Assembly (NCBI RefSeq): GCF_018310535.1 | Contig: NZ_CP074102.1 | Location: forward strand, 5,766,001-5,830,000 | Direction: 5' to 3' | Source: Streptomyces mirabilis | Lineage (GTDB): Bacteria > Actinomycetota > Actinomycetes > Streptomycetales > Streptomycetaceae | Length of the DNA: 64,000 bases | Part shown: in pieces, positions 1 to 64,000 of the stretch | Layout: every line of letters begins with the position of its first letter | How positions within the stretch are numbered: position 1 is the stretch's first letter | Notes under the pieces: generated by a model | What the model was told of the DNA's origin: nothing | What the model saw: the letters and a program-made list of their open reading frames with translations, nothing else | Database searches by the model: none | Program-made: the position numbers and the translations under genes

Positions 1-1241
1 TCGCCATGGAGGGCGACCCGCAGCGCAACCTCGCCACGTTCGTCACCACCTGGATGGAGCCGGAGGCGCAACGGATCATCGCCGAGAATCTCCACCGCAA
101 TTTCATCGACCATGCGGAGTACCCGATTTCCGCCGAGATCGAGCAGCGCTGCGTGCGCATGCTCGCCGACCTCTTCAACGCGCCGGGCAGGACAACCGGA
201 TGTCGGACCCAGGGCTCGTCCGAGGCGATCATGCTCGGCGCGCTGTCGCTGAAGTGGAAGTGGCGGGAGCGCCGCCAGGCGGCCAACCTGTCGGCCGACC
301 GGCCCAACCTGGTCTTCGGCGGGGACGTCCACGTCGTGTGGGAGAAGTTCTGCCGCTACTTCGACGTCGAGCCGCGGATCGTGCCGCTGGCCGAGGGCAA
401 GTACACGATCGGCCCGGAGGACGTGGAGCCCCACCTCGACGAGAACACGATCGGCGTCGTCGCCGTCCTCGGCACCACGTTCACCGGCCACAAGGACGAC
501 GTCGTCGGGATCGACAAGCTCCTGCGGGACGTCCGCAAGGAGCGGGACCTCGACATCCCGATCCACGTCGACGGAGCCAGCGGCGCATTCGTGTGGCCCT
601 TCCTCTACCCGGACTCGAAATGGGACTTCCGGCTCGAGCAGGTCCGTTCGATCAACGTCTCGGGACACAAGTACGGCCTGGTCTACCCCGGCATCGGCTG
701 GCTGGTCTTCCGCGAGGAGTCCGACCTGCCCAAGGACCTCGTGTTCCACGAGAACTACTTGGGCAAGACCGACGCGACGTTCACGCTGAACTTCTCTACC
801 GGCGCGTCGATGGTGCTCGCGCAGTACTACAACTTCGTCCGGCTCGGTCGCCAGGGCTACACCTACGTCATGAAGATGTTGCAGGAGAACGCCCACGTGT
901 TGGCGGACAACCTGCGTAGCAGCGGCCGCTTCGAAGTGATCGGGAGCGACCTCGAGCAGCTGCCGCTGGTCGCTTTCCGTCTCGTCGGCAAGCACGCCTA
1001 CGATGAGTCCGACGTCGCCTGGCAACTTTCGGCCGAGCGCGGCTGGATGGTGCCGGCGTACACGCTCCCGCCCAACGCGGAGCGGGTGAAGATCATGCGT
1101 GCCCTGGTCAAGGAGACCCTGAGCCGCGAGCAGATCGATCGCCTGAGTCAGGACATTTCCGACGCGTGTCGCACTTTGGACGACAAGGGTGCGACCCATG
1201 GGAGCGAGCGGGCCCAGGTCAAGCGCGGCACCGGCTACTGA
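1..1241 (+). CDS. gadB: Glutamate decarboxylase, 5'-truncated by window edge
   Basis: PLP-dependent group II decarboxylase that converts L-glutamate to GABA and CO2, using a cytoplasmic proton. The frame is already open at base 3. The ATG at base 6 aligns with the interior of the family (E. coli GadB LDGNARQNLATF region), so it is probably not the start and several dozen N-terminal residues lie outside the window. The PLP lysine is in SGHKYGL (AAG at 669-671), preceded by HVDGASGAF, whose Asp contacts the PLP pyridine. NENYLG-type and RLGRQGYT blocks also match the family. The E. coli-type C-terminal HKHT tail is absent. The next large gene downstream encodes a permease fusion, which suggests glutamate/GABA exchange, but co-transcription is doubtful because a strong hairpin lies between them at 1759-1792. 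Confidence 0.93.
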   Translation, partial: AMEGDPQRNLATFVTTWMEPEAQRIIAENLHRNFIDHAEYPISAEIEQRCVRMLADLFNAPGRTTGCRTQGSSEAIMLGALSLKWKWRERRQAANLSADRPNLVFGGDVHVVWEKFCRYFDVEPRIVPLAEGKYTIGPEDVEPHLDENTIGVVAVLGTTFTGHKDDVVGIDKLLRDVRKERDLDIPIHVDGASGAFVWPFLYPDSKWDFRLEQVRSINVSGHKYGLVYPGIGWLVFREESDLPKDLVFHENYLGKTDATFTLNFSTGASMVLAQYYNFVRLGRQGYTYVMKMLQENAHVLADNLRSSGRFEVIGSDLEQLPLVAFRLVGKHAYDESDVAWQLSAERGWMVPAYTLPPNAERVKIMRALVKETLSREQIDRLSQDISDACRTLDDKGATHGSERAQVKRGTGY

Positions 1242-1432
1242 CGCCTCCGCCCCCCGGTTGCACACGCCTGCTCGCTCTGAGGGCGTCTCCACCGCGAACC
1301 CTGCCTCCGGTAGATCAGCTGCGCGCGCCAGATACGTGCCAGATCGAACGGTCAGCCACGGTCAGCTGAGGAGCACAGCGGCGTCCACACGTTCGTGACC
1401 ACCGTCGCAGCGCACAGGCAGGATGAGCTGGG

Positions 1433-1753
1433 GTGACGGCCGAGGTGGCGCTGGTTCCGGGGACATCCAGCGCTGACATCAGCAACCACGGACAGCCGCG
1501 GCACTGGGCGGCTGTAGAACGACACCCGTGCGCGCAGCTGGGCCCAGCCAAGGTCGAGTTAGAACGAACTCCTGAAGCGGTGGTCGGCAGCGGCTGCACC
1601 AGCCTGCTTCCTGAGGGCGTGGCGGGGGTGTGGGTGGCTTCCTGCCCCCAGATGGACACCAGCATCCAGATCGGCCCGACGGGCAAGAAGCTCCTGCCGC
1701 TGACGGTCAAGAACGCCGCACCGGCCCCCGCGGGGAGCGGTCACGCGCACTGA
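1433..1753 (+). CDS. Hypothetical protein, 106 aa
   Basis: Unrecognised 106-residue protein starting at GTG 1433, with a weak purine-rich stretch (cagga, 1419-1423) about 9 nt upstream. The composition looks coding: mixed hydrophobic and polar residues, two Cys and a VAGVWVASCP stretch. It has no signal peptide or clear membrane segment. A perfect 15-bp hairpin begins 6 nt after its stop, which supports a real transcription unit ending here. A shadow ORF on the minus strand is less convincing. The gene could also be a fragment of a larger family, and no function is assigned. Confidence 0.45.
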   Translation: MTAEVALVPGTSSADISNHGQPRHWAAVERHPCAQLGPAKVELERTPEAVVGSGCTSLLPEGVAGVWVASCPQMDTSIQIGPTGKKLLPLTVKNAAPAPAGSGHAH

Positions 1754-1758
1754 GGTGA

Positions 1759-1792
1759 GCGAGGGCCTCGATCGGGTGATCGAGGCCCTCGC
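1759..1792 (+). terminator. Strong hairpin terminator
   Basis: Perfect 15-bp inverted repeat (1759-1773 with 1778-1792) and a 4-nt loop, 6 nt after the stop of the 106-aa gene. There is no T tract, as is common for Streptomyces terminators. It would insulate the permease fusion gene from upstream transcription. Confidence 0.75.
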
Positions 1793-1820
1793 GGAGCCCA
1801 GAGGCGCCTCGGACATCCAT

Positions 1821-1851
1821 TCGGTGGTGGTGGACTTCCACTCGGTGGTGG
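1821..1851. repeat. Short direct repeat upstream of the permease fusion
   Basis: The 10-mer tcggtggtgg occurs at 1821-1830 and 1842-1851, 21 bp apart (two helical turns), within 40 bp of the proposed start of the permease fusion gene. This spacing would suit a regulator bound twice on one DNA face, but chance or slippage is possible. Confidence 0.35.
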
Positions 1852-1862
1852 AGCGGGTTTGA

Positions 1863-4568
1863 GTGCGGTACGGGTCATTCTGCTGTCCCTGCGCTGTTGC
1901 GGAGGGGAGTGGCCCGGCGTTGGAATCAAGTGTGAGGCACTTTGGCGGCGCCGAGCCTGTCGACCGCCCCGCTCCCGGGACGGGGTCCGGCCGGAAAGGG
2001 CTCAAGAACGACGCCCTGGGCATGTTCTCCTCGGTGGCCATGGGTCTTGCCTCCACCGGCCCGGCGTACAGCCTGGCCGCCACGCTGGGCATCATCGTGG
2101 CCGGGGTCGGACTGCAGGCCCCGATCGTCACCATGCTGGCGTTCATCCCGATGCTGCTGGTCGCGTACGCCTACCGGGAACTCAACGCGAGCAACGCCGA
2201 CTGCGGGACCACCTTCACCTGGGCCACCCGCGCCTTCGGACCGCGCACCGGCTGGATGGGCGGTTGGGGCCTCATCGTCGCCAACATCATCGTCATGGCG
2301 AGCCTCGCCGAGGTCGCCGCCACCTACGGCTTCCGGCTGGTGGGCCTGGACGGACTGGCGGAGAACCGGCTGTGGACCACCGTGGCGGGCATCGCCTGGA
2401 TCGGCGCGCTGACCGTGATCTGCTACGTCGGCATCGAGTTCTCGGCGGCTGTCCAGCGCTGGCTGCTGTGCCTGGAAGTGGTGATGCTGATCCTGTTCGC
2501 CGTCGCCGCACTGGTCAGGGTCTACACGAGCCCTCCCGCGACGGCGATCCACGTTTCCGCCTCCTGGTTCAACCCGTTCGAGGTGCCCTCGGCAACGGCC
2601 CTGACCTCGGGCATCCTCGCGGGGGTCTTCATCTACTGGGGCTGGGACACCTCATTCGCGGTCAACGAGGAAACCGTCGACAGCACGTGCGTCCCCGGGC
2701 GCGCCGCGGTCATGTCCACCGTGCTGCTCCTGATCTTGTACGGGCTGGTGTCCACTTCGGCGCAGGCGTTCGCGGGAGTCGGCGCCTCGGGCATCGGGCT
2801 CGGCAACACGCACAACTCGGACAATGTGTTCTCCGGACTGGGCGACGCCGTGTTCGGGAGCGACGGCACGGGGCTGCTCCTGTCGAGACTGCTGATCCTG
2901 ATGGTGCTGACCTCGGCGTTGGCCTCCGCCGAGACCACCATCCTGCCCCTGGCCAGGACCGTCTTCTCCATGGCGGTACACAAGGCCGTCCCTGCCCGGT
3001 TCGCCCGGGTCCACCGCAGGTTTCTCACCCCGACCTGGGGAACCGTAGGCATGGGCGCGGTGTCGATCGCCTTGCTGGTCCTGTTGAAGTCGTTCAGCCA
3101 GAACGTCCTGGCCGACTCGATCGACTCGGTCGGTCTCGCGATCGCATTCCAGTACGGACTGACCGGCTTCGCCTGCGTCTGGTACCACCGCAAGGTCCTC
3201 ACCCGCAGTGCCAGAGACCTGGTCTTCAAGGGCGTGTTGCCGGGGCTCGGCGGGATGATCATGCTCCTGTTGTTCCTCTACGCCACCTTCGTCGTCTACG
3301 CGGACCCCAGATACGGCACGACCAGCGTCGACCTGCCGCTGATCGGCAGGACGGGCGGGGTCACCGTCCTGGGCCTGGGCGCCCTGCTGGTCGGTCTCCT
3401 GCTGATGCCGCTGGTCACCCGTGGCCATGCCGTGGCCCTCAAACTCCAGCGGAGCCTGCTTCCGGGCCGCCTGCCGTCGTACGCCGCCGTTGACGCGGCG
3501 AGCCGCTACGTGCCCGCCGACAGCGGGTCCGGGGTGGGCGGCGACTGGTACGACGTCATCCCCCTGTCGGGCACCCGGGTCGGCCTGGTCGTCGGGGACG
3601 TGCTGGGTCACGGCCTGCGCGCCGCGGCCACCATGGGCCGCTTGCGCACGGGTGTGCGCGTCCTGGCCCGGCTGGACCTGAGCCCGGACGAGCTCCTGTC
3701 CCGCCTGGACGACCTGGTCGAGCAGACCGCGCACGAGCGCGGAGCCGGCCAAGGCCCGGGCAACCTGAGGCCGCAGGCCGACGAGGCCCTGGGCGTGACC
3801 TGCCTGTACGCGGTGTACGACCCCGTCTCGGGGAAGTGCAGTCTGGCGCGGGCCGGGGAGTCGGTGCTGGTGGTCGTCGAACCGCACACGGGTGTCGTCG
3901 ACCATCCGGAGCTGCCCCCCGGACCGCCGCTGGGAATCGGTGGCCTGCCCTACCAGAGCACGGATCTGGAGCTCCCGCAGGGCAGTCTCGTCGCCCTCTT
4001 CACGGGCGGCCTCCTCCAAGCGGCCGACGGCCGTGACGTCGGGCTCGCGCAGCTGTCCCAGATCCTCGCCGACCACCGAGCGTCCCTCGAAAAGCTGTGC
4101 GACCGGGCGGTGGCCGCCCTGCTGCCCGGGGCCGTGGACGAGGACGCGACGCTGCTCATCGCCCGCACACGCCTGCTCGACCGGAACCAGTTCACCCAGT
4201 GGGAACTTCCCCCGGACCCGGCGGCCGTGGCCACCATCCGCACCGCCGTCAGCAAGCAGCTCCGCGACTGGGGGCTGGAAGAGCTGACGTTCGCCAGCGA
4301 GCTCATCGTCAGCGAACTGGTCACCAACGCCATCCGCTATGTCGGCGGCCCGATCCAGGTACGCCTTATCCGGGACCGGAACCTGATCTGCGAAGTCTCC
4401 GACACCGGCCACACCACGCCCAATCTGCGGCACGCCGCGAACGACGACGAGGGAGGCCGGGGTCTGTTCATCATCGCCCAGATGACCCACCACTGGGGCA
4501 CGCGCTACACACCCACCGGCAAGACGATCTGGACCGAGCAGGACCTGCCGACGGCGGACGGCCAGTAG
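1863..4568 (+). CDS. APC-family amino acid permease fused to SpoIIE phosphatase and GHKL kinase domain
   Basis: Three-part membrane protein. Residues about 45-510 form an APC-superfamily permease with about 12 hydrophobic segments and family blocks such as STGPAYSLAATLG and GTTFTW. Residues about 520-765 form a PP2C-like SpoIIE/RsbU phosphatase with the metal-binding GGDWYD (559-564) and VVGDVLGHG (Asp579). Residues about 780-895 form a GHKL ATPase of the RsbW anti-sigma type, with N-box SELVTNAIRY (Asn822), DTG (Asp847) and GGRGL (864-868). Phosphatase and kinase of this kind normally act on anti-sigma-factor antagonists, so the fusion suggests substrate or pH sensing linked to stress-sigma control (inference). 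Numbering is from GTG 1863. GTG 1932, preceded by ggaatcaa, gives an N-terminus closer to that of typical permeases and may be the true start. Next to glutamate decarboxylase, a Glu/GABA substrate is plausible but unproven. Confidence 0.88.
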   Translation: MRYGSFCCPCAVAEGSGPALESSVRHFGGAEPVDRPAPGTGSGRKGLKNDALGMFSSVAMGLASTGPAYSLAATLGIIVAGVGLQAPIVTMLAFIPMLLVAYAYRELNASNADCGTTFTWATRAFGPRTGWMGGWGLIVANIIVMASLAEVAATYGFRLVGLDGLAENRLWTTVAGIAWIGALTVICYVGIEFSAAVQRWLLCLEVVMLILFAVAALVRVYTSPPATAIHVSASWFNPFEVPSATALTSGILAGVFIYWGWDTSFAVNEETVDSTCVPGRAAVMSTVLLLILYGLVSTSAQAFAGVGASGIGLGNTHNSDNVFSGLGDAVFGSDGTGLLLSRLLILMVLTSALASAETTILPLARTVFSMAVHKAVPARFARVHRRFLTPTWGTVGMGAVSIALLVLLKSFSQNVLADSIDSVGLAIAFQYGLTGFACVWYHRKVLTRSARDLVFKGVLPGLGGMIMLLLFLYATFVVYADPRYGTTSVDLPLIGRTGGVTVLGLGALLVGLLLMPLVTRGHAVALKLQRSLLPGRLPSYAAVDAASRYVPADSGSGVGGDWYDVIPLSGTRVGLVVGDVLGHGLRAAATMGRLRTGVRVLARLDLSPDELLSRLDDLVEQTAHERGAGQGPGNLRPQADEALGVTCLYAVYDPVSGKCSLARAGESVLVVVEPHTGVVDHPELPPGPPLGIGGLPYQSTDLELPQGSLVALFTGGLLQAADGRDVGLAQLSQILADHRASLEKLCDRAVAALLPGAVDEDATLLIARTRLLDRNQFTQWELPPDPAAVATIRTAVSKQLRDWGLEELTFASELIVSELVTNAIRYVGGPIQVRLIRDRNLICEVSDTGHTTPNLRHAANDDEGGRGLFIIAQMTHHWGTRYTPTGKTIWTEQDLPTADGQ

Positions 4569-4673
4569 CACCGCCCGAGGTCCGAACGGGCTGCGTCGGC
4601 GCCGGTCGGTCACAGACGCCGCCATGCCGATCACCGAGTCGGCCGTAACGGAAAGGACAAGATCGCGCGTGGA

Positions 4674-5804
4674 GTGATCAACTTGCCTACCGTGCCTGGC
4701 ATGGGCGGGATCGATGTGGCCAACGGAGTTGTGGGTGCCGTACTCGGGATGCTCTGTGCGGTGCTGTTCCAGCAACCGTTGCAGGACGGCTGGTTCAGGC
4801 TGCGTACTCGCTCCACCCGCGCGGTGCGCGGCCTGCGGCAGCGGGAGGAGTCCAGTCCCGCGTGGAGGACCTTCTCCCTAGGCCCTCTGCACACATCCGC
4901 CCTGATCGTCGAAGGGGACGGTGAGTCGTCCATACCCGCCGAAGCCGTCCATGTCCAAGTGCTCGACGCGGAGATCGAGCTGCCCTCGGACATGGACGGG
5001 TGGCGGGCCGAGATCGAGGGGGAGAGTGAGCGTTTGCGGGCGGAGGGGCGGACTCCGTTGTGGAACGGCCCCCGTTACGCGGTCGAGTCGTTCGACGTCT
5101 CGCGCACCGCTCTCGAAGAGCAACCCGTAGTCCACCTGAGGCTCCGCCCGACGGACTACTACACCTTTCTCGCCGCTCAGCAGCTCGACCGCCGACTGGC
5201 CGACGGGACAACCCCTCGTTCCCGGTATCTCACGCCGGACGATCCGCTGCGGGCACCCGCGTTTCTGCAGTGCAGCTTCGCGGTGAATGTGGCGGTGGTG
5301 ACCAGCGACGAGCTGCTGGTCGTCAGTCAGCGCAGTGACCGGGTCCGTATGGCTCCGAGTGTCTGGAACTCCTCTGTCAACGAAGGCATGTCGAGACACA
5401 TCGACTCGTCCGGCAGGAACGCCCCCGACGTGCATGCGGTGGCCCGGCGCGGCATGCGGGAGGAGCTGTCCCTCGAACCCCACGAGTACGCACTCGAGTT
5501 GCTCGCCTTTGTGCTGGACGTCGACAAGCGCCAATGGAGCGCCCACTTCTACGCCAGGCTGAAGGACATGACCCGAGAAGGCCTGCAAGCGCGTATGAGC
5601 CGAGGGGTCGCGGATCGATGGGAGCATCAGACCATCGATTACGTGCCTTTCCGTCCTGCGGCAGTGGTCAAGTACATGCTGCGCGCGGATCGGATCCACC
5701 GCTGGGCCCCTCTTGCGCCCGCCCTGTTCCCTCTCGCCCTGGTCCGTGCCTACAGCCGCACCCCGGTCGAGAGGGCGGAGGCGCAGACCGTTCGGCGTAT
5801 GTAG
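4674..5804 (+). CDS. Membrane-anchored Nudix-like protein, 376 aa
   Basis: N-terminal hydrophobic segment at about residues 14-34, then a cytoplasmic region. The C-terminal half (about 195-345) resembles a Nudix fold: LVVSQRSDRV, an EGM turn, and a degenerate Nudix box RGMREELSL, where the family has REUXEEXGU. The two metal-binding Glu (263, 264) are kept, but the first Glu is Gly and the Gly is Ser, so pyrophosphatase activity is doubtful. Actinobacteria have similar uncharacterised proteins. The GTG start at 4674 has only a distant purine stretch (ggaaagga); ATG 4701 is an alternative that would still keep the membrane helix. It lies 105 bp after the permease fusion gene and may belong to the same unit. 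Confidence 0.7.
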   Translation: MINLPTVPGMGGIDVANGVVGAVLGMLCAVLFQQPLQDGWFRLRTRSTRAVRGLRQREESSPAWRTFSLGPLHTSALIVEGDGESSIPAEAVHVQVLDAEIELPSDMDGWRAEIEGESERLRAEGRTPLWNGPRYAVESFDVSRTALEEQPVVHLRLRPTDYYTFLAAQQLDRRLADGTTPRSRYLTPDDPLRAPAFLQCSFAVNVAVVTSDELLVVSQRSDRVRMAPSVWNSSVNEGMSRHIDSSGRNAPDVHAVARRGMREELSLEPHEYALELLAFVLDVDKRQWSAHFYARLKDMTREGLQARMSRGVADRWEHQTIDYVPFRPAAVVKYMLRADRIHRWAPLAPALFPLALVRAYSRTPVERAEAQTVRRM

Positions 5805-5844
5805 TACCCGGGGCCGCACAGGGACCCCGGGTACCTCGTCCTAC

Positions 5845-5934
5845 GTACTGATGGCGGACTACGCGGTGATGGCGGACTACGTGGTGACGGCGAACTACGC
5901 GGTGATCACGGATTACGCGGTGATCACGGACTAC
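5845..5934. repeat. 18-bp tandem repeat array overlapping the terD stop codon
   Basis: Five degenerate 18-bp units (5845-5862, 5863-5880, 5881-5898, 5899-5916, 5917-5934; consensus gcggtgatggcggactac). A sixth related unit is inside the terD coding end (about 5935-5950). Read on the minus strand, most units repeat a TAG or TAA in the same phase as the terD stop. The array probably arose by slippage duplication of the gene's 3' end. Confidence 0.9.
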
Positions 5935-6515
5935 TTGCTGACGGCGAAGCGCATCAGGGCGTGCTCGTCACCCTGCTTGATCTTCCCCGTCACATTGATG
6001 ACCTCGAGCTTCCAGCTGCCGTCGACACGAACGGCCTTGGCCACGGCGCACCCGTTGTCCTGGGTGAGCAGGCTCGGCCAGATGTCGGCGACCTGCTGAG
6101 TGGTGCCGCCGGTCGCGTCGTACACCTTGAAGCTGATGTTGCGGGCCTTCTGGAAGGAGCTGCCCTTCTTGAAGGCGGCGGCGATGAACACGATCGTCGT
6201 GATGTTGGACGGTATCCGGGCGAACTCGACCGTCAACGTCTCGTCGTCGCCCTCCCCGCGCCCGGTCTGGTTGTCACCGCTGTGGACCAGGGAACCGTTG
6301 CCCATGGGGTCGAGCGAGTCGAGGCCCGCCAGGCGCACCGGGTCCGTGCCCTGCATCGCGATGGCGATCAGGTCCAGGTCGGTGCCGGTCTTGCGGCGGA
6401 GTACGCCCATCACTCCACCGCTGCTGCCCGCGGTGGGATCCCAGGACACTCCGATGGACAGATGGGTGACTCCGTCCAGATCCGCCGGGCCGTCTTCTTT
6501 GGTGAGCGTAATCAT
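5931..6515 (-). CDS. terD: TerD-family stress protein
   Basis: 194-residue cytoplasmic TerD/CABP-type protein of the tellurite-resistance/stress family, which binds calcium. Family marks: N-terminal MITLTKEDGPADLDG, IGVSWDP, the DLDLIAIA acidic strand, the HSGDNQTGRGEGDDE Ca-binding region, and the C-terminal FAVSK. The ATG at 6515 is chosen because this N-terminus is canonical and agagga lies about 10 nt upstream. The ORF upstream of it has no family similarity. Streptomyces carry many TerD paralogues, several tied to development or metal and oxidative stress. This one stands alone on the minus strand. Its 3' end runs into an 18-bp tandem repeat array. Confidence 0.93.
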   Translation of the reverse strand: MITLTKEDGPADLDGVTHLSIGVSWDPTAGSSGGVMGVLRRKTGTDLDLIAIAMQGTDPVRLAGLDSLDPMGNGSLVHSGDNQTGRGEGDDETLTVEFARIPSNITTIVFIAAAFKKGSSFQKARNISFKVYDATGGTTQQVADIWPSLLTQDNGCAVAKAVRVDGSWKLEVINVTGKIKQGDEHALMRFAVSK

Positions 6516-6884
6516 GCGTGGATCATCCTCTTGGAGACGGGACTGCGACAGGCAAAGTGTGCATGGAGTTCCTGGTGTTCCCTCGGCAGGGGTCCCTTCA
6601 TAAGCGGACAAGGGGACACATGAGGCACTGATCGCCGACCAGAGTCGTGTGATCACTGCTGGTTGTGGGGCGGTGCGGTGGCAGGGCGTATTCCAGAGGG
6701 AGTTGGCGAACCGCTACCAGGCCCAGGGCGGTTGGGGCTCGGTGCGGGCGTGCACGTGTGTGTCTACCGGCCTCCGAGGCACGGCAGACCTGGCGGAACG
6801 GCGCGACCGCCAGGAGTTTCGACGGGGGCGCAACCGGCCTCAGGGGCGTGCATCCAGATGGTGCCCTGACGCGTCTACATCGGT
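6516..6884. other. Intergenic region between divergent terD and the repeat membrane protein
   Basis: 369 bp containing the promoters of both divergent genes. ORFs here have atypical composition and no Shine-Dalgarno sites, so none is called. No clear terminator, repeat or RNA structure was found. Confidence 0.5.
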
Positions 6885-8081
6885 ATGGATCTGGAAAAGT
6901 CGCCTGCTGAGCGACCCGCAGTACCGGCCGAGGGGTGCCTGACGGTCGCGATCCGCCTGCCCGTGCGGATCGTCGTCCTCGTGCTCGTCGTGCCGGTGCG
7001 CATGCTGTGGGACGCCCTGGTGGTCGGCGGAAGGTTTCTGCGGGACACCGTGCTGCGCCCCGCGGGGCGGGTGCTCCAGTGGGTGGCGTGGGCGGTGTTC
7101 GTCTGGCCGTGGGTGACGCTGTGGCGGTACGTCGTGGTGCCGGCCGGAAAGGCGCTGGCGTGGCTCGGGTACGTGCTGCTCGTCGTGCCCGCCGTGTGGC
7201 TGTACGAGACGGTGCTCACACCGGTCGGACACGCGATCGCCTGGGTGGCGCGGGGCGTCGGCGCCGGGCTCATGTGGGTCCTCCGCGGTGTCGGTGCGGG
7301 GTTCGCCCGGGTCCTCCGTGGCATCGGCGCCGTACTCGCCTGGGTGTACGCCCGGGTGCTGACCCCCGTCGGGCGGGCCGTCGCCTGGCTGCTCAGGGGC
7401 CTCGGGACCGGGTTCGGGGCGGTCGCTTTCGGGGTGTACCAGGTCGTGGCCTGGCTGGTCCGTCATCTGATCGTCGTGCCGGCGCTGTGGCTGTACGAGT
7501 GGATGCTCGCCCCCGTCGGACGGGCGATCGCGTGGGCGGCGCGCGGAGCCGGGTGGCTCGTACGGATGATCTTCACCGGGATCGGCGCCGCGCTCTACTG
7601 GACCCTGCGCGTCCTGCTCGTGCTGCCCGCGCTCGCCCTGTGGCGCTGGGTGCTCGTGCCGGTCGGACGGGTCCTCGCCGTCGTCGCGCGGGAGGTCGGG
7701 GACGCACTTGGGCACGCCTGGCGGGTGGCCGGACACCTCTCGCTCGCCGTCGGCAGGTTCCTCGGAAGACTCTTCCGGTGGATCTTCGTGGAGCCCGTGC
7801 GCTGGGTGTACCGCAGCGTGCTGACGCCGGTCGGACGCGTCGTCCGGGACACGGTCCTGCGGCCCGCCGCCGAGCTCGCGCGCGGCGTGGGCCGGGTGAC
7901 CCGGCAGGCCCTGGCCACCGCCCGCGAGTCTGCGCGGCAGACCCGCGCCGACATCCGCCGCATGCTCTTCGGCACGCCCCGGGAGCCCGAGCGGGTGCCC
8001 CTGGCGAAGCACCGGCGGGAACCGGGAGCCGCCGGGACACGTACTCTAGGTAGCAGTACGACCGCTCTCACGAAGGACTGA
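6885..8081 (+). CDS. Repeat-built hydrophobic membrane protein, 398 aa
   Basis: Hydrophobic protein made of about eight copies of a 35-50 residue unit centred on (L)xPxGRxxxW: RPAGRVLQW, VPAGKALAW, TPVGHAIAW, TPVGRAVAW, APVGRAIAW, VPVGRVLAV, a weaker EPVRWVY copy and TPVGRVVRD. The hydrophobic stretches between copies could be membrane helices or membrane-surface helices. The C-terminal ~60 residues are Arg-rich and cytoplasmic-like. No enzyme motif is visible, and the family is unnamed to me. The ATG at 6885 has no good ribosome site. It lies directly upstream of the TIGR03936 gene and the RNase E gene, so it may be part of that unit. Confidence 0.75.
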   Translation: MDLEKSPAERPAVPAEGCLTVAIRLPVRIVVLVLVVPVRMLWDALVVGGRFLRDTVLRPAGRVLQWVAWAVFVWPWVTLWRYVVVPAGKALAWLGYVLLVVPAVWLYETVLTPVGHAIAWVARGVGAGLMWVLRGVGAGFARVLRGIGAVLAWVYARVLTPVGRAVAWLLRGLGTGFGAVAFGVYQVVAWLVRHLIVVPALWLYEWMLAPVGRAIAWAARGAGWLVRMIFTGIGAALYWTLRVLLVLPALALWRWVLVPVGRVLAVVAREVGDALGHAWRVAGHLSLAVGRFLGRLFRWIFVEPVRWVYRSVLTPVGRVVRDTVLRPAAELARGVGRVTRQALATARESARQTRADIRRMLFGTPREPERVPLAKHRREPGAAGTRTLGSSTTALTKD

Positions 8082-8087
8082 ACGACA

Positions 8088-8906
8088 CTGGGCAAGCGAC
8101 AGCCCGAAGGCCCGCCGCCCGCACCCGCGGTGCAGCGCATCCGACTGCGCTACACCAAGCGCGGCCGCCTCCGGTTCACCAGCCACCGTGACTTCCAGCG
8201 CGCCTTCGAGCGTGCGTTGCGCCGTGCCGAGGTGCCGATGGCGTACTCGGCGGGGTTCACGCCGCATCCGAAGGTGTCGTACGCCAATGCCGCACCCACC
8301 GGCACAGGCAGCGAGGCGGAGTACCTGGAGATCGCGCTCACCCAGACGCGTGACCCTCAGAAGCTGCGTGAGCTCCTCGACGAGTCGATGCCCGTGGGGC
8401 TCGACATCATCGAGGCGGTCGAGGCCCGCACGTCGGGTCTCGCCGACCGGCTCACCGCGTCCGTGTGGGAGCTGCGCCTCGACGGCGTGGTGCCCGAGGA
8501 CGCGGAGCGCGCGGTCGACGCCTTCAAGTCGGCCGACACGGTGGAAGTCCAGCGCAGGACCAAGAACGGGATGCGCACCTTCGACGCCCGCGGTGCCGTG
8601 GCGAGCCTCGAGGCGCACAGTCCGCAGGCTGATAGGCCGACCGGCCAGCCCTGTGCGATACTGCGCCTGGTTGTTCGGCACGTGACGCCTGCCGTACGAC
8701 CCGACGACGTCCTGTCCGGTCTTCGCGCCGTGGCCGACCTGGCGCCGCCGGTCGCCGCAGCGGTGACCAGGCTGGCGCAGGGGCTGTTCGATGAAGAGAC
8801 CGGCACGGTGACCGACCCGCTCGCGCCCGACCGCGAGGCAGTCATGGCCGCCCCAGCCGATCGCACAGGGGCCGCCGAAACTGCCGCCGCGAAGGCGTCG
8901 GCGTAA
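8088..8906 (+). CDS. TIGR03936-family radical-SAM-associated protein
   Basis: DUF2344/TIGR03936 protein, the usual partner of a B12-binding radical SAM protein (TIGR03960) and often encoded next to RNase E/G. N-terminal marks RLRYTKRGRLRFTSHRD and AGFTPHPKVSYA are clear. A Shine-Dalgarno-like gaagga (8072-8077) lies 10 nt before an in-frame CTG at 8088, whereas GTG 8130 has no ribosome site. The 14 extra codons (LGKRQPEGPPPAPA) are in frame and, from memory, match the N-terminus of Streptomyces homologues. I therefore place the start at CTG 8088, with GTG 8130 (258 aa) as the conventional alternative. The radical SAM partner is not in this window. The role is unknown; a link to tRNA or RNA modification has been suggested from context only. 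Confidence 0.85.
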   Translation: MGKRQPEGPPPAPAVQRIRLRYTKRGRLRFTSHRDFQRAFERALRRAEVPMAYSAGFTPHPKVSYANAAPTGTGSEAEYLEIALTQTRDPQKLRELLDESMPVGLDIIEAVEARTSGLADRLTASVWELRLDGVVPEDAERAVDAFKSADTVEVQRRTKNGMRTFDARGAVASLEAHSPQADRPTGQPCAILRLVVRHVTPAVRPDDVLSGLRAVADLAPPVAAAVTRLAQGLFDEETGTVTDPLAPDREAVMAAPADRTGAAETAAAKASA

Positions 8907-9002
8907 GGAAGGTCCCGCGTAAGGACGGACGTCGTAGCGCCGCCCTCGGATCCGGGAGCCACCTGGGTCGGGCAGCGCACCGACCAGAAGACTTTCGCCA
9001 GG

Positions 9003-9025
9003 CCGTACGCACACATGGCGTACGG
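9003..9025 (+). promoter_or_regulatory. Hairpin in the rne 5' leader
   Basis: Perfect 8-bp stem (ccgtacgc 9003-9010 with gcgtacgg 9018-9025) and a 7-nt loop, about 140 nt before the rne start. E. coli rne is autoregulated through 5'-UTR hairpins, so a similar role is conceivable here, but no sequence homology is claimed. Confidence 0.35.
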
Positions 9026-9167
9026 AACCGGCGAGACAGGACACAGAGAGCTCCCGTGCGGCGCCCGCGCCCCGGACGGCGGCACCGCGCATCGCGCGAG
9101 CCGCGGACGTCACCGGCACAGCCGGACCAGGCGCGGCGCCCGGGAGCCTGACGGGAGATCCACCCGC

Positions 9168-12100
9168 ATGCTCGAGCCGACCGAACCCACCGAGGGTTCC
9201 GACAACAACAACACTCCGAGCGACACCCTGCCGCCGCGGCGCCGCCGCCGTGCGGCGTCGCGTCCGGCCGGCCCGCCCACGGGCGCGGCCGAGTCCCAGT
9301 CCGTGGCCGAGACCACGGCTCCGGCCATACCGCCGGTGGCATCCGCCGAGGCCGTGGCCGCCGCTGAGGCCCCCGAGGCTCTCGAGACCGAAGAAACCCA
9401 AGAGACCGAAGAGACGGTGGAGGAGGCGGTGGCTCACGCCGCTGCCGCCGAGCCGGCCGAGGACGCCGCTCCGCGCCGTACGCGTCGCCGCGCCACCCGC
9501 CGGGTGTCCGCGCCCGCCGGTGCGCCGGGGACGGCCGAGGCGGCCCCGGCCGCGGAGACCACCGTGGTGCCCGCGACCACGCCCGCCGAGGTCGAGGCCC
9601 AGGTCGAAGCGGCCCCTGCCGCTGAAGCGGCCCCCGCCGTCGAGGAGGAGGCGGCGCCCGCCGCCCGTCCGCGTCGTCGTGCGACCCGTCGCGCCTCCGC
9701 GCCGACCGGTGCGCCCAAGGCGGCCGAGACCGCTCAGACCCCCGAGGCTCCTGAGGTCGCTGAGACCCCTGAGCCCGTCGAGGCCCAGGCCGAAGAGGCC
9801 CCCGCCGCCGAGGACGCCGCACCCCGCCGCACCACCCGTCGTCGCGCCACCCGGCGCGTCTCCGCGCCCGCCGGTGCGCCCGAGGGCGACGCCGCCGACG
9901 AGCGTGTGGAGGCGCCCGTGACCAGCGAGACCAGCCCCAGCGAGAGCAAGCCCGCCGCCGAGGCCGAGACCAAGCCCGCGGCCGAGGCCGAGACCACCGA
10001 GGACGGCGCCCCGCGCCGCACCCGCCGCCGTGCCACGCGCAAGGCCGCTGTCGGTTTCTCCGCCCCCGCGCCGAAGGAGGCCGAGTCCGCGCGACGGCCC
10101 GCGCGTCCGGCCGTCGCCGTGTTCCAGGCGCCCGTGTTCACCGAGCCGATGTTCCAGACGCCGGAGCGGGCCGCCGCCGCGGCTGCCGCCGAGGCGGCGG
10201 AAGTGGCCGCCGAGGCCCCCGCGGCCGAAGAGGTCGTCGAGGCACCCGTGGCCGTCGAGGAGGAGACCGGCGGTCGCCGTCGCCGTCGCCGCCGGACCGT
10301 CGAGGAGGCGCCCGCGGCCCCGGCCGCGGAGCCCGTCGACGAGGTGGAGGAGCCCGACGAGTCCGCCGAGGACGTCGAGGACGGCGTCGAGGACGACGAG
10401 TCCGAGGAGGAGTCCGCGGGCTCGCGCCGCCGCCGCCGTCGTGGTGGCCGTCGCCGTCGCCGTGGCGAGTCCGCCGAGGCGGACGGTGAGGCCGGTGACG
10501 ACGAGTACGCCGCCGAGCAGGCCGCGCAGGACGCCGAGGACACCGCCGAGCAGGCCGAGGAGGACGCCGAGGAGGCGGACGAGCGCGACGAGCCGGGCGG
10601 TTCCGGCTCCAGCAGCAGCCGTCGCCGCCGTCGCCGTCGCCGTCGCGCCGGTGACTCCGGCCCCGAGGCCGAGCCCGGCGAGAACGACCCCGAGCGCACG
10701 GTCGTCAAGGTCCGCGAGCCGCGCGGCAAGAAGGACGAGCACCCGTCCGACGAGGTGCAGTCCATCAAGGGCTCGACCCGCCTCGAAGCCAAGAAGCAGC
10801 GCCGCCGTGAAGGGCGCGAGCAGGGCCGCCGTCGCGTTCCGATCATCACCGAGGCCGAGTTCCTGGCCCGCCGTGAGGCCGTCGAGCGCGTGATGGTCGT
10901 CCGCCAGAGCGGCGAGCGCACCCAGATCGGCGTCCTCGAGGACAACGTGCTCGTCGAGCACTACGTCAACAAGGAGCAGTCGACCTCGTACGTCGGCAAC
11001 GTCTACCTGGGCAAGGTCCAGAACGTGCTGCCTTCGATGGAGGCCGCCTTCATCGACATCGGCAAGGGCCGCAACGCCGTGCTCTACGCCGGTGAGGTCA
11101 ACTTCGAGGCGCTCGGCATGGCCAACGGGCCGCGCCGCATCGAGAGCGCGCTGAAGTCCGGCCAGTCGGTCCTCGTGCAGGTCACCAAGGACCCGATCGG
11201 CCACAAGGGCGCCCGTCTCACCAGCCAGGTCTCCCTGCCCGGCCGCTACCTGGTCTACGTGCCCGAGGGCTCGATGACCGGCATCAGCCGCAAGCTGCCC
11301 GACACCGAGCGCGCGCGCCTGAAGACCATCCTCAAGAAGATCGTCCCCGAGGACGCGGGCGTCATCGTGCGCACCGCCGCCGAGGGCGCCAGCGAGGACG
11401 AGCTGCGCCGCGACGTCGAGCGCCTGCAGGCGCAGTGGGAGGACATCCAGAAGAAGGCGAAGAGCGGCGGGAGCTCGAACGCCCCGTCCCTGCTGTACGG
11501 CGAGCCGGACATGACCGTCCGTGTCGTCCGCGACATCTTCAACGAGGACTTCACCAAGGTCATCGTCAGCGGCGACGAGGCGTGGGAGACCATCCACGGG
11601 TACGTGTCCCACGTCGCGCCCGACCTGGCCGACCGCCTCTCGAAGTGGACCTCCGAGGTCGACGTCTTCGCGACGTACCGCATCGACGAGCAGCTGATGA
11701 AGGCCCTGGACCGCAAGGTCTGGCTGCCCAGCGGCGGTTCGCTGGTGATCGACAAGACCGAGGCCATGGTCGTGGTCGACGTCAACACCGGCAAGTTCAC
11801 CGGTCAGGGCGGCAACCTCGAAGAGACCGTGACCAGGAACAACCTGGAGGCGGCCGAGGAGATCGTGCGCCAGCTGCGGCTGCGCGACCTGGGCGGCATC
11901 GTCGTCATCGACTTCATCGACATGGTCCTGGAGTCCAACCGGGACCTGGTGCTGCGGCGCCTCCTGGAGTGCCTGGGACGCGACCGTACGAAGCACCAGG
12001 TCGCCGAGGTCACCTCGCTGGGCCTGGTCCAGATGACGCGCAAGCGCGTCGGACAGGGCCTTCTGGAGTCCTTCTCCGAGACCTGCGTCCACTGCAACGG

Positions 12101-13211
12101 CCGTGGCGTGATCGTGCACATGGAGCAGCCGACCTCGGTCGGAGGCGGCGGCAAGCGCAAGAAGCGCGGCCGTGGTGGTGCCGAGCAGGTCCACGAGCAC
12201 GACCACGAGCTCGAGCACACGCACGAGATCGCGGAGGAGCCGGAGACGGTCGAGAGCGAGGCCGAGGTGGCCGCCGAGGTCGCCGCGCCCGTCGCACTGG
12301 TCGAGCAGGAGTTCCAGCCGGACGAGGAGCTGTACAGCAGCGCCGCCGAGGCGGAGGCCGCGGCTTCCCGTGGCGGTCGTTCGCGGCGCCGGGCGACCCG
12401 GCGCGTGTCGGCCCCCGCGGGTGCGCCGAAGGCCGAGGAGCGTGCTCCCCGGGGCCGCCGTGAGGAGCGGGCCGAGCGGACCGAGCGGGCTCTGACGTCC
12501 CGCGAGGCCGCCGAGTCCGAGCCGGTCGCGGTCGAGGACCCGGTCGTCGAGGCGCCGGTCGTCGAGGCTCCCGAGGTCACGTCGGCTCCTGAGGCCGCTC
12601 CGGCCCCCGTGGTCGCCGTACCGGAGGACGAGGCCGCTCCCAAGGGCCGTACGCGTCGTCGTGCCACCCGCAAGGTGTCGGCTCCGGCCGGTTCTCCGAA
12701 GGCGACGGAAGAGACCGTGGTGACGGTGACGGTCACGGAGCCGGTCGCGGCGCCCGTGCCCGAGGCCGCCGCCGAGGTCGTCGAGCCGCAGCCCGAAGCG
12801 GTCGCCGAGGCGCCCACCGAGAGCGCCGCGCCGGCCCGCCCGCGTCGCCGCGCCGTCCGCAAGGCCACCGCGCCCACCGCGTCCGAGGAGGCGGCCGTCG
12901 TGGTCGTCCCGTCGGCCTCGGCGGAGTCGGCCGAGGCCCCTGAGGCGCCCGAGACGGCGCCCGAGACTGCGGCCGAGTCCGACGTCGAGGCCGCGGCCCC
13001 GGCCAAGAAGACGGCCGCCCGCAAGACGGCCAAGAAGGCGACGGCGAAGAAGGCCGCCACCAAGAAGACCGCTGCCAAGAAGACGGTCGCCAAGAAGGTC
13101 ACGGCCAAGAAGGCGACCGCGAAGAAGACGGCCGCGAAGACCACCGCGAAGAAGACCGCGGCGGCCGAGCAGCAGGACCGTTCGACAGTCTCGGCGACCA
13201 CCGAGGACTGA
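9168..13211 (+). CDS. rne: Ribonuclease E/G (RNase ES type)
   Basis: Endoribonuclease for mRNA decay and rRNA/tRNA processing. The 1347-aa protein has its catalytic core in the middle (about 555-1000), as in Streptomyces RNase ES. The core is flanked by long Ala/Glu/Arg-rich arms that in RNase ES act as scaffolds (for example for PNPase). The core has DVNTGKF (Asp871) and IDFIDM (Asp915), matching E. coli RNase E D303 and D346, and a Zn-link CVHC (Cys973, Cys976). The arms hold seven copies of an RR.TRR.SAPAGAP-like motif, and the C-terminus ends in an AKKATAKK-type lysine repeat. ATG 9168 is preferred: gggag lies 10 nt upstream, and the sequence upstream of it lacks family character. Confidence 0.96.
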   Translation: MLEPTEPTEGSDNNNTPSDTLPPRRRRRAASRPAGPPTGAAESQSVAETTAPAIPPVASAEAVAAAEAPEALETEETQETEETVEEAVAHAAAAEPAEDAAPRRTRRRATRRVSAPAGAPGTAEAAPAAETTVVPATTPAEVEAQVEAAPAAEAAPAVEEEAAPAARPRRRATRRASAPTGAPKAAETAQTPEAPEVAETPEPVEAQAEEAPAAEDAAPRRTTRRRATRRVSAPAGAPEGDAADERVEAPVTSETSPSESKPAAEAETKPAAEAETTEDGAPRRTRRRATRKAAVGFSAPAPKEAESARRPARPAVAVFQAPVFTEPMFQTPERAAAAAAAEAAEVAAEAPAAEEVVEAPVAVEEETGGRRRRRRRTVEEAPAAPAAEPVDEVEEPDESAEDVEDGVEDDESEEESAGSRRRRRRGGRRRRRGESAEADGEAGDDEYAAEQAAQDAEDTAEQAEEDAEEADERDEPGGSGSSSSRRRRRRRRRAGDSGPEAEPGENDPERTVVKVREPRGKKDEHPSDEVQSIKGSTRLEAKKQRRREGREQGRRRVPIITEAEFLARREAVERVMVVRQSGERTQIGVLEDNVLVEHYVNKEQSTSYVGNVYLGKVQNVLPSMEAAFIDIGKGRNAVLYAGEVNFEALGMANGPRRIESALKSGQSVLVQVTKDPIGHKGARLTSQVSLPGRYLVYVPEGSMTGISRKLPDTERARLKTILKKIVPEDAGVIVRTAAEGASEDELRRDVERLQAQWEDIQKKAKSGGSSNAPSLLYGEPDMTVRVVRDIFNEDFTKVIVSGDEAWETIHGYVSHVAPDLADRLSKWTSEVDVFATYRIDEQLMKALDRKVWLPSGGSLVIDKTEAMVVVDVNTGKFTGQGGNLEETVTRNNLEAAEEIVRQLRLRDLGGIVVIDFIDMVLESNRDLVLRRLLECLGRDRTKHQVAEVTSLGLVQMTRKRVGQGLLESFSETCVHCNGRGVIVHMEQPTSVGGGGKRKKRGRGGAEQVHEHDHELEHTHEIAEEPETVESEAEVAAEVAAPVALVEQEFQPDEELYSSAAEAEAAASRGGRSRRRATRRVSAPAGAPKAEERAPRGRREERAERTERALTSREAAESEPVAVEDPVVEAPVVEAPEVTSAPEAAPAPVVAVPEDEAAPKGRTRRRATRKVSAPAGSPKATEETVVTVTVTEPVAAPVPEAAAEVVEPQPEAVAEAPTESAAPARPRRRAVRKATAPTASEEAAVVVVPSASAESAEAPEAPETAPETAAESDVEAAAPAKKTAARKTAKKATAKKAATKKTAAKKTVAKKVTAKKATAKKTAAKTTAKKTAAAEQQDRSTVSATTED

Positions 13212-13280
13212 CGCGGAACCGGCGGAGGGCTGACGGAAGTCGGTCCCTCCGCTGCTCCGACAGCATGACGGTGGCCCGGT

Positions 13281-13309
13281 TTGACCCCTCAAGCCGGGCC
13301 CCGTAACCT
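13281..13309 (+). promoter_or_regulatory. Promoter of rplU-rpmA
   Basis: TTGACC (13281-13286), a 17-bp spacer and TAACCT (13304-13309) form a good housekeeping sigma promoter (HrdB-like). It is followed by a leader of about 155 nt before the rplU start. It lies 70 bp after the rne stop, giving the ribosomal genes their own transcription. Confidence 0.75.
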
Positions 13310-13471
13310 AGACCGTCGGCGTGTCCCCTGACGCGCCGCACCCCCGTAAACCTCTTCCTCCCGGAATTCTGCGTGTCGTGCGTGTTCGCATGCCGTGCGC
13401 TTCGGGAGAGGCCGCTCGCGCAGCGCGTGGCTGGACTGCGGGGTTCCGTTCCGAGCGAGAGAGAGATCCGC

Positions 13472-13792
13472 GTGTACGCCATCGTGCGCAGCGGTGGTCG
13501 CCAGCACAAGGTTGCTGTCGGCGACATCGTTGAGGTTGACAAGATTTCCACTGCCAAGGTTGGCGACACGGTCGAGCTCTCGACCCTGCTCGTTGTCGAC
13601 GGCGACGCCGTGACCAGCGACCCGTGGGTCCTTGCCGGCATCAAGGTCCAGGCCGAGATCGTGGACCACCACAAGGGCGTCAAGATCGACATCCTTCGCT
13701 ACAAGAACAAGACCGGTTACCGCCGTCGTCAGGGCCACCGCCAGCAGTACACGGCGATCAAGGTCACTGAGATCCCCGCGGCTGCGAAGTAA
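13472..13792 (+). CDS. rplU: 50S ribosomal protein L21
   Basis: 106-aa L21, a 23S rRNA-binding protein of the large subunit. It begins with [13 protein letters not shown] and carries the conserved [15 protein letters not shown]-terminal block. GTG 13472 is the start that gives normal L21 length; a longer ORF upstream reads through the untranslated leader. The purine-rich gagcgagagagaga just upstream serves as ribosome site. It is co-transcribed with rpmA 14 nt downstream. Confidence 0.97.
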
Positions 13793-13806
13793 GGGACTGA
13801 GGAGAG

Positions 13807-14061
13807 ATGGCACACAAGAAGGGCGCATCGTCCACTCGGAACGGTCGCGACTCCAATGCTCAGCGGCTCGGCGTGAAGCGCTTCGGCGGTCAGGTCGTCA
13901 ACGCCGGTGAGATCCTGGTCCGCCAGCGCGGCACCCACTTCCACCCGGGCAACGGCGTCGGCCGTGGCAAGGACGACACGCTGTTCGCCCTTGACGCCGG
14001 TGCGGTGGAGTTCGGTACCCACCGTGGCCGCAAGGTCGTGAACATCGTTCCGGTCGCCTGA
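13807..14061 (+). CDS. rpmA: 50S ribosomal protein L27
   Basis: 84-aa L27, located near the peptidyl transferase centre. It starts [22 protein letters not shown], the canonical form without the cleaved N-terminal extension seen in Firmicutes. [17 protein letters not shown] is also typical. A strong gaggag site precedes ATG 13807. Second gene of the rplU-rpmA pair; a long hairpin follows. Confidence 0.97.
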
Positions 14062-14070
14062 CCGGTTCTT

Positions 14071-14120
14071 TCGCGAGGCGGACCTCACTTCCCGTACGGG
14101 AAGCGGGTCCGCCTTTCGCG
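14071..14120 (+). terminator. Hairpin after rpmA
   Basis: Long imperfect hairpin: outer arm aggcggacc (14076-14084) pairs with ggtccgcct (14106-14114), inner arm cttcccg with cgggaag, followed by a short T run. It separates the ribosomal pair from obg, perhaps as a partial terminator. Confidence 0.75.
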
Positions 14121-14193
14121 TGTTTCGAATAGAAGCGGCTCTGTGGCATACAGGGCTGCGCAGGACTTTCGTACGTAACTGGAGGCACATCCC

Positions 14194-15630
14194 ATGACCA
14201 CCTTCGTGGACCGCGTCGAGCTGCACGTCGCCGCGGGTAGCGGAGGCCACGGCTGTGCCTCCGTACACCGGGAGAAGTTCAAGCCGCTCGGCGGCCCGGA
14301 CGGCGGCAACGGCGGCCGGGGCGGTGACGTGATGCTGGTCGTCGACCAGTCCGTGACCACGCTGCTCGACTACCACCACAAGCCGCACCGCAGCGCCACC
14401 AACGGCAAGCCCGGTGAGGGCGGCAACCGCTCCGGCAAGGACGGGCAGGACCTGATCCTGCCGGTGCCGGACGGCACGGTCGTGCTCGACAAGGCGGGCA
14501 ACGTCCTCGCGGACCTCGTCGGCCACGGCACGTCGTACGTCGCCGCGCAGGGCGGTCGCGGTGGCCTCGGCAACGCGGCGCTGGCCTCGGCCCGCCGCAA
14601 GGCGCCCGGCTTCGCGCTGCTCGGTGTCCCCGGCGACTTCCAGGACATCGTCCTGGAGCTGAAGACCGTCGCGGACGTGGCCCTCGTCGGCTACCCGAGC
14701 GCCGGCAAGTCGTCCCTCATCTCCGTCCTGTCGGCCGCCAAGCCGAAGATCGCGGACTACCCCTTCACGACCCTCGTCCCCAACCTGGGCGTGGTGACGG
14801 CGGGCGAGACGGTCTACACGATCGCGGACGTGCCCGGCCTCATCCCCGGCGCCAGCCAGGGCAAGGGCCTCGGCCTCGAGTTCCTCCGCCACGTCGAGCG
14901 CTGCAGCGTGCTGGTCCATGTGCTGGACACGGCGACCCTGGAGTCCGAGCGTGACCCGGTCACCGACCTCGACATCATCGAGGAAGAGCTGAAGCAGTAC
15001 GGCGGCCTCGGCAACCGTCCGCGCATCGTCGTCCTCAACAAGATCGACGTGCCCGACGGCAAGGACCTCGCCGAGATGGTCCGCCCCGACCTGGAGGCCC
15101 GCGGCTACCGCGTCTTCGAGGTGTCGGCGGTTGCGCACATGGGTCTGAAGGAGCTGTCCTTCGCGCTCGCCGAGCTGGTCGGCACGGCGCGCGCCGCCAA
15201 GCCCAAGGAGGAGGCGACCCGGATCGTCATCCGTCCGAAGGCGGTCGACGACGCCGGCTTCACCGTGGTCCAGGAGGAGGACGGCCTCTACCGCGTGCGG
15301 GGCGAGAAGCCCGAACGCTGGGTCCGCCAGACCGACTTCAACAACGACGAGGCCGTCGGCTACCTCGCCGACCGCCTCAACCGCCTCGGCGTCGAGGCGG
15401 AGCTGATGAAGGCGGGTGCCCGTTCGGGCGACGGCGTCGCCATCGGCCCCGAGGAGAACGCGGTCGTCTTCGACTGGGAGCCGACCGTCATGGCCGGTGC
15501 GGAGATGCTCGGCCGCCGTGGCGAGGACCACCGCCTCGAAGCCCCGCGGCCCGCGGCGCAACGCCGCCGCGACAAGCAGGCGGAGCGGGACGATGCGGAG
15601 AAGGAGTACGACGACTTCGAGCCGTTCTAG
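14194..15630 (+). CDS. obg: GTPase Obg/CgtA
   Basis: Essential ribosome-associated GTPase; in Streptomyces Obg also affects the onset of aerial growth. Domains: glycine-rich Obg fold (1-158: [19 protein letters not shown]), G domain (about 160-335) with G1 GYPSAGKSS (166-174), G3 DVPGLI (212-217) and G4 NKID (282-285), and the OCT domain (about 350-430, [16 protein letters not shown]). It has a charged actinobacterial tail. ATG 14194 is preceded by ggagg at 8 nt. Confidence 0.97.
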
Positions 15631-15638
15631 GACGACGC

Positions 15639-15874
15639 TCGGCTGCGGGTGAGTGGGGGTTGTTCGCGCAGTTCCCCGCGCCCCTGGGGCGGGGCTTCGC
15701 CCCGATTCCCTGCCCGCCCCGGGTTTGTTCGGCTGCGGGTGCGTGGGGGCTGGTCGCGCAGTTCCCCGCGCCCCTCAGGCGGGGCTTCGCCCCGATTGCC
15801 CGCCCCCTCGTTTGTTCGGCTGGGGTTGTTCGCGCAGTTCCCCGTGTCCCTTTTAGGGGCGCGGGGAACTGCAG
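15639..15874. repeat. Three copies of a Streptomyces intergenic repeat
   Basis: Occupies most of the 375 bp between obg and phoD. Each copy starts near ggctg-ggg, runs through cgcagttccccgcgcccct (ends at 15685, 15775 and, diverged, 15851) and continues into a ggcggggcttcgccccg hairpin. The third copy instead pairs with aggggcgcggggaactgc (15855-15872), forming an 18-bp near-perfect hairpin that probably terminates obg transcription. Related copies lie near 56480 and 61264. Confidence 0.85.
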
Positions 15875-16005
15875 GCGTCCCTACCACGACGGTTCGCCCT
15901 TCGCTTGTTTGTCATGCTCTTGATGAACTCCGTTCAGTGAGCGGGCCACTGCGGCGTGTGAGCCTCCCGGTGTCCAAGGGGCCACCGACGCAGGGGAGTT
16001 CACCG

Positions 16006-17556
16006 ATGACCGGAACCGTCTCGCGCGATCGACGCCGCTTTCTCACCGCAGGTGCCGCGGCCCTGGGCGCCGCCGCGACCAGCCGGTTGTGGCTGCCCGG
16101 CACCGCCCGTGCCGCTGAACCCCCGCTGCCCGACGGGGTGTTCACCCTCGGCATCGCCTCCGGCGACCCGCTGCCCGACGCCGTCGTGCTGTGGACCAGG
16201 CTCGCCCCCGACCCGCTGAACGGCGGCGGCATGCCCGACCGCGCGGTACCGGTGGAGTGGGAGATCGCCGAGGACGCCCGTTTCAGAAGGCCCGTGCGGC
16301 GAGGCGTCGCGCAGGCGCTGCCCGAGTACGGCCACAGCGTCCACGTCGACGTCCGCGGACTGCGCCCCGACCGCGCGTACTGGTACCGCTTCCGCGCCGA
16401 CGGTCAGCTCTCGCCGACCGGCCGCACCCGCACCGCCCCGTACCCCCACAGCTCCGGCGGCTCCCTGCGCGTCGCGCTCGCCTCCTGCCAGAACTGGCAG
16501 AACGGCTACTTCACCCCGTACGCCGACATGCTCGCCCAGGACCCCGACTTCGTGCTCTTCGTCGGCGACTACATCTACGAGTCCGCGCCGTCGGCGACGG
16601 CCGTCCGCCGGCACGAGGGCGGCGGGGAGCCGTACACCCTCGTCCAGTACCGCAACCGCTACGCGCAGTACCGTACCGATCCGCACCTCATGGCGATGCA
16701 CGCCGCCGCGCCCTGGGTGGTCACCTTCGACGACCACGAGGTCGACAACGACTTCGCCGGGGAGATCCCGCAGGACCCGGCCAAGCAGTCGCACGGCGCG
16801 TTCGTGGCCCGGCTGACCGCCGCCTACCAGGCGTACTACGAGCACATGCCGGTCCGGGCGACCGCGGTGCCGAACGGTCCGCACATCCGGATGCACCGGC
16901 GGCTCGACTTCGGCCGGCTGGTCCGGCTGAACGTCCTGGACACCCGGCAGTTCCGCAGTGACCAGGCGACCACCCGGGCGGGCGCCGAGGACCCCTCGAT
17001 GACCATGCTCGGCGCCGAGCAGAAGGCCTGGCTGCTGCGCGGGCTGCACCACTCACCGACGCGCTGGAACCTGATCGCCTCGCAGATCATGATGGCCGAG
17101 ACCGATCTGCAGATCGGTCCCGGCAAGCTCTGGTTCTACGACGCCTGGGACGGATACCAGGCCGAACGCAACGCGCTCATGGGGGAGTTGGCCACCGTGC
17201 GCAACCCCGTCGTGCTGACCGGGGACCGTCACCTCACCATGATCAGCGACCTCAAGAAGGACTTCGCCGACCCGGAGTCCGACGTCGTCGGCGCCGAGTT
17301 CGTCGGGACCTCCATCTCCAGCGGCGGCGACCAGGACCAGGTGGCTTTCCACAACGAGTGGGACCCGCGGATGCCGGACAACCCGCACTGGAAGTTCATC
17401 GACGCCCACCGCGGCTACCACCTCTTCGACATCCGGCGCGACGGCATCGACGCCACCGTCCGCGCCCCGGAGACCGTGCTGCGGCCGGACGCCGCGTCCA
17501 GCACGCTGGCCCGGCTGCGGGTCGAGGCGGGGAAGCCGGGTGTACGTCTGGTCTGA
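16006..17556 (+). CDS. phoD: Secreted alkaline phosphatase PhoD
   Basis: 516-aa PhoD-type phosphodiesterase/alkaline phosphatase for extracellular phosphate scavenging. The signal peptide is a Tat type: RDRRRFLTAG followed by a hydrophobic Ala/Gly core and an ARA-A cleavage site near residue 34. Family marks: IASGDPLPDAVVLWTRL (PhoD N-terminal domain), VGDYIYE, TFDDHEVDNDF and LTGDRH, carrying metal ligands. ATG 16006 is preceded by gggga. The longer in-frame ORF reads through the upstream repeat array and is rejected as start. Pho-regulon control is usual for this family, but only a single GTTCACC (15998-16004) is visible. Confidence 0.95.
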   Translation: MTGTVSRDRRRFLTAGAAALGAAATSRLWLPGTARAAEPPLPDGVFTLGIASGDPLPDAVVLWTRLAPDPLNGGGMPDRAVPVEWEIAEDARFRRPVRRGVAQALPEYGHSVHVDVRGLRPDRAYWYRFRADGQLSPTGRTRTAPYPHSSGGSLRVALASCQNWQNGYFTPYADMLAQDPDFVLFVGDYIYESAPSATAVRRHEGGGEPYTLVQYRNRYAQYRTDPHLMAMHAAAPWVVTFDDHEVDNDFAGEIPQDPAKQSHGAFVARLTAAYQAYYEHMPVRATAVPNGPHIRMHRRLDFGRLVRLNVLDTRQFRSDQATTRAGAEDPSMTMLGAEQKAWLLRGLHHSPTRWNLIASQIMMAETDLQIGPGKLWFYDAWDGYQAERNALMGELATVRNPVVLTGDRHLTMISDLKKDFADPESDVVGAEFVGTSISSGGDQDQVAFHNEWDPRMPDNPHWKFIDAHRGYHLFDIRRDGIDATVRAPETVLRPDAASSTLARLRVEAGKPGVRLV

Positions 17557-17580
17557 GCAGCGCTGTTCCGTGACTCGCAG

Positions 17581-17704
17581 GACTCATGAGACTCATGAGA
17601 CTCACGGGGCTCACAGAACTCTGAGGCTCACAGAACTCTGAGGCTCACGGGACGCATGAGACTCACAGAATTCATGGGAACCCTGGGACTCATGTGAGTC
17701 CCAG
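17581..17704. repeat. Degenerate short tandem repeats and hairpin after phoD
   Basis: Mixed array: gactcatga twice (17581-17598), a 17-bp unit ggctcacagaactctga twice exactly (17608-17624, 17625-17641), then further related degenerate copies. A 10-bp inverted repeat closes the array (17683-17692 with 17695-17704). It starts 24 bp after the phoD stop and may act as its terminator. Confidence 0.85.
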
Positions 17705-17751
17705 GACATTCTCAGGTAAGGCTCAGGTAAGAGATTTAACCTCCCTTGACC

Positions 17752-18987
17752 ATGGAGACCGACTGTACGCATCACGACTCGGCGTCCCCTGAGGCGGAGA
17801 CCGGCGAAACCGCCCCGAAGAGCGCCCCCACGCCGCTGCCCCCCGGCACCCGGCTGCTGCACATCGGCCCGCACAAGACCGGGACCACGTCGATCCAGGG
17901 CGCCCTGTTCGCCGCGAAGGACGCGATGGCCGGGCGCGGCGTCGACTTCCCGGCCCACAGCAGGCACCCGATGGAAGCCGCCCTCGCGGTCTGTGTCCGG
18001 CCCGGGATGATGGGCGACGCCAAGCCCACCGAGGGGCACTGGAAGCGGCTCGTCGACGCGGTGCACGCCACCGGCAGGCGCACCTCGGTGGTCAGCAGCG
18101 AGTTCTTCGCCGACGCGCCCGACGACGAGGCCATCGCCCGGATCGTCGACGACCTCGGCCGGGGCCAGGGCCGGGACCAGGGCCGAGTCCATGTCCTGGT
18201 CACCCTGCGACCACTGTGGAAGATCATGCCCTCGCAGTGGCAGCAGTACGTGCAGAACGGTCTGCGCATGGGCTACGAGGACTGGCTCGAACACATGCTG
18301 CGCAGGGCCCCGTACGAGAAGCCCAATCCGAGCTTCTGGCGCCGCCACCGCCACGACCGGCTCGTCGAGCGCTGGGTGCGGGTCGTCGGCGCCGAGAACG
18401 TCACCGTCGTGGTGGTCGACGACCGCGACCGCGACGGTCTGATGCGCACCTTCGAATCCCTCCTCGGCCTGCCCGACGGTCTCCTGGTGCCGGTGCCGGA
18501 CACGGCCAATCGCTCGCTCACACTCGCCGAGACCGAAATGCTGCGGAAACTCAATATGGAGTTCCGCGGCAATGGGCTGCCCGACGAGGTGTATTCCAAG
18601 ATGGTGCGGGGCGGCGCCGTCATGCATATGAAGAACGCCTGTCGCCCGGCCCCGGACGACGCGCGGATCACCACGCCGCGCTGGGCACTGGAGGCGGCCG
18701 CCGGTATCGGCGCGGAGATGGCCGAGCGGATCGCCACCATGGGCGTACGGGTGCTCGGTGACCCGGCGTTGCTGTCCGTCGTACCCAGCGTCGTGAGCGC
18801 CGAGGGGACGGGGCCGCCGCGGATCGATCCCGAGGTGGCGGCCCACGCGCTGTACGGGGCGCTCGCCGTGGCCGCCGCGACTCCCGCGTATCCCCCCGAG
18901 CCAGTGCGCTCGGTTCACCAGACCCCGTCCAAAGAACTTGTCCGGGTTCTCGGTCACCGGGTCCTCAAGCGTCTGAAGCGGGCGTGA
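17752..18987 (+). CDS. Sulfotransferase-like protein
   Basis: 411-aa protein with an N-terminal nucleotide-binding motif HIGPHKTGTTSIQ (PHKTGTTS at 40-47), typical of the 5'-phosphosulfate-binding loop of PAPS-dependent sulfotransferases. SSEFFAD and LRPLWKIMPSQWQQYVQ fit the family's 3'-phosphate-binding region. No signal peptide, so cytoplasmic or membrane-associated. The ATG at 17752 is chosen; an in-frame TTG lies 6 nt upstream, and neither has a clear ribosome site. It precedes genes for a nucleotide-activated polyol polymer, so the acceptor may be a wall glycan (inference). The substrate cannot be told from sequence. Confidence 0.75.
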   Translation: METDCTHHDSASPEAETGETAPKSAPTPLPPGTRLLHIGPHKTGTTSIQGALFAAKDAMAGRGVDFPAHSRHPMEAALAVCVRPGMMGDAKPTEGHWKRLVDAVHATGRRTSVVSSEFFADAPDDEAIARIVDDLGRGQGRDQGRVHVLVTLRPLWKIMPSQWQQYVQNGLRMGYEDWLEHMLRRAPYEKPNPSFWRRHRHDRLVERWVRVVGAENVTVVVVDDRDRDGLMRTFESLLGLPDGLLVPVPDTANRSLTLAETEMLRKLNMEFRGNGLPDEVYSKMVRGGAVMHMKNACRPAPDDARITTPRWALEAAAGIGAEMAERIATMGVRVLGDPALLSVVPSVVSAEGTGPPRIDPEVAAHALYGALAVAAATPAYPPEPVRSVHQTPSKELVRVLGHRVLKRLKRA

Positions 18988-19180
18988 AGAGCGCACGTAT
19001 AACGTGTGCAGTTACTCACAGCAAATCCGGACAATACGGTTCGGGGTCTCGGAAGAGACCTGCATGCAAGGTGAATAGCCGGTTGCGCGCACATAAGCAG
19101 CAGAGGGCGCTCACCTTGCATGGCAGTAACGGAAAGTGGGAGCATCCCAAAGTTCCCTGTCGCCCCAAGGTAGGTCACCT

Positions 19181-20680
19181 GTGTCTGAGCACTTTGCCAA
19201 GCCCCGTACCACCGCAGTGATCCTGGCCGGCGGCACCGGTCAGCGCGTGGGTCTGTCGATTCCGAAGCAGTTGCTGAAGATCGCAGGCAAGGCGGTCATC
19301 GAGCACACGCTGACCACCTTCGAACAGGCCGAGTCGATCGACGACATCATCGTGCTGATGGCTCCCGGCTATGTGCCGGACGTCGAGAAGATCGTCGCGA
19401 AGGCGGGGCTGAAGAAGGTCACCAAGGTGATCGAGGGCGGCTCGACGCGGAACGAGACCACCGAGCGCGCGATCGCCGCGCTCGGCGAGGGTCTGGCCGA
19501 GGGCGAGGACGCCAATGTCCTCTTCCACGACGCCGTGCGCCCGCTGCTGTCCGAGCGCGTCATAGACGACTGCGTCACGGCCCTGGAGCGTTACCAGGCC
19601 GTCGACGTCGCCATCCCCTCCGCGGACACGATCATCGTGACCCGCACCCACGGCGAGGACGGCGAGTTCATCACCGAGATCCCGGACCGCTCCCGGCTGC
19701 GCCGCGGCCAGACGCCCCAGGCGTTCAAGCTGTCCACGATCCGCCGCGCCTACGAGGTCGCGGCCGGTGACCCCAACTTCCAGGCCACCGACGACTGCTC
19801 GGTCGTGCTCAAGTACCTGCCGGACGTGCCGATCCACGTCGTCGCGGGCGACGAGTACAACATGAAGGTCACCCAGCCCGTCGACGTCTTCATCGCCGAC
19901 AAGCTCTTCCAGCTGGCCTCCACGGCCGCCCCCGAGCAGGCCGACGAGGCCGCCTACCGCGAGCTGCTCAGCGGAAAGACCGTAGTGGTCTTCGGCGGTT
20001 CGTACGGCATCGGCAAGGACATAGCCGAACTCGCCGAGGGCTACGGCGCGACGACCTACGCGCTCGGCCGCTCGACCACCGGCACGCACGTCGAGAACCC
20101 GGAGGAGGTCGACGACGCGCTGTCCACGGCGTACGCCGAGACCGGGCGCATCGACTACGTCATCAACACCGCCGGGGTGCTGCGCATAGGCAAGCTCGCG
20201 GAGACGGACAACGCGACGATCGAGGAAGCGCTGAAGGTCAACTATCTGGCCCCGGTGCAGATCGCCCGCTCCGCGTACAAGTACCTCGCCGAGACCAACG
20301 GCCAACTGCTGCTCTACACCTCCAGCAGCTACACCCGTGGCCGCGCCGAGTACAGCCTCTACTCCTCCACCAAGGCCGCCATGGTGAACCTCACCCAGGC
20401 GCTGTCCGACGAGTGGGCAGGCGACGGCATCCGCGTCAACTGCATCAACCCCGAGCGCACCGCGACCCCGATGCGCACCAAGGCCTTCGGCCAGGAGCCC
20501 GCGGGCTCGCTGCTCTCCTCCGAGGCGGTCGCGCGCACCTCGCTCGACGTCCTCCTCTCCGAAATGACCGGTCACGTCATCGACGTACGCCAGCAGGACC
20601 CGACCGCGGGCGCCGGACGGGCCTCCGGATTCGAGGCGGCGCTGGCCAGCGTGCTGGACCGTCAGGACGGCGTGGCATAA
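19181..20680 (+). CDS. Bifunctional TarI-like cytidylyltransferase / SDR oxidoreductase
   Basis: Fusion of an IspD/TarI-type cytidylyltransferase (about 1-240; AVILAGGTGQRVG, with the PKQ loop) and a short-chain dehydrogenase (about 262-499; GGSYGIG at 272-278, NTAG, YSSTK with Tyr394 and Lys398). The same order of activities in Haemophilus Bcs1 makes CDP-ribitol from ribulose 5-phosphate. By analogy this protein makes a CDP-activated polyol for wall-polymer synthesis. GTG 19181 is the start, with aaggtagg upstream; the 45 nt before it lack family similarity. An exact substrate (ribitol or another polyol) is not provable here. Confidence 0.88.
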   Translation: MSEHFAKPRTTAVILAGGTGQRVGLSIPKQLLKIAGKAVIEHTLTTFEQAESIDDIIVLMAPGYVPDVEKIVAKAGLKKVTKVIEGGSTRNETTERAIAALGEGLAEGEDANVLFHDAVRPLLSERVIDDCVTALERYQAVDVAIPSADTIIVTRTHGEDGEFITEIPDRSRLRRGQTPQAFKLSTIRRAYEVAAGDPNFQATDDCSVVLKYLPDVPIHVVAGDEYNMKVTQPVDVFIADKLFQLASTAAPEQADEAAYRELLSGKTVVVFGGSYGIGKDIAELAEGYGATTYALGRSTTGTHVENPEEVDDALSTAYAETGRIDYVINTAGVLRIGKLAETDNATIEEALKVNYLAPVQIARSAYKYLAETNGQLLLYTSSSYTRGRAEYSLYSSTKAAMVNLTQALSDEWAGDGIRVNCINPERTATPMRTKAFGQEPAGSLLSSEAVARTSLDVLLSEMTGHVIDVRQQDPTAGAGRASGFEAALASVLDRQDGVA

Positions 20681-20707
20681 TTAACGCCAATTAGTTTTCT
20701 TGGAATT

Positions 20708-20752
20708 CAGGCCTCTGAGTCTGCGCGTTTGCCGCGTATTCACAGAGGCCTG
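20708..20752 (+). terminator. Hairpin after the TarI-SDR gene
   Basis: 10-bp perfect stem caggcctctg (20708-20717) with cagaggcctg (20743-20752), 27 bp after the stop codon and with a 25-nt structured loop. The DNA that follows is AT-rich (20760-20854) and probably contains the promoter of the next gene. Confidence 0.7.
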
Positions 20753-20854
20753 AGTCCGTAAAATTCCCGGATTGTCCGCGATCGCCCGCAAGGCCCTTTT
20801 CGTTAATCAAGCAGTAACAAAACCGGCACACACCCCTCAAGAGCAGGTTTATCC

Positions 20855-22957
20855 GTGATATCCACCGCTATACGCGTTGCCCGGGTGGGCAGTGCGGCCG
20901 AGTTGGCCGCGGCGGCCCTCATGATGCTGGGCTTCCCCTGCCTGATGCTGGCCGCGCTTCTCCCGAGCGTCGGTGCCTTTGCCGCCGCGGCCGCTGTGAC
21001 GTACCTGGCGGACCACTATCTGCACCGGCGCGGCAGCTATCTGATCAACCGCCTCAGCAAGGTGCGCGCCGGTCTGTCCATCAGGTTCCTGATCCGACAG
21101 CTGCTGCTGGTCCTGCTGCTCGCGCGCCTGGACCTGTCCGACAGCATGGTCTTCTACGCGGCGATCGCGTGCTTCCTCGCCTTCTACGGCTTCCAGGCCC
21201 CGCACAGCGCGCTGATCACCCTGATCCGGCTGCGCCGCAAGATGCCGGTCGCCACCCGTAACGTCGACCTGGCCTCGCGCATCCGCATCCCGGACGCACC
21301 GCCGCGCACCCTGCTCGACCGGGCCGCCGAGAAGATGCTCCACCTCGACCTGCTGGCCGTCGCCGGCGTCCTCGTCACCGGGGCCACCGACACCAACGTG
21401 TACGGCTTCGTGGGCATCGCGGCCACGCTGGTGCTGGCGTTCGTCTACGTCGTCGCGCTCGTCCCGTACATCCGCGGCAAGAAGACACCGCCGAACGCGG
21501 ACACGGTCCTGGCGGCGGTCGACGGCTGGCTGCGCGAGTACCGCCCGGAGACGGTGCTGTACTTCTCGGGCTCCAAGGACTCGGCGTACCAGGTCAACAT
21601 GTGGCTGGAGACGATGGAGCAGCTGGACACCCGGCCGCTGATCATCCTGCGCGAGCGCGCCATCCTGGAGCGCATGGCGCCCACCACGGTGCCGGTCATC
21701 TGCGTGCCCGGAGGGGTGCACCTGATGAACATGGACCTGTCCACGGTGCGCGTCGCGCTGTACGCGGCGAACGTCGGCAAGAACATCCACATGCTGCGCG
21801 TGCCGACCATGAAGCACGTCTTCATCGGCCACGGCGACAGCGACAAGCTGGCCAGCGTCAACCCGTACAGCAAGGCGTACGACGAGGTGTGGACCGCCGG
21901 CCGCGCGGGCCGCGACCGCTACGCCATCGCCGACGTCGGTGTCCGCGACGACGACATAGCGGAGGTCGGCCGCCCGCAGCTCGCCCCGATCCAGACCTGG
22001 CAGGGCGTGCCCGAGGGACGTATCCCCACGATCCTGTACGCCCCCACCTGGGAGGGCTGGGACGACAACCCGGGCAACACCTCGATCCTGCTGGCGGGCG
22101 CCAACATCGTGCGCGCGCTGCTGAAGGCCGAGCAGCCGGTCCGCGTCCTCTACAAGCCGCACCCGTTCACCGGCACCCGCAGCCCGCAGGCCAAGACCGC
22201 GCACGAGAAGATCGTCGCGCTGGTCGAGAAGTCGGCCGCCGAGCGCGCCGCCGACCCGCGCTTCACCGTCGACGCGGCGGCCCAGTCCGCGGCCAAGGCG
22301 GAGCTGGCCCGCATCGAGGCCCGCATCGAGAAGCTGACCGGTGTCACCGAGAGCGGTGACGAGGCCGAGGCCACCCGCGACGGCCTGGTCGACACGGCCG
22401 CGCACGCCGAGGTCGCCCGGCTGCGCGCCGAGTGGAACGACGCCTACTGGCGCTCCTTCGGCAGCTGGGAGCACCGGGTCATCACGGGTGCCGAGCCGCG
22501 TCTGTACGACTGCTTCAACGTCTCCGACGCGATGGTCTCCGACATCTCGTCCGTGGTCTCCGACTTCATCGCGAGCGGCAAGCCGTACGCGGTCACGGAC
22601 TCCGCGGAGCTGGGCGTCGAGGAGTTCAAGCGACAGAACACCGCGGTGCGTGCCGCCGTGATCCTGTCGAACTCGGCGAGTGAGCTGGGCGAGCTGCTCG
22701 CCGAGGTCACCGACCCGTCCTCGGACGCGCTCGCCGCCGACCGCCGGGAGCTGAAGGAGTACCTGCTCGGCCCCGACGAGCCGGCGTCGATCGACCAGTT
22801 CAACGCCGCGGTGCGCGACCTCGCGAAGAAGTCCCGGGCGCGCAACCTCGGTCAGGAGAGCGGTGCGTCGGCCGCCGCCGTGGAGCTCGCGAACGGAGTT
22901 CCCGGGCAGCGGAAGGCCCCGGTGGACGAGACGGGCGGCGCGGCCGTCAAGGGCTGA
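20855..22957 (+). CDS. CDP-glycerol glycerophosphotransferase-like membrane protein
   Basis: 700-aa protein. The N-terminal ~215 residues contain about six hydrophobic segments. The rest is a TagB/TagF-like GT-B domain with IGHGDSDK (His326), NPYSKAYDEVWTAG, YAPTWEGW and YKPHP, the hallmark blocks of teichoic-acid glycerol/ribitol phosphotransferases. It most likely adds polyol-phosphate units from a CDP-activated donor, such as the product of the upstream TarI-SDR enzyme. The Glu/Ala-rich coiled segment around 450-490 is unusual. GTG 20855 is preceded by gagcagg. It ends before a 21-bp terminator. Confidence 0.87.
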   Translation: MISTAIRVARVGSAAELAAAALMMLGFPCLMLAALLPSVGAFAAAAAVTYLADHYLHRRGSYLINRLSKVRAGLSIRFLIRQLLLVLLLARLDLSDSMVFYAAIACFLAFYGFQAPHSALITLIRLRRKMPVATRNVDLASRIRIPDAPPRTLLDRAAEKMLHLDLLAVAGVLVTGATDTNVYGFVGIAATLVLAFVYVVALVPYIRGKKTPPNADTVLAAVDGWLREYRPETVLYFSGSKDSAYQVNMWLETMEQLDTRPLIILRERAILERMAPTTVPVICVPGGVHLMNMDLSTVRVALYAANVGKNIHMLRVPTMKHVFIGHGDSDKLASVNPYSKAYDEVWTAGRAGRDRYAIADVGVRDDDIAEVGRPQLAPIQTWQGVPEGRIPTILYAPTWEGWDDNPGNTSILLAGANIVRALLKAEQPVRVLYKPHPFTGTRSPQAKTAHEKIVALVEKSAAERAADPRFTVDAAAQSAAKAELARIEARIEKLTGVTESGDEAEATRDGLVDTAAHAEVARLRAEWNDAYWRSFGSWEHRVITGAEPRLYDCFNVSDAMVSDISSVVSDFIASGKPYAVTDSAELGVEEFKRQNTAVRAAVILSNSASELGELLAEVTDPSSDALAADRRELKEYLLGPDEPASIDQFNAAVRDLAKKSRARNLGQESGASAAAVELANGVPGQRKAPVDETGGAAVKG

Positions 22958-22995
22958 TCCACCTCGCCGAGCAGTCACCTCCCCGAGTAGTCAGT

Positions 22996-23040
22996 GAAAG
23001 GGCCCGGCCCCGAGGAGCATCCTCGGGGCCGGGCCCTTTC
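22996..23040 (+). terminator. 21-bp perfect hairpin terminator
   Basis: Perfect inverted repeat of 21 bp (22996-23016 with 23020-23040) around a 3-nt loop, 38 bp after the stop codon, with a T-rich right end. One of the strongest terminators in the window. Confidence 0.9.
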
Positions 23041-23170
23041 CCGTTCCCCGTAAACCTGTGAACCGCATCACATTTGGGGTCCGGTGAAGCAACCTCTTCG
23101 TACTTTCAACCGTCTTTGAGGTAGCCCTTGAGCTGATACAGGGGAAATGTTCGGATGACAATGGAGAAAC

Positions 23171-24376
23171 GTGACCGTGACGCAGCCTGATGTGAGCGTG
23201 ATCATCGGGGCGTACGAGGCCATGCCCTACCTGGTCAAGTGCCTGGAGTCGGTCGAGGCCCAGACGCTCGACCCCGCTCGTATCGAGGTCATAGCCGTCG
23301 ACGACGGGTCGAAGGACGGCACCGGCGAGTACCTCGAGGAGTTCGCGGAGCGTGCGGCCATGGCCGTCACGGTGATCCGGCAGGCCAACTCCGGCGGCCC
23401 CAGCGGCCCGCGCAACGTCGGCCTCGACAAGGCCCGCGGTCGGTACGTCTTCTTCCTCGACGCCGACGACTACTTCGGCCCCGAGGCCCTGGAGCGCATG
23501 GTCGCCATGGCCGATGAGCACGCCACGGACGTCGTGCTCGGCAAGGTCATCGGCGTCAACCGCAACGCCCCCAAGTCGATGTGGGGCAAGAGCCAGCCCC
23601 GCACGGACGTCTTCTCCTCGCAGATCAAGTTCACGCTCAGCGCGCAGAAGCTCTTCCGGCGCGAGCTGCTCACCCGGCACGACATGCACTTCGACGAGTC
23701 GCTGAAGACCGGCGAGGACGCCCTCTTCACCATGGAGGCCTACCTCCGTGCCGACGGCGTCTCCGTGGTCGCCGACTACGACTGCTACTACCTCGTCGGC
23801 CGCGACGACGGAAAGCACGTCACCAAGAGCGGCAGCTACACCCTGCGCTTCGACTCCGCCCGCGCCCTGATGGGCCTGATCGCCGAGCACGTGCCCGCGG
23901 GCAAGCGCCGCGACGGCCTGATGGTCCGCCCCTTCCTCGTCACGCTGCTGCCGCAGTTCGGCCCCGTCTTCCTCAGAGATGACGAGGAGGTCAGACAGAA
24001 CAAGCTCGTGCTGGCCAAGCCGCTGATCGACGCGTACTGGACCGAGGGGGTCGCGAACCGCCTCAAGGTCAACGAACGGCTCCGGGTGAACCTCGCCGGT
24101 CAGGGCCGGGGCGACCTGCTGGTGGACGTCCTGGACTTCATCAAGAAGAAGAAGGCGCCCACCCTCCACGTGGACCCGCGCAGCCGCAAGGCCTACCTCG
24201 CCTACCCGCACTTCCGGGACAAGGCGGCGCCGCTCCCGGACAGCTGGTTCATCCCGACCTCCCGCGAGACGGTCACCATCGAGAGCTTCAAGTTCGCCCC
24301 CGCTGCCCACTTCCCGGGCATGCGCACCGCCCGCAAGGTGGCGCGCAAGGTCCTCGGACCGCGCCGCGCGGGCTGA
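23171..24376 (+). CDS. Family 2 glycosyltransferase
   Basis: 401-aa GT-A enzyme transferring a nucleotide-activated sugar. N-terminal domain: VSVIIGAYEAMPYL, VDDGSKDGT, GPRNVGLDKARG and the metal-binding DADD (97-100), then GEDALF, the ED motif expected for the catalytic base. The C-terminal ~150 residues resemble the extension of teichoic-acid glycosyltransferases (TarS/TarQ or GT2 polymer modifiers) and are basic at the end. GTG 23171 is preceded by ggaga. In this locus it probably decorates or extends the wall polymer. Confidence 0.88.
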   Translation: MTVTQPDVSVIIGAYEAMPYLVKCLESVEAQTLDPARIEVIAVDDGSKDGTGEYLEEFAERAAMAVTVIRQANSGGPSGPRNVGLDKARGRYVFFLDADDYFGPEALERMVAMADEHATDVVLGKVIGVNRNAPKSMWGKSQPRTDVFSSQIKFTLSAQKLFRRELLTRHDMHFDESLKTGEDALFTMEAYLRADGVSVVADYDCYYLVGRDDGKHVTKSGSYTLRFDSARALMGLIAEHVPAGKRRDGLMVRPFLVTLLPQFGPVFLRDDEEVRQNKLVLAKPLIDAYWTEGVANRLKVNERLRVNLAGQGRGDLLVDVLDFIKKKKAPTLHVDPRSRKAYLAYPHFRDKAAPLPDSWFIPTSRETVTIESFKFAPAAHFPGMRTARKVARKVLGPRRAG

Positions 24377-24381
24377 CGAAG

Positions 24382-24420
24382 ACGCCCGTTCCGCGGCCCG
24401 GAGGGCTACGGAACGGGCGT
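24382..24420. terminator. Bidirectional hairpin between convergent genes
   Basis: 12-bp perfect stem acgcccgttccg (24382-24393) with cggaacgggcgt (24409-24420), placed just after the glycosyltransferase stop and before the convergent pyruvyl transferase gene end. Confidence 0.8.
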
Positions 24421-24499
24421 TCGGTGAACCGCCTGGCCATCAAGGCCGCCGATGAGGGCTTGCTCAGGGCCGGTGAGGGCTGCTCAAGGCCAGTAAGGG

Positions 24500-25900
24500 C
24501 TACTGGCGCCCCGACTGCAGAGCCTTCCGCAGCGGGCGCCCCACCGCTCGCCGGGCCATGCGATAGACGGAGCGCTGCGGCGCAGTCGCCGCGAGCGCCG
24601 GCTTCGCGGCGGTCTTGCGGGCCTTGTCGAGTTCACGCTTGAGCTTCGCGTTGTCCGTGGACAGTTCGCCGATACGGGTCTGGAGCCAGCCGAACCTGCT
24701 GGTCAGCGAGGCGACGTCGGCGTCGTTCCAGGGGCGGACGCCGGCCGGGAAGGCGAGCGAGCGCAGCCGCTTCTCGTGGGCCGCGCCCCCGTCGCCGTGC
24801 GTGAACGTGTTCTCCAGGCCGTTGCGCTCAAGGAAGCCCATGAAGCGGTCGAAGCGCTCCTGGTGGCCGCCCGTGAGCGCGCCGAAGTCCGCCTCCGCGT
24901 ACAGCTCGGCCGGGTCGAGGTCCTCCGGCAGCGCGTTGATCCTGCGGTGCGGGATGCCGAAGTAGCGGCACAGCTCCAGGGTGCGCGAGTCGCCGCACAG
25001 TACGGTCGCGGGCGTACCGGCCAGCAGCGCCGCGATATTGCCGTGGATGCGGGAGCCGAACGAGAAGTCGAAGTCCCGCAGGTCGTCGATCCAGGTCACG
25101 GGGTCGATGTACACACGGACCTTGTCCTCGCGGTACATCGGGTGATCCGGGTGCGTGGGCATCGCGGTGACGGAACCGTTCGGATCCGACAGGTCGCGCC
25201 AGTGCAGCTGGCGGGCGTCGCTGAGGTTCTGTCCGACGAACCGCAGGTGGGGATAGCGGGCGTGCGCCCGGCGGATGACCCGGTCCAGGCCCTGCGACTT
25301 CACCGCGCTGTGCGAGCCGTTGATCGCGACCCGGGACTCGGGACCGAGCGCGGGCGCGTTCTTGCGTACGCCGAGCTCCCTGCCGTACATGAACATCGAC
25401 GGGCAGCCGATGACCTCGACGTCACGGAAGCCCATGTCCTTCAGGTACCGCTCGGTGAACTCGCCGCGCACCCCGATGGACGCGCTGCGCTCGAGCACCG
25501 CGGTGACGAACTCCCGGACGGCCGGTTCCATGGGCTTCAGCCTGGCCGGGTTGTAGTCCAGACCGGTCTGCGCGCCGATGCCCGGTACGACCACCGGGAT
25601 CTTCAACTTGCTGATGAGCTGTGTCAGCCGCCTGAGCTGGGGCTCGAACGAGGGCCGGAACGCGTTGGCCAGCGGAACGACGAAGGCGTCGTACTCCTCG
25701 TTGATGCGGCCCGCGGCGGCGACGTTGGTACGGATGCCGTTCGACACGACCTCGGCGCGAGGCGTCTCGAGGATCTTGTGCGCGGCGTCGCTGAAGATCA
25801 GGTTTCCCGCGTTGGTGGCGATGACGTCCTGGTGGAGAGCCTGCTCCACAGGGACGACGTCGTACGGGCTTTTCCCTGATCTCAGGAGTATGCGCTTCAC
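24500..25900 (-). CDS. Polysaccharide pyruvyl transferase family protein
   Basis: 466-aa GT-B-like protein of the CsaB/WcaK pyruvyl transferase family, which attaches pyruvate ketals from PEP to wall or exopolysaccharide sugars. Marks: PVVVPGIGAQTG, RGEFTERYLKDMGF, VIGCPSMF, and the FGSRIHGNIAALLAGTPA block typical of the family's C-terminal half. The last ~60 residues form a coiled coil (LQTRIGELSTDNAKLKREL) and an Arg-rich tail. GTG 25900 (VKRILLRSGKSPYDVV) is favoured: a TAATGT -10-like hexamer ends 7 nt upstream. An in-frame TTG at 25930 would put that hexamer inside the gene. Pyruvylation would add negative charge to the polymer. Confidence 0.85.
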   Translation of the reverse strand: MKRILLRSGKSPYDVVPVEQALHQDVIATNAGNLIFSDAAHKILETPRAEVVSNGIRTNVAAAGRINEEYDAFVVPLANAFRPSFEPQLRRLTQLISKLKIPVVVPGIGAQTGLDYNPARLKPMEPAVREFVTAVLERSASIGVRGEFTERYLKDMGFRDVEVIGCPSMFMYGRELGVRKNAPALGPESRVAINGSHSAVKSQGLDRVIRRAHARYPHLRFVGQNLSDARQLHWRDLSDPNGSVTAMPTHPDHPMYREDKVRVYIDPVTWIDDLRDFDFSFGSRIHGNIAALLAGTPATVLCGDSRTLELCRYFGIPHRRINALPEDLDPAELYAEADFGALTGGHQERFDRFMGFLERNGLENTFTHGDGGAAHEKRLRSLAFPAGVRPWNDADVASLTSRFGWLQTRIGELSTDNAKLKRELDKARKTAAKPALAATAPQRSVYRMARRAVGRPLRKALQSGRQ

Positions 25901-26123
25901 CGGATGAACATTAGATGCCACGTTGGTCAACTTATCTTTGCGTCATCTTTAAGTTCCATAAGGAACCTGCACAACCTTTTTTGCATACGCGGGACGTGAT
26001 CGAGCGGCTACGCCCCGGTGATCATGGGGGCAGGGCGCCGTCCGCAGGCTGGACCGGCGGGCGCCACCCCCGCCCCTTCGCGTAGATTGCCGGGCGGGAC
26101 CGACGTGAGGGGACACAGCGCAG

Positions 26124-27287
26124 GTGGCAGGGCAGGTGACTGGGCACATGGCAGGCCAGGTGGCAGGGGCGAGGCAGGCCGTGGCCGGGGCCCACAGGAT
26201 CGTCGTCAAGGTGGGTTCCTCGTCGCTGACCACGGCCGCGGGCGGACTCGACGCGGACCGTGTCGACGCGCTCGTCGACGTCCTCGCCAAGCACCGCAGC
26301 GGCGGCGAGAAGGAGATCGTCCTCGTCTCGTCCGGTGCCATCGCGGCCGGCCTCGCCCCGCTCGGGCTGCGTCGCCGCCCCAAGGACCTGGCCCGGCAGC
26401 AGGCCGCCGCCAGCGTCGGCCAGGGCCTCCTGGTCGCCCGCTACACCGCCTCCTGCGCCCGCCATGGCGTCCGTGTCGGCCAGGTGCTCCTCACCTCCGA
26501 CGACACCAGCCGGCGTGCCCACCACCGCAACGCCGCCCGCACCCTCGACAAGCTCCTCGCGATGGGCGCCCTGCCGGTCGTCAACGAGAACGACACCGTC
26601 GCCACGGACGAGATCCGCTTCGGCGACAACGACCGGCTCGCCGCGCTCGTCGCCCACCTCGTACGGGCCGACCTGCTGGTCCTGCTCTCCGACGTGGACG
26701 GCGTGTACGACGGCGACCCCAGCAAGCCGGGCACCTCGCGGATAGCGGAGGTCCGCGAGCCGCGGGACCTCGCGCACGTCGACATCGGCAGCGCGGGCAA
26801 GGCAGGCGTCGGCACCGGCGGCATGGTCACCAAGGTCGAGGCGGCCCGGATCGCGGCGGCCGCGGGCATCCCCGTGGTGCTCACCTCCGCCGTACACGCC
26901 GCCGATGCCCTCGCGGGCGGGGATACGGGCACGTACTTCCACCCCACCGGCAAGCGCTCCGCCGACCGGCTGCTGTGGCTGCAGCACGCCTCGACCCCGC
27001 AGGGCGCGCTCGTCCTCGACGACGGGGCCGTGCGCGCCGTCGTCGACCGGCGCACCTCGCTGCTGCCGGCGGGTATCGCGGCCGTCGAGGGCGACTTCAC
27101 CGCGGGCGACCCCGTCGAGCTGCGCGACGGCACGGGGCGGGCGGTCGCGCGGGGCCTGGTGAACTTCGACGCCAAGGAGATCCCCCAGCTCATCGGGCGC
27201 TCGACCCGCGAGCTGGCCCGCGAGCTGGGCCCGGAGTACGAACGCGAGGTCGTACACAGGGACGACCTCGTGCTCCTGCATCCGTAA
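26124..27287 (+). CDS. proB: Glutamate 5-kinase
   Basis: 387-aa ProB, first step of proline synthesis: phosphorylation of L-glutamate to gamma-glutamyl phosphate, feedback-inhibited by proline. Amino-acid-kinase domain (about 20-265): VVKVGSSSLT, VSSGAIAAG, NENDTVA, LLSDVDGVYDGDP, GTGGMVTKVEAA. A C-terminal PUA domain (about 290-370) is present, as in the long ProB forms. GTG 26124 has gagggga 10 nt upstream; ATG 26148 is an alternative. It is separated from proA by one small gene. Confidence 0.96.
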   Translation: MAGQVTGHMAGQVAGARQAVAGAHRIVVKVGSSSLTTAAGGLDADRVDALVDVLAKHRSGGEKEIVLVSSGAIAAGLAPLGLRRRPKDLARQQAAASVGQGLLVARYTASCARHGVRVGQVLLTSDDTSRRAHHRNAARTLDKLLAMGALPVVNENDTVATDEIRFGDNDRLAALVAHLVRADLLVLLSDVDGVYDGDPSKPGTSRIAEVREPRDLAHVDIGSAGKAGVGTGGMVTKVEAARIAAAAGIPVVLTSAVHAADALAGGDTGTYFHPTGKRSADRLLWLQHASTPQGALVLDDGAVRAVVDRRTSLLPAGIAAVEGDFTAGDPVELRDGTGRAVARGLVNFDAKEIPQLIGRSTRELARELGPEYEREVVHRDDLVLLHP

Positions 27288-27481
27288 GACGCCTGTTCCG
27301 CACGACCTCCGAAACAGCTGTCCAGTACACCCGTAAAAGGCCGATTCCGAGGCCCCCGCCGGGGGACGTTGTGTAAAAGCGCCACACGGCGGCTCCCCAC
27401 CTGCTCAACTTTGTTGCGGGGAGACCCCGATGCAGCCCGATGCAGTACGACATTGCGGACCATTGCGAAAAGGAGGCCGTC

Positions 27482-27970
27482 GTGAGACGAGTGCGCCCTG
27501 GGGCGGCGGCGTCCCGCGGCGGTGCCGCCTCCCGGGCGGGTGGTCCGGCTGCCCGCGCGGCAGGCGAGGAACGGGCCCTGACGAGTGTCGCGGCCGGTGA
27601 CACCTACGAGGGCGGGAAGCCGGCCGACCAGCCCCGGCTGTGGCATGTCACGCTGAGCGTCTCGGGTGGCGAGGCCCCGTTGAAGGAGGTCAGGCGCGCC
27701 CTCGAACAGCTGGCCCACGACCACCCGTTTCTGCTGACCAGCCGCTACGCCAACGACCATGCGGAGATCCGCTACTGGGAAGAGGCCCGCGACCTGCACG
27801 ACGCGGCGGCCGTCGCCCTGCGCCTGTGGGGTGAGCACCGCCAGACCGCCAAGCTCCCGCCCTGGGAGATCGTCGGCCTGGAGGTCATCGACCGCGAGAC
27901 GTACCACCAGCGAATCGCGGAGGGGTATGGGCCACTTCCGGCCACTCCGGTCGGAGTCCATCCCTTTTGA
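27482..27970 (+). CDS. Hypothetical protein between proB and proA, 162 aa
   Basis: Small soluble protein. The Ala/Arg/Gly-rich N-terminus (about 1-45) is probably disordered. The rest is a compact alpha/beta region with [36 protein letters not shown] and [17 protein letters not shown]. The GTG start at 27482 is fixed by a near-perfect ribosome site, aggagg at 27471-27476, 5 nt upstream; a longer ORF from 27440 would bury that site. The family is conserved in Streptomyces as far as I recall, without known function. Its position between two proline genes hints at co-expression only. Confidence 0.8.
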
Positions 27971-28031
27971 CCCTGTCTCGGGGTGTGGGACAGCCGCTGG
28001 ACGGGTCCGTCCGGCGCACTACCCTTCCGAT

Positions 28032-29318
28032 ATGACCACGCTCTCGCCGTACGACTCGATGTCCCCGGTCACCCAGGCCGCCTACCGCGCCAAGGCCGCC
28101 GCCGCCGATCTCGCACCCCTGCCGCGGGCCGAGAAGGACGACGCGCTGCTCGCGATCGCGGACGCGCTGGAGGTCCGTACGAGCGAGATCGTCGCGGCCA
28201 ACGCCAAGGACATCGCGCGCGCCCGCGAGGCCGGCACCAGCGAGACCGTCATCGACCGGCTCACGCTCACGCCCGAGCGCGTGCGTGCCATCGCCTCGGA
28301 CGTGCGGGACGTCGTCTCGCTGCCCGACCCGGTCGGCGAGGTCGTGCGCGGCTCGACCCTCCCGAACGGCATCGACCTGCGCCAGGTCCGCGTCCCGCTC
28401 GGCGTCGTCGGGATCATCTACGAGGCCCGCCCGAACGTCACGGTCGACGCCGCCGCCCTCTGCCTGAAGTCGGGCAACGCCGTCCTGCTGCGCGGCTCCT
28501 CCTCGGCCTTCGAGTCGAACACCGCCCTGGTCCGAGTGCTGCGCGACGCCGTGGGCGGCGCCGGACTGCCCGCCGACGCCATCCAGCTGGTGCCCGGCGA
28601 GGGCCGCGAGTCGGTGCGCGAGCTGATGCGCGCCCGCGGTCTGGTCGACGTCCTCATCCCGCGCGGCGGCGCCTCGCTGATCCGCACGGTGGTCCAGGAG
28701 TCCACCGTCCCCGTCATCGAGACCGGCACGGGCAACTGCCATGTGTACGTCGACGCGAACGCCGACCTCGACATGGCGATCGACATCCTGATCAACTCCA
28801 AGGCGCAGCGGCCCAGCGTCTGCAACTCCGCCGAGACGCTCCTCGTGCACCAGGACATCGCCCCCGAGTTCCTGCCGCGCGCCCTGGACGCCCTCGCGGA
28901 CGCCGGGGTCACCGTGCACGCCGACGAGCGCGTCCTCGCCTACGCCAAGGACTCCAAGGCCACCGTCGTCGAGGCCACGCCCGAGGACTGGGAGACCGAG
29001 TACCTCTCGTACGACATCGCCGCCGCCGTCGTCGACTCGCTCGACCGGGCCGTCGAACACATCCGGCTGTGGACCTCCGGCCACACCGAGGCCATCGTCA
29101 CCACCTCGCAGCAGGCCGCCCGCCGCTTCACCCAACTGGTGGACTCCACCACGGTCGCCGTGAACGCCTCGACCCGCTTCACCGACGGCGGCCAGTTCGG
29201 CTTCGGCGCCGAGATCGGCATCTCCACGCAGAAGCTGCACGCGCGGGGGCCGATGGGGCTGCCGGAGCTGACGAGCACCAAGTACATCGTCACGGGTGAC
29301 GGACACATCCGGCGCTGA
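28032..29318 (+). CDS. proA: Gamma-glutamyl phosphate reductase
   Basis: 428-aa ALDH-superfamily enzyme; NADPH-dependent reduction of gamma-glutamyl phosphate to glutamate semialdehyde, second step of proline synthesis. Marks: [37 protein letters not shown], and the catalytic Cys264 in [14 protein letters not shown], then HTEAIVT. ATG 28032 fits the family N-terminus. There is no Shine-Dalgarno site, but TACCCT (28020-28025) ends 6 nt before the ATG, suggesting a leaderless mRNA. The longer ORF upstream is out of family. Confidence 0.96.
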
Positions 29319-29407
29319 GCCCGCGCTCCGCGTGAGCCGCGTCTCGTCAGGCGGATGAATTTCCATACCGTCTGCCCAAAATGACCCCCCAGGTCTACTC
29401 TGGATCC

Positions 29408-30031
29408 GTGCCGGAGGACGTGGGGGGCACGCCGTTCCCTGACGGCTGGGAGCCCGACGACGACCGCGATCGCGGGGGTGCGGACGAAGAGTTCGCCTCC
29501 GTGGTCTTCGACGAGGACTTCGTACGTGCGGCGGTGATCCATGAGCCGACCGCCGTCGAACGCCTCCTAGCAGCCGCGCAGGCCCGCGCGGAGGCCTCAG
29601 AGGCCGAGGCGCGCCGGGCGCACTCCCGGGGTGCCCGCGGCGACGACGAGCGCTATGAGGACGGGTTCGGCCCGGACGGCCCTGGCGATTACGGCCATGA
29701 CCCGGACCTGGACGACCTCGACGACACCGAGATCCTCGAAGGCCGCTACGGAGTGCCGGGCTCGTACGGCAGATACGGCAGGGCCTACGGGAAACAGGCC
29801 CGCTGGCACCGCCCCGTCGCCTGGGTGCTCGCCCTGGTGATGGGCGTCGGCATGGTCGCCCTGGCCTTCACGGCGGTCTACCGGGGGGCCTCCTCGGGCC
29901 GCCAGGACCAGGTCCCGCCACCCGCCTCCACGGGCCTTGAGCAAGGCCAGGACAAGGTCACCGGCACCGGCCCCTCCGCTTCGGCCGAGTACTCCCATTC
30001 GGCCGTGTCCGCGGTTCCCCGAACGCCCTGA
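29408..30031 (+). CDS. Single-pass membrane protein with SVVFDE motif
   Basis: About 207 aa from GTG 29408 (ATG 29381 would add 9 residues). The N-terminal cytoplasmic part is acidic and contains EEFASVVFDEDFVRAA, a motif repeated in the next gene. An Asp/Gly/Tyr-rich linker follows, then one transmembrane segment (about VLALVMGVGMVALAFTAVY) and a short Ser/Thr-rich outside tail. TACTCT (29396-29401) ends 6 nt before the GTG and no ribosome site is seen. It has no enzyme motif. In S. coelicolor the gene following proA (I believe SCO2584) was reported to contact the Mre spore-wall complex; I recall this without checking. Confidence 0.75.
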   Translation: MPEDVGGTPFPDGWEPDDDRDRGGADEEFASVVFDEDFVRAAVIHEPTAVERLLAAAQARAEASEAEARRAHSRGARGDDERYEDGFGPDGPGDYGHDPDLDDLDDTEILEGRYGVPGSYGRYGRAYGKQARWHRPVAWVLALVMGVGMVALAFTAVYRGASSGRQDQVPPPASTGLEQGQDKVTGTGPSASAEYSHSAVSAVPRTP

Positions 30032-30175
30032 CACCCATGACGCCCGCGCCGCCCCTGACAGCCCTTCGAACATTCTGACGATCGCGGCGGTCCTTGGCGA
30101 TCCTGGTGAGAACCTGTCAGAAGTTGTCGTGTACCACGGCGTTTACCTGAGCCCCCGGAGACCTACCCTGAAGGT

Positions 30176-31243
30176 ATGGGCGGGCCTGGAGACCCACCTG
30201 AGGGGACACCCGAGGGCGCTCCCGCTGGTGGAGAGGACGAATACCGATCCGTCGTCTTCGACGAGTCGTTCGTCCGTGCTGCCCGCCTCCAGGAGTTCTC
30301 CGCGCAGGAGCGGATGGCCGACCACGCCCCGGCCGTACGCCGCCGCCCCACCCTCCAGCGCGGTCTGCCCCGGCAGGCGCTGATACTGGTCCTGCTGATC
30401 GCCGTCGCCTTCGGCACCGCGATCTACATGGGCGTGCGGCACCCGTACCAGACCCCGGCCGCCCAGTCCCCCGAACCGCTGCGGATGACCGTCATACCCC
30501 TCGCGCCCCAGACCGCCGTGCCGGGGGCCGCGAGCGCCGAGGAGCTGTACGCGCACAGCCCGGCCGCCCAGTTCGCCGTCGGTGCCGACGGCATCGCGCT
30601 GCCCGCCTACCGGCGCACCGCGCACTTCTCCGACAGCCAGGTCGTGGCCGCCCTGACCACCGCCAAGGACTACCTCGTGAAGTCCTCGCTCGACCCGGAG
30701 GTGCTCACGGGCGTCACCAACCGGCCCGTACGGATCCTGCTCGCCCCACAGCAGCTCGACCAGTTCGACCAGAGCTTCGACCACCCGGCCGCCGACGGTC
30801 GGCACGCGCCCACCGGCTGGCTGGTCCGCTTCGACCCCACCCGCGCCCAGCTCGCCGACTCCAGGATCAGGGTGCAGGGCACTCTTCAGGCCGCCGAGTT
30901 CGACTCCAGCACCCTTGAGGTCGTCGCCGACCACACCTTCGTGTACGCCCTGAAGCCGGCCGGCTCGGACCCCAAGGCGAAGGCCTCGCTGTTCACTGTC
31001 CGGCGCGAGCTGCAGTTCCGCTTCGACCGCGACGACCTGCGCATGCACCAGGCCGAGCTGGTCGTCTCCTACGTCCAGGCCGGGCCGCTCGCCTGCTCCG
31101 AGGACTCGGTGACCCATCTGCACCCGCTGCTCGCGGGCCAGACGGCGAAGGCGGGCGGCCCGGCCGGCACCGACCCGTACGCGACGGGCAGCGCGACGGC
31201 ACTGTGCGGCTCACTGGCGACGAGCTCGCAGCCCAAGGTCTGA
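30176..31243 (+). CDS. Single-pass membrane protein, paralogous N-terminal motif
   Basis: 355 aa. The N-terminal cytoplasmic segment has DEYRSVVFDESFVRAARLQE, closely matching the upstream gene's motif. One transmembrane helix lies at about 68-87 (ALILVLLIAVAFGTAIYMGV), followed by an extracytoplasmic domain of about 265 residues with two cysteines (near ACSED and ALCGS) that could form a disulfide. No known enzyme motif. TACCCT (30164-30169) ends 6 nt before ATG 30176, with a weak -35 (TTTACC) at 16 bp, so it is likely leaderless. It may work with the preceding membrane protein in envelope assembly. Confidence 0.8.
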   Translation: MGGPGDPPEGTPEGAPAGGEDEYRSVVFDESFVRAARLQEFSAQERMADHAPAVRRRPTLQRGLPRQALILVLLIAVAFGTAIYMGVRHPYQTPAAQSPEPLRMTVIPLAPQTAVPGAASAEELYAHSPAAQFAVGADGIALPAYRRTAHFSDSQVVAALTTAKDYLVKSSLDPEVLTGVTNRPVRILLAPQQLDQFDQSFDHPAADGRHAPTGWLVRFDPTRAQLADSRIRVQGTLQAAEFDSSTLEVVADHTFVYALKPAGSDPKAKASLFTVRRELQFRFDRDDLRMHQAELVVSYVQAGPLACSEDSVTHLHPLLAGQTAKAGGPAGTDPYATGSATALCGSLATSSQPKV

Positions 31244-31306
31244 CGGCCCAAAGGTCTGGCGGCCCAAGGTCCGACAGCCGAGGTTCTGCCGACCGAGGGT
31301 CTGACC
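31231..31306. repeat. Degenerate 14-16-bp tandem repeats across a stop codon
   Basis: Five units related to gcccaaggtctgacg: 31231-31245 (the last codons and stop of the membrane protein), 31246-31261, 31262-31276, 31277-31290 and 31291-31306. The first unit is coding; the others look like degenerate copies lying downstream, before the convergent M48 gene. Confidence 0.8.
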
Positions 31307-31349
31307 GTGACCGTCGCGTCCTCGGTGCCCGTGCCCGTGCCCGTGCGCG

Positions 31350-32516
31350 TCAGTCGTCGTCCTCGGGGGTGCTGTCCCGGGGCGGCTGGTCCTTCGGCGA
31401 GGTCCGGTCCTCGGGGGCGGTCCGGTCGTTCGGGGCGGTCTGGTCCTTGGGAGTGCCGCCGGCGAAGCCCCCGAACCCGCGCCGCACCCGCCCGCCGAGG
31501 TCACCCGCGCCCCCCGCGATGTCGCTGACCAGCTTCATCAGCGGGTCCTTGGAGTTCTTGACGTCCGTGGCATAGCTCGCGGCCGACTGCCGGAAGGAGT
31601 CCGAGACCGAGGTCTCCTTGTCCTCGCTGCGCCGCGGATAGTGACCGTCCATGATCCGCTGGTAGTCGCGGGACTCGGCCCACTTCTTCAGCTCGGCGGC
31701 CCGCACGGTGGTGAAGGGGTGTGTGCGGGGGAGGGTGTTGAGGATCTTGAGCACGGAGTCGCGCAGGTCGCCCCCGGCCTCGTACTCCTCGGCCTGCTCG
31801 AGAAACGCGTCCACGTTCATCTCGTGCAGGTGATTGCCTCCCGCGAGCTTCATCAGGCCGCGCATCGAGGCCTTCAGGTCCTGCCCGACGAGGAGCCCCG
31901 CCCGGTCGGCCGACAGCTCCGACTTGCGGAACCACTCGCGCAGCGCGGTCACGATCGCCATGATCGCGATGTTGCCCAGCGGGATCCAGGCCACCCGGAG
32001 CGCCAGATTGGTCAGGAAGAGCAGGATCGTGCGGTAGACGGCGTGGCCGGAGAGCGCGTGACCGACCTCGTGCCCGACGACGGCCCGCATCTCCTCCTCG
32101 TCCAGCAGCTCGACGAGCCCGGTCGTCACGACGATGATCGGCTCGTCCAGGCCGATGCACATCGCGTTCGGCTGCGGGTCCTGGGCGACGTACATCGGCG
32201 GGACCTTCTCCAGGTCCAGGATGTGGCAGGCGTCCCGCAGCATGGTGTTGAGGTGCGCGAACTGGGCGTCGGAGACGCGCACCGAGTCGGACAGGAACAG
32301 CAGCCGCAGGCTGCGCTCGGGCAGCAGGCCGCTCAGGGCCTTGAAGACCGTGTCGAAGCCGCTGAGCTTGCGCAGGGCCACCAGGGCCGAGCGGTCCGCC
32401 GGGTGTTCGTAGGTGCGCGAGGAGATCCCCTCGAAGCGCCTGCGCTGCCTGCTCGGCACGTTCTCGTGCTCGTGCCCGTTCTGCTGGTGGCCGTTGTCGG
32501 ACATGTGTTCCCCCAT
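31350..32516 (-). CDS. M48-family zinc metalloprotease (HtpX-like)
   Basis: 388-aa membrane protease. The zinc site is HEVGH (149-153) with the third ligand Glu200 in KSELSADRAGLL, the classical M48 layout. Hydrophobic segments at about 165-192 place it in the membrane with a cytoplasmic active site, as in HtpX quality-control proteases. The long N-terminus is His/Gln-rich. The C-terminus is a low-complexity tail with repeats of the DxTAPxDRT type, encoded by a 3' array of ggtccggtc-like units. The ATG at 32516 is used; Met5 (32504, after ggggga) is a close alternative. It probably removes misfolded membrane proteins or regulates envelope stress. Confidence 0.88.
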   Translation of the reverse strand: MGEHMSDNGHQQNGHEHENVPSRQRRRFEGISSRTYEHPADRSALVALRKLSGFDTVFKALSGLLPERSLRLLFLSDSVRVSDAQFAHLNTMLRDACHILDLEKVPPMYVAQDPQPNAMCIGLDEPIIVVTTGLVELLDEEEMRAVVGHEVGHALSGHAVYRTILLFLTNLALRVAWIPLGNIAIMAIVTALREWFRKSELSADRAGLLVGQDLKASMRGLMKLAGGNHLHEMNVDAFLEQAEEYEAGGDLRDSVLKILNTLPRTHPFTTVRAAELKKWAESRDYQRIMDGHYPRRSEDKETSVSDSFRQSAASYATDVKNSKDPLMKLVSDIAGGAGDLGGRVRRGFGGFAGGTPKDQTAPNDRTAPEDRTSPKDQPPRDSTPEDDD

Positions 32517-32607
32517 GCGCGTCTGAGTGCCTTTTGTGCCCCCAAGGCACGGCCCAGCCTAGGCGGAGATACCGTGGACGGGCAGTACAGAGAAGGAGTC
32601 CATCACC

Positions 32608-32766
32608 ATGGAGCACATCCCCGCAGCCGCCTGGCTCACCGAGGCCGCGAGCGCGGCAGACAAGCAGGGCCCGGGCAATCTGCTCCGTGTCGTGCTGATC
32701 GTGATGATCGTCGGGGTGGGCCTGACCGCCTGGTTCCTGCTGCGCGGGTACAAGCGGGACGACTGA
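32608..32766 (+). CDS. Small membrane protein, 52 aa
   Basis: 52-aa protein beginning MEHIPAAAWLTEAASAADKQ, then one transmembrane segment (LLRVVLIVMIVGVGLTAWFLL) and a basic cytoplasmic end (RGYKRDD), so N-out/C-in topology is expected. A strong aaggag (32593-32598) lies 9 nt before ATG 32608. It lies divergent from the M48 protease gene. No function is known to me. Confidence 0.75.
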   Translation: MEHIPAAAWLTEAASAADKQGPGNLLRVVLIVMIVGVGLTAWFLLRGYKRDD

Positions 32767-32921
32767 CGCGTGGACAGGCGGGACCACTGAGGCGTGTGCC
32801 GGCCGGGGAGGCCTGAGCAACCGGCGTCCCCGACGGCGGAGTCGGCGTGATCGCGACCGAGGCCCCCGCATACGATGGACCGACGTCTTTATCCCGCCCA
32901 CACCGGATAGGTCCTGCCGAG

Positions 32922-33083
32922 ATGAGCTTCCACAGCACCGCTGCACAGTTGGTCACCGTTGCCGCCGAGGGCGAGCAGGGGGGCAACCACGAGAGCCTCA
33001 ACCCGTTCCTGACCGGCGGCGGCGCACTGTTCGTGCTGCTCCTGCTGCTGTGGATCACCACGCGTTTCAACCGCGACCGCTGA
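32922..33083 (+). CDS. Small membrane protein upstream of nadD, 53 aa
   Basis: 53 aa: [20 protein letters not shown], an HES-NPF-GGG region, one transmembrane segment ([13 protein letters not shown]) and RFNRDR. ATG 32922 is the start; the 25 extra codons upstream have no ribosome site. It has the same size and layout as the small membrane protein at 32608 and lies 80 bp upstream of nadD. Function unknown. Confidence 0.75.
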
Positions 33084-33162
33084 GGCTTTTCGGCCGTTCG
33101 GAGCCGTCCCGGGGACCCCTGTCGGGCGGAGCCCGTCGACCGGGCCGGTAGGGTCTGCACGC

Positions 33163-33897
33163 ATGGGAGAGCAGGACATGCCTACCGGTCCGGCGAGTGG
33201 CACGGAGGGCGGCGCCGTCGGCGGCGCCGCGGGTGACGCGCTCGGCGGCGCGGTGAGAGGCGGGGTGAGCCGGCTGACGACCGGCCCCGGGAACGGCCCC
33301 TCGAATCCGGGCAAGCGCCGCCTCGGCGTCATGGGCGGAACGTTCGACCCGATCCACCACGGGCACCTCGTGGCGGCCAGCGAGGTCGCCGCGCAGTTCC
33401 ACCTCGACGAGGTGGTGTTCGTACCGACCGGGCAACCGTGGCAGAAGTCCGACCGGAAGGTCTCACCGGCCGAGGACCGCTATCTGATGACGGTCATCGC
33501 CACCGCCGAGAACCCGCAGTTCTCGGTGAGCCGCATCGACATCGACCGCGGCGGCCCGACCTACACCACGGACACCCTGCGCGACCTGCGCGCTCTCAAC
33601 CCCGACACCGATCTCTTCTTCATCACCGGTGCCGACGCGCTCGGCCAGATCCTCACTTGGCGGTACGCGGAGGAGCTGTTCTCCCTCGCGCACTTCATCG
33701 GAGTCACCCGACCCGGTCACACCTTGACCGACCCGGGCCTGCCCGAGGGTGGCGTCTCGCTGGTCGAGGTTCCCGCGCTGGCCATCTCCTCCACAGACTG
33801 CCGTGCGAGAGTCGCCAAGGGCGACCCCGTCTGGTATCTGGTGCCGGACGGTGTGGTGCGCTACATCGACAAGCGCGAGCTGTACCGCGGCGAGTGA
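33163..33897 (+). CDS. nadD: Nicotinate-nucleotide adenylyltransferase
   Basis: 244-aa NadD: nicotinate mononucleotide + ATP to deamido-NAD, in NAD synthesis. The nucleotidyltransferase motif [12 protein letters not shown] starts at residue 58, and ISSTDCR is the C-terminal family signature. The first ~50 residues are a Gly/Ala-rich extension not present in E. coli NadD. TAGGGT (33149-33154) ends 8 nt before ATG 33163 with no good ribosome site, so it may be leaderless. First gene of a nadD - LCP - rsfS - phosphatase run. Confidence 0.95.
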
Positions 33898-33922
33898 GGC
33901 GAGTGAGCCGAGAGGGGCACCG

Positions 33923-35746
33923 GTGAACGACCGATACGACGGATACGCGGACGGCGACCAGTACGAGCTCGTCGGCTACGACGAGTTCGGGCAGCCTGTA
34001 TACCGGCAGGTGCCGCGCCAGCAGCCCCAGCGGGGCTACGACCCGTACGCACAGCCGCAGCAGCCCCAGCAGCACCAGGGCTACGGCTACGACCCCTACG
34101 CGACCGGCGCGGGGGGCTACGACACAGGTCAGCAGCAGCCCGTGTCCTCGTACGACACCGGTCAGCAGACCGCGGTCCCCGGCTACGACCCCTACGACCC
34201 GTACGGATCCGGCGCGTCCGGGACGACAACGTCGTACGACCCCTACGGGCAGACGGCGCAGACGACGCAGTCGGCGCACACGGGTCAGACCGGGCAGGCT
34301 GGTCAGGTCGGGCAGACGGGGCGGGCCGGGCAACCGGGCCAGTCCCGGAGCGGCACCGGCGCCGCGGGCAGGAGCACCGGGCAGCAGCCGCGGGTGGCCG
34401 AGCAGACTGCCTACATCCCGCAGCAGGCGCGCCACTCGGAGGAGAACGAGCCCCGGGCCGACCGGGACTACCGCACCGAGCAGTTCGCCTTCGTCGAGGA
34501 GCAGGAAGCCGAGCCCGAAGACGTCATCGACTGGCTCAACTTCACCGAGAACCGCACCGAGCGCCGCGAGGAGGCCAAGCGCCGCGCCCGCAGCAGGGTC
34601 GTCGCTCTGACCGTGGTGCTCGCCCTGGTCGTGGTCGGCGGCGTCGGCTACCTCTGGTACGCGGGGAAGCTGCCCGGCACCTCCTCCGGCGGCAAGTCCG
34701 CCGCGACGACGGCCACGGGTGCCCAGAACCGCGATGTGATCGTCGTCCACCTGCACAACACGAAGGGCGGCGGCACCTCCACGGCGCTGCTCGTCGACAA
34801 CACCACCACCAAGCAGGGCACCACCGTCCTGCTGCCCAACACCCTTGCCCTGACGGACGACAGCGGCTCGACGACCACGCTCGCCAAGTCGGTCGGCGAC
34901 GACGGCTCCTCCGGGACCCGGGACGCGATCGACACGGTGCTCGGGACCAACATCCAGGGCACCTGGCGCCTCGACACCCCCTACCTCAACAACCTCGTCG
35001 ACCTCGTCGGCAACATCGACCTCACCACCAACGCCGATGTGCCGAACCCCGATGCGAAGAAGAAGGGCGAGGCGCCCCTCGTGAAGAAGGGCGAGAACCA
35101 GACCCTCAGCGGCAAGATGGCCGTCGACTACGCCACCTACCGGGCCTCCGGCGAAGCCCAGAACGCACAGTTGGAGCGGTTCGGACAGGTCATGCAGGGC
35201 GTGCTGCGCAAGCTGTCCTCGGACAAGCAGGCCGCGACCACCACCGTGCAGACCCTGGCGCAGATCCTCGACCCCTCGCTGACCGACCAGGACCTCGGCG
35301 CCTTCCTCGCCAAGCTTGCCGACCTCGCCAAGGGCGGCGACTACAAGACGGCGCTGTTGCCCGTGCAGCAGGACGGCACCCTGAGCGAGAGCGCCACCAA
35401 CAGCGTGGTCAAGGACGTCCTCGGCGGCACCGCCAAGAGTCCCGCCGCCGACGCCGCCGTCCGTGTCGGCATCAAGAACGCCACCGGGAACAAGGACGCC
35501 ACCGAGAAGGCCCGCGTCGTCCTGGTCAACGGCGGCTACACCTTCCTGGACTCCGGCACCGGCGCCACCGCGCAGAGCGTGTCCCAGATCACGTACGCCG
35601 ATGCCGCCAGGAAGAACGACGCCATCGAGGTCGCGAAGACCCTCGGCCTGCCCACCAGCATCGTGAAGAAGGGCAGTGGCTCGTCCAACGCGGACGTCTC
35701 GGTGGTCCTCGGCCAGGACTACAAGGTGACCACCTCCACCGGGTGA
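33923..35746 (+). CDS. LCP/LytR-CpsA-Psr family protein with LytR_C domain, divergent
   Basis: 607 aa. Residues 1-150 are Gly/Tyr/Gln-rich repeats (YDPY, TGQ) and cytoplasmic. A transmembrane helix lies at about 225-247. An LCP-like domain (about 265-440) and a LytR_C domain (about 510-600; VRVGIKNATGNKDA) are outside. LCP enzymes ligate wall polymers to peptidoglycan. Here the SIPRD-type motif reads LLPNTL, lacking its conserved Arg, while the later YATYRAS...ERF Arg region is kept. S. coelicolor PdtA (SCO2578), a TagV-like LCP protein, lies in an equivalent nadD/rsfS setting, as I recall, so this is the likely orthologue. GTG 33923 follows gagggg. Confidence 0.82.
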   Translation: MNDRYDGYADGDQYELVGYDEFGQPVYRQVPRQQPQRGYDPYAQPQQPQQHQGYGYDPYATGAGGYDTGQQQPVSSYDTGQQTAVPGYDPYDPYGSGASGTTTSYDPYGQTAQTTQSAHTGQTGQAGQVGQTGRAGQPGQSRSGTGAAGRSTGQQPRVAEQTAYIPQQARHSEENEPRADRDYRTEQFAFVEEQEAEPEDVIDWLNFTENRTERREEAKRRARSRVVALTVVLALVVVGGVGYLWYAGKLPGTSSGGKSAATTATGAQNRDVIVVHLHNTKGGGTSTALLVDNTTTKQGTTVLLPNTLALTDDSGSTTTLAKSVGDDGSSGTRDAIDTVLGTNIQGTWRLDTPYLNNLVDLVGNIDLTTNADVPNPDAKKKGEAPLVKKGENQTLSGKMAVDYATYRASGEAQNAQLERFGQVMQGVLRKLSSDKQAATTTVQTLAQILDPSLTDQDLGAFLAKLADLAKGGDYKTALLPVQQDGTLSESATNSVVKDVLGGTAKSPAADAAVRVGIKNATGNKDATEKARVVLVNGGYTFLDSGTGATAQSVSQITYADAARKNDAIEVAKTLGLPTSIVKKGSGSSNADVSVVLGQDYKVTTSTG

Positions 35747-35775
35747 TCACGGTGACCACTCCACTGGGTGATCAC
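35725..35775. repeat. 25-bp tandem duplication at the LCP gene end
   Basis: ggtgaccacctccaccggg-tgatcac (35725-35750) is followed by ggtgaccactccactggg-tgatcac (35751-35775). The first copy contains the stop codon of the LCP gene; the second is a slightly diverged noncoding copy. Confidence 0.85.
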
Positions 35776-35918
35776 GAAGAGTGGTCGCGGGTCACCCTCC
35801 GGAGCGGTCGGCGCCACGTTCCGGGGCCCCCGGGACGTGGCCACGGAAACGCGTGGGGCGCCGTCGGCGGTCCGTGAGACCCTTGAGTCATTACTGACCG
35901 CCGACGGAAAGCCGCGTA

Positions 35919-36362
35919 GTGACCGCCACGGACCGCTCCATCGAGCTCATCACCACCGCCGCGCAGGCGGCCGCCGACAAGCTCGCGCACGACATCATCG
36001 CCTACGACGTCAGCGACGTTCTCTCGATCACCGACGCCTTCCTGCTGGCGTCCGCCCCCAACGACCGCCAGGTCAAGTCGATCGTCGACGAGATCGAGGA
36101 GCGGCTGAACAAGGAGCTCGGTGCCAAGCCGGTGCGCCGCGAGGGCGACCGCGAGGCCCGCTGGGTGCTGCTCGACTACGTCGACATCGTGGTGCACGTG
36201 CAGCACAGTGAGGAGCGTGTCTTCTACGCTCTGGAGCGGCTGTGGAAGGACTGCCCGGAGCTTGACCTGCCCGCCGACGCCAAGGCCACCCGCGGCAAGG
36301 CCGCCGAGCACGCCAAGCTGCAGGCCGAGGAGGACTCCGCCGAACTCGGGGAGCTGCGGTGA
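35919..36362 (+). CDS. rsfS: Ribosome silencing factor RsfS
   Basis: 147-aa RsfS/Iojap protein. It binds L14 of the large subunit and blocks subunit joining when nutrients are scarce. Conserved core: DVSDVLSITDAFLLASAPNDRQVKSIVDEI and the RWVLLDYVDIVVHV strand. The actinobacterial C-terminal tail is charged. GTG 35919 follows a weak ggaaag. Its stop overlaps the next start (GTGA). Confidence 0.94.
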   Translation: MTATDRSIELITTAAQAAADKLAHDIIAYDVSDVLSITDAFLLASAPNDRQVKSIVDEIEERLNKELGAKPVRREGDREARWVLLDYVDIVVHVQHSEERVFYALERLWKDCPELDLPADAKATRGKAAEHAKLQAEEDSAELGELR

Positions 36363-37096
36363 CCGCGGCGGGGGCCGAGGCGGCCAGGACATCCGCCACG
36401 GGTGACGCCCAGGCGCAGCGACAGCCGACCGTCGCGGGCGTCGAGGCCGGGACGAAGCCGGGCCGCGGTCGCCGCATCATTCTGTGGCGGCACGGCCAGA
36501 CGTCCTGGAACGTGGATCGCCGCTTCCAGGGCACCACGGACGTCGAGCTCACCGAGGCGGGCCTCGGCCAGGCCCGCCGCGCCGCCCGGTTGCTCGCCTC
36601 GCTGAAGCCCGACGCGATCGTCGCCTCGGACCTCCAGCGCGCCGCGAACACGGCCGCCGAGCTGTCCACGCTCACCAGCATCGACGTCATCCACGACGAG
36701 GGCCTGCGCGAGACCTACGCGGGCGTCTGGCAGGGGCTGACGCACGAGGAGATCATCGCCCAGTACGGCGACGAGTACGCCGCCTGGAAGCGTGGTGAGC
36801 CGGTGCGCCGCGGTGGTGGCGAACTGGAGACCGAGGTCGCCGACCGCGCCGCCCCCGTGGTGCTGTGCCACGCCGACAAGCTCCCCGAGGACGGCACCCT
36901 CGTGGTGGTCAGCCACGGCGGCACCATCCGCACCACCATCGGGCGCCTGCTCGGCCTGGAGTCCCGGCACTGGGAGAGCCTCGGCGGCCTCTCCAACTGC
37001 TGCTGGTCCGTCCTCGGAGAAGGCGCGCGGGGCTGGCGGCTGCTCGAGCACAACGCCGGCACACTGCCGGAGCCGGTGCTCGGCGACGACGACTGA
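36359..37096 (+). CDS. Histidine phosphatase / phosphoglycerate-mutase-like protein
   Basis: 245-aa member of the histidine phosphatase superfamily. Catalytic RHG is in LWRHGQTSWNVDRRFQG, and the second His is in VVVSHGGTIR. The expected acid is in LRETYAGVWQG. The first ~38 residues are a low-complexity extension. The GTG start overlaps the rsfS stop by 4 nt, so the two are translationally coupled. Actinobacterial enzymes of this kind include glucosyl-3-phosphoglycerate phosphatases and broad-range phosphatases; the substrate is not determined. Confidence 0.92.
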   Translation: MTAAGAEAARTSATGDAQAQRQPTVAGVEAGTKPGRGRRIILWRHGQTSWNVDRRFQGTTDVELTEAGLGQARRAARLLASLKPDAIVASDLQRAANTAAELSTLTSIDVIHDEGLRETYAGVWQGLTHEEIIAQYGDEYAAWKRGEPVRRGGGELETEVADRAAPVVLCHADKLPEDGTLVVVSHGGTIRTTIGRLLGLESRHWESLGGLSNCCWSVLGEGARGWRLLEHNAGTLPEPVLGDDD

Positions 37097-37137
37097 GCTG
37101 CCCCCTGTCCGGTCCCGGGGGCCCGGCGGGACCGGAT

Positions 37138-37167
37138 TTCACTTTCTGGCAGGTCGCAGGCTAAAGT
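37138..37167 (+). promoter_or_regulatory. Promoter of the first tRNA-Ala gene
   Basis: TTCACT (37138-37143), 18-bp spacer, TAAAGT (37162-37167), then the tRNA 37 nt downstream. Moderate match to a housekeeping promoter. Confidence 0.45.
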
Positions 37168-37203
37168 TCTTCTTGTTCGCCCCGCCGGGCGGGAAGAACG
37201 CAA

Positions 37204-37276
37204 GGGGCTATAGCTCAGTTGGTAGAGCGCCTGCATGGCATGCAGGAGGTCAGGAGTTCAATTCTCCTTAGCTCCA
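37204..37276 (+). tRNA. tRNA-Ala (GGC)
   Basis: 73-nt cloverleaf: acceptor ggggcta / tagctcc (one G-U) with discriminator A, D arm with gctcagttggtagagc, anticodon stem cctgc/gcagg with loop ATGGCAT (anticodon GGC, reading GCC), and T arm aggagttcaattctcct. CCA is not encoded. Identical to the copy at 41668. Confidence 0.97.
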
Positions 37277-37325
37277 CAGATCGACTCTCTTGAGTTGTCA
37301 AAGATCAACACAGGTCAGTGATGAG

Positions 37326-37357
37326 AATCCCGTTCCTTTCGAGGGGCGGGATTTTTT
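37326..37357 (+). terminator. Rho-independent terminator after tRNA-Ala
   Basis: aatcccg stem (37326-37332) pairs with cgggatt (37347-37353), followed by a run of T residues to 37356. Just 50 nt after the tRNA, it ends that transcript and lies before the convergent regulator gene. Confidence 0.85.
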
Positions 37358-38274
37358 CATGTCCCCCAGGATGTCGGTGACATGGGCGACACCGGTCCCA
37401 GGGATGCAGTGGCCGCTTCGAGTGACGGTGGCCACAACCGCTCCCGCCGCTCGCGCAGAACCGCCAGCCCCTTGCGCGCCTTCTCGTCGTCCGGGGTGTA
37501 GGCGACGATCCGGCACTCCGGCATCCCGTCGATGGACAGTGACACCGAGGTCATCCGCAGCTCGCCCACCGCCTCATGGCGGAACGTCTTCACACGCGGT
37601 CCCGGCGGGAGGACGTCCCCGCCCGCCCACAACTCGGCGAAGCGCGGGCTGGCGGCCGACAGCCCGCGTATGTAGTCCTCCCAGGCGGGCTCGCCGACAT
37701 GTCTGCCGTACGCGGAGCGCAGCGTCGCCACCATCAACGGCAGTTCGCTGTCCCGGAACACCACGGGGCAGCCGGGCTCGGGCACGGTGAACAGGGTCCA
37801 CAGCACGTTGGGAACGCCGATGTCGAGCGTCTGTGGCACGAAGAACAGGTCCCGGTAGGGGGGGTTGGCGGCCAGGATGTCGTACCGCGAGTTGTAGACC
37901 GCCGCCGGGCGCGGATCGAGGGCGTCGATGATGCCCTGGATCTCCGCGCTCACGGTCTGCGCGGGGAGCTCCGGCTCGGACTCGTAGGGCACTTCGGCCA
38001 AGTGGTACAGATGCTCCCGCTCGGTCTGGTCCAGGCGCAGGGTGCGCGCCACCGCGTCCAGGACCTGAGGAGAGGCGTTGATGGGGCGGCCCTGCTCCAG
38101 CCATGTGTACCAGGTCACACCGACCCCGGAGAGCTGCGCGACCTCTTCGCGGCGCAGCCCCGGCGTACGGCGCCGGAAGCCCGGGGGCATCCCCACGTCG
38201 GCGGGTGTCACCCGCGCCCGCCGGCCGCGCAGAAAGCCGGCCAGCTCCGGCCTGCGACGCTGTGTCGTGTTCAT
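37357..38274 (-). CDS. XRE-family regulator with MmyB-like ligand domain
   Basis: 305-aa transcription factor. N-terminal HTH_31/XRE domain (about 12-75; TPGLRREEVAQLSGVGVTWYTWLEQGR), then a PAS-like MmyB ligand-binding domain (about 105-270; YNSRYDILAANPPYRDLF, LWTLFTVP) that binds a fatty-acid-like ligand in the family. Many such regulators control an adjacent divergent gene. ATG 38274 is chosen over 38346: gggggaag lies about 8 nt upstream. Divergent from the MFS exporter 119 bp away, which it probably represses. Confidence 0.88.
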   Translation of the reverse strand: MNTTQRRRPELAGFLRGRRARVTPADVGMPPGFRRRTPGLRREEVAQLSGVGVTWYTWLEQGRPINASPQVLDAVARTLRLDQTEREHLYHLAEVPYESEPELPAQTVSAEIQGIIDALDPRPAAVYNSRYDILAANPPYRDLFFVPQTLDIGVPNVLWTLFTVPEPGCPVVFRDSELPLMVATLRSAYGRHVGEPAWEDYIRGLSAASPRFAELWAGGDVLPPGPRVKTFRHEAVGELRMTSVSLSIDGMPECRIVAYTPDDEKARKGLAVLRERRERLWPPSLEAATASLGPVSPMSPTSWGT

Positions 38275-38328
38275 CGGCTTCACTTCCCCCGTCTTCCATC
38301 GTCCGCGCCGAACCCGACCGCTGCCAGG

Positions 38329-38345
38329 TGCTGTCAGTACCAGCA
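38329..38345. promoter_or_regulatory. Candidate operator TGCTG-N7-CAGCA
   Basis: 5-bp inverted repeat tgctg (38329-38333) and cagca (38341-38345) in the divergent promoter region between the regulator and exporter genes. Placement suits autoregulation and exporter control. Short, so chance cannot be excluded. Confidence 0.35.
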
Positions 38346-38393
38346 TCGGCGGGCTCTCGGCACCCGTATCCGGCCGACGCCAGGCTCGGAGTC

Positions 38394-39863
38394 ATGACGA
38401 CGACAACCCCCGCGGGCCCAGGTGCCGCAGCGGATTCAAGTCCTGCGACCAGTAAAGCCCCCGGCACTGACAATCGCCCCGGACGGCTGCTCGCGGCCGT
38501 GCTCACAGCCCAGTTCATGGCGCTGCTCGACGTTTTCATCGTGAACGTCGCCGTGCCCACGATCGGTTCCGAACTCCACGCGTCCGGCGCCGGAATGCAG
38601 TTGGTGGTCGCCGGATACTCCATCGCGTACGCCGTACTGCTGATCACCGGCGCGCGCCTCGGCGACCTGCTCGGTCACCGTCGCGTCCACCTCGCCGGAC
38701 TCGCGCTGTTCACCGCGGCCTCGCTGGCGTGCGGACTCGCACGGGGAACCGGGGAGTTGATCGCCTTCCGGCTGGTGCAGGGCGCAGGTGCGGCCGTGAT
38801 GATCCCGCAGGTGCTCAGCCTGATCCAGCGCCACTTCACCGGCGAGGCCCGGGCCCGTGCCCTCGGCGCGTACTCCGCCGTCGTCGCGACGGGTGCCGCG
38901 GCCGGACAGGTGCTGGGCGGTGTCCTGGTCAGCGCCGACCTGTTCGGCACCGGCTGGCGGCCGGTGTTCCTCGTCAACGTGCCCGTGGGCCTCGTACTCC
39001 TGGCCGTCGGCCACCGCGTCCTGCCACGGGACGCCGCGGGAGCCGTGGAGCGCTCACGCGGCCTCGACCTGCCGGGCCTCGTCCTGCTCGGCGCCGCCGT
39101 GTCGCTGCTCACCGTGCCGCTCGTGCTCGGTCAGGAGGAGGGCTGGCCGCTGTGGTCCTGGCTGTCGCTCGGCGCGGCCGCGGTCCTCTTCACCCTTCTC
39201 TGTCTGTACGAGTCCCGGCTCGCCCGGCGGGGTGGAGCGCCGCTGATCTCACCCCGGGTGCTGCGCCACCCCGGCATGGGTCTCGCGGTCTTCCGCCTGC
39301 TCGCGGTGATGGCGGTCAACGCGGGCTTCCTGTTCGCTCTGACCCTGCACGTTCAGGGCGGGCTCGGGTACAGCGCGCTGCGCGCCGGACTCACCTTCGC
39401 GCCGACCGCGGTGGTCTTCGGCCTGGTCGGTCTGACCTGGCGCAACTGGCCGACCGCTCTGCAACGTGTCCTGATCCCCACCGGCTTCGTCATCGCCGCC
39501 GTGTCCGTCGCCGGCGTCGGAACCGTGCTGAAGGGCGGGGGCGACGGCGGTCCCTGGCTGTATGTGGCGTTCGCAGGCGTGGGGACCGGCCTCGCGCTGG
39601 GCTTCAGTCCCACGCTGACCAGGGCTCTGGCCACGGTACGGCCCGAGGACGCGGCGGACGCGAGTGGACTGCTCGCGACGGTCGCCCAGCTCGGTCAGCT
39701 GATCGGTGTCGCGGCCTTTGGCACACTCTTCTTGAACCGACTTGAGTCACTTGGGGCTCCGGGGGCGTATACCTCTGCGGACGCGCTCCTCATGTGCACG
39801 TATGCGCTGGCCGCGACGGCCACGTCGGGTGCCGTGTCCGGACTGGTACGAAGGCGTCGCTGA
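38394..39863 (+). CDS. MFS transporter, DHA2-like (14-TM)
   Basis: 489-aa drug:H+ antiporter type exporter. The first segment carries LLDVFIVNVAVPTIG (motif D1), then GARLGDLLGHRRV (motif A) and RLVQGAGAAVMIPQVLSL (motif C-like), with about 14 hydrophobic segments. It probably exports a toxic or antibiotic-like compound. ATG 38394 is the start (ggag immediately upstream, spacing short); the ORF extends far upstream but reads through the divergent regulator. Likely controlled by the adjacent XRE/MmyB regulator. Confidence 0.93.
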   Translation: MTTTTPAGPGAAADSSPATSKAPGTDNRPGRLLAAVLTAQFMALLDVFIVNVAVPTIGSELHASGAGMQLVVAGYSIAYAVLLITGARLGDLLGHRRVHLAGLALFTAASLACGLARGTGELIAFRLVQGAGAAVMIPQVLSLIQRHFTGEARARALGAYSAVVATGAAAGQVLGGVLVSADLFGTGWRPVFLVNVPVGLVLLAVGHRVLPRDAAGAVERSRGLDLPGLVLLGAAVSLLTVPLVLGQEEGWPLWSWLSLGAAAVLFTLLCLYESRLARRGGAPLISPRVLRHPGMGLAVFRLLAVMAVNAGFLFALTLHVQGGLGYSALRAGLTFAPTAVVFGLVGLTWRNWPTALQRVLIPTGFVIAAVSVAGVGTVLKGGGDGGPWLYVAFAGVGTGLALGFSPTLTRALATVRPEDAADASGLLATVAQLGQLIGVAAFGTLFLNRLESLGAPGAYTSADALLMCTYALAATATSGAVSGLVRRRR

Positions 39864-39932
39864 CCGTATTGCTCCGGCCGTGGCAGAATCAAACGGCCGG
39901 AAGGGGGCGCGGCCCGACGGGAGGGAGAAGCG

Positions 39933-40106
39933 ATGCCTGCGAGCATCCTCGAGGAGGTCGATGATCTCCTCGACGTGGCACAGACACGTAGAAGAGCCAC
40001 TCTCCTCGACTGTCCTTCCTGCGGATCGGTCCACGTCGCCCAGGTCCTCGGCGACAACGGCGGGATCTCCTACGTGTGCACGGCCTGCGGCCACAGCTGG
40101 AGCTGA
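39933..40106 (+). CDS. Small zinc-ribbon protein, 57 aa
   Basis: 57 aa: MPASILEEVDDLLDVAQT, then two zinc-binding pairs CPSC (27-30) and CTAC (49-52), a rubredoxin/zinc-ribbon-like knuckle arrangement. A strong gagggag site precedes ATG 39933. Its TGA is 3 nt before the next gene, which encodes another CxxC protein, so they are probably co-translated. Confidence 0.82.
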   Translation: MPASILEEVDDLLDVAQTRRRATLLDCPSCGSVHVAQVLGDNGGISYVCTACGHSWS

Positions 40107-40109
40107 TCG

Positions 40110-40343
40110 ATGGGTGCACACAGGCGGAAGTGCGATTGGTGCGGCAGTGGTACGCCGATCGTCCGCGACATGGAGCCGGTCAACCACGACTACCAGTACT
40201 GGTGTGAGGAGTGCGCGCGGGCGCTGATCATAAAAGGCGACCCGATCGAGACGTACCGCGAGTTGGAGGGCGAGCCGATCTACGGCCGGCTCCTCGACGA
40301 GCACTGCACGCTCAAACGGTTCTATTCGTTCGCCACAGCCTGA
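40110..40343 (+). CDS. Small CxxC zinc-binding-like protein, 77 aa
   Basis: 77 aa with CDWC (8-11) and CEEC (32-35), a likely zinc site, and a C-terminal acidic/aromatic region ending CTLKRFYSFATA. ATG 40110 is 3 nt after the stop of the 57-aa zinc-ribbon gene, with ggag 8 nt upstream. Its 3' end overlaps the convergent mannosyltransferase gene by 32 bp. Function unknown. Confidence 0.75.
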   Translation: MGAHRRKCDWCGSGTPIVRDMEPVNHDYQYWCEECARALIIKGDPIETYRELEGEPIYGRLLDEHCTLKRFYSFATA

Positions 40344-41532
40344 CCCCGATCAGGGTCAGGAAGACGAGACCGGCTCCTTCGTAGAGGGCCGACAACGTCA
40401 ACTGGGCGCCCGTCTGTTGCAGTTCGAGCCGTCCCGGGCCGTGTGGCACCCACCACAGCGCGTACGAGCAGAAGACCAGCGCCGTACCGATGGCGGTCAC
40501 CGGCGCCGCACCGACGGCGGCCGCCCGGCCGCGCGTGCCGAGGATCAGCACCATCGGCACGCACCACACCCAGTGGTGCGACCATGACACCGGACTGATC
40601 AGCAGTGCCGTGACCGCGCAGACGGTCACCGCCCAGTCGCGCCGCCCGCGCAGCTCCGCCGCCACGGCGACCCCGAGGCCCAGGGAGCCCGTCACGGCCG
40701 CCGCGGCGACCCACCAGAAGCCCGGCTGAGTGGTGTGCAGCAGCCGGGCCAGTACCCCGCGCAGCGACTGGTTCGCGGTGTCCTCCACGAGCCCGACCCG
40801 GCCTGTCTCGAAGACCATGCGGCTCCAGAAGCGCCACGAGTCGTACGGCAGGGCGGAGGTCGCCAGCAGGGTTGCCCCGGCGAACGTGACGCCCGCCCCG
40901 CGCGCGTGCCGCAGCCAGGGGCCTCCGGGGCTCCGCCGTGCGTATGTCACGGCACCGGTGACCAGCAGGAACACCGCGAAGAGCGCCGGTGTCAGCTTGA
41001 TCGCCGCCGCGAGTCCGATGCCCACTCCGGCCCAGCGGTGCCAGGGCCGCCGCGTCAGGTCCCACAGCACCAGTACTCCGAGCAGCAGATTGATCTGCCC
41101 GTACCGCACGGTCGTCCACACCGGCTCGCACCACACGGCCGCCGCGGAAGCCCACCAGACGCTCTCCACGCGCGCGTGGTCGACGAGCCGTAGCGAGAGG
41201 GTCACGAACACCACAAGAAGGGCCAGATTTCCGGCCGTCGCCAGGGTCCGCATGGCCGACGTGTCCAGCAGAGTCAGCGGTGTGAACAGCAGCGCCGCGA
41301 ACGGCGGGTAGGTGGTCGGCAGATGGGCCTCGGTCGTACGCAGCGCGTAGAGGTCGCCGCCCGCGCGGACGGTCTCGCCCTCCGCCCGGTACACCATCAG
41401 GTCGATCATCGACACGTGCGCGGCCCGCTGCGCCCACCAGAAGGCGGCGAAGGACAACAGGCACGCCCCCAGGGCGACGGGCGCACTGCGGCGGACACGG
41501 GGGAGCGCGATCACGGTCACGAAGGCCGACAC
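40312..41532 (-). CDS. GT87 (DUF2029) polyprenol-phosphate-dependent mannosyltransferase
   Basis: 406-aa multi-pass membrane protein of the PimE/GT87 family, which adds mannose from polyprenyl-phosphate mannose to lipids or polymers on the outer face. Marks: a first loop with Asp in MIDLMVYR, TTYPPFAALLFTPL, RYGQINLLLGVLVLWDL, LKLTPALFAV-like block (AIKLTPALFAVFLLV) and SWSHHWVWCVPMVLIL. About ten hydrophobic segments. GTG 41532 is the start. It overlaps the zinc-protein gene 3' end by 32 bp. Confidence 0.9.
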   Translation of the reverse strand: MSAFVTVIALPRVRRSAPVALGACLLSFAAFWWAQRAAHVSMIDLMVYRAEGETVRAGGDLYALRTTEAHLPTTYPPFAALLFTPLTLLDTSAMRTLATAGNLALLVVFVTLSLRLVDHARVESVWWASAAAVWCEPVWTTVRYGQINLLLGVLVLWDLTRRPWHRWAGVGIGLAAAIKLTPALFAVFLLVTGAVTYARRSPGGPWLRHARGAGVTFAGATLLATSALPYDSWRFWSRMVFETGRVGLVEDTANQSLRGVLARLLHTTQPGFWWVAAAAVTGSLGLGVAVAAELRGRRDWAVTVCAVTALLISPVSWSHHWVWCVPMVLILGTRGRAAAVGAAPVTAIGTALVFCSYALWWVPHGPGRLELQQTGAQLTLSALYEGAGLVFLTLIGVRLWRTNRTV

Positions 41533-41598
41533 TATCCCTCATGTCCGCATTGTCCGCACGGCACGGAATCGATTTGGTGGTCCACGGGGAGGACCGTG

Positions 41599-41604
41599 TA
41601 ATGT
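41599..41604 (+). promoter_or_regulatory. -10 element of the second tRNA-Ala gene
   Basis: TAATGT at 41599-41604, with a poor TTGGTG 19 bp upstream. The leader to the tRNA contains a perfect atgcggc-ttc-gccgcat hairpin (41643-41659). Confidence 0.35.
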
Positions 41605-41667
41605 TGGCGTCGCCGCCGGGGAAACCGGGCGACACGGTCGATATGCGGCTTCGCCGCATGGCCACGA

Positions 41668-41740
41668 GGGGCTATAGCTCAGTTGGTAGAGCGCCTGCAT
41701 GGCATGCAGGAGGTCAGGAGTTCAATTCTCCTTAGCTCCA
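41668..41740 (+). tRNA. tRNA-Ala (GGC), second copy
   Basis: 73 nt, identical to 37204-37276. The identity extends only 1 nt upstream and 2 nt downstream, so the copies share the tRNA rather than a longer duplication. Anticodon GGC (GCC codons). Confidence 0.97.
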
Positions 41741-41748
41741 CAAATATT

Positions 41749-41783
41749 GAAGGCGGGTCACCCGGTCAGGGTGACCCGCCTTC
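41749..41783. terminator. Bidirectional hairpin after the second tRNA-Ala
   Basis: 15-bp perfect stem gaaggcgggtcaccc (41749-41763) with gggtgacccgccttc (41769-41783) and a 5-nt loop. Serves the tRNA on the plus strand and the convergent NuoF-like gene on the minus strand. Confidence 0.9.
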
Positions 41784-41790
41784 GTCGTGT

Positions 41791-43410
41791 TCAGCGGCCG
41801 CTGCCGAGCGCCCGACGACCACGACGCTGGGAGAGGACCGGCAGGTTGTTGCGTGCCGGGGCGGAGGAGCGGGTGTCCTCCTCGATGCGCAGGGCGAGCG
41901 CCGGGCAGCGGCGTACGGCCCGCAGCGCCTTCGCCTCCGCGTACCGGGGCACCTGGGCCTGCGCGACGGTGGGGAAGCCGTCGGCGCCCAGTTCGAAGAC
42001 CTCGGGAAGGATGTCCGCGCACAGGCCGTGACCGCGGCACAGGGTCCAGTCGACGTAGATCTTCTGGCGGCTGGGACCCGCCTCCTCGACCGCCTGGCCG
42101 CCGGGGATGCCGGTGGGGAGCTGACCGCCCTCGAAGAGCGGCAGAACGCCCTCCACGGGCCTTCCGCAGCCATTGCCGAGGACATGGGCGGCCAGGTCGT
42201 CCGTGAACGCCTTGATGGTCGACTCGATGAACATCGCCGAGCCGTCGGGGTGCGAGCAGGCGCCGCGTCTCTTCACGGCCTTGGCGACCTGCTTCACGGC
42301 CTCCAGGGCGGCCGGACCGCCGCCGTTGAGGATGTCCTCCAGGCCGCGCGCCGCGGCGGGCAGGCCGAGATAGCAGGGACCGCACTGTCCCGCGCTCTCC
42401 TCGGCCAGCCACTGGGCCACCCGGAGCGACTCGCCCAGCGGGCACGTCTCCTGGGTGATCGGGAGGATCGCGCCGGCGCCGAGCGCGCCGCCCACCGCGT
42501 CCAGGGAGTTGCGCGAGACGATCGCCTCGTTGACCGTCGCCGCGTCCAGCCACTTGCCGTGGTAGCCGCCGGTCAGTACGCCCTGCGGCATCGGCGGGGC
42601 GCCGGCCAGCTGGAGCACGTAGCGCAGCGGCACGCCGGTGGGGACCTCGATCACCATGGGGCGGGCGACCGCGCCGGAGATGGTGAGCATGACGGTGCCG
42701 GGCTCGTCGTACAGACCGGTGTTGCGGTAGCGGTCGGGGCCGATACGGGCGGCGATGGCCAGCTGCGCGTACGTCTCGGCGTTCGACAGCAGGGTGGGCG
42801 CGCCGCCGACGCCGCTCTGCGACGCGCTGATCTTGCGGCCCGGTGGGACGGCCGGGCCTCCGTCGATGGAGCGGATGAGCGAAGCGGCCGCTCCGGTCAC
42901 CATCCGCACCGGATTGCGCTGCACGCGCGCGCGGAGCGGCGATCCGCGCCGGTCGCTCAGGCCGCGCTCGGCCAGCGCGGCCTCCATGGACCGCTGGGTC
43001 GACTCACGGGTCACCCCGATGACCAGGGTGCGCGCGCCCATGGCCTCCGCGGCCAGCAGGGCGCCGTCCAGGATGAGGTGCGGGGCACGGTTGATGAGCA
43101 CCGTGTCCTTGCGGCAGGCGGGTTCGTCCTCACTTCCGTTGACGACCACGACGGGTCGGATGCCCTTGCTGATGGCCGACTCGGCGACCGAGCGCAGTTT
43201 CTTGGCGAAGGGGAAGCCCGCGCCGCCGCGGCCCTTCAGTCCGATGGCCTCGGCGAGGCCCGCGAGCTGTTCACCGCCCATCGGCTCGAGCGGCCCGTGC
43301 ACCTTGAGGTGCATGGGCAGATCGAGCCGTTCAACCAGGTCGAAGCCCGACGTGAGCTGCGGAAGTCCGACGACGCGGACCTCCGGGACGTCGGGCAGGG
43401 CCTCGTTCAC
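41791..43410 (-). CDS. NuoF-like flavoprotein fused to a ferredoxin domain
   Basis: 539 aa. N-terminal two-thirds resemble complex I NuoF: FMN/NADH block LKGRGGAGFPFAKK, VVNGSEDEPACRKD, and the SLBB-like soluble region. In the Fe-S domain the first of the usual Cys is Ala (ESAGQCGPC), leaving CGPC and a later Cys in GACSHPDG, so the N3-type cluster may be altered. Residues about 455-525 form an added ferredoxin (CRGHGLC, then a distant RRCPALAL), of the CX5C...CP P450-ferredoxin type. The GTG start at 43410 overlaps the stop of the cytochrome-like gene (GTGA), so the two are translationally coupled. Probably a membrane electron-transfer module. Confidence 0.85.
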   Translation of the reverse strand: MNEALPDVPEVRVVGLPQLTSGFDLVERLDLPMHLKVHGPLEPMGGEQLAGLAEAIGLKGRGGAGFPFAKKLRSVAESAISKGIRPVVVVNGSEDEPACRKDTVLINRAPHLILDGALLAAEAMGARTLVIGVTRESTQRSMEAALAERGLSDRRGSPLRARVQRNPVRMVTGAAASLIRSIDGGPAVPPGRKISASQSGVGGAPTLLSNAETYAQLAIAARIGPDRYRNTGLYDEPGTVMLTISGAVARPMVIEVPTGVPLRYVLQLAGAPPMPQGVLTGGYHGKWLDAATVNEAIVSRNSLDAVGGALGAGAILPITQETCPLGESLRVAQWLAEESAGQCGPCYLGLPAAARGLEDILNGGGPAALEAVKQVAKAVKRRGACSHPDGSAMFIESTIKAFTDDLAAHVLGNGCGRPVEGVLPLFEGGQLPTGIPGGQAVEEAGPSRQKIYVDWTLCRGHGLCADILPEVFELGADGFPTVAQAQVPRYAEAKALRAVRRCPALALRIEEDTRSSAPARNNLPVLSQRRGRRALGSGR

Positions 43411-44726
43411 TTAAAGCCTCCGGAAGGGGCGTTCCATGGTTCACCGGAGCCAGGAGCGTCGAAGGCGCCCGGCAGTACGTCAGGCGTGGGACCGCTGTCG
43501 TACGTGTCGTTGGTGTTGTACGTACCGAAGGCGGGGTTCGTCTCACCGTTGTTGTACACATCACTCGTGACGTACCCGCCGGTGGCCGAGTTGTCATAGA
43601 CGGGGATGTTGTATCCCGTGTCGGCGAGCGGGTCGTACGCGGAGCGGGGTGCCTCACCGACCGGCGGCGGCGAGGGGATGGGCCAGCTGCCCGACGTGCT
43701 GCCACCGGCGTCGGCGCGGGGGAACGTCTCCGTCGGCTGCATGTCCATGGGCATCTGGATGCGCTCGGTCGGGGCCGCGCCGGCGGGGTTCGCGCCGGGC
43801 GTGCCCGAGACGGCCCGGTAGGCGGCCGCGAAGCCGGACGTCGCGTCCGCGGCGGCAGCGGGGTCGACCGGGGTCTGGTACAGCGACTGCTCGGGGGACG
43901 GCGTGCGCTGCGGGGGTACGAAGGGGGCGCCCGAGGACTGCTGCGCGGGACGCGGGGCGAAGCCCGGCAGGGAGTTCTCCGACAGGGCGGCACGGGATGC
44001 CGTCAGGTCCTCGCGGGCCATGCGGCCACCGGCGCCGCCGCCCTCGCCGAGGATCGCCAGGATCCGGTCGGCGACCTTGCGCTTGAAGGGGTGGGGAGCC
44101 GCGCGCAGGGCGAGGGCCGCGCCGACCGCGACCAGGCACAGCTCGTAGGACACCATGAAGAACGGCTTCGCCGCCCGTCCCGCGTAGAGGCCATGGATCA
44201 GCGCCGCGCACAGGGCCGGGTACGCCAGCATGTGCATCGCGCGCCAGCGCGCCGCGACCGGTGCCGGGGCCGCGAACTGGTTGCGCAGTGCGCCGGTGAT
44301 GCCCACGAAGATCATGAGCAGCCCGGCCAGGGAGCCGAGGCCGATGAGTCCGGCGCTGCCCTTGACGCCCAGACTGAAGGGGATCAGCGCGGCGATCAGG
44401 ACGGTGTGGTCCAGTGCCAGTTTGATGGTGATGTGCACCAAGAGGAACGCGATCGAGCCGACGGCCGTCACCCGGTGGATGCCCTGTGCCACGATCCGCT
44501 GACGCGTGTTGAGGATGAGCCGGTCCTGGGCGATGAGGCCCCAGATGACCGAACACGTGAGGGAGACGAGCGACAGGACGCCCGCACCGAAGTTGAGGAA
44601 GTCCTGGACTCGGTTGCCTCCGGCCAGCACGACCACGGGTATGAGCAGCAGGACGGCAGCCGTCGCCACCCCGTAGGCCGAGCGGCCCGGTCGGGGAAGC
44701 GTGCTGCCACTGCGACGAGGGTTCAT
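43407..44726 (-). CDS. Ferric-reductase-like transmembrane cytochrome
   Basis: 439 aa. N-terminal ~215 residues form about six transmembrane segments with two His pairs, His84/His98 and His165/His178, spaced as in ferric reductase/NOX cytochromes for two stacked haems across the membrane. The C-terminal ~220 residues are a low-complexity cytoplasmic tail (Pro/Gly/Tyr-rich, with DTGYN and YDPLAD). It lacks the FAD/NAD domain of NOX, which could be supplied by the coupled NuoF-like protein. ATG 44726. Probably passes electrons from NADH across the membrane; the final acceptor is unknown. Confidence 0.8.
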   Translation of the reverse strand: MNPRRSGSTLPRPGRSAYGVATAAVLLLIPVVVLAGGNRVQDFLNFGAGVLSLVSLTCSVIWGLIAQDRLILNTRQRIVAQGIHRVTAVGSIAFLLVHITIKLALDHTVLIAALIPFSLGVKGSAGLIGLGSLAGLLMIFVGITGALRNQFAAPAPVAARWRAMHMLAYPALCAALIHGLYAGRAAKPFFMVSYELCLVAVGAALALRAAPHPFKRKVADRILAILGEGGGAGGRMAREDLTASRAALSENSLPGFAPRPAQQSSGAPFVPPQRTPSPEQSLYQTPVDPAAAADATSGFAAAYRAVSGTPGANPAGAAPTERIQMPMDMQPTETFPRADAGGSTSGSWPIPSPPPVGEAPRSAYDPLADTGYNIPVYDNSATGGYVTSDVYNNGETNPAFGTYNTNDTYDSGPTPDVLPGAFDAPGSGEPWNAPSGGFK

Positions 44727-44876
44727 AGGGGGTTACTCCCAACGGTTCGGGGAAGCGGTCCCGAAGCCGAACTCTAAGTCGAGCCATACCGATGGGTACG
44801 AGGTTTGAGTTATTGCGTTGTTATCAAACGGCGACCAGGCCCTTGTGTTGTCCCGTAGCGTCCCCTTACGCGAAGT

Positions 44877-44890
44877 AATATTTGAATATT
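44877..44890. promoter_or_regulatory. AT-rich palindrome upstream of the cytochrome gene
   Basis: AATATT-TG-AATATT (44877-44890) in an island rich in A/T (about 44865-44905) within DNA otherwise about 70 percent G/C. It lies between the cytochrome gene and the leuS leader. A regulator site or promoter region is plausible. Confidence 0.3.
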
Positions 44891-44976
44891 GTTCAGTTTT
44901 TTTGGCGTGATTGTGACGAGCGGCACGGCGTGTCTGCCCCGTCCCAAGCTCGTCGCGGCGCGCGCAGGGGCTGCGG

Positions 44977-44982
44977 TACCCT
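44977..44982 (+). promoter_or_regulatory. -10 element of the leuS leader transcript
   Basis: TACCCT ends 6 nt before the ATG of the leader peptide. No convincing -35 is visible at 16-18 bp. Spacing suggests the leader peptide starts at the first base of the transcript. Confidence 0.5.
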
Positions 44983-44988
44983 GACGCC

Positions 44989-45027
44989 ATGCGTGCCGTA
45001 CGCCTTCTGCTTAGCGAGCCGCGCTGA
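44989..45027 (+). CDS. leuS leader peptide ([12 protein letters not shown])
   Basis: 12-codon ORF with three adjacent Leu codons (CTT CTG CTT) followed by Ser-Glu-Pro-Arg and TGA. A Leu run in a tiny ORF ahead of leucyl-tRNA synthetase is the classic sign of ribosome-mediated attenuation. Stalling at Leu codons when charged tRNA-Leu is low would change folding of the downstream RNA. Confidence 0.8.
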
Positions 45028-45096
45028 TCAGTCCCGACCACTGACGACCCGTGGTCGGAATCGGCGCGGCGTCCCCTCCTGTGCGAGGGGATTTTT
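45019..45096 (+). promoter_or_regulatory. Attenuator of leuS
   Basis: A long hairpin pairs gccgcgctgat (45019-45029) with atcggcgcggc (45060-45070, one G-U), enclosing ccgaccac/gtggtcgg (45034-45041/45051-45058). Next comes tcccctc (45072-45078) / gagggga (45085-45091) plus five T (45092-45096), a rho-independent terminator. The first hairpin overlaps the leader stop, so ribosome position can control it. Alternative pairings were not computed. Confidence 0.7.
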
Positions 45097-45142
45097 CATT
45101 TCTAAGCCGCTGGCAGAGACGATCGATGGAGCTTTGAGGATC

Positions 45143-48031
<2,889 letters not shown>

Positions 48032-48083
48032 CCGCTTGCCCCGGTCCGGCACGGATCGGTGGCTTGGCTAGGGGTAGTCCCCT

Positions 48084-48126
48084 ACGGGCAGGTTCGGGGT
48101 TCTTCCGGAACTCCGGACCTGCCCGT
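48084..48126 (+). terminator. Hairpin after leuS
   Basis: acgggcaggt (48084-48093) pairs with acctgcccgt (48117-48126) around a GC-rich inner hairpin, 53 bp after the leuS stop. Confidence 0.8.
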
Positions 48127-48181
48127 TGCGTTTACCGTTGAAGAGTGACGCGGCGGTTGCCGCGACGTCCGGAGGAGGAGC

Positions 48182-48916
48182 GTGGTGGAAGCCGTGATCA
48201 CAGTTATCGCCCTGCTCTTCCTGCTGTTCGTGGTGCTGGGCGCATACGCCACCGTGAAGGTGATCGGCGCCGCCAAGCGCGGTGTGGACCGCACGATCTC
48301 CCAGGCCCGCCGCACGGTCGAGGACACCACCCTGCGTGCCAAGACCTTCACTCAGCCTGGCCCGGCGGGCGAGATCGCCCAGCTGAGACTGATGCTGCGC
48401 ACCTCGATGCGGGCCACGCAGGACGCGCTGCACTCGGGCGTGGCCGAGGACGAGTCCCTGAAGGAGTCCCTGGGGCTGTTCGAGCGGCTCAGTGTGCACG
48501 GGCGCGAGCTGGACGACGAGCTGAGGCGCCTGGAGAGCGAACCGGACAAGCGGACGCTCTCCACACGGCTGCCCGAGCTGCGCGAGCGCACCGAGCGGAT
48601 CACGCAGTCCGCGGACTCGCTTCGCTGGGCCGCGCGCGACCGGGCCCGCCGGTTCGCCGCCGACGACCTGGATTCGCTGAGTGAGCAGATCGACGTCGAG
48701 GCGGGCGCCCTGAGGCACTGGACGACCGCGCCGGGGCCCACGGCCCCCTGGCCCGAGGCGCCGGCACCGGACACGGCCACTTCCAGCGGCCAGACCTGGC
48801 CGGAGCCCCCGCAGTCCCGCCCGGCCGACGAGCCGCCGCGCTCCGCCATCACCCCGCCGGGACAGCGGCCGACCTACCCCTGGCAGAAGAAACCCCGTCC
48901 CGAGAGCACGACTTGA
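48182..48916 (+). CDS. Single-pass membrane protein with coiled coil, 244 aa
   Basis: N-terminal transmembrane helix (VITVIALLFLLFVVLGAYATV) then a helical cytoplasmic region (about 65-180) rich in charged residues, probably coiled coil (LFERLSVHGRELDDELRRLESE). The C-terminal ~65 residues are Pro/Thr-rich. GTG 48182 or the next GTG (48185) follows a ggaggaggag stretch; the second has better spacing. No known domain. It lies between leuS and degV in its own transcription unit. Confidence 0.8.
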   Translation: MVEAVITVIALLFLLFVVLGAYATVKVIGAAKRGVDRTISQARRTVEDTTLRAKTFTQPGPAGEIAQLRLMLRTSMRATQDALHSGVAEDESLKESLGLFERLSVHGRELDDELRRLESEPDKRTLSTRLPELRERTERITQSADSLRWAARDRARRFAADDLDSLSEQIDVEAGALRHWTTAPGPTAPWPEAPAPDTATSSGQTWPEPPQSRPADEPPRSAITPPGQRPTYPWQKKPRPESTT

Positions 48917-48985
48917 CCCGACCTAGACCGCAGGTGAAAGGGGCCGGGCTGCCGTCCGCGCTCCCCGGCAGGTAACCTCCAGCTC

Positions 48986-49831
48986 ATGTCCCGCCATGTC
49001 GCGATCGTCACCGATTCAACGGCCTACTTGCCGCGCCGGACGATGGAGCGCCACGGCATCACCGCGGTGCCCCTGACCGTGGTTCTCGGCGATCAGGCGC
49101 TCGAAGAGGGCACCGAGATCTCGGCCCGCTCCCTGGCGCAGGCACTCCAGAAGCGGCGCTCCGTCACCACGTCCCGGCCCAGCCCCGAGGTCTTCGCCGC
49201 TGCCTACCGCAGGGTCGCCGAGTCGGGCGCTACCGACATCGTCTCGCTCCATCTGTCCGCCGAACTCTCCGGCACATACGACGCCGCCGTCCTCGCGGCC
49301 CGTGAGGCCCCGGTCCCCGTGCGAGTGGTGGACACCGGGATGATCGCGATGGCCCTCGGGTTCTGCGCACTCGCCGCGGCCGAGTCCGCGGAGGCAGGGG
49401 GCACCGTCGACGAGGCGGTCGCGGCCGCGGAGAAGCGTGCCGCCGGCACCTACGCGTACTTCTACGTCGACACGCTCGACTATCTGCGTCGTGGCGGCCG
49501 TATCGGCGCCGCGCAGGCGCTGTTGGGCTCCGCGCTCGCGGTGAAGCCGCTGCTCCAGCTCGACGGGGGGCGGATCGAACCTCTGGAGAAGGTACGGACG
49601 GCGTCCAAGGCGATCGCCCGGCTCGAGGAGATCGTGGCCGAACGCGCGGGCAGCGCCCAGGTCGACATCGCCGTCCACCATCTCGCCGCCCCCGAGCGGG
49701 CGTCCGCCCTCGCGGACCGGTTGCGGGCGCGGGTGCCGGGCGTGGTCGATCTGCATGTGAGCGAGGTCGGTGCGGTGATCGGGGCGCACACGGGCCCCGG
49801 GCTGCTGGGGGCGGTCGTCTCGCCTCGATGA
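48986..49831 (+). CDS. DegV-family fatty-acid-binding protein
   Basis: 281-aa DegV protein, a fatty-acid-binding fold (FakB family) that presents fatty acids to the FakA kinase in other Gram-positives. Marks: VAIVTDSTAYLP, SRPSPEVF, LSGTYDAA, VVDTGMIAMALG, DTLDYLRRGGRIG and AVIGAHTGPG. TAACCT (48973-48978) ends 7 nt before ATG 48986 and no ribosome site is visible, so it may be leaderless. No FakA gene is in the window. Confidence 0.95.
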   Translation: MSRHVAIVTDSTAYLPRRTMERHGITAVPLTVVLGDQALEEGTEISARSLAQALQKRRSVTTSRPSPEVFAAAYRRVAESGATDIVSLHLSAELSGTYDAAVLAAREAPVPVRVVDTGMIAMALGFCALAAAESAEAGGTVDEAVAAAEKRAAGTYAYFYVDTLDYLRRGGRIGAAQALLGSALAVKPLLQLDGGRIEPLEKVRTASKAIARLEEIVAERAGSAQVDIAVHHLAAPERASALADRLRARVPGVVDLHVSEVGAVIGAHTGPGLLGAVVSPR

Positions 49832-49866
49832 GGCCGAGGAATTCGGTGGTGGCGGAGTGGGGGCGC

Positions 49867-49911
49867 CTGCGTCTGATGGGACTGCGTCTGATGGGACTAC
49901 TGCGTCTGATG
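49867..49911. repeat. 15-bp tandem repeat after degV
   Basis: ctgcgtctgatggga occurs exactly twice (49867-49881, 49882-49896), followed by a partial third copy after 3 nt (ctgcgtctgatg, 49900-49911). It begins 36 bp after the degV stop, in the gap before comEA. No terminator-like pairing is seen here. Confidence 0.9.
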
Positions 49912-50028
49912 CGTCTACTGGGCCTGGTGTGACTCGTGTGGGTGACGGAGTTATCCACAACTGGGTAGTTTTCCCCGGGGTTTGAGCAAGATCATCGCGA
50001 GGGCGGCGAGTTGCCCGATCCTCGACGT

Positions 50029-51255
50029 ATGGCACTTCGATCACGCTCACGCACCGCCACACCGACCAGCGGCCCGGGCCGCGGACCCGTCTCCGACGGC
50101 CGCACCCGCCATCGCCGCCATCGCTCGCCAAGCCGCGCAGGCACAGGCGCAGGTGTAGGTACAAGCGCAGGTACAGATACAGGTACAGGCGCCCGCGCCC
50201 GACGCCGCGATGCCTCGGCCGAGGCGCTCCGCCTGCGTGCGCAGGCGCTCTTCTCCGAAAGGCCCAGCACAGGAGGGGAGTTGAGGGACGGGCCGCCGGG
50301 CGTGGACCGGGATGTGGGAGGCCCAAGGGGGAGCACCTCGGCCGGGGTCGGGGTCGCCGTCGTTCGGGGAGGTGGCGGCTCTTCGCCCACCGGGGTCCTG
50401 GACCGTGACGAACCGAGCCCGAGCCCGAGCCCGTGCCCGAGCACGGGTGCGAGTGCGGGCGACCGTGCCGAGCGCGGTGCTCCCGCGCCCGGTGCGGCGG
50501 CGGCATGGCGGGAGCGGGCCGGGCTCGCCGTGCGGGAGCGGATGCCGCTGTGGCTGCAGTCGAGGTGCGGTCTGGAGCGCAGGAGTGTGACCGCACTCGG
50601 TGTGCTGCTGGTTGTCGCCGTGGTCTTCGCCGTGCAGCAGTTCTGGGGTGGCAGGACGCAGCCGGTGCGGGCTCCCGAGGTGGTGCGGGCAGTGGCGCCG
50701 TACGGCGGGCAGAGCGGCGCGGTGGAGCGGAAGTCGGCGGAGCCGGGAGGTTCGGTCGGGGCGCCGCCGAGCCCGGCCGGCTCGACCGGTTCGACCGGGA
50801 CCACGATCGTGGTGGACGTCAGCGGCAAGGTGCGCAGTCCCGGGCTGCAACGACTGCCGGCCGGCTCGCGGGTCGAGGACGCGCTGCGGGCCGCGGGTGG
50901 GGTGCGACCGGGCGCGAACACCGAGGGGCTCAACCGGGCCCGCCTCCTGGTGGACGGCGAACAGGTCGTGGTGGGCGTCCCCGCCGCCGTGGCTGGACCG
51001 GTCATGGGTGGCGGCTCCAGTGCCACCGGGATCGGCGGGTCCGCTTCAGGAGCGGTTCCTTCGGCTCCGGTCTCCCTCAGCACGGCCACCGTGGACCAGC
51101 TCGACACCCTGCCGGGCGTCGGTCCCGTTCTCGCCCAGCACATCATCGACTACCGCACCCAGCACGGCGGCTTCCGCTCGGTCGACGAGCTCCGCGAGGT
51201 CAATGGAATCGGCGACCGCCGGTTCTCCGATCTGCAGAAACTGGTACGGCCGTGA
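50029..51255 (+). CDS. comEA: ComEA-family helix-hairpin-helix DNA-binding protein
   Basis: 408 aa from ATG 50029 (TTG 50011, after gaggg, would add 6). The long N-terminus has a hexamer-repeat-encoded GTGAGVGTSAGTDTGTGA stretch and a PSPSPSP run, both low complexity. One transmembrane helix at about 188-206 (VTALGVLLVVAVVFAVQQF), then an SLBB domain (about 263-320; VVDVSGKVRSPGLQRLPAGSRV) and a C-terminal HhH domain (about 345-408; TVDQLDTLPGVGPVLAQHIIDY), which binds DNA. In competent bacteria ComEA pulls DNA through the wall. It is translationally coupled with comEC (GTGA overlap). Confidence 0.88.
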   Translation: MALRSRSRTATPTSGPGRGPVSDGRTRHRRHRSPSRAGTGAGVGTSAGTDTGTGARARRRDASAEALRLRAQALFSERPSTGGELRDGPPGVDRDVGGPRGSTSAGVGVAVVRGGGGSSPTGVLDRDEPSPSPSPCPSTGASAGDRAERGAPAPGAAAAWRERAGLAVRERMPLWLQSRCGLERRSVTALGVLLVVAVVFAVQQFWGGRTQPVRAPEVVRAVAPYGGQSGAVERKSAEPGGSVGAPPSPAGSTGSTGTTIVVDVSGKVRSPGLQRLPAGSRVEDALRAAGGVRPGANTEGLNRARLLVDGEQVVVGVPAAVAGPVMGGGSSATGIGGSASGAVPSAPVSLSTATVDQLDTLPGVGPVLAQHIIDYRTQHGGFRSVDELREVNGIGDRRFSDLQKLVRP

Positions 51256-53894
51256 GCGGGCCCACCGTCCCCTCGGCGGCTTCTGCGACCTCTTCGCTCC
51301 CTGCACTCCCTTCGCCCCACGCGGCCTCCGCGCCGACGGATGCCACGCGGAGCACCCCGCGCTCCCGGAGTCGCCGAGCCGTGCACGCCGCCTCGGGAAA
51401 GCGGCTCGGCACCGCGCACCCCCGGGAGGAAGGGCCGACGGATCTGCGGCTCGTGCCGCCCGCGCTCGCGGCCTGGGTGACGGCGGCGGTGACGGTGGGC
51501 GCACCGCCCGGACGGGTCACAGCCGTGGTGGTGGGCTGCCTGGTCGTGGGCGGCGTGTTGCTGGCGGTGGGGCGGACCAAGGCGCGCAGGGTGACGGAGT
51601 ACGGCGCACGACCACTCCGTGCTTGGCCACGGGTCTCCGTCGCCGCCTCACTGCTCTGTGTCGCGGCGGCCGCCGCCTCCGCGGGGCTGCACGGGGCGGA
51701 TGCGCGCCGCGGCCCGATCCCGGCCCTGGCACGGCAGTACGCCCATGTGACCGCCGAGGTGGAGGTCACCTCCGACCCACGGCTCACCCGGCCTCGGATC
51801 AAGGGGGATCACGCGGCTCCCACGGCCGTGCTGCTCGACGCGGAGGTCCGGCGGGTGACGCGGGAGGGCGGAAACGGGGCTGTGGTGGCGACGCGCACGC
51901 CGGTGCTGGTGATCGTCGACGCGCATTCGCCGAGGGGCTCGCCTCGGCTGCCCGGCGGGCGCTCGCCCTGGCTGTCGCTGCTGCCGTCCACACGGTTGCG
52001 GGTGGCCGCGCGGCTTGCCCCCGCACTGTCGGGCGGGGATCGGATCGCGGCCGTGCTGCGCGTGCGGGGGAGCGGGCCGCCGGAGGTGGTGGGGCAGCCG
52101 TCCGGGCCGCAGCGGTTCGCCGGTCGGTTGCGCGAGGGCCTGCGGCAGGCGACCGACGGGCTGGAGTCGGACGCGAGGGCGCTGCTGCCGGGGCTGGTCG
52201 TGGGGGACACCTCACGGGTCACACCGGAGCTGGACGAGGCGTTCAAGGCGACGGACCTCACGCACCTGCTGGCGGTCAGCGGCGGCAACTTCACGATCTT
52301 GCTCGCACTGTTCGTCGGACCGCCGGGTCTCGCCCAGCGCGCCGAGCGGCGTGGCCTCGCACCTCGGCTCGGTATCCCGCTGCGGGCCACCGCCCTGCTC
52401 GGTGGTGCGGTCACGCTCGGCTTCGTGATCGTGTGCCGGCCGGACCCGAGCGTGCTGCGGGCCGCGGCCTGCGGATCGATCGCGCTGCTCGCCCTCGCGA
52501 CCGGCCGCCGCAGATCGTTGATCCCCGCCCTGGCCACGGCCGTACTGCTGCTGGTGCTGTACGACCCCTGGCTGTCACGGAGTTATGGCTTCCTGCTCTC
52601 CGTGCTGGCGACCGGCGCCCTGCTCACGCTCGCCCCACGGTGGAGTGCGGCGCTCCAGAGACGCCGGATGCCGCCGCGCCTGGCCGAGGCGCTGGCCGCC
52701 GCGGGAGCCGCACAGGCCCTGTGCGCGCCGGTCGTCGCGGTTCTGTCGGCCCGGGTGAGCCTGGTGGCGGTGCCGTGCAATCTGCTCGCGGAGTTCGCCG
52801 TCGCACCGGCCACGGTGCTGGGGTTCGCGACGCTGGCGACAGCGCCGGTCGTACCGCCGGTGGCCAAGGGGCTCGCGTGGTGCGCGAGTTGGCCGGCCCG
52901 GTGGATCGCCGACATCGCCCGGACCGGCGCCGCGCTGCCCGGCGGGGGAGTGGACTGGCCCGCGAGCTGGCCGGGGGCGCTGCTGCTCGCCCTGGTCACG
53001 ACGGTCGTCGTGCTCGTCGGCCGACGGCTCCTGAAGCATCCTTGGCTGAGCGGTGCCTGTGTCCTGGTGTTCCTGCTGGTCGTGGTGCAGCCTGCGCCGC
53101 TCACCAGGGTGATCACGGGATGGCCGCCGCCCGGCTGGCGGTTCGCGATGTGCGACGTGGGACAGGGCGATGCGATGGTGCTCGCGGCGGGCGACGACAC
53201 CGCCGTGGTGGTCGACGCGGGCCCCGATCCGGCGCTGGTCGACCACTGTCTGACCACGCTCGGCATCACCCGGATCCCGCTCGTCGTGCTGACGCATTTT
53301 CACGCCGACCATGTGGCGGGGCTGCCGGGGGTGCTGCGGGGGCGTGCGGTGGGGGCGATCGAGACGACGGGCTTCGCGGAGCCGCCGGACCAGGCCGAGT
53401 TCGTACGGAGGGAGGCGGCCGCACGGCACATCTCGGTGACGTCGGCCGTGGCGGGTGAAAGGCGGCGCATCGGCAGTCTCGACTGGCAGGTGCTGTGGCC
53501 GCCACCGAGCCCGGCGCCCACCCCGGACGGGCCGAACGACGCCAGCGTCGCCCTCCTCGTACGGTCGGCGGGGCTGCGGCTGCTGTTGCTCGGCGACCTC
53601 GAACCGCCGGCGCAGCAAGGGCTGCTGAGATCACCGGCGGCCGGGGAGCTGACGGCCGTGGACGTGCTCAAGGTCGCCCACCACGGCTCGGCCTACCAGG
53701 ACCCGGAGCTCATACGGAGGGTGGCCCCGCGGCTCGCCCTGATCTCGTGCGGCAGGGACAACCCGTACGGGCATCCCGCGCCCAGCACGGTCGCGGCGCT
53801 GCGCGTCGCGGGTGCCGTGGTGCTGCGGACGGACAAGGACGGGGCGCTGGCCGTCGTCGGTGCGGGCGGAGGGCTGAGCGTGGCGAGAGACTGA
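51252..53894 (+). CDS. comEC: ComEC/Rec2-family DNA channel protein
   Basis: 880-aa polytopic membrane protein. An N-terminal extracytoplasmic region (with VTSDPR, as in the ComEC DUF4131 domain), the Competence domain (about 300-580; TDLTHLLAVSGGNFTILLAL) with about 8-10 helices, and a C-terminal metallo-beta-lactamase-like domain (about 625-860; MCDVGQGDAMVLAAG, THFHADHVAGLPG, AHHGSAYQDP). The HxHxDH motif is complete. GTG 51252 overlaps the comEA stop (GTGA). Streptomyces are not usually naturally competent, so the role is open. Confidence 0.94.
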   Translation: MSGPTVPSAASATSSLPALPSPHAASAPTDATRSTPRSRSRRAVHAASGKRLGTAHPREEGPTDLRLVPPALAAWVTAAVTVGAPPGRVTAVVVGCLVVGGVLLAVGRTKARRVTEYGARPLRAWPRVSVAASLLCVAAAAASAGLHGADARRGPIPALARQYAHVTAEVEVTSDPRLTRPRIKGDHAAPTAVLLDAEVRRVTREGGNGAVVATRTPVLVIVDAHSPRGSPRLPGGRSPWLSLLPSTRLRVAARLAPALSGGDRIAAVLRVRGSGPPEVVGQPSGPQRFAGRLREGLRQATDGLESDARALLPGLVVGDTSRVTPELDEAFKATDLTHLLAVSGGNFTILLALFVGPPGLAQRAERRGLAPRLGIPLRATALLGGAVTLGFVIVCRPDPSVLRAAACGSIALLALATGRRRSLIPALATAVLLLVLYDPWLSRSYGFLLSVLATGALLTLAPRWSAALQRRRMPPRLAEALAAAGAAQALCAPVVAVLSARVSLVAVPCNLLAEFAVAPATVLGFATLATAPVVPPVAKGLAWCASWPARWIADIARTGAALPGGGVDWPASWPGALLLALVTTVVVLVGRRLLKHPWLSGACVLVFLLVVVQPAPLTRVITGWPPPGWRFAMCDVGQGDAMVLAAGDDTAVVVDAGPDPALVDHCLTTLGITRIPLVVLTHFHADHVAGLPGVLRGRAVGAIETTGFAEPPDQAEFVRREAAARHISVTSAVAGERRRIGSLDWQVLWPPPSPAPTPDGPNDASVALLVRSAGLRLLLLGDLEPPAQQGLLRSPAAGELTAVDVLKVAHHGSAYQDPELIRRVAPRLALISCGRDNPYGHPAPSTVAALRVAGAVVLRTDKDGALAVVGAGGGLSVARD

Positions 53895-53898
53895 GGGT

Positions 53899-54726
53899 AT
53901 GAATTCCGCACAGGCCGATGCCTACCTCCGCCGGATCGGCGCCCATCACCCCGCGTGGCCCACTTCAGGTGTGCTGCGCGACCTGCACCTTCGCCATCAG
54001 AAGGCGGTGCCGTTCGAGAACCTGTCGATCCATCTGGGTGAGGAGATCGTGCTGGAGGAGAAGCGGCTGCTGGACAAGGTGGTGGGCAGGCGCAGGGGTG
54101 GCTTCTGCTACGAACTGAACGGGGCGTTCGGGGCGTTGCTCGGGGCGCTGGGCTTCGACGTCACGCTGCTCGCGGGGCGGGTGTACGGGGAGGAGGGGCG
54201 GCTCGGGATCCCGTACGACCATCTCGCGCTGCGGGTGCGGACGGTGGACGGGGGCGACTGGCTGGCGGACGTCGGGTTCGGGGCGCACAGTCACTATCCG
54301 CTGGCTTTCGGGGCGAGGACCGAACAGGTTGACCCGGGCGGCACGTTCAGGGTGCTCGAGGCGGGGCCGGACGCGGCGGGGGTGCGGGGCGTCGGCGGGC
54401 GGCGGGAGGCCGAGGACCTGGACGTCATCCGGGACGGTGGCCCGCAGTACCGCCTGGAGGTGCGGCCGCGGGTACTGGGTGACTTCGTCGCCGGGGCCTG
54501 GTGGAACAGCACCTCGCCGAAGTCGCATTTCACGCGGTCACTGGTCTGTTCGCGGGTGACGGAGGACGGAGGGCGGATCACGCTCAGCGGTCGGAAGCTG
54601 ACGGCGACGGCGCCGGACGGGACGAAAGAGGTGTCGGAACTGACAACGGACGAGGAGGTGTTGGCGCTCTACCGGGAGCGCTTCGGGATCGAGCTGGACC
54701 GGGTGCCGGAGGTGCGGAAGGGCTGA
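53899..54726 (+). CDS. nat: Arylamine N-acetyltransferase
   Basis: 275-aa NAT enzyme that transfers acetyl from acetyl-CoA to arylamines or related amines; some actinomycete NATs act in natural product synthesis. Cys-His-Asp triad: Cys70 (RRGGFCYELNG), His108 (YDHLALRV), Asp124 (ADVGFGAH). N-terminal NSAQADAYLRRIG and VPFENLSIHLG are typical. ATG 53899 follows gaggg, overlapping the comEC stop region (TGA 53892-53894), so it may be in the comE unit. Confidence 0.93.
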   Translation: MNSAQADAYLRRIGAHHPAWPTSGVLRDLHLRHQKAVPFENLSIHLGEEIVLEEKRLLDKVVGRRRGGFCYELNGAFGALLGALGFDVTLLAGRVYGEEGRLGIPYDHLALRVRTVDGGDWLADVGFGAHSHYPLAFGARTEQVDPGGTFRVLEAGPDAAGVRGVGGRREAEDLDVIRDGGPQYRLEVRPRVLGDFVAGAWWNSTSPKSHFTRSLVCSRVTEDGGRITLSGRKLTATAPDGTKEVSELTTDEEVLALYRERFGIELDRVPEVRKG

Positions 54727-54754
54727 ATCCGGCGTACCGGAGGAGCGGTCGGCG

Positions 54755-54983
54755 ATGCATGTGGTGATCGACGCGGCGTCCATCGACACCAACATGCGGC
54801 GTCCATCGACATCAACGTCACGATGCGCGACGACCATCTGAGGACGGCGGGCATCCTGCACCGGGACGACTTCACGGTGAGCCGGCAGACGATGCTCGCG
54901 CGTGGCATCGCGGTGGTCGGAACGAGCGCCAGGAAACGAGCGTCAGGATCGAGCTGGACGTGCGGATCGTTGAGAACGGCTGA
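54755..54983 (+). pseudogene. Degenerate YceI-like relic
   Basis: From ATG 54755 the frame gives HVVIDAASIDTN, as in YceI-family proteins. It then shifts to IDINVTMRDDHLRTAGILHRDDF (like the family's RDxHLRS/DF block) in a second frame, and ends RIELDVRIVENG-stop in a third frame, close to the family C-terminus. The word gcgtccatcgaca is duplicated near the first break (54779 and 54800). The middle of the domain is missing. This fills most of the 298 bp before the next gene. Weak similarity, so tentative. Confidence 0.5.
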
Positions 54984-55024
54984 CCCCGGCGTCGGCTCTG
55001 TCCGGCGTAGCGGAAAATGTCCCC

Positions 55025-55270
55025 GTGAGCGATGTGAGACATGTGCTGGTGCTGCCCGACCGCGATGCCGCGGAAGAGGCGGCGGAGGTGATAGGTGACC
55101 GGTTCGGGCTCGACGAGGAGCCGCAGCTCGTCAGGGACGCGCTGGCCGGTGAGGACGACGCCGAGGACGCGCAGTGGCTGGTGGTCCTGACGGATCCCGG
55201 GGAGCGGCTCGATCCGAAGGAGCTGGACGAGTTCGCGGGGGAGTGGGACGGCTGGCGCGAGGAGCCGTAG
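55025..55270 (+). CDS. Hypothetical acidic protein, 81 aa
   Basis: Short soluble protein, net acidic, with HVLVLPDRDAAEEAAEVIGDRF and AQWLVVLTDPGERLDPKELDEFAGEWDGW: two beta strands and helices, no known domain. GTG 55025 follows a weak gcggaa. It lies between a YceI-like relic and holA. Similar small proteins occur next to holA in Streptomyces, as far as I recall. Confidence 0.72.
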   Translation: MSDVRHVLVLPDRDAAEEAAEVIGDRFGLDEEPQLVRDALAGEDDAEDAQWLVVLTDPGERLDPKELDEFAGEWDGWREEP

Positions 55271-55349
55271 CGCTCTGCCGGCGGCGGGGCCGGTCGTGCG
55301 GGTTCCCGTGCGGGACGCGTTGTCAGTGGCGCGTGGGATGCTTTCGGTG

Positions 55350-56336
55350 ATGGCCAAGAAGACCGCTCAAGACGACCCTCTCGCCCCCGTCACGCTTGCC
55401 GTGGGCCAGGAGGACCTCCTGCTCGACCGTGCCGTGCAGGAGGTGGTGGCCGCCGCCAGGGCCGCCGACGCCGACACGGACGTACGGGACCTCACTCCGG
55501 ACCAGCTGCAGCCCGGCACGCTGGCCGAGCTCACGAGTCCCTCGCTCTTCTCCGAGCGCAAGGTCGTGGTCGTACGCAATGCGCAGGATCTGTCGGCCGA
55601 CACCGTCAAGGACGTGAAGGCGTACCTGGACGCGCCGGCCGAGGAGATCACCCTCGTGCTGCTGCACGCCGGTGGGGCCAAGGGCAAGGGGCTCCTCGAC
55701 GCCGCGCGCAAGGTGGGGGCTCGGGAGGTGGCGTGCCCCAAGATGACGAAGCCTGCGGACCGGCTGGCGTTCGTGCGCGGCGAGTTCCGGGCGCTCGGGA
55801 GATCGGCCGCGCCGGAGGCGTGCCAGGCGCTGGTCGACTCGATCGGGAGTGACCTGCGGGAGCTGGCGTCCGCGGTGTCTCAGCTGACCGCGGATGTCGA
55901 GGGGACGATCGACGAGGCCATTGTCGGGCGGTACTACACCGGGCGGGCCGAGGCGTCGAGCTTCACCGTGGCCGACCGGGCCGTGGAGGGGCGGGCCGCG
56001 GAGGCGTTGGAGGCGTTGCGGTGGTCTTTGTCGACCGGGGTCGCGCCCGTCCTGATCACCAGTGCGTTGGCTCAGGGGGTGCGGGCGATCGGGAAGCTGT
56101 CCTCCGCGCGCGGGGGGCGGCCGGCCGATCTTGCTCGTGAGCTGGGGATGCCGCCGTGGAAGATCGATCGGGTGCGGCAGCAGATGCGGGGGTGGACGCC
56201 GGACGGTATCGCGGTTGCCCTGCGGGCGGTCGCCGATGCCGATGCCGGGGTGAAGGGCGGGGGAGATGATCCCGAGTACGCGCTGGAGAAGGCGGTCGTA
56301 GCGATCGCTCGGGCGGCTCGGTCTGGTCGGGGCTAG
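55350..56336 (+). CDS. holA: DNA polymerase III subunit delta
   Basis: 328-aa HolA, clamp-loader subunit that opens the beta ring. Marks: VGQEDLLLDRAVQEV, SLFSERKVVVVRNAQDL, AVSQLTADV-type block, IDEAIVGRYYTGRAEASSFTVADRAVEG and MPPWKIDRVRQQMRGW. ATG 55350 is favoured over 55296 by family start; GATGCT (55338-55343) ends 6 nt before it, consistent with a leaderless start. Downstream come Streptomyces intergenic repeats. Confidence 0.94.
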   Translation: MAKKTAQDDPLAPVTLAVGQEDLLLDRAVQEVVAAARAADADTDVRDLTPDQLQPGTLAELTSPSLFSERKVVVVRNAQDLSADTVKDVKAYLDAPAEEITLVLLHAGGAKGKGLLDAARKVGAREVACPKMTKPADRLAFVRGEFRALGRSAAPEACQALVDSIGSDLRELASAVSQLTADVEGTIDEAIVGRYYTGRAEASSFTVADRAVEGRAAEALEALRWSLSTGVAPVLITSALAQGVRAIGKLSSARGGRPADLARELGMPPWKIDRVRQQMRGWTPDGIAVALRAVADADAGVKGGGDDPEYALEKAVVAIARAARSGRG

Positions 56337-56754
56337 CGCGCGGCTGGGCTGAGCCCGTGTTCTTCCGCCCCCGCCGCCCCTACCTACCCCTCCCCCAAGC
56401 TCTCGGCTTCGCTCGAGCAGGGGGACCCCCATCATCCGCAGCCTGGGGGCTCCGCCCCCAGGCCCCCGGGGTGCGTTCCTCGGCTGCGAGCCGGTGGGGG
56501 CCGGTCGCGCAGTTCCCCGCGCCCCTGGGGCGGGGCTTCGCCCCGATTTCCCCTGTCCACGCCAAAGGCCCCGCTCGCTCTCCTGGGGAAGGAGGGGGAG
56601 CGGGGCCCTTGGGTCACGATGGTGGATCCACGCCCGCGTGGCGAACGCAGGCCGCGCGTGGGTCCGGGGGTGCCGGTCAGGAGCGGAAGAGAGGGCCCGC
56701 TTGGTCCTTTCCGGCGGTCAAGTCAGGGGTTGAGCCCGATGGGGCCCAGCCGAC
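56337..56754. repeat. Intergenic region with three Streptomyces repeat hairpins
   Basis: 418 bp without a gene. Contains ctcccccaagctc-aagctcggctt-like hairpin (56390-56430), cctgggggctccgcccccagg-type palindrome (56442-56462), and a copy of the ggttcgcgcagttcccc repeat with its cttcgcccc hairpin (about 56480-56550). A ggccccgctc/gagcggggcc hairpin (56567-56576/56598-56607) closes the convergent rpsT gene. Confidence 0.8.
56567..56607 (-). terminator. Terminator of rpsT
   Basis: 10-bp stem ggccccgctc (56567-56576) with gagcggggcc (56598-56607), about 150 bp after the rpsT stop on the minus strand. The tail on that side is short. Confidence 0.6.
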
Positions 56755-57021
56755 TCAGCCCTTGAGGGAAGCGACCTTCGAAGCAAGCGCCGACTTCTTG
56801 TTGGCGGCCTGGTTCTTGTGGATGACGCCCTTCGAGACGGCCTTGTCGAGCTGGCGCGACGCAGCGCGCGTGTACTCGGTGGCCTTCTCGACGTCACCCG
56901 CGGCAGCGGCCTCGCGGGCCTTGCGGATCGCGGTCTTCAGGGAGGACTTGACCGACTTGTTGCGCAGTCGAGCCTTCTCGTTGGTCTTGATCCGCTTGAT
57001 CTGGGACTTGATGTTCGCCAC
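56755..57021 (-). CDS. rpsT: 30S ribosomal protein S20
   Basis: 88-aa S20, an early-assembling 16S rRNA-binding protein: [38 protein letters not shown] with the Lys/Arg-rich C-terminus [23 protein letters not shown] 57021 start; aaagg lies upstream. Divergent from lepA. In E. coli and others S20 regulates its own translation; nothing specific is visible here. Confidence 0.97.
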
Positions 57022-57127
57022 GAATGAGCCTTTACAGGTTCAGGCGCGCGAGACAGCACGTCTCACTCGCCGTTTGATTTCCTTAGGTGTGTGCCTCCTG
57101 CAGAGAGGGCACGAGACACAGCCACCC

Positions 57128-57157
57128 AGGCTACCAGTAGCCGTACGACCGGCCCAA
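57128..57157 (-). promoter_or_regulatory. Candidate rpsT promoter
   Basis: On the minus strand TTGGGC (57157-57152) and TAGCCT (57133-57128) lie 18 bp apart, about 107 nt before the rpsT start. Moderate match. Confidence 0.4.
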
Positions 57158-57246
57158 ACCGGTCGCAGCTTCCCACCCGTGGGACCATGGAGCCTACGTA
57201 TCGATCCGACCCGAGGCGACAGGCGCCTCAAGAGACAGGACCCTGC

Positions 57247-59115
<1,869 letters not shown>

Positions 59116-59250
59116 CCACCTGTTACCCCCAGAAACTCGGGCACAATGCGGGCTCGTCGCGCCTCGGCGCGGCGAGCCCGTACGCGTGCGTAGGGTCGCT
59201 CTCTGTAGGAAATGACAGTCCGCCGCCTCTTACGCACTGGCCGGACGCGC

Positions 59251-59256
59251 CTTACT
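59251..59256 (+). promoter_or_regulatory. -10 element upstream of the acyl-CoA ligase gene
   Basis: TACTCT at 59251-59256, with a poor TTACGC 17 bp upstream. The start of the gene is about 120 nt further down, leaving a leader with a palindrome. Confidence 0.4.
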
Positions 59257-59272
59257 CTGATCTCTGCTCGAT

Positions 59273-59287
59273 GGTTACTCGCGAGTT
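59273..59287. promoter_or_regulatory. Candidate operator TTACTCGCGAGTTAA
   Basis: A 10-bp perfect palindrome ACTCGCGAGT (59275-59284) with near-symmetric TT/TAA flanks, just after the -10 element. TetR-type fatty-acid regulators use such spaced inverted repeats upstream of fadD genes; the regulator is not in this window. Confidence 0.4.
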
Positions 59288-59376
59288 AAACAACAGCCGA
59301 ACCAGCCAGCCGCACAGCAACAGTCAGCAGTCGGTCGAGCCAGACGCACGCACTGTCGCGGGCCCCGGAGGATGTC

Positions 59377-61251
59377 GTGAGCGACACACAGACCCTGATC
59401 GAGAACCGTCCGCCGTCCGTGGCGGCCCTCTTCCTGGAGCGCGTGGCGGCTACGCCGAACGCCGAGGCCTACCGCTACCCGGTCCACCCCGCCTCAGGTG
59501 AGGGCTCGGACGAGTGGAAGGCGCTGAGCTGGGCGCAGGCCGCCGAGCGGGTTTACGCCGTCGCGGCCGGACTGATCGAACTGGGCGTACAGCCGGAACA
59601 GCGCGTCGCGCTCGCCTCCTCCACCCGGGTCGAGTGGATCCTCGCCGACCTCGGCATCATGTGCGCGGGCGCGGCCACGACGACGATCTACCCGCAGACG
59701 AACGCCGAGGAGTCGGCGTTCATCCTCTCCGACTCCGACAGCAAGGTCCTGATCGCGGAGGACGCGGCCCAGCTCGCCAAGGCGCGGGAGAAGCGTGCCG
59801 AGCTGCCCGAACTCACCCACATCGTCGTCATCGACCCGGCGGGCGTCGAGACCGGCGACGGGGTGCTCACCCTCGCCGAACTGGAGACGCGCGGTGCCGC
59901 GTACCTGGAGAAGAACCCCGAACTGATCAAGGAGCGCGTCGGCGCGATCACCGCCGACCAGCTCGCCACCCTCATCTACACCTCGGGTACCACCGGCCGC
60001 CCCAAGGGCGTGCGCCTCCCGCACGACAACTGGTCGTACATGGCGAAGGCCATCGCCTCGACCGGGCTGCTCGGCCCCGACGACGTGCAGTACCTGTGGC
60101 TGCCGCTCGCCCACGTCTTCGGCAAGGTGCTCACCTCCGGCCAGATCGAGGTCGGGCACGTGACCGCCGTCGACGGTCGCGTCGACAAGATCATCGAGAA
60201 TCTGCCGGTCGTGCAGCCGACGTACATGGCGGCCGTCCCGCGCATCTTCGAGAAGGTCTACAACGGGGTCGCGGCCAAGGCACGGGCCGGCGGCGGCGCC
60301 AAGTACAAGATCTTCCAGTGGGCCGCCGAGGTCTCCCGCGAGTACGCGAAGGCCAGCCAGGACAACTTCCGCCGCACCGGCACAGCCGCCGTGCCCTTCG
60401 GGCTGGGCGCCAAGCACAAGGTCGCGGACGCGCTCGTCTTCGCCAAGATCCGTGAGGCCTTCGGCGGCCGGCTGCGCGCCTGCGTCTCCGGCTCCGCCGC
60501 GCTCGCCCCCGAGATCGGCTACTTCTTCGCGGGCGCCGGTATCCACATTCTCGAGGGGTACGGCCTCACGGAGTCCTCCGCCGCCTCCTTCGTGAACCCC
60601 GGCGAGGCGTACCGCACCGGCACGGTCGGCAAGCCGTTGCCGGGCACGGAGGTGCGCATCGCGGACGACGGCGAGATCCTGCTGCGCAGCCCCGGCATCA
60701 TGGAGGGCTACCACGGGCTGCCCGAGAAGACCGCCGAGGTGCTGGAGGCGGACGGCTGGTTCCACACCGGAGACATCGGTGAGCTGTCGCCCGACGGGTA
60801 CCTGCGCATCACCGACCGCAAGAAGGACCTCATCAAGACGTCCGGCGGCAAGTACATCGCGCCCGCCGAGGTCGAGGGCCAGTTCAAGGCCGTCTGCCCC
60901 TACGTCTCCAACATCCTCGTGCACGGCGCCGACCGGAACTTCTGCACCGCCCTCATCGCCCTGGACGAACCGTCCATCCTGGAGTGGGCGAAGGAGAACG
61001 GGCTGGAGGGCAAGTCGTACGCCGAGGTCGTCGCGGCCCCTGCCACGGTCGCTCTCGTCGAGGGGTACGTCAAGGAACTCAACGAGGGGCTCCAGCGGTG
61101 GCAGACCATCAAGAAGTTCCGGTTGCTGCCGCGGGATCTCGATGTGGAGCACGGGGAGATCACGCCGAGTCTGAAGTTGAAGCGGCCGGTTGTGGAGCGG
61201 GAGTACAAGGGGCTCATTGAGGAGATGTACGCGGGTTCTCGGGAAGCGTGA
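59377..61251 (+). CDS. Long-chain fatty-acid-CoA ligase (FadD-like)
   Basis: 624-aa AMP-forming ligase: fatty acid + ATP + CoA to acyl-CoA, for lipid turnover. ANL motifs: YTSGTTGRPKG (P-loop A3), YGLTESSA (A5), GWFHTGDIGELSPDGYLRITDRKKDLIKTSGG (A7-A10). The GTG at 59377 has ggagg 5-9 nt upstream and a good leader. C-terminal length is as in FadD15. A candidate operator lies in its leader. Confidence 0.94.
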   Translation: MSDTQTLIENRPPSVAALFLERVAATPNAEAYRYPVHPASGEGSDEWKALSWAQAAERVYAVAAGLIELGVQPEQRVALASSTRVEWILADLGIMCAGAATTTIYPQTNAEESAFILSDSDSKVLIAEDAAQLAKAREKRAELPELTHIVVIDPAGVETGDGVLTLAELETRGAAYLEKNPELIKERVGAITADQLATLIYTSGTTGRPKGVRLPHDNWSYMAKAIASTGLLGPDDVQYLWLPLAHVFGKVLTSGQIEVGHVTAVDGRVDKIIENLPVVQPTYMAAVPRIFEKVYNGVAAKARAGGGAKYKIFQWAAEVSREYAKASQDNFRRTGTAAVPFGLGAKHKVADALVFAKIREAFGGRLRACVSGSAALAPEIGYFFAGAGIHILEGYGLTESSAASFVNPGEAYRTGTVGKPLPGTEVRIADDGEILLRSPGIMEGYHGLPEKTAEVLEADGWFHTGDIGELSPDGYLRITDRKKDLIKTSGGKYIAPAEVEGQFKAVCPYVSNILVHGADRNFCTALIALDEPSILEWAKENGLEGKSYAEVVAAPATVALVEGYVKELNEGLQRWQTIKKFRLLPRDLDVEHGEITPSLKLKRPVVEREYKGLIEEMYAGSREA

Positions 61252-61263
61252 GGCTGTTCGTTG

Positions 61264-61345
61264 TCGGCTGCGGGTGTGTGGGGGCTGGTCGCGCCCACGC
61301 GGCGGAGCCGCATATGTCGCGGCCCCGCGCCCCTAAAGGGCGCGG
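61264..61345. repeat. Diverged copy of the intergenic repeat after the acyl-CoA ligase
   Basis: ggctgcgggtgtgtggggg-ctggtcgcgc, as in the copies near 15729 and 56480, but interrupted by a cgcggcggagccgcatatgt-type hairpin before gcgcccct. The ccgcgccc (61325-61332) / gggcgcgg (61338-61345) stem reaches the end of the response-regulator gene. Confidence 0.75.
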
Positions 61346-61917
61346 TTGCCGCTCAGCCCTGCCACCAGGCTCTGCAGTTCTCGGACCTGCCTCCGTAGGT
61401 CGGAAAGGTCCGGGGGGTCCTCGGACGACAAGCGCTTCTCCAAGGCCGCAAGCCGCGTGCTGATCTGGGCCGCGTGGGTGTGTTCCTGGGTCAGTAGGCG
61501 TTCCAGCTGCTGGTTCTTGCGGTGGAGGTCCAGGAAGACCGTGACCTTGGCGCGCAGGACCCAGGGGTCGAAGGGCTTGGTCAGGTAGTCGGCGGCGCCG
61601 GTGGCGTAGCCGCGGAAGGCGTAGCCCGCGTCGGCGTCGGTGCCGGTCAGGAAGATGATCGGGACGTCCTTGGTCTGGTCGAGCCGCTTGATGTTGGCGG
61701 CGGTCTCGAAGCCGTCCATGCCGGGCATGCGGATGTCGAGGAGGACGACGGCGAAGCGTTGCCTGAGCAGCGCCTTCATCGCCTCCTCGCCCGAACGCGC
61801 ACGTACGAGCGGCTCGTTGAGGGACCCCAGGACGGCCTCCAGCGCGATCAGGTTGTCCTCCATGTCGTCGACCAGGAGGATGCTGGCGCGCTCGTAGGTC
61901 GTTTCCTCAGCGCTCAT
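61333..61917 (-). CDS. Response regulator with coiled-coil tail (OsaB-like)
   Basis: 194 aa: receiver domain (about 10-130; ILLVDDMEDNLIALEAVL, LLDIRMPGMDG with the phosphoacceptor Asp, FLTGTDAD, YLTKPFDPWVL) followed by a coiled-coil tail (RKNQQLERLL..., RLAALEKRL) and no DNA-binding domain. This layout matches OsaB of Streptomyces osmotic-stress signalling. ATG 61917 is favoured: gagga lies 8 nt upstream. An earlier ATG at 61932 overlaps the kinase stop. The cognate kinase is just upstream. Confidence 0.88.
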   Translation of the reverse strand: MSAEETTYERASILLVDDMEDNLIALEAVLGSLNEPLVRARSGEEAMKALLRQRFAVVLLDIRMPGMDGFETAANIKRLDQTKDVPIIFLTGTDADAGYAFRGYATGAADYLTKPFDPWVLRAKVTVFLDLHRKNQQLERLLTQEHTHAAQISTRLAALEKRLSSEDPPDLSDLRRQVRELQSLVAGLSGNRAL

Positions 61918-61928
61918 GGTGACTGTCC

Positions 61929-64000
61929 TCATTCGGTCGTCGGCGGGGCCGCGGCCTCCTCGGACGATGTGCTCGGCCCCGGAACAACGGATCCTTCGGA
62001 GTCGTCCTGCTCCGCGTCGTGCACGCTCTCCGGGTCGAGGAGGGCGCAGACGACCGTGAGCAGCTGATCGACGTCCACCGGCTTGGGTACGTAGTCGTTG
62101 GCACCGCGCGCGATGGACTTCTCGCGGTCTCCCGGCATCGCCTTCGCGGTGAGGGCGACGATCGGCAGGCCCGTCCAGCGGGGGGTGCGGCGGATGGCGG
62201 AGATCGTCTCGTAGCCGTCCATCTCCGGCATCATGATGTCCATCAGGACGAGTTGCACGTCGGGGTTGCGCTCCAGGGTCTCGATGCCCTCGCGGCCGTT
62301 CTCCGCGTACAGGACGGGCATGCCTACGCGGCCCAGGACATGAGTGAGCGCGAAGACGTTGCGGATGTCGTCGTCCACGATCAGCACCCGCCGCCCCGGC
62401 AGGACCTGACCCGCCCGGCCGGCCTTCCACGCCTCCAGCTTGGTCGGGGTGGGCCAGGAGTCGTCGGTGTCGTGGGAGGTGTACGGCTCGGTGGACAGCT
62501 GCTCGGGCACGAGCGGCCGGTCGTCCTCCGAGGCGGGGCCGGTCGCCGTGTGGCCGGGGCTGATGACAGGGACGTACAGCGTGAAGGTGGAGCCCTTGCC
62601 GGGGGCGCTCTCCGCGATGATGCGGCCGCCGAGGAGCCCCGAGATCTCCCGGCTGATGGACAGGCCGAGGCCGGTGCCGCCGTACTTGCGGTTGGTGGTG
62701 CCGTCGGCCTGCTGGAACGCCTCGAAGATCACCGGGAGTTTCTCCGCGGCGATTCCGATGCCGGTGTCGGAGACGGCGAAGGCGATCACGTCGTCGCTGT
62801 TCTCCCGGGTGAAGGCGTGCTCAGGGTCCTTGAGGCGGTTGACGCGCAGTTCGACCCGGCCGGTCGCGGTGAACTTGATCGCGTTGGAGAGCAGGTTGCG
62901 CAGGATCTGCTGAAGCCGCTGCTCGTCCGAGTACATCTCCCGCGGTACGTCCTCCCCGACCGTCACCTCGAAGGCGAGACCCCGGTCGAGGGTGAGCGGG
63001 CGGAACGTGGCGTGGACGTAGTCGAGGAGTTTGATCAGGGGGAGCTTCTTCGGGCGTACGTCCATACGGCCCGCCTCGATCTTCGACAGGTCGAGGATGT
63101 CGTTGATGAGCTGGAGGAGGTCCGATCCCGAGCGGTGGATGGTCGTCGCGAACTGCACCTCCTGGTCCGAGAGATGGCCGTCCGGGTTGTCCGACAGCAG
63201 CCGGGCCAGGATCAGCAGCGAGTTCAGCGGGGTGCGCAGCTCGTGCGACATGTTCGCCAGGAACTCCGACTTGTACTGCGAGCTCGTCGCCAGGAGCGCC
63301 GCCTTTTCCTCCAGTTCGGCGTTCGAGCGTTGCAGCTCCGCCTGCTGCGACTGGAGTTCGTCCGAGCGGTCCTGGAGCTGGATGGCGAGACGCTGGGACT
63401 CGCCGAGCAGGGACTCCGTACGGGAGTTGGCGATGATCGTGTTGATGGCCACGCCGATGGTGTTCACGAACTGGTCGAAGAAGGCCAGATGGACGTCGGA
63501 GAAGCGGGAGAAGGAGGCGAGCTCGATCACGCCGAGGAGTTTGTCCTCGAAGAGGATCGGGATGATGACGACGCTGGCGGGGGCGGCTTCCCCCAGGCCA
63601 CTGTTGATCTTGATGTAGTCCGGCGGGGCCTCCTCGACGAGGATCCGCTTCTTCTCGCGGGCCGCCTGCCGGACCAGGCCGTGCACCGGCATGCCGCCCG
63701 TGTCGACCGTGGCGCCCTGCGCCGAGCCGTATCCGGCGATGAAGGCGAGTCCCTTGGCGGGGACGGCGGTGTGGAGGGAGGTCCCGTCCTCCTCCGGGTC
63801 GGCCAGGAAGAAGGCGCCGTACTGCGCGTTCACCAGCGGGGTCAGCTCGCGCAGGATCAGGTCGGCGACCTCCATCAGGTCGCGGTGTCCCTGCATCAGC
63901 GCGGCGAGGCGGGCGAGGTTCGACTCCAGCCAGTCCTTCGCGCGGGTCGTCTCGCGGAGGTTGGCCACCATCAGGTTGATGTTGTCCTTCAGCTCGGCGA
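61929..64000 (-). CDS. Hybrid sensor histidine kinase, 3' part (OsaA-like)
   Basis: C-terminal part of a large hybrid kinase, cut by the window edge; the frame continues past 64000 (DNINLMVANL). Visible: a GAF domain (about 35-185; LVNAQYGAFFL), a coiled coil, HisKA with phospho-His in NMSHELRTPLN (codon 63243-63245), HATPase (about 345-470; SNAIKF, DTGIGI, GTGLGLSI) and a receiver domain (about 525-645; DMIIMPEMDG-like LMDIMMPEMDGYE, Asp codon 62238-62240). The sequence before the GAF domain looks like the end of a HAMP repeat, as in multi-HAMP OsaA-type kinases. Stop is 11 nt before the response regulator start. Confidence 0.92.
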   Translation of the reverse strand, partial: AELKDNINLMVANLRETTRAKDWLESNLARLAALMQGHRDLMEVADLILRELTPLVNAQYGAFFLADPEEDGTSLHTAVPAKGLAFIAGYGSAQGATVDTGGMPVHGLVRQAAREKKRILVEEAPPDYIKINSGLGEAAPASVVIIPILFEDKLLGVIELASFSRFSDVHLAFFDQFVNTIGVAINTIIANSRTESLLGESQRLAIQLQDRSDELQSQQAELQRSNAELEEKAALLATSSQYKSEFLANMSHELRTPLNSLLILARLLSDNPDGHLSDQEVQFATTIHRSGSDLLQLINDILDLSKIEAGRMDVRPKKLPLIKLLDYVHATFRPLTLDRGLAFEVTVGEDVPREMYSDEQRLQQILRNLLSNAIKFTATGRVELRVNRLKDPEHAFTRENSDDVIAFAVSDTGIGIAAEKLPVIFEAFQQADGTTNRKYGGTGLGLSISREISGLLGGRIIAESAPGKGSTFTLYVPVISPGHTATGPASEDDRPLVPEQLSTEPYTSHDTDDSWPTPTKLEAWKAGRAGQVLPGRRVLIVDDDIRNVFALTHVLGRVGMPVLYAENGREGIETLERNPDVQLVLMDIMMPEMDGYETISAIRRTPRWTGLPIVALTAKAMPGDREKSIARGANDYVPKPVDVDQLLTVVCALLDPESVHDAEQDDSEGSVVPGPSTSSEEAAAPPTTE

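What the first reader, a model, noticed from the sequence alone, without database searches (positions are those of the whole stretch)
1..4568. Amino-acid permease fused to a SpoIIE phosphatase and an anti-sigma-like kinase, next to glutamate decarboxylase
One ORF carries a 12-segment APC permease, a PP2C/SpoIIE phosphatase with intact metal motifs (GGDWYD, Asp579) and an RsbW-like GHKL ATPase (N-box Asn822, GGRGL). In known partner-switching systems the phosphatase and kinase are separate proteins with opposite effects on one antagonist. Here both are in one chain attached to a transporter, so substrate flux or pH could set the balance. The neighbouring decarboxylase suggests glutamate/GABA chemistry. 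To my knowledge this link between transport and sigma control is undescribed.
Basis: partly seen in the sequence, partly recalled or inferred. Interest (0 to 1): 0.78.

Follow-up and report, generated by a model that had tools for sequence, protein, structure and literature searches.

The report
Permease fused to degenerate phosphatase and kinase
A Streptomyces protein joins an amino-acid-transporter-like membrane domain to an anti-sigma-type kinase through a phosphatase domain that has lost key metal-binding residues, which suggests a membrane sensor that signals by its kinase; the decarboxylase gene beside it looks like a chance neighbour.

Summary
The ORF is real: GTG 1932-4568, 878 aa, APC permease + SpoIIE (PP2C) + HATPase. 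It belongs to a conserved family, apparently of single origin, in three genus groups of the Streptomyces family; a 72% paralogue sits in the same genome. (1) The phosphatase is not intact: two predicted metal ligands are changed in the window protein (D715 to G, D760 to E), as are H666 and P669. Of 193 scorable fused proteins, 29 keep all five scored positions; of 79 SpoIIE proteins without an APC permease, 75 keep D715 and D760; at least 5 SSS-transporter fusions are intact. Kinase boxes are nearly invariant. (2) Glutamate decarboxylase is adjacent in 1 of 110 related loci, the window's own, and a strong stem-loop lies between the genes. SpoIIE+HATPase in one chain is ordinary (17 other places in this genome; Rv1364c), and SSS-transporter versions in Streptomyces were reported in a 2021 review. 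Best reading: a transporter-like sensor whose last membrane helix drives an anti-sigma-type kinase through a pseudophosphatase linker. Activity, ligand and targets are untested.

The parts
1932..4568 (+). APC permease-SpoIIE-HATPase fusion gene, 878 aa, likely GTG start
   Evidence: Pfam; start by script and relatives' length; open frame conserved
2016..3311 (+). APC permease domain (AA_permease_2, residues 52-483), LeuT-type fold
3357..3458 (+). Predicted continuous helix joining the last membrane helix to the phosphatase (residues 499-532); the fusion joint
   Evidence: AlphaFold2 helix 476-509 in 878 numbering; joint compared with separate permeases and GAF-type controls
3405..4172 (+). SpoIIE/PP2C domain, metal site degraded
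3858..3869 (+). AGHPPP motif lost: H666 to E, P669 to L
4005..4007 (+). Predicted metal-ligand Asp of TDG replaced by Gly (residue 715)
4140..4142 (+). First Asp of DDxT replaced by Glu (residue 760)
4206..4532 (+). HATPase_c_2 (RsbW/GHKL-type kinase) domain, motifs intact
1759..1792 (+). 15-bp perfect stem-loop between decarboxylase and fusion, possible transcription boundary (no T run)
   Evidence: read; stretch folds at -41.8 kcal/mol, z -5.6; not called by the T-run scan
1..1241 (+). Glutamate decarboxylase gene, 5' end outside the window; neighbour only
   Evidence: TIGR01788 539.7 bits against cut-off 380.4; adjacency not conserved

Best explanation
It is a transporter-derived membrane sensor. 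The APC domain binds (and may still carry) an amino-acid-like ligand. Its last membrane helix runs on as one helix into the phosphatase domain, at the place where relatives have the last helix of a GAF domain. In the window's clade the phosphatase has lost its metal site and serves as a relay or docking body, and the output is the RsbW-type kinase, which would phosphorylate or hold a STAS antagonist, or bind a sigma factor, according to the state of the permease. In the sister group, where some members keep the metal site, the protein may still be bifunctional. Shown here: architecture, a tree that fits one fusion, loss of ligands, conservation of the kinase. Inferred: ligand sensing, direction of signalling, kinase targets, loss of phosphatase activity.
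For: In the permease tree (FastTree) 69 fused and 35 separate rows need 2 changes, best read as one fusion and one later split. Of 197 fused proteins, 4 are truncated at the sites; of the other 193, 29 keep all five scored positions, 136 lack D760, and 28 keep D760 but change another (25 D579 to E, 2 D579 to N, 1 Gly to Asp). Controls: of 79 SpoIIE proteins without an APC permease, D715 is kept in 76, D760 in 78 (one gap), both in 75. In a scan of columns conserved in 50 controls, 11 of 66 phosphatase columns and 0 of 37 kinase columns are changed in the window's clade (Fisher p 0.007, columns taken as independent); in the sister group 7 of 66 and 0 of 37 (p 0.048). D760 changes 2 times on the tree (161 rows), D715 18 times with 13 residue states (163 rows), as expected once a site is free. 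Nonsynonymous change in phosphatase over kinase: 2.04 in this clade, 1.21 in the sister group, 1.00 in controls. Kinase boxes near invariant. Continuous joining helix.
Against: No biochemical data. D760 is Glu in the window protein, which might still bind a metal, and D579 and the GGDWYD Asp are kept in the window's clade. By a simple dN/dS (overstated in high-GC genomes) the clade's phosphatase stands at 0.45, close to the controls' phosphatase at 0.42; the shifted ratio to the kinase comes mostly from a slower kinase (0.27 against 0.45 in controls), so general decay of the domain is not shown. Of the 11 changed columns, 6 are changed in the sister group too and need not be catalytic. P0066 sits in the window's clade with all five positions kept. 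Ligand and partner are unknown; no gene cluster that recurs in more than 4 of 26 loci gives a partner, and clusters were not searched for STAS domains. The 197 lean to sequences near the two queries.
Confidence: 0.45

Rival explanations
1. Bifunctional switch: phosphatase and kinase both work and the permease sets the balance.
For: 29 of 193 scorable fused proteins keep all five scored positions, 28 of them in the sister group; Rv1364c has both activities in one chain (PMC9138534); phosphatase dN/dS is close to that of controls.
Against: The window protein has G for D715 and E for D760, and H666 and P669 changed. 136 of 193 lack D760.
Confidence: 0.15
2. The signalling runs the other way: the C-terminal domains bind a partner and control transport, as a regulatory tail of a working amino-acid transporter.
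For: The permease fold is complete; of 178 columns conserved in 108 separate permeases, 17 are changed in the window's clade by the measure used and the rest are not; transporters with regulatory tails are common (recalled).
Against: The 17 changed columns include D141 to N, A66 to G, V265 to F, T356 to A and Y430 to Q in most of the clade, which would fit altered or lost transport; the kinase domain is the slowest-changing part in the clade.
Confidence: 0.2
3. A fusion that is decaying and has no present role.
For: Repeated loss of phosphatase residues; found in a minority of genomes (29 of 394 in the family sample).
Against: No stop inside the listed matches, median dN/dS below 0.5 in all three domains, kinase boxes near invariant, 120 of the 120 best protein clusters listed carry permease and SpoIIE, 115 of them the kinase domain too.
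Confidence: 0.1
4. A glutamate/GABA acid-resistance unit in which decarboxylase and permease act together.
For: The neighbouring gene is a true glutamate decarboxylase; GadC shares the fold (Foldseek rank 42).
Against: Decarboxylase near 1 of 110 loci; a profile search of solved structures lists CAT4, CAT1 and GkApcT but not GadC; strong stem-loop between the genes.
Confidence: 0.03

Closest known systems
Rv1364c of Mycobacterium tuberculosis (PAS-PP2C-kinase-STAS)
   Same: PP2C and RsbW-type kinase in one chain in the same order; best sequence and Foldseek match for the C-terminal half
   Different: PAS input and own STAS domain (PMC9138534); TDG and NDD kept in the aligned chain
SSS transporters with GAF, PP2C_SIG and HATPase_c in Actinobacteria (PMC7918813, section 5.1.1 and Fig. 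6 legend, passages read)
   Different: SSS (SLC5) transporter with further sequence between; TDG and DD kept in 5 of 5, by reading
CbrA (SSS transporter-histidine kinase) and KsAmt5 (ammonium transporter-histidine kinase)
   Same: Transporter and kinase in one chain (PMC7918813; PMC10433425; passages read)
   Different: Two-component histidine kinases, other transporter families
PAS/GAF-SpoIIE-HATPase proteins of Streptomyces
   Same: The C-terminal module is 41-57% identical in 17 other places of this genome, 45% or more in 14 of them
   Different: PAS, GAF or Cache inputs in the six examined; metal ligands kept in nearly all controls
Separate APC permeases of Streptomycetaceae (about 500 aa)
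   Same: 59-73% identical to the permease domain; the fusion arises from within this group in the tree
   Different: No signalling domain; 5 of 67 loci have a SpoIIE gene directly downstream

Membership tests
SpoIIE/RsbU-type PP2C phosphatases | SpoIIE domain by profile | tested here: met
   PF07228 144.7 bits, cut-off 25
SpoIIE/RsbU-type PP2C phosphatases | Complete set of metal-binding Asp | tested here: not met
   D715 is G and D760 is E in the window; positions by alignment to 3ke6 and 5mqh; SpoIIE putative ligands D628, D746, D795 from PMC5468089
SpoIIE/RsbU-type PP2C phosphatases | Phosphatase activity | not testable with these tools
   needs purified protein
RsbW-type GHKL kinases | N, G1 and G2 boxes | tested here: met
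   All in the window. Fused rows with a letter there: N822 191 of 192, D847 190 of 191, G849 189 of 191, G864 179 of 190, G867 190 of 190; HATPase_c_2 over cut-off
RsbW-type GHKL kinases | Acts on a STAS antagonist or sigma factor | not testable with these tools
   no partner found; neighbours not searched for STAS domains
APC superfamily permeases | Profile match and LeuT-type fold | tested here: met
APC superfamily permeases | Amino-acid transport | not testable with these tools
   17 of 178 conserved columns changed in the clade
GadC/GAD acid-resistance system | Permease gene linked to glutamate decarboxylase in relatives | tested here: not met
   1 of 110 loci, the window's own
GadC/GAD acid-resistance system | Permease closest to GadC | tested here: inconclusive
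   GadC not among 10 profile matches at E 0.001; shares the fold
Transporter-signalling fusions | Transporter and signalling domains in one conserved chain | tested here: met
   29 of 394 family genomes by open frame; tree fits one origin

The most novel reading that the evidence does not exclude
An amino-acid transporter has been turned into a receptor: core residues of its transport path (D141 in the third membrane helix among them) and the phosphatase metal site were both lost after the fusion in the window's clade, leaving a membrane-bound anti-sigma-type kinase gated by a transporter fold through a pseudophosphatase relay. I know of no partner-switching regulator of that kind, within the searches named here.
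Probability: 0.3. Interest if true: 0.75.

Novelty: new variant of a known kind. Interest (0 to 1): 0.5.

Why it matters
This genome alone has more than 60 stretches that match the SpoIIE or kinase part, and the inputs of such proteins are largely unknown (recalled). Here the input module is a whole transporter fold, and the family holds a natural series from intact to lost phosphatase sites with the kinase kept. That series makes it possible to ask which half of the module carries the output, and whether a transporter can drive partner switching through its last helix.

Tried and rejected
Frameshift or assembly join: rejected, the fusion recurs in many genomes with open frames. Conserved operon: none; among 26 loci and six genes either side, the only clusters in more than four loci were SpoIIE-like genes at scattered places (12 loci) and one gene that marks a shared chromosomal region (5 loci). 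'Separate permeases are usually paired with a phosphatase gene': suggested by the first loci (L051-L053, L056, L133) but 5 of 67 in the larger set, so at most a weak tendency. 'Any transporter fusion loses the phosphatase': rejected, 5 of 5 SSS fusions keep the motifs. PADLOC: no match. Rfam in the window: two tRNAs only. Literature: the listings show no paper on an APC-SpoIIE fusion; the library holds only openly licensed PMC papers, so absence from print is not shown. sought comparators. Databases already annotate some members as 'amino acid transporter/anti-sigma regulatory factor'. VIA-align rows are filled by the permease, so the C-terminal half rests on Foldseek and sequence matches; no absence from that listing is used as evidence.
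Full report

The module is common, the permease on it is not. In this genome 17 other places match both the phosphatase and the kinase part in one stretch. The six examined by Pfam carry PAS, GAF or Cache inputs. Rv1364c of M. tuberculosis has both activities in one chain (PMC9138534, passages read). A second full-length copy, 72% identical, lies at G000:C1:1636570-1639209.

Distribution and origin. Of 150 Streptomyces genomes, 9 have the fusion, counted as an open frame of at least 850 aa around a permease match of at least 71% identity (the eight other than the window's were checked by gene calls). Of 394 genomes of the family, 29 do by the same measure, in 3 of 17 genus groups (one more, G726, is cut by a contig end; not each was checked by a gene call). 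One protein bears the name Saccharothrix sp. ST-888, outside that family. In a phylum sample of 396 genomes, the only matches in so long a frame were the window's own two. Separate permeases of about 500 aa, 59-73% identical, occur in the same family, and more distant ones in other actinobacteria. A tree of 69 fused and 35 separate permease parts needs 2 changes of state, read as one fusion and one later split in S. lilacinus, where the two parts overlap by 4 bases. At the joint the tail of the separate permease after 'LGALLxGxxLM' is replaced by 'TRxHxxALxLQRSLLP', the stretch that follows the GAF-type helix in other SpoIIE-HATPase proteins; the model shows one helix from the last membrane segment into the phosphatase.

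The phosphatase site is degraded. SpoIIE's putative metal ligands are D628, D746 and D795 and the carbonyl of G629 (PMC5468089, passages read). Aligned with Rv1364c and SpoIIE, the window protein keeps D579 but has G at 715 (TDG) and E at 760 (DDxT). Five positions were scored in 197 fused proteins; 4 are truncated. Of 193, 29 keep all five, 136 lack D760 (V or E in 134 of them), and 28 keep D760 but have another change, 25 of them D579 to E. Of 79 SpoIIE proteins without an APC permease, 76 keep D715, 78 keep D760 (one gap), and 75 keep both. These 79 come from the fetched loci and include the separate neighbours of L051, L052, L053, L056 and L133, all intact. A scan of the columns conserved in 50 SpoIIE-HATPase controls finds, in the window's clade, 11 of 66 phosphatase columns and 0 of 37 kinase columns changed; in the sister group 7 of 66 and 0 of 37 (a first count with another gap rule gave 100 conserved columns). 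D715, D760, H666, P669 and D616 are changed only in the window's clade; the other six are changed in both and need not be catalytic. On a tree built from the permease part, D760 changes twice, D715 18 times and D579 4 times. Nonsynonymous change, phosphatase over kinase, is 2.04 in the window's clade, 1.21 in the sister group and 1.00 in controls (14, 14 and 50 coding sequences). Against a simple story of decay, the clade's phosphatase dN/dS (0.45) is close to that of the controls (0.42); it is the kinase that is slower (0.27 against 0.45). Kinase boxes are near invariant: N822 in 191 of 192, G867 in 190 of 190, the weakest being G864 in 179 of 190. P0066 is an exception: it sits in the window's clade but keeps all five positions, while its H666 is changed.

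The permease has changed too. Of 178 columns conserved in 108 separate permeases, 17 are changed in the window's clade and 6 of these in the sister group: D141 is N in 100 of 136, A66 is G in 101, V265 is F in 98, T356 is A in 102 and Y430 is Q in 108. Their placing in membrane helices 1, 3, 6, 8 and 10 is my reading of the alignment and the model. Whether transport is lost, or only specificity changed, cannot be told.

The decarboxylase is a bystander. tblastn finds it in 1 of 110 loci, the window's own; those loci include 67 separate permeases and 30 other fusions, a few of them the same place fetched twice. The permease profile finds CAT4, CAT1 and GkApcT among solved structures, not GadC. 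A 15-bp perfect stem lies at 1759-1792 between the genes (-41.8 kcal/mol, z -5.6 for the 61-base stretch). It lacks a T run, so the terminator scan does not list it.

Comparison with what is known. A 2021 review reports SSS transporters with HATPase_c, GAF and PP2C_SIG domains in Actinobacteria, Streptomyces included (PMC7918813, passages read). CbrA and KsAmt5 are known transporter-kinase fusions of the two-component kind (PMC7918813, PMC10433425, passages read). The present family is thus a new variant: an APC permease instead of SSS, joined by its last helix, with the phosphatase losing its site. Databases already give some members names such as 'amino acid transporter/anti-sigma regulatory factor'. 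The listings of seven literature searches showed no paper on it, in a library of openly licensed papers only.

Verdict. Real, conserved and moderately interesting. The best-supported reading is a transporter-derived sensor with a kinase output and a pseudophosphatase relay in the window's clade; output, ligand and loss of phosphatase activity remain to be tested.

Noticed in passing
L098:2-2149 (-): Yinghuangia seranimata ORF of 716 aa (runs off the stretch) with 11 hydrophobic segments, by eye like a major-facilitator transporter, followed by a SpoIIE domain: perhaps a third transporter type joined to SpoIIE.
   Followed up: partly
L303-L307: SSS transporter-SpoIIE-HATPase fusions of 1193-1202 aa in five Streptomyces genomes, metal motifs intact by reading.
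   Followed up: yes
L010:11192-12040 (-): Open frame with membrane segments and, by eye, the start of a PP2C domain just upstream of the paralogue, possibly a remnant of another phosphatase gene.
   Followed up: no
L207, L209, L215, L246, L249: Separate permeases with a SpoIIE gene 102-189 bases downstream on the same strand; the phosphatases of the two groups differ in input domains (PAS or GAF, in the three examined), so the pairing may have arisen more than once.
   Followed up: partly
window 37204-37276 and 41668-41740: Two tRNA-Ala genes with the same anticodon GGC about 4.4 kb apart.
   Followed up: no
window 5931-6656 (-): TerD-domain gene downstream of the fusion.
   Followed up: no
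window 1433-1753 (+): Open frame of 106 aa between decarboxylase and fusion; not examined further.
   Followed up: no
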